A stretch of DNA of 23,369 nucleotides from the IMG/VR virus record IMGVR_UViG_3300031801_000841, positions 1 to 23,369 of that record; one strand, given 5' to 3'. The stretch comes from a virus. The position numbers and the translations under genes are program-made. Below, one piece after another: positions 1 through 23,369 of the stretch (its first letter is position 1; every line of letters starts with the position of its first letter). A model generated the notes under the pieces. The model did no database searches, had not been told where the DNA came from, and saw only the letters and a list, made by a program, of their open reading frames with translations.

Positions 1-180
1 TACTTTATGACCATATTTTGTCAATGACTGAAAACCTTGTTCGTGACGCATTGACCATCCGCCATCATTTTTTGGGCCCACCAAGAGGTATCCAACTTTT
101 ACATTTTCTTTACCTACTAATGAAATACTTGTCGCGACTAAAATTACTGCTCCTACGACTAGAGCTATTATTTTCTTCAT
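1..180 (-). CDS. BMP-family (purine nucleoside-type) periplasmic substrate-binding protein, N-terminal part only
   Basis: Sixty codons are visible before the left edge cuts the gene. Seen: start ATG at 180 with a strong Shine-Dalgarno (AAGGAG, about 6 nt upstream); residues 1-23 form a signal peptide (MKK then a hydrophobic stretch, no lipobox cysteine); mature residues 27-60 contain VGYLLVGPKNDGGWSMRHEQG, the signature start of the BMP/Med family (VGPxxDGGWxxxHxxG). Known: BMP proteins are ABC-transporter receptors; the characterised PnrA/TmpC of Treponema binds purine nucleosides. Inferred: the phage exports this protein to the periplasm of a Gram-negative host to feed a host nucleoside importer, much as phage PstS is thought to do for phosphate. 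It is the last visible gene of the minus-strand run after guaC and gpt, separated from gpt by 161 nt. The family is fairly certain; the ligand is not. Confidence 0.85.
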   Translation of the reverse strand, partial: MKKIIALVVGAVILVATSISLVGKENVKVGYLLVGPKNDGGWSMRHEQGFQSLTKYGHKV

Positions 181-232
181 ATTAATCTCCTTCCGAGATC
201 GAGGTTAAACAACTAACCAACTTGTTAATTGT

Positions 233-240
233 TATAAATA
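233..240 (+). promoter_or_regulatory. T4-type late promoter octamer TATAAATA, plus strand
   Basis: An exact TATAAATA lies in the 161-nt gap between the gpt-like gene and the BMP gene, but it points right, into the 3' end of the gpt-like gene on the opposite strand. No convincing plus-strand gene follows; a 29-codon ORF with ATG at 305 and a GAGG 5 nt upstream is the only candidate. It could be an antisense promoter or a chance match in AT-rich DNA. The rest of this gap holds a short inverted repeat (GGTTA/TAACC at about 213-228) and no terminator that I can see. Confidence 0.4.
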
Positions 241-341
241 CAGATGAAGGAGCTGTTGAAGCAACTCCCACATCCTAACCACAACAACCTATAACGAGGC
301 TGTCATGTCTACAAATATATATTCACACATTAGTAAGGGAG

Positions 342-818
342 TTAAACAGGAGCGTTCCACCAGAGCTCGTGTGGAAAATGAATCCATGTATTAGTGGAAT
401 CTTTTGCTATATCCTGTGCGTAATAATGCGGTTCAAAATCCACCACTTCGTTGTTCCAAATTAAACTCGCGAACCTTACATCACATTGAATCTCCATTGG
501 GTCATCTTTTCGTGGCCCAGTAATATGAGAAGAAATTCTTTTGAAAGTTTCTCCTGAATCACAAATATCATCTACAATTAAAACTCGTTTATCTGTTTTT
601 CTTGGTAGGTAATCTTCCCATTCTGGAAAATCCCTAAGAGCGGCTTGAACCGGCTTGAATGGTTTCTTAAACCAATGGCTCATCATTACTCCTGGCACTA
701 ATCCACCTCTAGAAATTCCGACTATTACCTGTGGATCAAATTTATCCAATACAATTTCACGACAAAGAGAATTAACATCTCTTCGCATTTCTTCCCAGCT
801 ATACCATAGTTTTTTCAT
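342..818 (-). CDS. gpt: Xanthine/guanine phosphoribosyltransferase (Gpt-like)
   Basis: A 158-residue type I phosphoribosyltransferase, close in size to E. coli Gpt (152). Seen: ISRGGLVPG at residues 35-43, matching the SRGGLVPG of Gpt; the PRPP-binding loop VLIVDDICDSGET at 79-91; and a C-terminal DSTNTWIHFP (140-149) that parallels the DTWIEQP base-stacking region of Gpt. Known: Gpt makes GMP or XMP (and weakly IMP) from the free base and PRPP at the cytoplasmic face of the membrane. Its ATG overlaps the guaC stop as ATGA (815-818), so the two should be translationally coupled. Inferred role: salvage of guanine or xanthine during infection, with product GMP handed to GMP reductase. A hypoxanthine-preferring enzyme is possible; the PRT family itself is near certain. 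Confidence 0.85.
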   Translation of the reverse strand: MKKLWYSWEEMRRDVNSLCREIVLDKFDPQVIVGISRGGLVPGVMMSHWFKKPFKPVQAALRDFPEWEDYLPRKTDKRVLIVDDICDSGETFKRISSHITGPRKDDPMEIQCDVRFASLIWNNEVVDFEPHYYAQDIAKDSTNTWIHFPHELWWNAPV

Positions 819-1825
819 GAAAATACCTCATTCAGTTGACGATTAACTTTAACAAATGTAGTACACTTAGGTAATGATTTTATATTTCTAGCTCCAGCGT
901 AAGTACAAGCACTTCTTAGACCCCCCAAAATTTCTTCTACTGTATTCTTAACTGGGCCTTTGAAAGGTACTTGAACTTTCTTTCCTTCTGATGCACGATG
1001 AGATTGTTTTTCTCCGTAATATTTAATTTGAGCTTCTTCAGAAGACATACCATAAAATGTCATTGTACCTGTAACTTCTGGATCTTCCTCTTCATCATCC
1101 CATGCACATTCCCAATGACCTGCTAACATTCCTCCTAACATCACAAAGTCTGCTCCAGCACCAAAACTCTTTGCTATGTCTCCTACTACCGTACAACCAC
1201 CATCTGTGATAATATGTCCTCCTAGACCATGAGCTGCATCAGAACACTCTATCGTTGCTGAAAGTTGTGGATATCCTACACCTGTCATTTTCCGTGTCGT
1301 ACATACGCTCCCAGGCCCAATCCCAATTTTCACAATATCTGCACCTGCAAGAATTATCTGTTCCGTGGCTTCTGGAGTACAGACATTGCCTGCTATGATT
1401 ATTTTTTCTTTGGTTGCTTCGTGGGTTCTCATCAATGCAACATAATCACAAAATCGTTCAGTATATCCATTTGCTACATCAAGACAAATCCATGGCGCTG
1501 TGTCAGAATCATAGGGTAAGTTGTCTAGATTTTGATCTAATCCAATTGTTCTTATTATGTTCTTGTTCCATCCCCACTCTGTAGATTCGACAAACTTACA
1601 TAAGGCTGTAAGCATGGGGTATTCCATAAGAACATGGCACATGGCGACAGTGCCTGTGTGATCCATATTGGATGCAATTATAGGAATACCACTCCATTGA
1701 TGGCGTGAGTGTTTGAATGTAAATGTTCTGGTAAGGTCTGCGTCTTTACGCGAGGTAAGTTGTGATCTCTTTGGCGAGATTAAAACATCCGAAAAATCCA
1801 ACTTAACATCTTCAATAATTCTCAT
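815..1825 (-). CDS. guaC: GMP reductase (GuaC)
   Basis: A 336-residue IMPDH/GMPR-family TIM barrel, full length for GuaC (about 345). Seen: [20 protein letters not shown] at residues 167-186 with catalytic Cys175; the GMP-phosphate site ITDGGC 206-211; [17 protein letters not shown] 221-237; flap motif YGMSSEEA 258-265; RASEG 277-281 followed by VPFKG. No CBS domains are inserted. [13 protein letters not shown] and YGMSSEEA distinguish GMP reductase from IMP dehydrogenase. Reaction: GMP + NADPH to IMP + NH3 + NADP, the only direct route from guanine to adenine nucleotides. An insert-like acidic loop (DDEEEDPE, 243-250) replaces part of the usual segment before the flap. It overlaps the DUF3310-like gene upstream (4 nt) and gpt downstream (4 nt), so it sits in a tightly coupled operon. 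All catalytic motifs look intact. Confidence 0.95.
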
Positions 1826-2124
1826 TCTTCTGCCCTTCCGGCTTTAAATGAATAGTGATATAGTAAAATTATATAATGAACGCACTTCAACAGGTCTTTT
1901 TTATTCTTGCCTTCTTTTTTTCCGAAACGAAACAAATACTTCATAGCTGCTCCGCGGGTAAAATCTTCAGCGATTCCCATCTGTGAGAACACATCCTGAA
2001 TTTGAATATTTTGGTCGCCGTAATGTTCAGAGTAAGTTTCTGTGATATACTCCATCACTTCTTCCAAAATTTTGTCTTCATTATATTGATAGAGCAGCTT
2101 CCCTGCTCCTTTTTCACTTTTCAT
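1822..2124 (-). CDS. DUF3310-like phage protein
   Basis: A 100-residue protein. Residues 50-90 (IAEDFTRGAAMKYLFRFGKK, then KKDLLKCVHYIILLYHY) fit the core pattern of the DUF3310 family common in phages: an aromatic-glycine-x-A-x-KYLxRxGxK segment followed by a KDLxKAxxY helix. The function of DUF3310 is not established; some entries carry a nucleotide kinase label without strong proof, and no P-loop is present here. The protein is alpha-helical by eye, soluble, with no signal peptide. The ribosome site is weak (AAAAGATTTTATT before ATG). It overlaps guaC by ATGA, so it belongs to the purine-gene operon. Confidence 0.7.
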   Translation of the reverse strand: MKSEKGAGKLLYQYNEDKILEEVMEYITETYSEHYGDQNIQIQDVFSQMGIAEDFTRGAAMKYLFRFGKKEGKNKKDLLKCVHYIILLYHYSFKAGRAEE

Positions 2125-2135
2125 AATAAAATCTT

Positions 2136-2306
2136 TTAACTAGGTTTATATTCCTTTTGTAATCTTCCATCCTCCCAAAGTTCACAAGGAACATTATCTT
2201 TTTCTAATCGTTGATAATGATTGTTTGCTTCTGTTTTGGATGGATATAGTGTAGCACCCGATTTGGTTTCCACTTGATATGTGGGTAATTGTACGCTAAA
2301 GGACAT
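2136..2306 (-). CDS. Small hypothetical protein (56 residues)
   Basis: ATG at 2306 is preceded by AGGAG with 8 nt spacing, which fixes the start; a longer reading from a TTG at 2348 has no ribosome site and would have the Shine-Dalgarno inside it. The protein reads MSFSVQLPTYQVETKSGATL and then a mixed polar segment with YPSKTEANNHYQRLEKDN and CELWEDGR. Two short beta-type stretches flank a helix. I do not recognise a family. It is 11 nt upstream of the DUF3310-like gene and follows a late-type promoter octamer at 2350-2357. Confidence 0.65.
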   Translation of the reverse strand: MSFSVQLPTYQVETKSGATLYPSKTEANNHYQRLEKDNVPCELWEDGRLQKEYKPS

Positions 2307-2349
2307 TGGGGGAACTCCTTTTGTTAAATTGTGAACAAGTACAAACAAC

Positions 2350-2357
2350 TATTTATG
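2350..2357 (-). promoter_or_regulatory. Late-promoter-like octamer CATAAATA
   Basis: On the minus strand CATAAATA ends 43 nt before the ATG of the 56-residue protein. It differs from TATAAATA only at the first base, the position that varies most in marine T4-like phages. It could start a late transcript covering the 56-residue gene, the DUF3310-like gene, guaC, gpt and the BMP gene. Confidence 0.45.
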
Positions 2358-2403
2358 AAAATAGAAATGCCAACTCCATATACAGCTTTCTAAAAAAAGA
2401 AAA

Positions 2404-2493
2404 CTTTCGGTGTATACTTTGTTGAGCGGATGACGAGCTTCCGCCGAAGGCCCTGATTTGAATTAACTAGGTGGTCATCCTAGTGACGGTGCC
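2404..2493 (-). other. Structured intergenic element of unknown function
   Basis: The 3' gap of the HAD gene is locally more G+C-rich than its surroundings and full of inverted repeats: GCGGA/TCCGC (2426-2430/2440-2444, loop 9), CTAGG/CCTAG (2467-2471/2479-2483, loop 7), a 7-bp pairing GGATGAC/GTCATCC (2428-2434/2474-2480) that joins the two hairpins, and CTTTCGG/CCGAAGG (2404-2410/2444-2450, one wobble when read on the plus strand). A T-run follows on the minus strand at about 2392-2399 but is not adjacent to a stem, so it is not a standard terminator. It lacks a tRNA T-arm and acceptor. It could be a structured 3' UTR, an RNA-processing site or a small RNA on either strand; the strand is uncertain. 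Confidence 0.4.
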
Positions 2494-3006
2494 TCACAAC
2501 ATTTCTATAGCTTGACTAATATTTTCTTTAAATTCTGAAATTGCTCCTTCTGTATTTCTTCTAACAGGTACAGATTTATCATCAATCCAAACATCATAGA
2601 ATGGTTTGAATACGGCTACATCATTATATTTGACACCCCATGAATCTAATTGTTCTCTAGTTTCTTTGAGTTTGTCTATTCCTGACATACACCCTCGCGC
2701 TGTCCAATACTGTATATAGTGTCCTTCATCATATAGAGAATTCAAATACTCAATTCTTTTTGGAAATGGTTCAGCTTCCATAAATTCTTCTGGACTAATT
2801 GGTTTGCCTGGATCTCCAACTTGAGTACAGATAGTTCCATCAATGTCTACTATAATTACTTTTTTGCCCATTTCATGAGCCTTGTCAGCTATCATAACAC
2901 GATGATTAATTTCCCGCATAAAATGACCTGCCATGTCCTTTTGTAATTGTAAATCTTTTTCTTGTGTTTGTTTGTCAAGTTCTTCAATTACTGTATTTTC
3001 ACTCAT
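2494..3006 (-). CDS. HAD-superfamily phosphatase
   Basis: A 170-residue protein with all four HAD motifs: I, VDIDGT at residues 53-58 (nucleophile Asp54, acid Asp56); II, WTARG with Thr102; III, Lys134; IV, DVWIDDKS with Asp138 and Asp142/143. There is no large cap domain, so it probably acts on a macromolecular end or a small phosphorylated metabolite. The first 45 residues are a charged helical extension not needed for the HAD core. Family members of this size include nucleotidases and polynucleotide or sugar phosphatases; the substrate cannot be told from motifs. Its ATG overlaps the stop of the 53-residue gene (ATGA at 3003-3006). Its place a few genes before guaC and gpt makes a nucleotide substrate worth testing, but that is inference. 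Confidence 0.8.
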   Translation of the reverse strand: MSENTVIEELDKQTQEKDLQLQKDMAGHFMREINHRVMIADKAHEMGKKVIIVDIDGTICTQVGDPGKPISPEEFMEAEPFPKRIEYLNSLYDEGHYIQYWTARGCMSGIDKLKETREQLDSWGVKYNDVAVFKPFYDVWIDDKSVPVRRNTEGAISEFKENISQAIEML

Positions 3007-3164
3007 TCTTCTTCCTCATAAAAATCTTCAAGATCATCCTGTTCTTTTGCATCTTCTGGTGACCTTATATTATGTAAATGTAATCTATCTAAAGTACGAT
3101 GTCTTTTATTTTCTAATCTTTTAAGTTTTCTATTAGAACCAAATTTTTCAATTTGTTCTTCCAT
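3003..3164 (-). CDS. Small charged hypothetical protein (53 residues)
   Basis: A short gene in the gap between the deformylase and HAD genes. ATG at 3164 has a good Shine-Dalgarno (AAGGAG, 8 nt upstream, inside the last codons of the deformylase gene) and the stop forms an ATGA overlap with the HAD gene, so both ends fit the coupled operon. The product begins MEEQIEKFGSNRKLKRLENK, is strongly basic up to about residue 30 (arginine, lysine, histidine), then turns acidic and ends DFYEEEE. No family recognised. The charge switch suggests a small nucleic-acid- or protein-binding adaptor, which is only a guess. Confidence 0.65.
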   Translation of the reverse strand: MEEQIEKFGSNRKLKRLENKRHRTLDRLHLHNIRSPEDAKEQDDLEDFYEEEE

Positions 3165-3167
3165 TTC

Positions 3168-3791
3168 TTAACTCCTTCTTATTAATTTTTGTTGTTCAAG
3201 AACTTCATCGTAAGAATCAGAGACTAAAATTGGATTCTCATTTTTGAATCCTTTTCTTAAAGCCACATTCTGTTTTTTTCTTGCCGAACTTATATGAACT
3301 TTACTTACTTTGTCTAAAAATGTTTTACCCATCATATGATCCATTTCATGATGAAAAATTCTTGCTGCTAATCCTTCAAAATGAGAATTTATAATTTCAC
3401 CATCTACGTTTTGATATTCTACTGAAATATTCTCAGGCCTTTTGATATTTAAATATAATGCCGGAAAACTTAAACACCCCTCTTTCATCATTATTATTTC
3501 TTCTGATTCCTTTATTATTTTTGGATTAAAACACACAATTGCATCTGTATCTGAAACTCTCATAACAAAAACTTTGACTGGCATTCCTATTTGGTTAGCA
3601 GACAAACCCAAACCAGAATGTGCTACCATACTTTCCAACATGATATTATACATTAATTTGGGATCTGCTTGGGGTGGATCGAATATCCAAGTAAGAGGTT
3701 CTTTTTTTAAAATGGGATCTGATTCGCGAAGTAATGCAAATGCTCTAACTTGAATTTCATTTTCTACTTGAGGTCTAATTATTTCAACCAT
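3168..3791 (-). CDS. def: Peptide deformylase
   Basis: A 207-residue protein with the three deformylase motifs intact: GLGLSANQIG (residues 60-69, Gln67), EGCLSFP (104-110, metal ligand Cys106) and HHEMDHMMG (147-155, metal ligands His148 and His152, catalytic Glu149). It removes the N-formyl group from new peptides. It is longer than minimal phage-encoded deformylases, which often lack the C-terminal helix; here about 45 residues follow the HExDH motif, including a basic KKQNVALRKGFK segment. Phage deformylases are known in marine T4-like phages, where faster turnover of host proteins has been proposed. The ATG overlaps the gp46 stop, so it is translated as part of the gp46/47 operon. Confidence 0.95.
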   Translation of the reverse strand: MVEIIRPQVENEIQVRAFALLRESDPILKKEPLTWIFDPPQADPKLMYNIMLESMVAHSGLGLSANQIGMPVKVFVMRVSDTDAIVCFNPKIIKESEEIIMMKEGCLSFPALYLNIKRPENISVEYQNVDGEIINSHFEGLAARIFHHEMDHMMGKTFLDKVSKVHISSARKKQNVALRKGFKNENPILVSDSYDEVLEQQKLIRRS

Positions 3792-5503
3792 TATACCATT
3801 CTTGAGAAATTTTTATGTTTGTCAAATTTAATAGTACTCTTGAATCTGTCATATAGAATATCTCCTTTATGACTTATCACAAATACATTAACATCACCTG
3901 TTAAATCATATAAAATCTTTAAAAATTCGTCTGTTCCTGTGGCATCTAATGAACTATCAAATACTTCATCCAAAATAAGAAGGTTTGTATTTACACTATT
4001 TTTTAATTTAGCTATAGCTCTCCAAGTGAAGAGTAGTGCAAGATCAATTCTCATCTTCTCGCCCTCACTAAATGAAGCATAAGTAAATTCATCACGATAT
4101 CTAGACTTTATAGTTTCATTAAATCCCTCATCAAGTTCAAAAGATACATAAAAATCCAATTTTCCTAGATGTAGATTTATATATTTATTAATGATTGGTA
4201 GATACTGTTTAATAATTCTACTTTTAATTCCACCATCTTTGAGTAATGTTCCAGCTAATTCATATAAATATTTTTCATTTGAAAGTGCTTCCTTCTTATT
4301 AATATATATCTTAATGTCTTCTTTAATTTTTTCAAGTGCAGGTTTTTTAGAATCTATATCATCTGCCATCTGAGATATTTCATCAATTTGATTTGAAACT
4401 TTATTAATATATTGAGTACAAGCTTGAATTGAGTTTTGATTTTTAGCTATATCTCCCTTACATTCCTGTATAGAATTGAGAATTTTATCAATCTCATCGA
4501 CTCGTACTTGCTGATCGTTTAATTTGTGACCTAATTGAACCAACCCTCCACTCATTTCATGCATTTTACCATGAAATTGTTCTATCATCTTATCACGATG
4601 TTCTTGTGGAATTTCTTGTTCACAAGTATCACAATGAGAATTTTGCTCATAAAATTCCATGTCCTCTTCATGCTTAATTATGCCCTTTTCAATACCTTTC
4701 TGGTAATCAAGTAATTTATTAATTTCAGTTCTGATTTTGGTTTCGTTTGATATGGATTCAGTAAATCCTTCAATTTTTTTATTAATTTCATTAATTGATT
4801 CTTGATAATCTTTGAGATATTTTTCATGTTGTTTTATATCTTTTTTATTTTTGGAAATTTGTTTTGTTTTGTTTTCTTTAAGTTTTTCAATTAAATGTTG
4901 AGATGCTTTTTCTTCTCCTTTAGCTAATCCGAGAGACACATCTACTGTTCCTATATCCTCTTTATTAATTCCTACTTTAATCTTGAGTAGTTGATTCATG
5001 ACAGAAAATATTTCTATATCAAGTAGGTCTTCAATAATTGTCCTACGATCACTCGCTTTCAATTGCATGAAAGGTATGAATGAAGAGCTTCCGAGAACCA
5101 CAATCTGAGTAAATGATTTATAGTTTAATTTTAAAACTGTCTTTTCAAGATATTCTTGGTAATCGCGTATTGAAGCATCTTGATTGAGCATCTGGCCATT
5201 CTGCCAAATCTCAAAAAAATTCTTCTTAATACCTCGTTTTATTATGTACTCTTTTGAACCTATACTAAATTCTACTTCAACTACAGTACCACCTTGATTT
5301 ACTGAGTTGACAAGTTGATTTTTATTGACAGAACGAAACGGCTTACCAAACAATACAAATGTGAGAGCATCTAATATAGTAGACTTTCCCGCACCATTAT
5401 CACCGATAATGAGGGTAGATTTTGTTTTATTTAATTGAATTTCGGTAAATGCATTCCCAGTACTTAAAAGGTTTTTCCATCGTATAGTCTTAAATGTTAT
5501 CAT
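3791..5503 (-). CDS. 46: gp46, SbcC/Rad50-like recombination ATPase subunit
   Basis: A 570-residue SMC/Rad50-type ATPase (T4 gp46 is 560). Order of parts: Walker A GDNGAGKST at residues 34-42; Q-loop region around 130-145; first coiled coil about 195-285; zinc hook CDTC at 291-294; second coiled coil about 300-415; ABC signature SFSEGEKMR 477-485; Walker B LLILDEVFD 508-516; His-switch ISHKGD 543-548. With gp47 it resects double-strand ends to give 3' single strands for UvsX/UvsY strand invasion, and it takes part in host DNA breakdown. The gene starts right after the small ribbon-helix-helix-like gene (1 nt apart from its stop) and overlaps def at its end. All key motifs are present. Confidence 0.96.
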   Translation of the reverse strand: MITFKTIRWKNLLSTGNAFTEIQLNKTKSTLIIGDNGAGKSTILDALTFVLFGKPFRSVNKNQLVNSVNQGGTVVEVEFSIGSKEYIIKRGIKKNFFEIWQNGQMLNQDASIRDYQEYLEKTVLKLNYKSFTQIVVLGSSSFIPFMQLKASDRRTIIEDLLDIEIFSVMNQLLKIKVGINKEDIGTVDVSLGLAKGEEKASQHLIEKLKENKTKQISKNKKDIKQHEKYLKDYQESINEINKKIEGFTESISNETKIRTEINKLLDYQKGIEKGIIKHEEDMEFYEQNSHCDTCEQEIPQEHRDKMIEQFHGKMHEMSGGLVQLGHKLNDQQVRVDEIDKILNSIQECKGDIAKNQNSIQACTQYINKVSNQIDEISQMADDIDSKKPALEKIKEDIKIYINKKEALSNEKYLYELAGTLLKDGGIKSRIIKQYLPIINKYINLHLGKLDFYVSFELDEGFNETIKSRYRDEFTYASFSEGEKMRIDLALLFTWRAIAKLKNSVNTNLLILDEVFDSSLDATGTDEFLKILYDLTGDVNVFVISHKGDILYDRFKSTIKFDKHKNFSRMV

Positions 5504-5785
5504 TTAACCTTCATTTAAAAGTTGTGGGGGGTGTTCAAATTGATAATCATCATCTTTAAGAGAATTTAAAAGAGCAACATTGATCATTTGATTAAAAGTA
5601 ATATTATGTTTTGCAGCTTTCTTTGCTAATTGTAAAAAATGTTCATCGTCAATTTCAACAGTATAGGAATGTTTTTCGGAATCTCCAATTTTTACAGAAT
5701 ATTTTTTATCTTCTGGTCTAATCCCTCTGCTTCTTCTTTCTCGTTCCCTCTGTCTTTCAATTTCATCCAGATCGTAATTTGTCAT
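5504..5785 (-). CDS. Small ribbon-helix-helix-like protein between gp47 and gp46
   Basis: A 93-residue protein. The N-terminus is very charged (ERQRERERRSRGIRPEDKK, residues 9-27), likely disordered and nucleic-acid-binding. Residues 38-75 (SYTVEIDDEHFLQLAKKAAK, then HNITFNQMINVALLNSL) have the strand-helix-turn-helix rhythm of Arc/CopG ribbon-helix-helix proteins: an alternating beta strand, a first helix, then a short turn with a second amphipathic helix. The start overlaps the gp47 stop (TAATG) and the stop abuts gp46. It may repress a phage promoter or act with the gp46/47 nuclease; neither is shown by sequence. Confidence 0.65.
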   Translation of the reverse strand: MTNYDLDEIERQRERERRSRGIRPEDKKYSVKIGDSEKHSYTVEIDDEHFLQLAKKAAKHNITFNQMINVALLNSLKDDDYQFEHPPQLLNEG

Positions 5786-6852
5786 TAAAGTGTCTCCATT
5801 GTTAGTGATTCAGCATACAACGATTTCATTAAAGAATCGAGTTCTTTTTTATTCTCCAGTTCTAGAGAGTTTACATATTTAGAAAGTATGGTAATAGTAT
5901 CTTCAGCTTCATCTATCATTTCTTCACCTTCTATCACTTCCAAGTCAAAATTTTCAGCAATAGAAATATCTGCCACATCGGCCTTATACAGTTTGTCAAT
6001 TAGGGTATCAAACCAAAATGGATTCTTTCTTTTTACAATAATTACTTTAATATAACAATCTTTGAATGGTTTAACATCCATCTCTTGGATTGATTCTAAA
6101 GTCATCTTATCTTCATCATAATATATTTTGTGAAACATTTCATGAGGATTGAGTATAAATTCTAGCTCTCTTGATTCTGTATCAAATATATGAAACCCTC
6201 TAGGGTCTTTATAATCACTCCAAGTAATTTGATATGGATTGCCCAAATAAAATACTGTACCATTGTCAGACTTATGGTGAAAATGTCCACTAAAAGCCAT
6301 ATCAAATTTATCAAATGTAGATGGGGGAAGACCTTCATACAAATTTGTTTGGCCTACATGCATTAGAAATCCTTGAACTTCCAAATGTCCAAATAATACC
6401 TGTGCAGTTGTCTTTGCTATCATGTCTAATGACTGTTCTTTGTTTTCTGGGCAAATCCAAGGCTGCATTAAACACTTTGTTCCATCTAAATCAACTTCTG
6501 TAGACTCTGTATAGACATGGCACTGATTATTATTTTCTAGGCGAAGGCCTTCCATTGAATTGAGTAAGTTTGTGTTTTTATAAAAAGTATCATGATTACC
6601 GATTATTACATGAAGATTTATATATCTACCATGACACGCATCAAAGAATACTTCTCTCATTTGATATAAAGTTTTCCAGTTAATAAACTTACGCCTATCG
6701 ACAACATCGCCCATGTGGATAACTGTACGAATACCTCGTTCTTCTAGAGTAGGGAAAAATATTTCTTCATAAAATTTTCTGAAATATTGTGCAAAAATTG
6801 GATTGTCATTTCTCGCACCAAAGTGGGTATCTGTGATTATTGCTAGTTTCAT
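5785..6852 (-). CDS. 47: gp47, SbcD/Mre11-like recombination nuclease subunit
   Basis: A 355-residue calcineurin-like phosphoesterase (T4 gp47 is 339). Metal-binding motifs in order: DTHFG (residues 8-12), GDVVDRR (48-54), GNHD (85-88), GHLE (155-158) and GHFHHK (189-194). The C-terminal third (about 240-355) is acidic and probably contacts gp46. Together they form the T4 counterpart of SbcCD/Mre11-Rad50, needed for recombination-dependent replication. Its ATG overlaps the stop of the 74-residue gene (ATGA at 6849-6852). Nothing appears missing. Confidence 0.96.
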   Translation of the reverse strand: MKLAIITDTHFGARNDNPIFAQYFRKFYEEIFFPTLEERGIRTVIHMGDVVDRRKFINWKTLYQMREVFFDACHGRYINLHVIIGNHDTFYKNTNLLNSMEGLRLENNNQCHVYTESTEVDLDGTKCLMQPWICPENKEQSLDMIAKTTAQVLFGHLEVQGFLMHVGQTNLYEGLPPSTFDKFDMAFSGHFHHKSDNGTVFYLGNPYQITWSDYKDPRGFHIFDTESRELEFILNPHEMFHKIYYDEDKMTLESIQEMDVKPFKDCYIKVIIVKRKNPFWFDTLIDKLYKADVADISIAENFDLEVIEGEEMIDEAEDTITILSKYVNSLELENKKELDSLMKSLYAESLTMETL

Positions 6853-7073
6853 TTATCCAACTTCTCCATAATTAACTTGTTTAATACTTTCTTGATTTCA
6901 TTCAATTCAGCCTTTAACTCATCTTCTACTGCATTAATATGAGCCCAAAGATCTGCAGAAGTATAAACTTTTTCTTGTTCTGGTAAGTCTACATTTTCAG
7001 TAGGGTTGTGATATGTTACTTCTGGTAATTCTCCCATAGTTAATGGGTCTTGTGATTCTGAAAATTCTGCCAT
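6849..7073 (-). CDS. Small acidic hypothetical protein (74 residues)
   Basis: The product has a disordered acidic N-terminal half rich in Pro/Glu (MAEFSESQDPLTMGELPEV) and a heptad-type helix from about residue 42 to the end (WAHINAVEDELKAELNEIKK), which looks like a short coiled coil. It starts one base after the gp55 stop region and overlaps gp47, so its level should follow theirs. No family recognised. Sitting next to a sigma factor, it could be a partner or anti-factor, but there is no direct sequence support. Confidence 0.7.
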   Translation of the reverse strand: MAEFSESQDPLTMGELPEVTYHNPTENVDLPEQEKVYTSADLWAHINAVEDELKAELNEIKKVLNKLIMEKLDK

Positions 7074-7074
7074 T

Positions 7075-7623
7075 TTATACTCTCATGAATAATTCAAGTG
7101 ATGTGGATTTCTTTGGTACTACCTTTTTCTTCGCTTTCTTTGATTCTTCAAAATTATTAATAAATTTATACATATTTACTTTTTGGTCATTAGTCATAGT
7201 TTCAAATACATAATTTTCAGGTTTATCATTAGAAGATATTTCAACATTATCACCAAGAGATGCGTGGTTATCCATAGTTTTATATTTTATATATAATTGT
7301 TTTTTTTCTTTTTGAATTCTTCTGATGAAAGCATAGTAGATAATTTGAGTGAAATATGCAAAAGGATTCTTGGACTTCTCTGGATTAAAATTATTCATGT
7401 ATTGAATACAGTTTTCTATACCATCCGAAATCATCTCTTCTCTAAAGGCGTAATTAATAAAATTAGGTCTAAAGGAAAGTCTTTGAGCTATTTTTAAAAA
7501 ACACTCTCCAATATATTCTGGGCATTGTGGTAATTCTGTAGAATTTTCCTTTGCTTCAGCTATACCCCTTTGAAAATTAACCATTTCCTCAAGAAATTGT
7601 TGATTATCTACATAATTAGCCAT
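7075..7623 (-). CDS. 55: gp55, late-transcription sigma factor
   Basis: From ATG at 7623 the product is 182 residues, almost the same as T4 gp55 (185). Seen: the conserved segment with LKIAQRLSFRPNF, then FREEMISDGIENCIQYMNNF and FAYFTQIIYYAFIRRIQKEK, the sigma region 2-like core that binds the RNA polymerase beta-prime coiled coil and the late -10 octamer. The C-terminal tail (KKVVPKKSTSLELFMRV) ends in a hydrophobic stretch like that by which T4 gp55 contacts the sliding clamp gp45. Start choice: an in-frame ATG at 7680 lies between the -35 and -10 of the promoter at 7660-7688 and has no Shine-Dalgarno, whereas 7623 is preceded by AAAAGGGAAAC. Targets in this window are the TATAAATA octamers. 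Confidence 0.93.
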   Translation of the reverse strand: MANYVDNQQFLEEMVNFQRGIAEAKENSTELPQCPEYIGECFLKIAQRLSFRPNFINYAFREEMISDGIENCIQYMNNFNPEKSKNPFAYFTQIIYYAFIRRIQKEKKQLYIKYKTMDNHASLGDNVEISSNDKPENYVFETMTNDQKVNMYKFINNFEESKKAKKKVVPKKSTSLELFMRV

Positions 7624-7659
7624 GTTTCCCTTTTCTATTTGTAATTTTTGGATAATATA

Positions 7660-7688
7660 ATTATACCACAAAAGTTCCATGTTGTCAA
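7660..7688 (-). promoter_or_regulatory. Perfect sigma-70-type promoter of the gp55-gp46 operon
   Basis: Minus strand: TTGACA (7688-7683), 17 nt, TATAAT (7665-7660), with an extended -10 (TGG directly before TATAAT). Both hexamers match consensus. Predicted start near 7653, giving about a 30-nt leader to the gp55 ATG at 7623. The -35 lies in a small near-palindrome (GTTG-A-CAAC). This should be an early or middle promoter read by unmodified host polymerase, feeding gp55, gp47, gp46 and probably genes downstream. Confidence 0.88.
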
Positions 7689-7711
7689 CCGCAACGTATT
7701 AGAATGACCAC

Positions 7712-7740
7712 TTGACAAACTCTTGACAGTATGGTATAAT
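7712..7740 (+). promoter_or_regulatory. Perfect sigma-70-type promoter pointing into uvsW (antisense)
   Basis: Plus strand: TTGACA (7712-7717), 17 nt, TATAAT (7735-7740), again with TGG before the -10. A second TTGACA (7723-7728) lies inside the spacer as a direct repeat 11 nt away. The predicted start is near 7747, 20 nt before the uvsW stop codon, and transcription would run antisense through uvsW and uvsY. No credible plus-strand gene follows. It is back to back with the promoter at 7660-7688. Confidence 0.75.
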
Positions 7741-7767
7741 GAAGTGTTAACGAAATAGGTAATAATT

Positions 7768-9225
7768 TTATTGTTTTATCTGCACATGAAAATGACTTAC
7801 AGGAAATTTCTCTTCCTTGTATATTTGTATTCTTTCATGATAATGTTCCAACGTATAATTATTTTTTTCTTTAAATTTTAAATCGTCTGCAATGTCATAA
7901 AGTGTTGCTATCTTTTTCCCCTTCAATTTTCTGAGGCCTCGTCCAATACTTTGTAAATTTCTTATACGCGACTTAGAAGGGCTAGAAAAAATGATGTTAG
8001 AAAGATTCCTAATATTGACGCCGACACTATAAACGCCATAACTCGCAACGATAATGGCATTTCTTTCTGACTCCACAACATGCCTAATCTGTTCTCTGGT
8101 GTTTGCATCTGTTCCTCCATAAACGAAGAAGATTCTTCTATTTCCACTTGATCCTTTCTTTATCATATCGTAAAGTATCCGTCCATGTTTTTCTACAAAA
8201 CGAAATAATAAAAGTGTGTTTCCATTCATACTATGTGCTAGATTTACTATAAATTTATTTCTAGCTTCTGATCCTATCAAATATTCAAGTTCTTCTTGAT
8301 AGTTGATATTTTTTAAATCGTAACAAATGGAATCGGGATGTCTTAATACTATGGCATTTATTTGAAATGCTGATAAGTGTTTAGCATCAATAAGTTTTTT
8401 GGTAGATGTTACCTTGTGAACTTTCCCGAATAAACCTTCTAACACTAATTTATGAGTTTGTGTGCCGTCAAGTGTTCCAGTTGTTCCTATTCGATATTTT
8501 GCGTTGATACATTTGGTCATTATAGAGGTAAGAGATCTGGATTTGAAACCGTGAGCTTCATCTCCTATCACAAGTTCATATTGTTCAAAATATTGTTGTT
8601 GCATTTTATAAATTGATTGCCATGTTGAAATGATAACAGGCAATTCAGAACCCTTGTCTCTTCCAGCAACTACAGTATGACAGTTATTTGCTACATCCCA
8701 ACCATATTCTCTAAAATCAGTATACATCTGTGAAACTAGAGATATTGTTGGAACAAGTATTAATGTCTTCAAATTTAAATATCTTACTAGTATATAGATA
8801 ATCAAAGATTTCCCTGAAGCTGTGGGGGATAAGAGTAGTACTCTTTTATTAGAAAGTACATGATTTACAGCATCTATTTGATATGGGCGAGGTTTGATAA
8901 CTTTTGGAAGTTTTAATAAATCAATAAATTCTTGGTTGAGGTCAAATTGTTTGACTTCAAAATCAGATTCAAATTTTACTGTATATCCTCTAAGATATAG
9001 GAATTTACATAAGTGTGGTAGAAGGCCATGATAAAGCATACGATTCATCACATTATACAATCTAATCTTCCCATCCCATAATTTTTTACGGAATGCAGGA
9101 ACAAAGGTATGTCCTGGCACAAGAAAAGTAAAGTAGTCTGAGATTTCCTGAGCAATAGAATGTTCAGTATCAACTCTAATATAAACTTCATTAATCTTGG
9201 TTATGGATACATTAGACGATTCCAC
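7768..9225 (-). CDS. uvsW: UvsW, recombination and branch-migration helicase
   Basis: A 485-residue SF2 helicase collinear with T4 UvsW. N-terminal part: FVPAFRKKLWDGKIRLYN (residues 41-58), matching the FNPRFRYGNWDGRIRL of T4. Helicase motifs: Q-like RPYQIDAV 113-120; Walker A SPTASGKS 133-140; TLILVPT 154-160; DEAH 222-225; TTGTLDG 248-254; motif V near VASYGVYSVGVNI; motif VI QSIGRGLRK near 430-438. UvsW unwinds R-loops and branched intermediates, shutting down origin replication in favour of recombination-dependent replication, and rescues stalled forks. The start is GTG at 9225, overlapping uvsY by 14 nt; ribosome site weak, consistent with translation coupled to uvsY. Confidence 0.95.
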   Translation of the reverse strand: MESSNVSITKINEVYIRVDTEHSIAQEISDYFTFLVPGHTFVPAFRKKLWDGKIRLYNVMNRMLYHGLLPHLCKFLYLRGYTVKFESDFEVKQFDLNQEFIDLLKLPKVIKPRPYQIDAVNHVLSNKRVLLLSPTASGKSLIIYILVRYLNLKTLILVPTISLVSQMYTDFREYGWDVANNCHTVVAGRDKGSELPVIISTWQSIYKMQQQYFEQYELVIGDEAHGFKSRSLTSIMTKCINAKYRIGTTGTLDGTQTHKLVLEGLFGKVHKVTSTKKLIDAKHLSAFQINAIVLRHPDSICYDLKNINYQEELEYLIGSEARNKFIVNLAHSMNGNTLLLFRFVEKHGRILYDMIKKGSSGNRRIFFVYGGTDANTREQIRHVVESERNAIIVASYGVYSVGVNIRNLSNIIFSSPSKSRIRNLQSIGRGLRKLKGKKIATLYDIADDLKFKEKNNYTLEHYHERIQIYKEEKFPVSHFHVQIKQ

Positions 9226-9649
9226 TTTTGTATTTTATCCAATCTATAGCACTCTTAATTTGAAACCCACGATTGGAAATCATTTTTATGATTGAGTCCA
9301 AATAGTAGCATTTTTCTTCTATGAGTACAATGTTTTTCTTAGATTTAATGACATCCTCATCAGCTTCTATGTAAGTAGATATCTCATTTTTAAGGAGTCG
9401 TTGTAGAAATTGCTCCCATCCTAATTTTTCTAACTCTTCCTGAGTTAGCTTTCCGGCGTAATAATCTGTTTTAAGTCGAACCAGTTTGGTTAACTCAAAT
9501 TGTAGACCTTTAAGCCTTATACGTTCATCTATGTAGATTTTTAGATACTTATCGTGTATCTGAGGAATTCTTACAGATTCGTTTGCTAATTCTGTAATAT
9601 CAATTTCACGGTCAGCATTCCAAAATTCTTGAATCTCTTCAAGCTTCAA
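9212..9649 (-). CDS. uvsY: UvsY, recombination mediator
   Basis: A 145-residue protein matching T4 UvsY (137) along its length: MKLEEIQEF at the start (T4 MRLEDLQEE), LKTDYYAGKLT in the middle (T4 ARLDYYSGRGD), IEADEDVIKSK (T4 LSADKDVLKVD) and SNRGFQIKSAIDW near the end (T4 SRGFAIKHIQD). UvsY loads UvsX recombinase onto gp32-covered single strands. The start is TTG at 9649, chosen because AGGAG stands 6 nt upstream and the alignment begins there; no ATG fits. It lies 10 nt after the gp19-family gene and overlaps uvsW. Confidence 0.92.
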   Translation of the reverse strand: MKLEEIQEFWNADREIDITELANESVRIPQIHDKYLKIYIDERIRLKGLQFELTKLVRLKTDYYAGKLTQEELEKLGWEQFLQRLLKNEISTYIEADEDVIKSKKNIVLIEEKCYYLDSIIKMISNRGFQIKSAIDWIKYKSGIV

Positions 9650-9659
9650 TTTTTACTCC

Positions 9660-10220
9660 TTATGAACCCCTGTTAATAGGAAGTCCAGAAAATGTAGTTT
9701 CATTATTAAGTAAATTTTGTATTTCATATATGTCATATTTAAAAGTAACATCAGCAGTTACATATTCAATATCTGTCAACGTACTATCAAATTCTATAGC
9801 AGAAAGTGATATTGGAAAAACTTGTTGAAATTTAACATTTATTTGAGGATTCATGTTACTAGTTAGTATAGACAAAACCGCCTCAGTGGCAAGTTCTCCA
9901 ACTGCATCTTTTTTTTCTCTTTCCTTTGTAAGAGCCTCTGTACTATAACCGAGAATATTAATCCATTCCCATATAGATAACCAATTATGCATATTTTCAT
10001 CAACTATAAATCTAATAGTTAAATCATCAAATGTAACTTCATCGCCTGGTGCATCAAGGTCTTTGAGTGGAGTAATAAATGGAATCGTACTTATACTAAC
10101 TCCAGGCAAACTTGCAGTTTGACAGAAATAATTTACGTCTGGATATCGCCCAAGAGTAAATTTAAAACCTGCAGGAGATAGATAACTTAAATTAGATGGT
10201 AGAGCTTGTAGTACCGACAT
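9660..10220 (-). CDS. Second gp19-family (tail-tube fold) protein
   Basis: A 186-residue protein with the T4 gp19 tail-tube family pattern: FKFTLGRYPDVNYFCQTASL (18-37) then PGVS, then PGDEVTFDDLTIRFIVDENM (57-76), a helix with W-x-W (about 79-85), and near the end QVFPISLSAIEFDST (142-156) followed by VTADVTFKYDIYEI. The gp19 proper in this window shows the same order (F-x-C-K-x-A-x-IP, FDNLSMTIINDE, FPVSLGEIALD, EYTVEWAYDYW), so the two are paralogues. In marine T4-like phages the slot between gp23 and uvsY is often assigned to gp3, the tail completion protein; this could be that, a tube-end protein or a baseplate tube protein. Start ATG at 10220, AGGA about 10 nt upstream. Separated from gp23 by a terminator. 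Confidence 0.75.
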   Translation of the reverse strand: MSVLQALPSNLSYLSPAGFKFTLGRYPDVNYFCQTASLPGVSISTIPFITPLKDLDAPGDEVTFDDLTIRFIVDENMHNWLSIWEWINILGYSTEALTKEREKKDAVGELATEAVLSILTSNMNPQINVKFQQVFPISLSAIEFDSTLTDIEYVTADVTFKYDIYEIQNLLNNETTFSGLPINRGS

Positions 10221-10255
10221 ATGATAATATCCTTTCTTTATTATTTAGTAAGGAT

Positions 10256-10290
10256 AAAAAAAGGGGAAGACCAGTTTCCCAATCTTCCCC
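10256..10290 (-). terminator. Intrinsic terminator after gp23
   Basis: Minus strand: GGGGAAGA (10290-10283), 12-nt loop, TCTTCCCC (10270-10263), then seven T (10262-10256). An 8-bp GC-rich stem with an immediate U-run, 25 nt after the gp23 stop, is a textbook rho-independent terminator and would end the highly expressed capsid transcript before the tail and recombination genes. Confidence 0.92.
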
Positions 10291-10314
10291 TCTTTATCTA
10301 ATGGATCACATAGA

Positions 10315-11640
10315 TTACATTAGGTTGTCAACTCTGACAGTCCTATAGTAAGCATTGTTACCAGTTGCTACGACACCATCAAATGGATCTGAACCACTAA
10401 TAGCGAAAGGATTTGCAACCATTCCGTATCGTGTTTTGAATCCAATCTTAGGTTGGAAAGAGTTCTCACCAACCGCACGAACCATTTGCAATGGAACGTA
10501 TGGGCAATAGAACAGACCTGCGTCATAAGCAGATGAACCTTTATATCCACAAACAAAGAAGTTTGTTGCAGATGCACTGAAATAAGGATCAATGTACACT
10601 TTGAAGCGTCCATTGAGTGTTCCAACAAAGGTATTTCCTGTGTCATCAACTCCAGATCCGTCCATTACTCCACTCATTGCGAGAGCAGATGCGACATCTG
10701 AGGATGTGATGATAATGTTACCTTTACCGCGACGTGTTGCTTTTGCGACAGCATTTGCTTCACGTTCAATTTGGAACATCAAACCTTTGAACTTCTCAAC
10801 AGACCAGCGTCCGTTTGAGTCTGTGTCAAGGTCAAATACACCAGCAGTTGTGGTATTGTGTTGTGCACCATGAGCAGCACTAAAATAAATTGTGCGGATA
10901 ACTTCACGGTTGATCTCAGCCAAAATCTCCGCGGAGATTATGTTGGCAAGTTCTGTTTCAGCATCCAAACCATGAACGGCTTTAAGATCCTGAGCTAATT
11001 CCATCGAGTACTCACCCTTGAGTGCACGAGTCTTAGCTGTAACAGTAACTTTGTCGATTGAGAAAGCCATTTGCTGGAAATCTTGTGCAGCAGTACCACC
11101 AACACCAGTAATACCGTAAGTTTCAGCAGTTGCCGTGGTTTGACCGACATCATTCAGGGCCAATGCAGGTGATCCACCTTGAGCACCAGCGACACCAGCT
11201 GTACCAGCTGACCCAGCATCTCCACCAGCGTCGGCGGAATGTGTTGAATCGACTTCATTGTACATTGTGTCTGTACCGTCTTGTGTGTCATACTTGGAAC
11301 GCATTGCGAAAATGAGTCCAGTAGGGCCAGTCATTGGTTGAACACCACAAACATCATAAGCAATGAGGTTAGGCATTGCAGAACGTATCATTGAGATCAT
11401 AACTGGATCTGCATACGTTATTGGTGATGGATGTGAAGCGGCAGTTGCTGTAACGTTGCCCATTGCTTCCGTCATCATACCAAAAGACCCACCAGATTCA
11501 GCGGTTTCTCTCATGGCAATTTCTTGGTTTTCCAGAAGAACGGCGGTGACCGCTTTCCTGTAGGGGTCTTTAATCTTTGGCAGGTCTTCGTGCTCTAAGA
11601 TAGGAGCCCACTTCTTTTGTAGTCCTTCAGCTAGATACAT
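10315..11640 (-). CDS. 23: gp23, major capsid protein
   Basis: A 441-residue T4-type major capsid protein (T4 gp23 is 521 before cleavage). Recognised from YRKAVTAVLLENQEIA (27-42), DVCGVQPMTGPTGLIFAMRS (97-116), SMELAQDLKAVHGLDAE near 217-233, LANIISAEILAEINREVIRT near 236-255, the YIDPY/FFVCGYKGSS region near 360-375 and YCPYVPLQMV near 380-390. The N-terminus should be removed by gp21; sites matching the (I/L)-x-E rule are at residues 14-16 and 35-37, or the cut may be slightly later. A low-complexity Gly/Ala loop (about 135-165, GDAGSAGTAGVAGAQGG) replaces part of the T4 sequence and may be surface-exposed. Strong Shine-Dalgarno (AGGAG) before the ATG. Confidence 0.96.
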   Translation of the reverse strand: MYLAEGLQKKWAPILEHEDLPKIKDPYRKAVTAVLLENQEIAMRETAESGGSFGMMTEAMGNVTATAASHPSPITYADPVMISMIRSAMPNLIAYDVCGVQPMTGPTGLIFAMRSKYDTQDGTDTMYNEVDSTHSADAGGDAGSAGTAGVAGAQGGSPALALNDVGQTTATAETYGITGVGGTAAQDFQQMAFSIDKVTVTAKTRALKGEYSMELAQDLKAVHGLDAETELANIISAEILAEINREVIRTIYFSAAHGAQHNTTTAGVFDLDTDSNGRWSVEKFKGLMFQIEREANAVAKATRRGKGNIIITSSDVASALAMSGVMDGSGVDDTGNTFVGTLNGRFKVYIDPYFSASATNFFVCGYKGSSAYDAGLFYCPYVPLQMVRAVGENSFQPKIGFKTRYGMVANPFAISGSDPFDGVVATGNNAYYRTVRVDNLM

Positions 11641-11674
11641 ATTTTTATCTCCTAAAAATGGATGTTGTTAAAAT

Positions 11675-12793
11675 TTAAGTGTTAAGGTTATGCCGGGTTA
11701 ACGCTTTTGCGTAATAGTCAACACCTGCATCAACTTGCTCAACAACATCATCTGTTTCAGTATTTTCTACTTCTTCAGATAAAGGTTGAACAGTTTCTTT
11801 TGAACTTTGTGGAAAGTAGTTTTCCTTAATGACTCCAAGCTTTTCTTTGTATTGCTCTTCATCTTCAAAGTCTACTCCATCAGAAAGTTTTTGTAATTTT
11901 TCTTTCTCAGTATCAGCCAAATCTTCAGAAACAGTCCTTAACGCTTCATCTTTTTTGTACTTTGAAAGTTCTTGTTTTGTTTCCACATTGGAATTAACTG
12001 ACTCATCAAGTTTCTTCTCAAGTTCTTCTACTTTCTCGAAAAGATCGTCAACAAGGTCAACTTTTTCCTCTGGAATGTCAATATAATGCTCAGTAAATAG
12101 ATTTTTGAGTCCTGACATGAAATCTTCAACTAACTCAGAACGAACACCTCGTTCTACTGCTAATTCATTTTCTTTCATCCACTCTTCTACAACATAACTA
12201 AGGTAACCATCAGTTTTTTCTGTCATGGAGCTTGTGAGTTCTTCTTTAGCTTTAGACAGTTCTTCTTTATAGTCGTCTTCTAATTTTTCAGCCCGTTGAT
12301 TGACTTCAGAAATGACTTTAGCCGCTACTGCAGCTTCAAAGATTGTGGAAGCTTTAGCTTTGAAATCTTCAGAGAGGTCTTCACCATTTACAATGGCTTC
12401 AATGTCTTCTTTGACATCAATCTCAATATCTTCTTTACTGAGTTTCTTAACTTCTCGTTTGATTCCTTCTTCTACTGCATCTTCATCAGATTCTTCTTCC
12501 TCTTGGATAGTTGAACCCATAATTTTTGAAAAAGAATCAGCAAGATCGGCTTTCTTCATGGCATTAAGTTGGTCATAAAGAGCCTTAATCATTCCGGCTT
12601 TGGTTTTGGGAACAGAAACAGCCTCTTCGACTTCTTCCTCTTCCTCAGCTTCCTCAGCAACTTCTTCTTCTTCAGTTTCTTCTTTTTCTACCTTAGCTTT
12701 TTCGTCTAAGATTTCTTCGCCCGAAGACTCCGCAACAGCTTGTTGCTCTTCTTCCAGTTCTTCAGCCGCTTGTTCCAAAATTTCTTCAGACAT
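11675..12793 (-). CDS. 22: gp22, prohead scaffold core protein
   Basis: A 372-residue, very acidic, almost wholly helical protein in the gp22 position between the protease and the capsid protein. Residues 1-60 are Glu-rich (MSEEILEQAAEELEEEQQAV, then long E runs) and carry (I/L)-x-E sites; then a KTKAGMIKALYDQLNAMKK helix (64-82), typical of marine gp22 (T4 gp22 is 269), and long coiled-coil segments, ending with a VDAGVDYYAKALTRHNLNT tail. It forms the inner core on which gp23 assembles and is then degraded by gp21. It is about 100 residues longer than in T4, mostly from the acidic N-terminal region. Transcribed from the late promoter at 12834-12841. Confidence 0.9.
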   Translation of the reverse strand: MSEEILEQAAEELEEEQQAVAESSGEEILDEKAKVEKEETEEEEVAEEAEEEEEVEEAVSVPKTKAGMIKALYDQLNAMKKADLADSFSKIMGSTIQEEEESDEDAVEEGIKREVKKLSKEDIEIDVKEDIEAIVNGEDLSEDFKAKASTIFEAAVAAKVISEVNQRAEKLEDDYKEELSKAKEELTSSMTEKTDGYLSYVVEEWMKENELAVERGVRSELVEDFMSGLKNLFTEHYIDIPEEKVDLVDDLFEKVEELEKKLDESVNSNVETKQELSKYKKDEALRTVSEDLADTEKEKLQKLSDGVDFEDEEQYKEKLGVIKENYFPQSSKETVQPLSEEVENTETDDVVEQVDAGVDYYAKALTRHNLNT

Positions 12794-12833
12794 TGAAAAT
12801 CTCCTATGAATTTATGTAATTTATTACTATTAT

Positions 12834-12841
12834 TATTTATA
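12834..12841 (-). promoter_or_regulatory. T4-type late promoter for gp22-gp23
   Basis: An exact TATAAATA on the minus strand in the 59-nt gap between gp21 and gp22, about 40 nt before the gp22 ATG. The expected start is 6-7 nt downstream. It would give the capsid and scaffold genes their own late transcript ending at the terminator after gp23. Confidence 0.85.
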
Positions 12842-12852
12842 AAAATTTATAT

Positions 12853-13503
12853 TTAGAGTTTAGAAATGAAATCCTCAAAAGAACTAACGAGTGTCTGCTC
12901 TCTGTCCTTTCGTGAAGATTTTTCAATTTGGTCTTTATATTCTTGAATTTGTCGTTCTTTTAACAATCCATTATCCCAAATCCATTCCTTACCCTCCATG
13001 ATCCCAGCTACAAATGCATCTGGTGCAGAAGGATCGGCAACAATATCAGCTGCAGTGGCGAGATAAAAATCTCCCTGCACCTCTTGAATGCCGTCCTTTG
13101 TAGGTTTTAATGAACCCATTCCTCTTGATGAAACACCCAATCGAGCACCTTCATCAATGAGATTCTTTACTATCTTTCCGTATGGTGTATCTAAAATCTT
13201 AGCTCTTCCCATGAAATTTTGGTCAACCTCTACTAATTCCTCAATCATGTGAGAAACCCTTTCAAGATTTACGGTTGGCCCGTCAGGATGTCCCAATTCT
13301 CCGAAAGCTCTTTTCTTTTCAATAAACTCAGCAGTATATCGTTTTGCTTCCTTTTGAAGAATACCCTGTGGATAAAGTCTACCATTTCTGTTTTTAGTGT
13401 CTGCTTGCATGAAGATACCTTCAATAAAATAATTCTTACCACCACCTTTCTTGGCTTCTGTAAGAAATTCTACATTTGTTGCTTCTTCGCTAATTAATTT
13501 CAT
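12853..13503 (-). CDS. 21: gp21, prohead maturation protease
   Basis: A 216-residue serine protease (T4 gp21 is 212). Catalytic regions are clear: FGELGHPDGPTVN (67-79, His72) and GARLGVSSRGMGSL (119-132, nucleophile Ser125 or 126, equivalent of the T4 GVSSRG segment). It also has FMQADTKNRNGRLYP (31-45), conserved near the fold's start. It cleaves head proteins after (I/L)-x-E and then itself; own sites of that form are LISE (3-6) and FLTE (13-16) near the N-terminus. It lies directly upstream of gp22 and gp23 as in T4. Good Shine-Dalgarno (AGGAG, 7 nt before ATG). Confidence 0.95.
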   Translation of the reverse strand: MKLISEEATNVEFLTEAKKGGGKNYFIEGIFMQADTKNRNGRLYPQGILQKEAKRYTAEFIEKKRAFGELGHPDGPTVNLERVSHMIEELVEVDQNFMGRAKILDTPYGKIVKNLIDEGARLGVSSRGMGSLKPTKDGIQEVQGDFYLATAADIVADPSAPDAFVAGIMEGKEWIWDNGLLKERQIQEYKDQIEKSSRKDREQTLVSSFEDFISKL

Positions 13504-13512
13504 AGATTTCTC

Positions 13513-13899
13513 CTAATGTTCATCATGGTGAACTGAATCTGAACCTTTACCCATTCGGGATTTAAAGGCATCCTTCATTTGTTTTCTAATTTCTGGTTTT
13601 AATTTTTTACCCCATACTGCTGTCTTTTTACCTGCCAATTTTTTTGCTTTGGCTTCTATGGAACTTCTTTTTCCACCCTCTGCATTTGCATATTCTCCAG
13701 CCTTATCTACTATTGCAAATGCTTTCTTTCTTATGGCTCTAGTAACCGCTGCCTTAACTTTATCTTCAGTTGGTGCCTTCTTTGCCGCACGAGCTCTACC
13801 TATTGCTGCCTTCTTGGCTGACCTCTTTCCTCTCATTTTCGCTTGAATTCTCTGTTGAACAGTTAATTCTAACATAAGGTCTTTAAAAGATTTCATCAT
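13513..13899 (-). CDS. Basic head-associated protein candidate (128 residues)
   Basis: A 128-residue protein rich in Lys, Arg and Ala, strongly basic until a HHDEH tail. It starts MMKSFKDLMLEL, which resembles the capsid-targeting start of T4 internal head proteins (MKTYQEFIAE). Next comes QQRIQAKMRGKRSAKKAAIG, a histone-like basic patch, and alanine-rich helices. It overlaps the 102-residue gene (ATGA at 13896-13899) and precedes gp21, where T4 has its small core genes. A DNA-binding protein packaged in the head is the best reading; no family is certain. Confidence 0.7.
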   Translation of the reverse strand: MMKSFKDLMLELTVQQRIQAKMRGKRSAKKAAIGRARAAKKAPTEDKVKAAVTRAIRKKAFAIVDKAGEYANAEGGKRSSIEAKAKKLAGKKTAVWGKKLKPEIRKQMKDAFKSRMGKGSDSVHHDEH

Positions 13900-14204
13900 T
13901 TTCTTAAACTCTTTTGTCTTTCAGATCTTTTCTTTTCTGCACCAGCCCCAGCACCTACAGACATATCTCTTCCTGTTGCAGTCTTACCCATTTTCTTCAT
14001 TCGTTCTTTTTTCTTTTGAAGAAGTTTAAAACCAGAAGTTTTTTTATACTTCTTCTGTCTCAACTTGATTTTATTTTTATTCTTACGATATTTCATTTTT
14101 TGATCTCTTTTTTCTCCAGCAGTCTTTTTTTCTCGTTTAACCACCTTCTCATCGAGATCTTCTTCATCAATTATATCGTTTTTAAATTCAGAAAAAGTTT
14201 TCAT
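13896..14204 (-). CDS. Lysine-rich internal head protein candidate (102 residues)
   Basis: The product starts MKTFSEFKNDIIDEEDLDEK, close in form to the capsid-targeting sequence of T4 internal proteins IPI-III (MKTYQEFIAEA), with (I/L)-x-E protease sites at residues 12-14 and 17-19. After the acidic leader the rest is extremely basic (lysine and arginine runs, residues 20-75), ending VGAGAGAEKKRSERQKSLRK. Such a cleavable acidic leader before a basic body is what a protein packed with DNA should look like. No homologous family is named with confidence. It abuts the 244-residue gene upstream and overlaps the 128-residue gene. Confidence 0.7.
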   Translation of the reverse strand: MKTFSEFKNDIIDEEDLDEKVVKREKKTAGEKRDQKMKYRKNKNKIKLRQKKYKKTSGFKLLQKKKERMKKMGKTATGRDMSVGAGAGAEKKRSERQKSLRK

Positions 14205-14939
14205 TTATCCTCTGTAGTTAAAATTTAATCTTCCATTACCTTCATAGTTAGGAACATTATAGCCTGATAATTTTTTGATTGTTGCTTGTACAGTAATACT
14301 GTCATCAGCCGCGGCTCCATCAGTTGCAATCTGAATATCTCCAAATGTAACAGCTGCTCCAGCGGCCGTACCTCTAGTTATAGGAATAAAATGATTTGTC
14401 TCATCCCAAACTCCACCACCAGTTAAATATGCAAGTTGTGATGTTGCTGTTCCTCCAACATAAGTTAATACAGCTGAATGACCAGAACTTACAGACCATT
14501 TAACTCCAGCAAGAGCTACTTCTTTTGCAACCTCTGTTACAACTGTACTACCATGAGTTGTTATCGTATGAGTTGAAGAGACAGAGCCAGTCAATGTTTT
14601 TGATGCGCCCGGATAAGTTGTTCCTGTCCAACCTAAAGGGGTTGAGTCTGTACCACTCGTACATCTGTACACTTTCATTGTTGTTTCACCCATTACTTGA
14701 TCTTGAACTACCATATGAATTGGTGTACCATCGTTTGATGAAATAATTTCTCCTATACACCATCTATCTGATGCTGTGGTTACTGCAGATAATGTTATTG
14801 TTGCTAATCCATAAGCTGCAGCACTACAATCAAATATGTTAGCAGCACTTATTTCTCCCGATCCACAAAGACCAGTAGTATGTACTATTGTCTCAGCAGC
14901 AGTATCTCTTAGGGTTTTATTTACAATTGGATACGCCAT
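14205..14939 (-). CDS. Beta-rich putative virion structural protein (244 residues)
   Basis: The composition is Thr/Ser/Gly/Ala/Val-rich with few charged residues, unlike its neighbours, and reads as repeated beta strands (for example TLTGSVSSTHTITTHGSTVV at 116-135 and VTFGDIQIATDG near 200-211). There is no signal peptide or membrane segment. It ends in a NYEGNGRLNFNYRG tail. It lies between core and protease genes of the head module, so a head decoration or other virion surface protein is likely. I do not recognise a named family; mass spectrometry of virions would decide. Confidence 0.7.
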   Translation of the reverse strand: MAYPIVNKTLRDTAAETIVHTTGLCGSGEISAANIFDCSAAAYGLATITLSAVTTASDRWCIGEIISSNDGTPIHMVVQDQVMGETTMKVYRCTSGTDSTPLGWTGTTYPGASKTLTGSVSSTHTITTHGSTVVTEVAKEVALAGVKWSVSSGHSAVLTYVGGTATSQLAYLTGGGVWDETNHFIPITRGTAAGAAVTFGDIQIATDGAAADDSITVQATIKKLSGYNVPNYEGNGRLNFNYRG

Positions 14940-14942
14940 TTA

Positions 14943-16034
14943 TTATTCTCCGTGTGCTTGCCCAAGAACTTTCATGAACGCCCGTTCAGTTCTTTGGATT
15001 TTGTTAATAGTTTTATTCATCTCTGAAGAGCCTAGCCCTTCTATATATTTAACCAAAATGGAAGCTGTAAGTGGATCTATCGGTATATCAGCACCATCAT
15101 CTAAAGTAATTTCACTATCCTTTTTGGACTTGGTTGCTAATTTTAAATCTTTCATCACATCTTCTGAAATAAACTCTCCAAAATTTAACAATTTACTTTC
15201 ATTTTGTCCTGCTCTCGCATCTGTTCTTTTCTTATGTTCATCATCTGAAACATATTCAAAATCATCTTTATCTTTTGGATCATCATACCACTTTTTCCAT
15301 CCAGTAGGTGCAGCTTTCAACTCCCACCTATTTTTATAAGCTAAAACATCTTTGTGACCACCAAGTTCTTTTCTTTCCTTTTCTTTTACCTTAACCTTCA
15401 TCTTACTTGGAATTTCATCAGTTGGTTCATGTCCCACCCAATCTTTAACACTCTTATCATCATCAGCTTTAACCTTTTTTTCTTTTGTTTTCTTATCACT
15501 TGCTTCTGTATCCTTAGTCTCAGTATCTTTGGTTTTCTTATCACCTAACTGAGTTTGTTGGTCAGTTGTTAATAATGCCGACAATTCTTCAGGTGATGTA
15601 TTTGGATCATTAATTTTTCTTTTAACCTTTGAGCCTGCTCTTTTAGCTTTCCTATTTGCATCTTTCTCCATCTTATCAAGTTCATCATCAGATGGAGCTT
15701 TTATTTTTCCTCCCATTTTTGTAGGTAATTCATATCCTAATTTTTTAAGGTCTTCATTACCATTTTCTGGATCTACAAAAAAATCTTGAGATTCTTCTTT
15801 ATCTGTTTCTGGATTATACACCTTTATAGACATTGTAAATCCATTATCTTCTCTATCTTTCTTATCAGCTTTAGTTTCTCTATATCCTTTAATTGCTGAT
15901 TTAGCAGTTTTAAACATTTTATAAGCAGCAAATCCACCACCAAATATACCCATTGCACCCATCATGACTGCACCAAACGGGCCAATTTCATTTATAACCT
16001 GTTGCTCCGATTTAAACTGTTTAAATTTTTTCAT
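14943..16034 (-). CDS. Large charged head-module protein with capsid-targeting-like motifs (363 residues)
   Basis: Residues 1-16 (MKKFKQFKSEQQVINE) resemble a capsid-targeting leader with an I-N-E protease site; a Gly/Ala/Met-rich hydrophobic segment follows (17-40, GPFGAVMMGAMGIFGGGFAA). The middle (about 110-230) is low-complexity Lys/Asp/Thr/Glu with repeated KDTE/KKTKE units. A second motif of the same kind, LLNFGEFISED, stands at 282-292 with an I-S-E site, then a folded helical C-terminal part. It may be cut by gp21 into several pieces inside the head. Its ATG overlaps the gp67-like gene (ATGA at 16031-16034). No known family recognised. Confidence 0.7.
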   Translation of the reverse strand: MKKFKQFKSEQQVINEIGPFGAVMMGAMGIFGGGFAAYKMFKTAKSAIKGYRETKADKKDREDNGFTMSIKVYNPETDKEESQDFFVDPENGNEDLKKLGYELPTKMGGKIKAPSDDELDKMEKDANRKAKRAGSKVKRKINDPNTSPEELSALLTTDQQTQLGDKKTKDTETKDTEASDKKTKEKKVKADDDKSVKDWVGHEPTDEIPSKMKVKVKEKERKELGGHKDVLAYKNRWELKAAPTGWKKWYDDPKDKDDFEYVSDDEHKKRTDARAGQNESKLLNFGEFISEDVMKDLKLATKSKKDSEITLDDGADIPIDPLTASILVKYIEGLGSSEMNKTINKIQRTERAFMKVLGQAHGE

Positions 16035-16288
16035 GTCTTAACGGTTTCTGGTGTCTCTGCAGATTGAATTCCTTCTTTTCCCGCTGTAGCTACAAATGTA
16101 TCTACTACTTCTGGTTTTTCCACTTGCGAAGTACCAGCAGTAAACATAGACTGAGCCACTTCGGCCCGTTTAGCTTCCAAACTCTTTGATACTTTGTTAG
16201 ATAATACTCCTTGAATGGCATCTTTTACTCTTGCTCCATCATCTGACATAGAGTATTTAATGATGTCTTCTGGTGTATATTCGCTCAT
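16031..16288 (-). CDS. gp67-like prohead core protein
   Basis: An 85-residue protein directly after the portal gene, where T4 has gene 67 (80 residues). The central segment GARVKDAIQGVLSNKVSKSL then EAKRAEVAQSMF (18-49) lines up in kind with the T4 gp67 segment LVAARKLFAEAMAARTIDLI then KEEKIAIARNFL. The very acidic tail of T4 gp67 is replaced by a milder VEKPEVVDTFVATAGKEG region. gp67 is a cleavable core protein needed for prohead shape. It has its own late promoter at 16318-16325. Assignment is by position and pattern; sequence identity is low. Confidence 0.65.
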   Translation of the reverse strand: MSEYTPEDIIKYSMSDDGARVKDAIQGVLSNKVSKSLEAKRAEVAQSMFTAGTSQVEKPEVVDTFVATAGKEGIQSAETPETVKT

Positions 16289-16317
16289 AATTTCCTTAAT
16301 ATATTATTGGTTAATAG

Positions 16318-16325
16318 TATTTATA
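16318..16325 (-). promoter_or_regulatory. T4-type late promoter for the gp67-like gene
   Basis: An exact TATAAATA on the minus strand in the 42-nt gap after gp20, 30 nt before the ATG of the gp67-like gene. It would drive the five genes from the gp67-like gene through gp21. Confidence 0.8.
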
Positions 16326-16330
16326 TCAAA

Positions 16331-17953
16331 TTAGTTCTGTGGGTCTGATAGAACACTTTTCATGATATCGTTCATATCTTTTTTAAGTTTTATATCTTCT
16401 TTCATAAATTTACCATTACCTTTACCCTTTGGTACGAAAGATTGATATTGGTCTTCTTCTTCACCTTCTGGTTCTGACGCCGCTTCATTTTCGATTTGTT
16501 GATTTATTTCTTTAATTTCTTCAGCTGTTTGTTTAAGGATTCTCTTTCTAATATATTCCTTAGAGTAGAATGTTCCAACAATTTCATCAGCGAAATTCAT
16601 ACTCTGAAGTAAATTCAATCTCTCAGTCAACATCTCAGCTTCCTTGAGTTCTGCAAATTGTGAATCTGTCTGCCATTCGTAATGAATACTAGTTTCAATA
16701 CTTCTCCAATCATTAAGAGTAAGTATACCCTTTAAGATCAGTTGTTTTTCAAGACAAGAATTAAAAAGATGACTAAACCTATTTCTTAATCGTTCAATGA
16801 ATCGTGTAAACTTAACTTCATCTCTGGAAATTTCTTGTGCTCGTCCCAGAACAAACCCAGATTCTTGATCCAATCTTGAGGATGGCACGCTTAATGCCTT
16901 ATAGAGTTTCTTTTGAAAATACAATACATCATCTAACTCACCAAGATTTTCTCCGCCCGGTAATGTAGAAATTTCGGTTCCTCTACCACCTTCTCTACGA
17001 GGCAACCAATAATCTTCCAACATACTCATGTGTTTTCGGTCATCCCTCAACTCACCAGTATCAGCATCATAGACCATCTTGTTCTTATAACGAGTCATGA
17101 TGTCACGAAGATATTGTTCAGCTTTAACTTTTGGAAGGTTACCAACATCAATATAGAAGATTCTACGTTCTGGAGCTCTTGAAATACGGTAAATAACCAC
17201 CGCATCTTCTATCATTCTTAGTTGGTTTAGAGGTTTGATTGCTTTGTGAAGATAACTCAATACCATCTTTCGATCTTCACTAAGAAGTCCAGAGTGACAA
17301 TATGCAATCGAATCTGGTGCTATACGAACAATTTCACCACCCTTTAATCCATCCATTCCACCCTCATTGAAAGCGAAATACTCTTCAGTTCTCGGCATCA
17401 TAGTTGGGTGTGAGGGGTCTTTAGGTGGTAATACCTGTCTAACCTTTTTGATTTTCATAGAATCAATAGGCCTCAATTCAAGTATTCCTTTTTTTGGATT
17501 TTCTTGGTCAATGATAATGTGATAATATAATCTACCATCAACATACCATCTTTTAAAGGTATCGTATCCAGTATCTCTAAATCTAAGAAGCTTTACTATA
17601 TCATGAAAATTTTCTGAAATCTTCTGTTTGATATCTTCTGATAGATTAATATTTTCTAGGTTAATACTGACAGGAGATTCTTCGCGATCAGCAACGATAG
17701 CTTCATTGACTATATCATCTACTGCTAATTCTGCTTCGGGATAGAGCGACATTTGTCGATACCGATTGATGAGATCCATCTCATTCTTTGCGGCACCCTC
17801 CATGTCGAGGTAGGTAGCGTATGCTGCGCCAGGAGCTCCTGCAATATCAAGAGCACCATCATCTTCTTGTGGAAGAGTAAAGGAAACTTTTTCTAGTGCT
17901 TCCTTTTCTTTTTGAGCTCTTCCTATAGTAAAACCAAATAATTCAATAGCCAT
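16331..17953 (-). CDS. 20: gp20, portal vertex protein
   Basis: A 540-residue T4-type portal (T4 gp20 is 524). Recognised from RYRQMSLYPEAELAVDDIVN (65-84) near the N-terminus, RWYVDGRLYYHIIIDQENPK (wing region, near 164-183), GILELRPIDSMKIKKVR, IYRISRAPERRIFYIDVGNL (near 250-269) with PKVKAEQYL following, then the conserved GRGTEISTLPGGENLGELDD and the clip/crown helices with VPSSRLDQESGFVLGRAQEI. This dodecamer forms the DNA entry vertex, starts head assembly and binds terminase gp17. The C-terminus is acidic, then Gly/Lys-rich (about 495-520). A late-promoter-like octamer lies upstream at 18027-18034. Confidence 0.96.
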   Translation of the reverse strand: MAIELFGFTIGRAQKEKEALEKVSFTLPQEDDGALDIAGAPGAAYATYLDMEGAAKNEMDLINRYRQMSLYPEAELAVDDIVNEAIVADREESPVSINLENINLSEDIKQKISENFHDIVKLLRFRDTGYDTFKRWYVDGRLYYHIIIDQENPKKGILELRPIDSMKIKKVRQVLPPKDPSHPTMMPRTEEYFAFNEGGMDGLKGGEIVRIAPDSIAYCHSGLLSEDRKMVLSYLHKAIKPLNQLRMIEDAVVIYRISRAPERRIFYIDVGNLPKVKAEQYLRDIMTRYKNKMVYDADTGELRDDRKHMSMLEDYWLPRREGGRGTEISTLPGGENLGELDDVLYFQKKLYKALSVPSSRLDQESGFVLGRAQEISRDEVKFTRFIERLRNRFSHLFNSCLEKQLILKGILTLNDWRSIETSIHYEWQTDSQFAELKEAEMLTERLNLLQSMNFADEIVGTFYSKEYIRKRILKQTAEEIKEINQQIENEAASEPEGEEEDQYQSFVPKGKGNGKFMKEDIKLKKDMNDIMKSVLSDPQN

Positions 17954-18026
17954 TCATAAACTCCTAGAAGGTGTAAGGGACTTGAGAAGCCCCCATGCCC
18001 CTAGTGGTGGAAACTTATTCTAATTA

Positions 18027-18034
18027 TATTTATT
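18027..18034 (-). promoter_or_regulatory. Late-promoter-like octamer AATAAATA before gp20
   Basis: Minus-strand AATAAATA overlaps the gp19 stop codon, 73 nt before the gp20 ATG. The leader between them holds a bulged hairpin on the minus strand (GGGCTT/AAGTCCC, about 17969-17984). Variant first base, so less sure than the exact octamers. Confidence 0.55.
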
Positions 18035-18587
18035 AGCCCTCAGTATTGGTTCCATGAATCCAATAATCATAAGCCCACTCAACTGTGTATTCTTCAATAG
18101 TATCATTAGAACCCCAATCAAGAGCAATTTCTCCTAATGAAACAGGAAAAGCATTGATAAAGTGCCAAGGATCGCCGAGTCCTTCTCCACTTTTTGCAAA
18201 ATGTTGTATAGAAAAATTAGCTCCAGATGTAGCACTTCCAGCCGTTGCCAGGGTTTGTTTATTTCCTACATGAGTATTCATTGATCCCATCCACCTTTCT
18301 ACAGCACTCCTAATTTCCATCTTTTCATCATTAATAATTGTCATTGAAAGGTTATCAAAAGTTCTATTACCAACAACTTTAACTGCTCTGCCAAAATAAG
18401 GAACATCAAATGCTGCCATTGTAGATGCTGGTATTGCAGCAACTTTACAAGCAAATGAAAATCCACCAACTGCATTATTACTGGGGAAAGTTACAGGTGC
18501 ACTTTGAATTTGCACTTGAAATAAATTAGGTCTTGCGCCACCATCGGCTAACCCTTTACTTCTAAAATCTCCAATTGAAAAAGCCAT
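18033..18587 (-). CDS. 19: gp19, tail tube protein
   Basis: A 184-residue protein (T4 gp19 is 163). Typical elements: NLFQVQIQS (22-30), FSFACKVAAIPASTMAAFDV (43-62) with PYFGRAVKVVGNRTFDNLS following, MTIINDEKMEIRSAVERWM near 82-100, then FPVSLGEIALDW and the end EYTVEWAYDYWIHG. The protein stacks as hexamers to build the tail tube inside the gp18 sheath. It follows gp18 with a 121-nt leader that has its own late promoter and a long hairpin, which fits a need for high and separate expression. Confidence 0.93.
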   Translation of the reverse strand: MAFSIGDFRSKGLADGGARPNLFQVQIQSAPVTFPSNNAVGGFSFACKVAAIPASTMAAFDVPYFGRAVKVVGNRTFDNLSMTIINDEKMEIRSAVERWMGSMNTHVGNKQTLATAGSATSGANFSIQHFAKSGEGLGDPWHFINAFPVSLGEIALDWGSNDTIEEYTVEWAYDYWIHGTNTEG

Positions 18588-18624
18588 ATTTTTATTCTCC
18601 GCCGATGACTAAAGTTAAAGATGT

Positions 18625-18680
18625 GATGGGGAAGTCTTTTTTACAAGTGCTGCCTTCGCATGCCATCGTCTTCCCCCATC
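18625..18680 (-). other. Long hairpin in the gp19 mRNA leader
   Basis: GATGGGGGAAG (18680-18670) pairs with CTTCCCCATC (18634-18625) apart from one bulged G, closing a 35-nt inner part that contains GCATGC and an A-run. On the minus strand it lies between the late promoter at 18698-18705 and the gp19 ATG at 18587. There is no U-run after it, so it is not an intrinsic terminator; mRNA stability or RNase processing of the gp18-gp19 message is more likely. Confidence 0.6.
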
Positions 18681-18697
18681 TTATAAGGTGTAGTAAG

Positions 18698-18705
18698 TAT
18701 TTATA
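18698..18705 (-). promoter_or_regulatory. T4-type late promoter for gp19
   Basis: Minus-strand TATAAATA in the gap between gp18 (stop at 18709) and gp19. It is the centre of a 14-bp perfect palindrome AAGTATTTATACTT (18695-18708). The leader to the gp19 ATG is about 105 nt and carries the hairpin at 18625-18680. Confidence 0.8.
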
Positions 18706-18708
18706 CTT

Positions 18709-20940
18709 CTATCCTGTAATTTCCGAAAAGTCAACTCCACTTCTTACAGCTACAAAATTTAACTGAATGAAGTTAATTGCACGATTTGGTTTAACGTAAA
18801 TATCACCGACAAATTCATTTCTGTCGATAACATCACCAGTATTATTGCTATCATCACAAACAACAGTAAAGTCTGTAATACCATCTCTTCCTTGAACATT
18901 TCTCAAGAATGGTTCTACTGCTCCTACAAATTGAGCTCGTGTGAAAGCATCATTGAATTCAAATAGTGAGGCTCTTGCAAATCTTGAAATTGCTTTTTCA
19001 AGAATGATGAACAACCTTCTAATATTGATTCTATCAAATGCACTTGGTTTAGCAAGAAGTGTCTTATCTCCGAAAAGAATAGTTCCTTCACCCATAAATG
19101 TGACAACTGGATTGATACCATTTTTATATAATGTATCTCTTTCAGATTGTCTTGGATTGAAAGGTAATTTAATTACATTTCGTACTGCACCTCTTGTAAA
19201 ACCAGCTGGAGAGAACCAAGCATCTCTGTTAGCTTCTGTAGCAGCTGTAATACCACCAATATCACCATTCAATGGAATGTAACGATATACATCATTGTAT
19301 CGGTCATATTGATATTTATATCCGCTATCAAGAGACGCATAAGATGAAGTTCCAAGTCCAGTTCTAAAATCAACTACATTGTCAACTTCTGTTCCTTCTG
19401 AATTTACAACATCGGCCTGTTCTGGTGAAATAAAAGCTATACAATCTTTCCTGAGTTCTGCGATTGCAATACATTCAAGTGCAACTGTTTGAGTAGCAGC
19501 TCCTGCCAGAAGAATTCCTATTTCTACCTCTTCTGTATTTTTAAACTTTTGATATCCAGCAATCTTATCTCCATCTGAAACATCTGTTCCATCAACTCCA
19601 CCACCAAGACTTGTGGTTGAAATTAAAGATCCTGTTGCTGCAGAAGAAGCAAATTCTACACCTACTGCTGCTGTTGTACCCCAAGCGGAAACTGCTGCTC
19701 CAGCTGTGGTATAAGCATCACCAGCTGGGGTATGGTCAGCCCACCAAATGTATTTTGACCTACGATTCAAAGCATCTACATAGTATGCTTTAGAACCATC
19801 TTCATTTTTGGCACCTTTTGCTACTGAAAGACCAGTAAAAACTTCAAGGCCTTCATTAAGATTTCCTGTCCATTCTCCATCTTCATCAACAACTATAACG
19901 TGAATCTCATCATAAAGAGTTCCCTTATCTGCAGAACCTTGAGTTGTTACTGGTTCTTTATCAAAAAGTGATGCATATTCCCACGTTCTTGAGTGAGCTT
20001 GAGTGGCTGATGTATTGGTAAAGGCCAAAGTAGTAGTCATTGAAGAACTATTTGTTACAGCTGAAATTTTTCTTTCTTCACCATTAATTTTAACGATGTC
20101 TCCGGCAACATATTGTAGGTTAAGAGCTGTTGTATTGTGTGCTCCAGCCGTTACAACCGTTGCTGTAATAGTTGTACTATTAGCAACTACTCCTACTGTA
20201 CCTTTCATATTTGCTTGTGGTTCACCAAATGGTGATCTTTTTAATCGTACACAAGAAGTTGCACTAATAGCTCCAGTTGTTGGATTTGTAGTTACAGTTC
20301 CTGCGGTATTACTTGAAATTGTAGCAACAACCATAGTATTTCCACTACAAACTATAACATCTCCGACTCTAAGTTCTGTTCCAAAAAGTGAACCAGATCC
20401 AGTTATTGATTTATCTGATGCATGAACTGCGACTGTTCCTGTGAGTGTTACTGAAGAATTACCTGCAACTACTGTATTTCCAGAAGCGAGATTGGCTCGT
20501 GTTGGGCCACAAATGGAAACTTTAAGACTGTTTCCTAAATCCCCTGCCCACTTGGCCATGAAATTACCCTTGGCTGCACTTACTGAAGCTCCACCCTCAT
20601 CTAAAGTATTATAATATACTGAACTATTTGCAACTAAAACTGCTCCACCACTTGTGGATGCTGCATTCTTTGCACCAGTTGTGTTTGCACAACGTACTAG
20701 GTGTAATTTGTTGGAATAGTTCAAAAAGTTTGCTGCCGTAAAAAACGAAGCGTATGTGTTAGCGTCTGGTTTTTGAAATCGTTCAATCAGAAGAGTTTCC
20801 GAATCAATTAATGTAACATCATTAATTGGGCCCCATCTAAAAGCACCTGAAAACCCTGCGTCTACAGAAGATATGCCGGGCACAACAGTAGTTAAATCAA
20901 TTTCAGAAGTATTAACGCCTGGCGAAATTTGAAAAGCCAT
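18709..20940 (-). CDS. 18: gp18, contractile tail sheath protein
   Basis: A 743-residue T4-type sheath (T4 gp18 is 659). N-terminus ISPGVNTSEIDLTTVVPGIS (5-24) and FSGAFRWGPINDVTLI (30-45) are typical; the C-terminal domain has WFSPAGFTRGAVRNVIKLPF (near 583-602), LFGDKTLL, FDRINIRRLFIILEKAISRF, FEFNDAFTRAQFVGAVEPFL and FVGDIYVKPNRAINFIQLNF, the part that holds subunits together. The extra length is explained by an insert at about 160-320 with two related beta-rich repeats (167-232 and 247-320), probably outward-facing. It is late-expressed from 20993-21000. Confidence 0.96.
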   Translation of the reverse strand: MAFQISPGVNTSEIDLTTVVPGISSVDAGFSGAFRWGPINDVTLIDSETLLIERFQKPDANTYASFFTAANFLNYSNKLHLVRCANTTGAKNAASTSGGAVLVANSSVYYNTLDEGGASVSAAKGNFMAKWAGDLGNSLKVSICGPTRANLASGNTVVAGNSSVTLTGTVAVHASDKSITGSGSLFGTELRVGDVIVCSGNTMVVATISSNTAGTVTTNPTTGAISATSCVRLKRSPFGEPQANMKGTVGVVANSTTITATVVTAGAHNTTALNLQYVAGDIVKINGEERKISAVTNSSSMTTTLAFTNTSATQAHSRTWEYASLFDKEPVTTQGSADKGTLYDEIHVIVVDEDGEWTGNLNEGLEVFTGLSVAKGAKNEDGSKAYYVDALNRRSKYIWWADHTPAGDAYTTAGAAVSAWGTTAAVGVEFASSAATGSLISTTSLGGGVDGTDVSDGDKIAGYQKFKNTEEVEIGILLAGAATQTVALECIAIAELRKDCIAFISPEQADVVNSEGTEVDNVVDFRTGLGTSSYASLDSGYKYQYDRYNDVYRYIPLNGDIGGITAATEANRDAWFSPAGFTRGAVRNVIKLPFNPRQSERDTLYKNGINPVVTFMGEGTILFGDKTLLAKPSAFDRINIRRLFIILEKAISRFARASLFEFNDAFTRAQFVGAVEPFLRNVQGRDGITDFTVVCDDSNNTGDVIDRNEFVGDIYVKPNRAINFIQLNFVAVRSGVDFSEITG

Positions 20941-20992
20941 TTCATCTCCCTTATAAAAAGTGTTATTATCTGCGTAAAATCGTTACTATGAT

Positions 20993-21000
20993 TATTTATA
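20993..21000 (-). promoter_or_regulatory. T4-type late promoter for gp18
   Basis: Minus-strand TATAAATA 53 nt before the gp18 ATG. It stands back to back with the plus-strand octamers of the HNH gene, in a 122-nt gap. Confidence 0.85.
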
Positions 21001-21019
21001 AAAACGAAAATCTCAAGGT

Positions 21020-21045
21020 TATAAATATTTATTGAAGTATAAATA
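21020..21045 (+). promoter_or_regulatory. Tandem T4-type late octamers before the HNH gene
   Basis: Two exact plus-strand TATAAATA copies at 21020-21027 and 21038-21045, the second ending 17 nt before the HNH ATG. The second leaves room only for a very short leader with AGGAG; the first gives a normal one. Late expression of the endonuclease is suggested. Confidence 0.7.
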
Positions 21046-21062
21046 AGTTTAACAGGAGCATT

Positions 21063-21425
21063 ATGAAAGCTATTGATAGATTTTTATCTAAAATACAAAA
21101 AGAATCTAATAGATGTTGGTCTTGGACAGCTTCTAGAACACAACAAGGTTATGGAATGTTTTCTCATTTAGGAAAATCTATACCTGCTCATAGATTCTCG
21201 TATCTACATCATAAGGGTGAAATACCTATTGGTAACATTGTACATCAAGAATGTCAAAATAATGGTTGTGTTAATCCTGACCATTTAGTTATATGTACTA
21301 AAAGTGAATCAAGACTAGAATATAATTCCACGCGGATTCATCCCGATGCTAAAAAATTAATAAAAGACATAAAAGAAATTAAACCCGACTCTATAGATGA
21401 TTTTGGGTTTAGTAGTGAAAATTAA
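21063..21425 (+). CDS. HNH endonuclease, homing type
   Basis: The only clear plus-strand gene. 120 residues with the HNH_3-like pattern: CWSWTASRTQQGYGMF (18-33), AHRFSYLHHKGEIPIGNIVH (42-61), then QECQNNGCVNPDHLVICT (62-79), which supplies the His/Asn/His metal and catalytic residues and the Cys pair. Such small free-standing HNH enzymes move between T4-like phages by homing and nick or cut a neighbouring conserved gene in phages lacking the insert. It sits between gp18 and gp17, with tandem late octamers and AGGAG before ATG. Its stop overlaps the gp17 stop on the other strand (TTAA at 21422-21425). The C-terminal 40 residues are a charged, lysine/asparagine-rich tail, perhaps target recognition. 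Confidence 0.9.
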   Translation: MKAIDRFLSKIQKESNRCWSWTASRTQQGYGMFSHLGKSIPAHRFSYLHHKGEIPIGNIVHQECQNNGCVNPDHLVICTKSESRLEYNSTRIHPDAKKLIKDIKEIKPDSIDDFGFSSEN

Positions 21426-23053
21426 AAGTAACTTCTTTGATGTGCTGGATCAGCCACTTCCCATAACTGCCCACTCTTGTCTGTAAAAGATTCTTCTTCT
21501 TGGCCACTATCAATGATACCAAATGGTAACATATCCTGTTCTAGAGCTTCCATTTGGTCTTTATACATCTGTTTTCTTATATCAAGGTCTGTCATATCCT
21601 TAAAGTATTGTTGTTGAACTAACCAAGAGAAAATCACCAGAGTCATAGCTAAATCATCGTGTGACCCTTCCTCAGCCTCGTATGAGTTATGTTTAGAAGA
21701 AAATGTAGTTAGTTCTGCAATAGTCTCAAAGTCTGGAATAATCAGTTTATCAGTTTCAATCATCTCCTTTAGTGCTGCACAACCTATTCTTTTGAGTTGT
21801 TTACTGGTTCGTATACCAAGTTGATTATTCTTTCCAAAACCACCTCCAACTTTTTGTCCAGCTCTACCATGCATTGAACACATTAGAATATTTTCATACT
21901 CCAAATCAAAATGAAGAGTTTCTGCCACTTGTTGACCCACATCATTAACCTCAACCATAGTCCAAGCCGTATTGTATTGATTTCCTATTTGATAGATTAC
22001 ATTGGGGTATAACATTGGAGAGATGGTATTATCTCTATATTTAGCTACTTGTTTATATGGAATTTCTGAAATATCAAAAACACTTAAAGCAGAATAATCC
22101 TGGCCCTTACCTTGAGCACTATCCGCGACAATACAATATGTGGCACCTTTTTTGGGATGTTCGTATACATCCATTCCATTTTTTGATGCTATTGGTCTTT
22201 GAAATGACATAGTTCTCAATTTAGATGGAGCTACAAGAGTTAGAGTAGAACCTATAAACTCACATTCAAATTCTTGATTAAATTGTATTTCACTAGTATT
22301 TTTAACAGTTTCTTGTTTCCACTTCTCATCACGGCCAGGAACTTCTCGCCAGTGAACATCAATTGGAATATAGTTACTTCTTTCTTCCTCAGCATCAACC
22401 CACATCTTATAGAACATATTAAGTCCTAATGGTGTGGATACGATGAAAACTTTGGTCGTTTCACCAGAAGAAATTGTAGGATAAACTGAAGTGAAAAATT
22501 GATCTGCTATGTTGTTTGGAACGTGTGCGAACTCATCAAGAAAAATGATGTTAAAAGAACTACCTCGAACAGCGGAAGAAGATGTCGCTGCAGCCAAAAT
22601 CTTTGAGCCATTTTCTAGCTCAATATTTCCTTTGTTCCAAACTGTAACTCCTTGTTGTAACCATTTGGGTAGATGTTCATATGCAAGTTGTAACCTAGAA
22701 AGGAGTTCTCGTGCGGTAGAAAGTTTGTTAGCCAGAATAGCACAATTAACATCTTGATTGAATAGAATGTAATGGAGAAGAAAACTGACAATGGTAGTAG
22801 ATTTACCTGTCTGTCTTGGCATTTTACAAATTACAAATCTGTTATCAGTAAAGGTTTGTACCATTTTCCTTTGATACGGATACATATCAAATGGAACAAG
22901 GCCTTTATCTACATGGACTATTTGAACATAATTTTCTATAAAATATTCAGGACTCTTCATACATTTTTGGTATTCCTCAATATTTTCTTCTGTCCATTCT
23001 ACAGAAACTCCTTCTGCTTTGAGTGATGGATTACCAAGATAATTTTGACTCAT
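21422..23053 (-). CDS. 17: gp17, large terminase subunit
   Basis: A 543-residue packaging motor (T4 gp17 is 610). ATPase: adenine-binding region PFDMYPYQRKMVQ (54-66), Walker A PRQTGKST (79-86), Walker B NIIFLDEFAH (168-177), coupling motif VSTP (205-208). RNase H-like nuclease: first acid Asp311 in CIVADSAQGKGQDYSALSV, second Glu368 in WTMVEVNDVG, third in SHDDLAMT (464-471, Asp466/467). It cuts concatemers and drives DNA into the head through gp20. The N-terminus is shorter than in T4. Its ATG overlaps the gp16 stop (ATGA at 23050-23053). No intein or intron is seen in it, although an HNH gene is next door. Confidence 0.97.
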   Translation of the reverse strand: MSQNYLGNPSLKAEGVSVEWTEENIEEYQKCMKSPEYFIENYVQIVHVDKGLVPFDMYPYQRKMVQTFTDNRFVICKMPRQTGKSTTIVSFLLHYILFNQDVNCAILANKLSTARELLSRLQLAYEHLPKWLQQGVTVWNKGNIELENGSKILAAATSSSAVRGSSFNIIFLDEFAHVPNNIADQFFTSVYPTISSGETTKVFIVSTPLGLNMFYKMWVDAEEERSNYIPIDVHWREVPGRDEKWKQETVKNTSEIQFNQEFECEFIGSTLTLVAPSKLRTMSFQRPIASKNGMDVYEHPKKGATYCIVADSAQGKGQDYSALSVFDISEIPYKQVAKYRDNTISPMLYPNVIYQIGNQYNTAWTMVEVNDVGQQVAETLHFDLEYENILMCSMHGRAGQKVGGGFGKNNQLGIRTSKQLKRIGCAALKEMIETDKLIIPDFETIAELTTFSSKHNSYEAEEGSHDDLAMTLVIFSWLVQQQYFKDMTDLDIRKQMYKDQMEALEQDMLPFGIIDSGQEEESFTDKSGQLWEVADPAHQRSYF

Positions 23054-23369
23054 TTTTCTTCCTCAATAACCTTCTCTTTTTTGAGAAATTTTTGCAATTC
23101 TGCTGTAGAACCAACAAAGAGATTATTATTGACACTTGTTGGGCCACCTCTTTCGGTCTTTATGTCTTTCTTTGATTTATGGAGATTGAGTAGTTCTTTA
23201 TTAGTGGAAGTGAGTTTATCCACCAGTTGGCCGACAACTTCAAATGCACGAGGATGTTGAGAGGCTTTAGCTATTTCAAGAAGTTCATCCAAACCATCTT
23301 GACCACGCTCTATAAGATTATAAAGATTTTCTCTTGCGTACTGAAAATCTATTTCTTGAGAGCCACTAT
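23050..23369 (-). CDS. 16: gp16, small terminase subunit, C-terminal part
   Basis: The reading frame is open to the right edge, so the start lies outside. Visible residues include ENLYNLIERGQDGLDELLEI and then ASQHPRAFEVVGQLVDKLTS, TNKELLNLHKSKKDI, matching T4 gp16 ([32 protein letters not shown]), and an end with NNNLFVGSTAELQKFLKKEK like the T4 TVFTGSPTDLMDEF. gp16 forms rings that recognise viral DNA and stimulate the gp17 ATPase. A TTG at 23292 could be read as a start, but coding similarity continues upstream. Overlaps gp17 by ATGA. Confidence 0.9.
   Translation of the reverse strand, partial: SGSQEIDFQYARENLYNLIERGQDGLDELLEIAKASQHPRAFEVVGQLVDKLTSTNKELLNLHKSKKDIKTERGGPTSVNNNLFVGSTAELQKFLKKEKVIEEEK

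Follow-up and report, generated by a model that had tools for sequence, protein, structure and literature searches.

Gene content at the end of the virus record

The window analyzed here is an entire IMG/VR virus record of 23,369 bp, which stops at its bmp side. T4-like genes were recognized by profile on the (−) strand (gp17 terminase, gp18 sheath and gp23 capsid), and this strand also encodes gp46/gp47-like SMC and phosphoesterase proteins, a peptide deformylase and a DUF3310 protein. At the left end, the translation of positions 180..1 (MKKIIALVVGAVILVATSISLVGKENVKVGYLLVGPKNDGGWSMRHEQGFQSLTKYGHKV) corresponds to the N-terminal part of a BMP-family receptor, and its frame leaves the record (Table 1). 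The Pfam and PHROGs searches with this 60-aa fragment alone gave no BMP call, the fragment being too short, and a search of phage records with it gave no match. With a full-length relative (L001) as query, Pfam Bmp (PF02608) was matched over residues 28–323 (E-value 2.5e-46, 158.5 bits vs. a cutoff of 24.1). Nearly all loci with relatives that are not truncated by a contig end contain an intact ORF of 352–366 aa (∼359 aa); in one locus (L015) the bmp frame is broken. Because the untruncated relatives are nearly all intact, an early stop or frameshift past the window edge is unlikely, judging from these sequences. The first-pass annotation had proposed a BMP-family gene of 330–380 residues under a strong ribosome site, and the full ORFs of the relatives, the Pfam match and the GAAGGAG sequence bear out this proposal.

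Table 1. Positions of features in the window and in related contigs (contig name before the colon; the window where none is given)
Feature	Location	Strand	Basis or remark
bmp, 5′ part (60 codons), BMP-family periplasmic receptor	1..180	−	Cut by the record end; ORFs of relatives and Pfam
Shine-Dalgarno sequence GAAGGAG	complement of 187..193	−	6 nt ahead of the bmp ATG; sequence reading
T4 late promoter consensus TATAAATA	233-240	+	Between gpt and bmp, aimed into gpt antisense
gpt-like purine phosphoribosyltransferase, 158 aa	342..818	−	PF00156, 4.6e-11; immediately upstream of bmp
guaC, GMP reductase, 336 aa	815..1825	−	NF003470, 468.5 bits vs. cutoff 397; 4-bp overlap with gpt
T4 late promoter motif before structural genes	18705, 16325, 12841	−
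AsnRS/AspRS-like catalytic domain protein, 292 aa	L001:10704-11579	−	Opposite the nucleotide genes
Distant BMP lipoprotein form	L048:7983-9137		Adjoins an intein-bearing terminase
Complete ABC importer behind gpt (NMT1-type receptor, ATPase, BPD_transp_1 permease), then arylsulfotransferase-like gene and start of a terminase-like gene	L233:4384-6884 (+), 6884-7915, 7954-8448
Ammonium transporters	L177:5564-6784, L218:4774-6009, L194:5181-6419, L008, L010		Slot behind gpt or bmp
Isocitrate lyase gene start	L161:4149-4415	+	PF00463, 1.8e-11; directly after gpt; L160 begins the same way

All bmp copies examined have a hydrophobic N-terminus, and the window protein lacks a lipobox cysteine. AxA-like cleavage sites (ALAK, AVAG and ANAK) are present in several other phage copies and none is clear in the N-terminus of the window protein, for which a signal peptide is plausible from its sequence. 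Between gpt and bmp, the T4 late promoter consensus found on the (+) strand may be a chance occurrence; on the (−) strand, the motif precedes several structural genes, and not bmp.

The position of gpt and guaC beside bmp on the same strand, on which the first-pass annotation had built an uptake-plus-salvage reading, was confirmed, and that reading fits. The best NCBIfam match of gpt, the xanthine phosphoribosyltransferase (PRTase) model NF006613, reached 40 bits vs. a cutoff of 138. All NCBIfam scores of gpt are far short of their cutoffs, which leaves its base unproven. A second PRTase-like gene, pyrF (OMP decarboxylase, scoring above the domain cutoff) and a gene for an AsnRS-like protein come after bmp in several phages, a gene for a 2OG dioxygenase whose nearest relative is thymine dioxygenase does so in many, and in some thyX is found near the bmp region. 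The clustering of guaC, gpt, the second PRTase-like gene, pyrF and thyX makes the bmp region a nucleotide-supply island, and from this gene content a pyrimidine link for bmp is possible. The AsnRS/AspRS-like protein recurs in many bmp phages, and its L001 copy scores well below all synthetase cutoffs.

Fold, pocket and predicted ligand of the receptor

By sequence, Brucella 3s99 and AtzT come closest among solved proteins (E ∼1e-62), with nucleoside receptors at 1e-16 or weaker. With 15 close sequences, AlphaFold2 reached pLDDT 68; this model was superseded by one from a 44-row alignment (pLDDT 91, pTM 0.87). The predicted structure has the two-lobed B-cluster receptor fold, and the VIA-align Z scores of the model were 43.8 with AtzT (rmsd 1.9, 324 aligned), 43.4 with 3s99, 35.0 with Lbp and 33.5–33.4 with PnrA. 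Sequence comparison ranks the receptors in the same order.

AtzT binds guanine with a KD of 110 nM and adenine with a KD of 2.5 μM, and other nucleobases poorly (PMC6834077). The pocket was mapped with the guanine contacts of AtzT (PMC6834077), which correspond to phage W42 (Tyr45 in AtzT), S89, F90, E158, N162, W187, T211 (Asn218) and D213 (Asn220). The codon for Trp42, the predicted base-stacking residue, lies in the bmp part of the window, which supplies 60 codons only; all other pocket residues were read from relatives. Among 20 phage copies, W42, S89, F90, E158, N162, W187 and D213 are invariant and T211 is not, and the W42–W187 sandwich with the S89, F90 and E158 base contacts is invariant in the 44 aligned sequences. 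The phage BMP is thus like AtzT and 3s99 in fold (Z ∼44, 38% identity), in its aromatic sandwich and in its Ser/Phe/Glu base contacts. It differs from them by Asp213, Thr211 and Trp42 in place of Asn220, Asn218 and Tyr45, and its gene lies in a phage, where a cognate permease was not found. Given Thr211 and Asp213 at the positions of AtzT Asn218 and Asn220, its specificity may differ.

The nucleoside receptors PnrA/TmpC, Lbp and BmpA/BmpD belong to the same Pfam family and share the fold, but they are only ∼20% identical to the phage BMP, which lacks their lipobox cysteine. A lysine of these receptors (Lys242 in BmpA) stands where it can engage the ribose (PMC13325309). In an alignment with Lbp, the ribose-lysine position, 17 residues past a conserved Asp, is occupied by Phe255 in the phage family.

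A PnrA-type receptor that delivers guanosine, inosine or adenosine to a host importer, the function assigned in the first-pass annotation, would account for the shared family and overall fold and for the Asp beside the ribose lysine, which is kept as Asp238 in the phage protein. The nearest solved relatives, however, bind free bases, the ribose-engaging lysine is replaced by Phe255, the adjoining phosphoribosyltransferase takes bases rather than nucleosides, and a nucleoside phosphorylase or kinase was not seen beside bmp. Sequence, fold and pocket side with the nucleobase binders, so that the PnrA-like assignment is probably wrong, and we consider a nucleoside receptor unlikely.

These data suggest that (i) the phage BMP probably belongs to the nucleobase-binding branch, with AtzT (guanine) and 3s99 (adenine); and (ii) a free purine base is a better prediction of its ligand than a nucleoside, because the nearest relatives bind bases, the AtzT pocket is largely kept and the ribose lysine is Phe255. 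A free base is also made more likely by gpt, since phosphoribosyltransferases of this type likewise use bases. We infer that guanine is the most likely ligand and adenine the second.

Importer partner and host

A search of 20 phage records and of the large 134- and 167-kb records revealed no BPD_transp_2 permease, although any of these records may be incomplete. In the two large records, ABC_tran matched only weakly, to P-loops in frames of ∼556–571 aa, the size of gp46. The bacterial near relatives of the phage receptor are in SAR324. In the single-cell genomes AG-404-P05 and AG-439-L22 and in one MAG (L053, L056 and L058), a receptor 73–75% identical to that of the phages is encoded directly behind two BPD_transp_2 permeases and ahead of a 2OG dioxygenase that is 66–70% related to the one after bmp in many phages. 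This permease-permease-bmp-dioxygenase operon shares the receptor and the bmp-dioxygenase pair with the phages, but it is chromosomal, has its own permeases and is devoid of gpt or guaC beside bmp. Other SAR324 genomes carry a 40–47% identical receptor in the same operon position.

The simplest reading of these operons is that the phage receptor would dock on a SAR324-type BPD_transp_2 importer, which would point to SAR324 as the likely host group. In a first tree, the SAR324 bmp genes fell among the phage copies, yet a single clade of T4-like phage copies was not rejected (p-AU 0.695), so that transfer may have gone in either direction. The gp23 of the window was not found in 41 SAR324-order genomes, an absence that says nothing about the host. 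GMP reductase is reported from pelagimyophages whose predicted host is a deep SAR11 ecotype, and peptide deformylase from all pelagimyophages (PMC7029224). SAR11 is a possible host of the window phage.

On balance, we think it probable that the phage encodes a receptor of the nucleobase-binding BMP branch that joins a purine importer of the SAR324 type and thereby supplies gpt and guaC. The receptor would be made along with the salvage enzymes during infection and exported to the periplasm, where it would bind a free purine base, most likely guanine and secondarily adenine, between two Trp residues. It would then dock on a BPD_transp_2-type ABC importer made by the host; in SAR324, such an importer is encoded beside the 73–75% identical receptor. 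The imported base would be coupled to PRPP by gpt to yield GMP, guaC would turn GMP into IMP, and the products of both would supply and balance purine nucleotides for phage replication. As read from the genes, the route from guanine uptake through GMP and IMP to other purine nucleotides would be coherent. PstS of marine cyanophages is a comparable case, a periplasmic binding protein supplied by the phage that would serve an ABC importer of the host, but it takes phosphate and belongs to a different protein family, whereas salvage enzymes sit beside the phage bmp. The role is known in kind, and the predicted ligand class is new.

The receptor could instead serve the dioxygenase and the second PRTase/pyrF, not gpt, by binding another heterocycle (uracil, thymine, a B6 vitamer or a degradation product). 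This would explain why bmp is paired with the dioxygenase nearest thymine dioxygenase in SAR324 operons and many phages, why pyrF and the second PRTase follow bmp in several phages, why an AtzE-like amidase lies near bmp in SAR324, and why putative B6 transporter subunits are matched, below cutoff, by the SAR324 permeases. Nevertheless, the phage protein keeps all but two of the AtzT purine-contact positions, and pyrimidine bases are poor ligands of AtzT (PMC6834077). Moreover, gpt and guaC are the most constant neighbors of bmp, whereas the dioxygenase is often missing. We therefore hold another heterocycle to be quite unlikely, and prefer a purine base.

Recurrence of bmp and the slot after gpt

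An IMG/VR scan revealed 51 loci with relatives of the window fragment, about a dozen of them 82–92% identical over the fragment. Among 45 close loci, gpt is directly upstream of bmp in 29, and guaC, DUF3310, a 70-aa ORF, peptide deformylase and gp46 are often found around the pair, ordered as in the window. A 134.5-kb record contains, in a single piece, gp18–gp23, uvsW, gp55, gp47, gp46, guaC, gpt and bmp, and a 167.4-kb record contains bmp and gp23 together. The recurrence of bmp beside gpt and guaC, which the first-pass annotation had suggested looking for in other phage genomes, was thus observed in many T4-like contigs. bmp also adjoins gp45 in another type of T4-like phage (L033), and is present in a phage contig without T4-like genes nearby (L029). 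A distant BMP lipoprotein form (28–31% identical) is encoded in a separate phage lineage (L048, and also L046, L047 and L049–L051). Four contigs with close bmp genes (L052, L054, L055 and L057) had been binned as Chloroflexi, Flavobacteriales, Saprospiraceae and Acidimicrobiaceae MAGs. With gpt, guaC or gp17 beside bmp in three and L054 inside the phage clade, they are apparently misbinned phage contigs.

The PHROGs search with full-length bmp relatives assigned no family. INPHARED phages gave only distant matches (≤32% identity), which came mostly from fecal 'Bacteriophage sp.' records lacking annotation and were set aside. BFVD viral structures gave no good full-length match, the best being a BMP-annotated podovirus fragment. 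The terminase profile phrog_2 had 0 matches in 17 records, a result that is uninformative for fragments. A report of BMP receptors in phages was not found in the openly licensed papers searched, which is weak evidence of novelty.

The dN/dS values of close bmp copies were 0.06–0.24 over the full length and 0.06–0.10 over the 60 codons of the window, with mostly silent differences, indicating at the sequence level that bmp is under purifying selection. A host-derived passenger or decoy gene with no role in uptake, e.g. for a surface or signalling protein, would be in keeping with the variable presence of bmp among close phages, but it is rendered very improbable by this selection, by the conserved position of bmp in many divergent phages and by the invariant pocket residues. 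Bacterial DNA misjoined to the left end of the phage contig, a concern of the first-pass annotation that might be prompted by the truncation of bmp at the record end and by the very similar genes in SAR324 chromosomes, is already refuted, to near certainty, by the guaC-gpt-bmp junction repeated in many independent contigs and by bmp and gp23 on the 134- and 167-kb records, and no BMP-type permease was found in the phage records searched. We conclude that bmp is a genuine auxiliary metabolic gene in a family of marine T4-like phages.

With gpt as query, 64 gpt loci were fetched, each with ≥1 kb of sequence downstream. bmp follows gpt in 33 of the 64 loci, 7 of which also have NMT1-type receptor and ABC genes. 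An ammonium transporter is found after gpt in 13 loci (6 of these with a Na/Pi cotransporter-like gene), and NMT1-type ABC genes without bmp in 3; none of the three is present in the remaining 15. ABC sets like that of L233 are found in L190, L192, L207, L208, L220, L231, L232, L027 and L028. The L177 ammonium transporter scores over the cutoff of the marine subtype TIGR03644. Ammonium transporters of phages are known from open-ocean viruses (PMC7174320); like bmp, they are phage nutrient-uptake genes and take up the slot behind gpt in sister phages, but each is a complete transporter on its own, whereas bmp encodes a receptor. The contigs closest to the window by gpt, L160 (92% identical) and L161 (87% identical), have little sequence after gpt, and bmp was not seen in this short stretch.

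A tentative view, to which we give somewhat less than an even chance, is that the slot is an interchangeable nutrient-uptake cassette tied to PRPP-based salvage, in which a nucleobase receptor, an ammonium transporter, a Na/Pi cotransporter-like gene or a complete NMT1-type ABC importer may be placed, with the phages choosing which building block is collected. The BMP, shared with SAR324 operons, would then be the first nucleobase receptor encoded by a phage, and from the periplasm it would redirect an ABC importer of the host.

Phages are known to aid the uptake of phosphate and ammonium by their hosts. If the proposed mechanism is true, marine phages would also scavenge DNA building blocks from seawater or lysed neighbors, beyond the breakdown of host DNA and new synthesis, and a group of uncultured deep-ocean T4-like phages would gain a host link, to SAR324.
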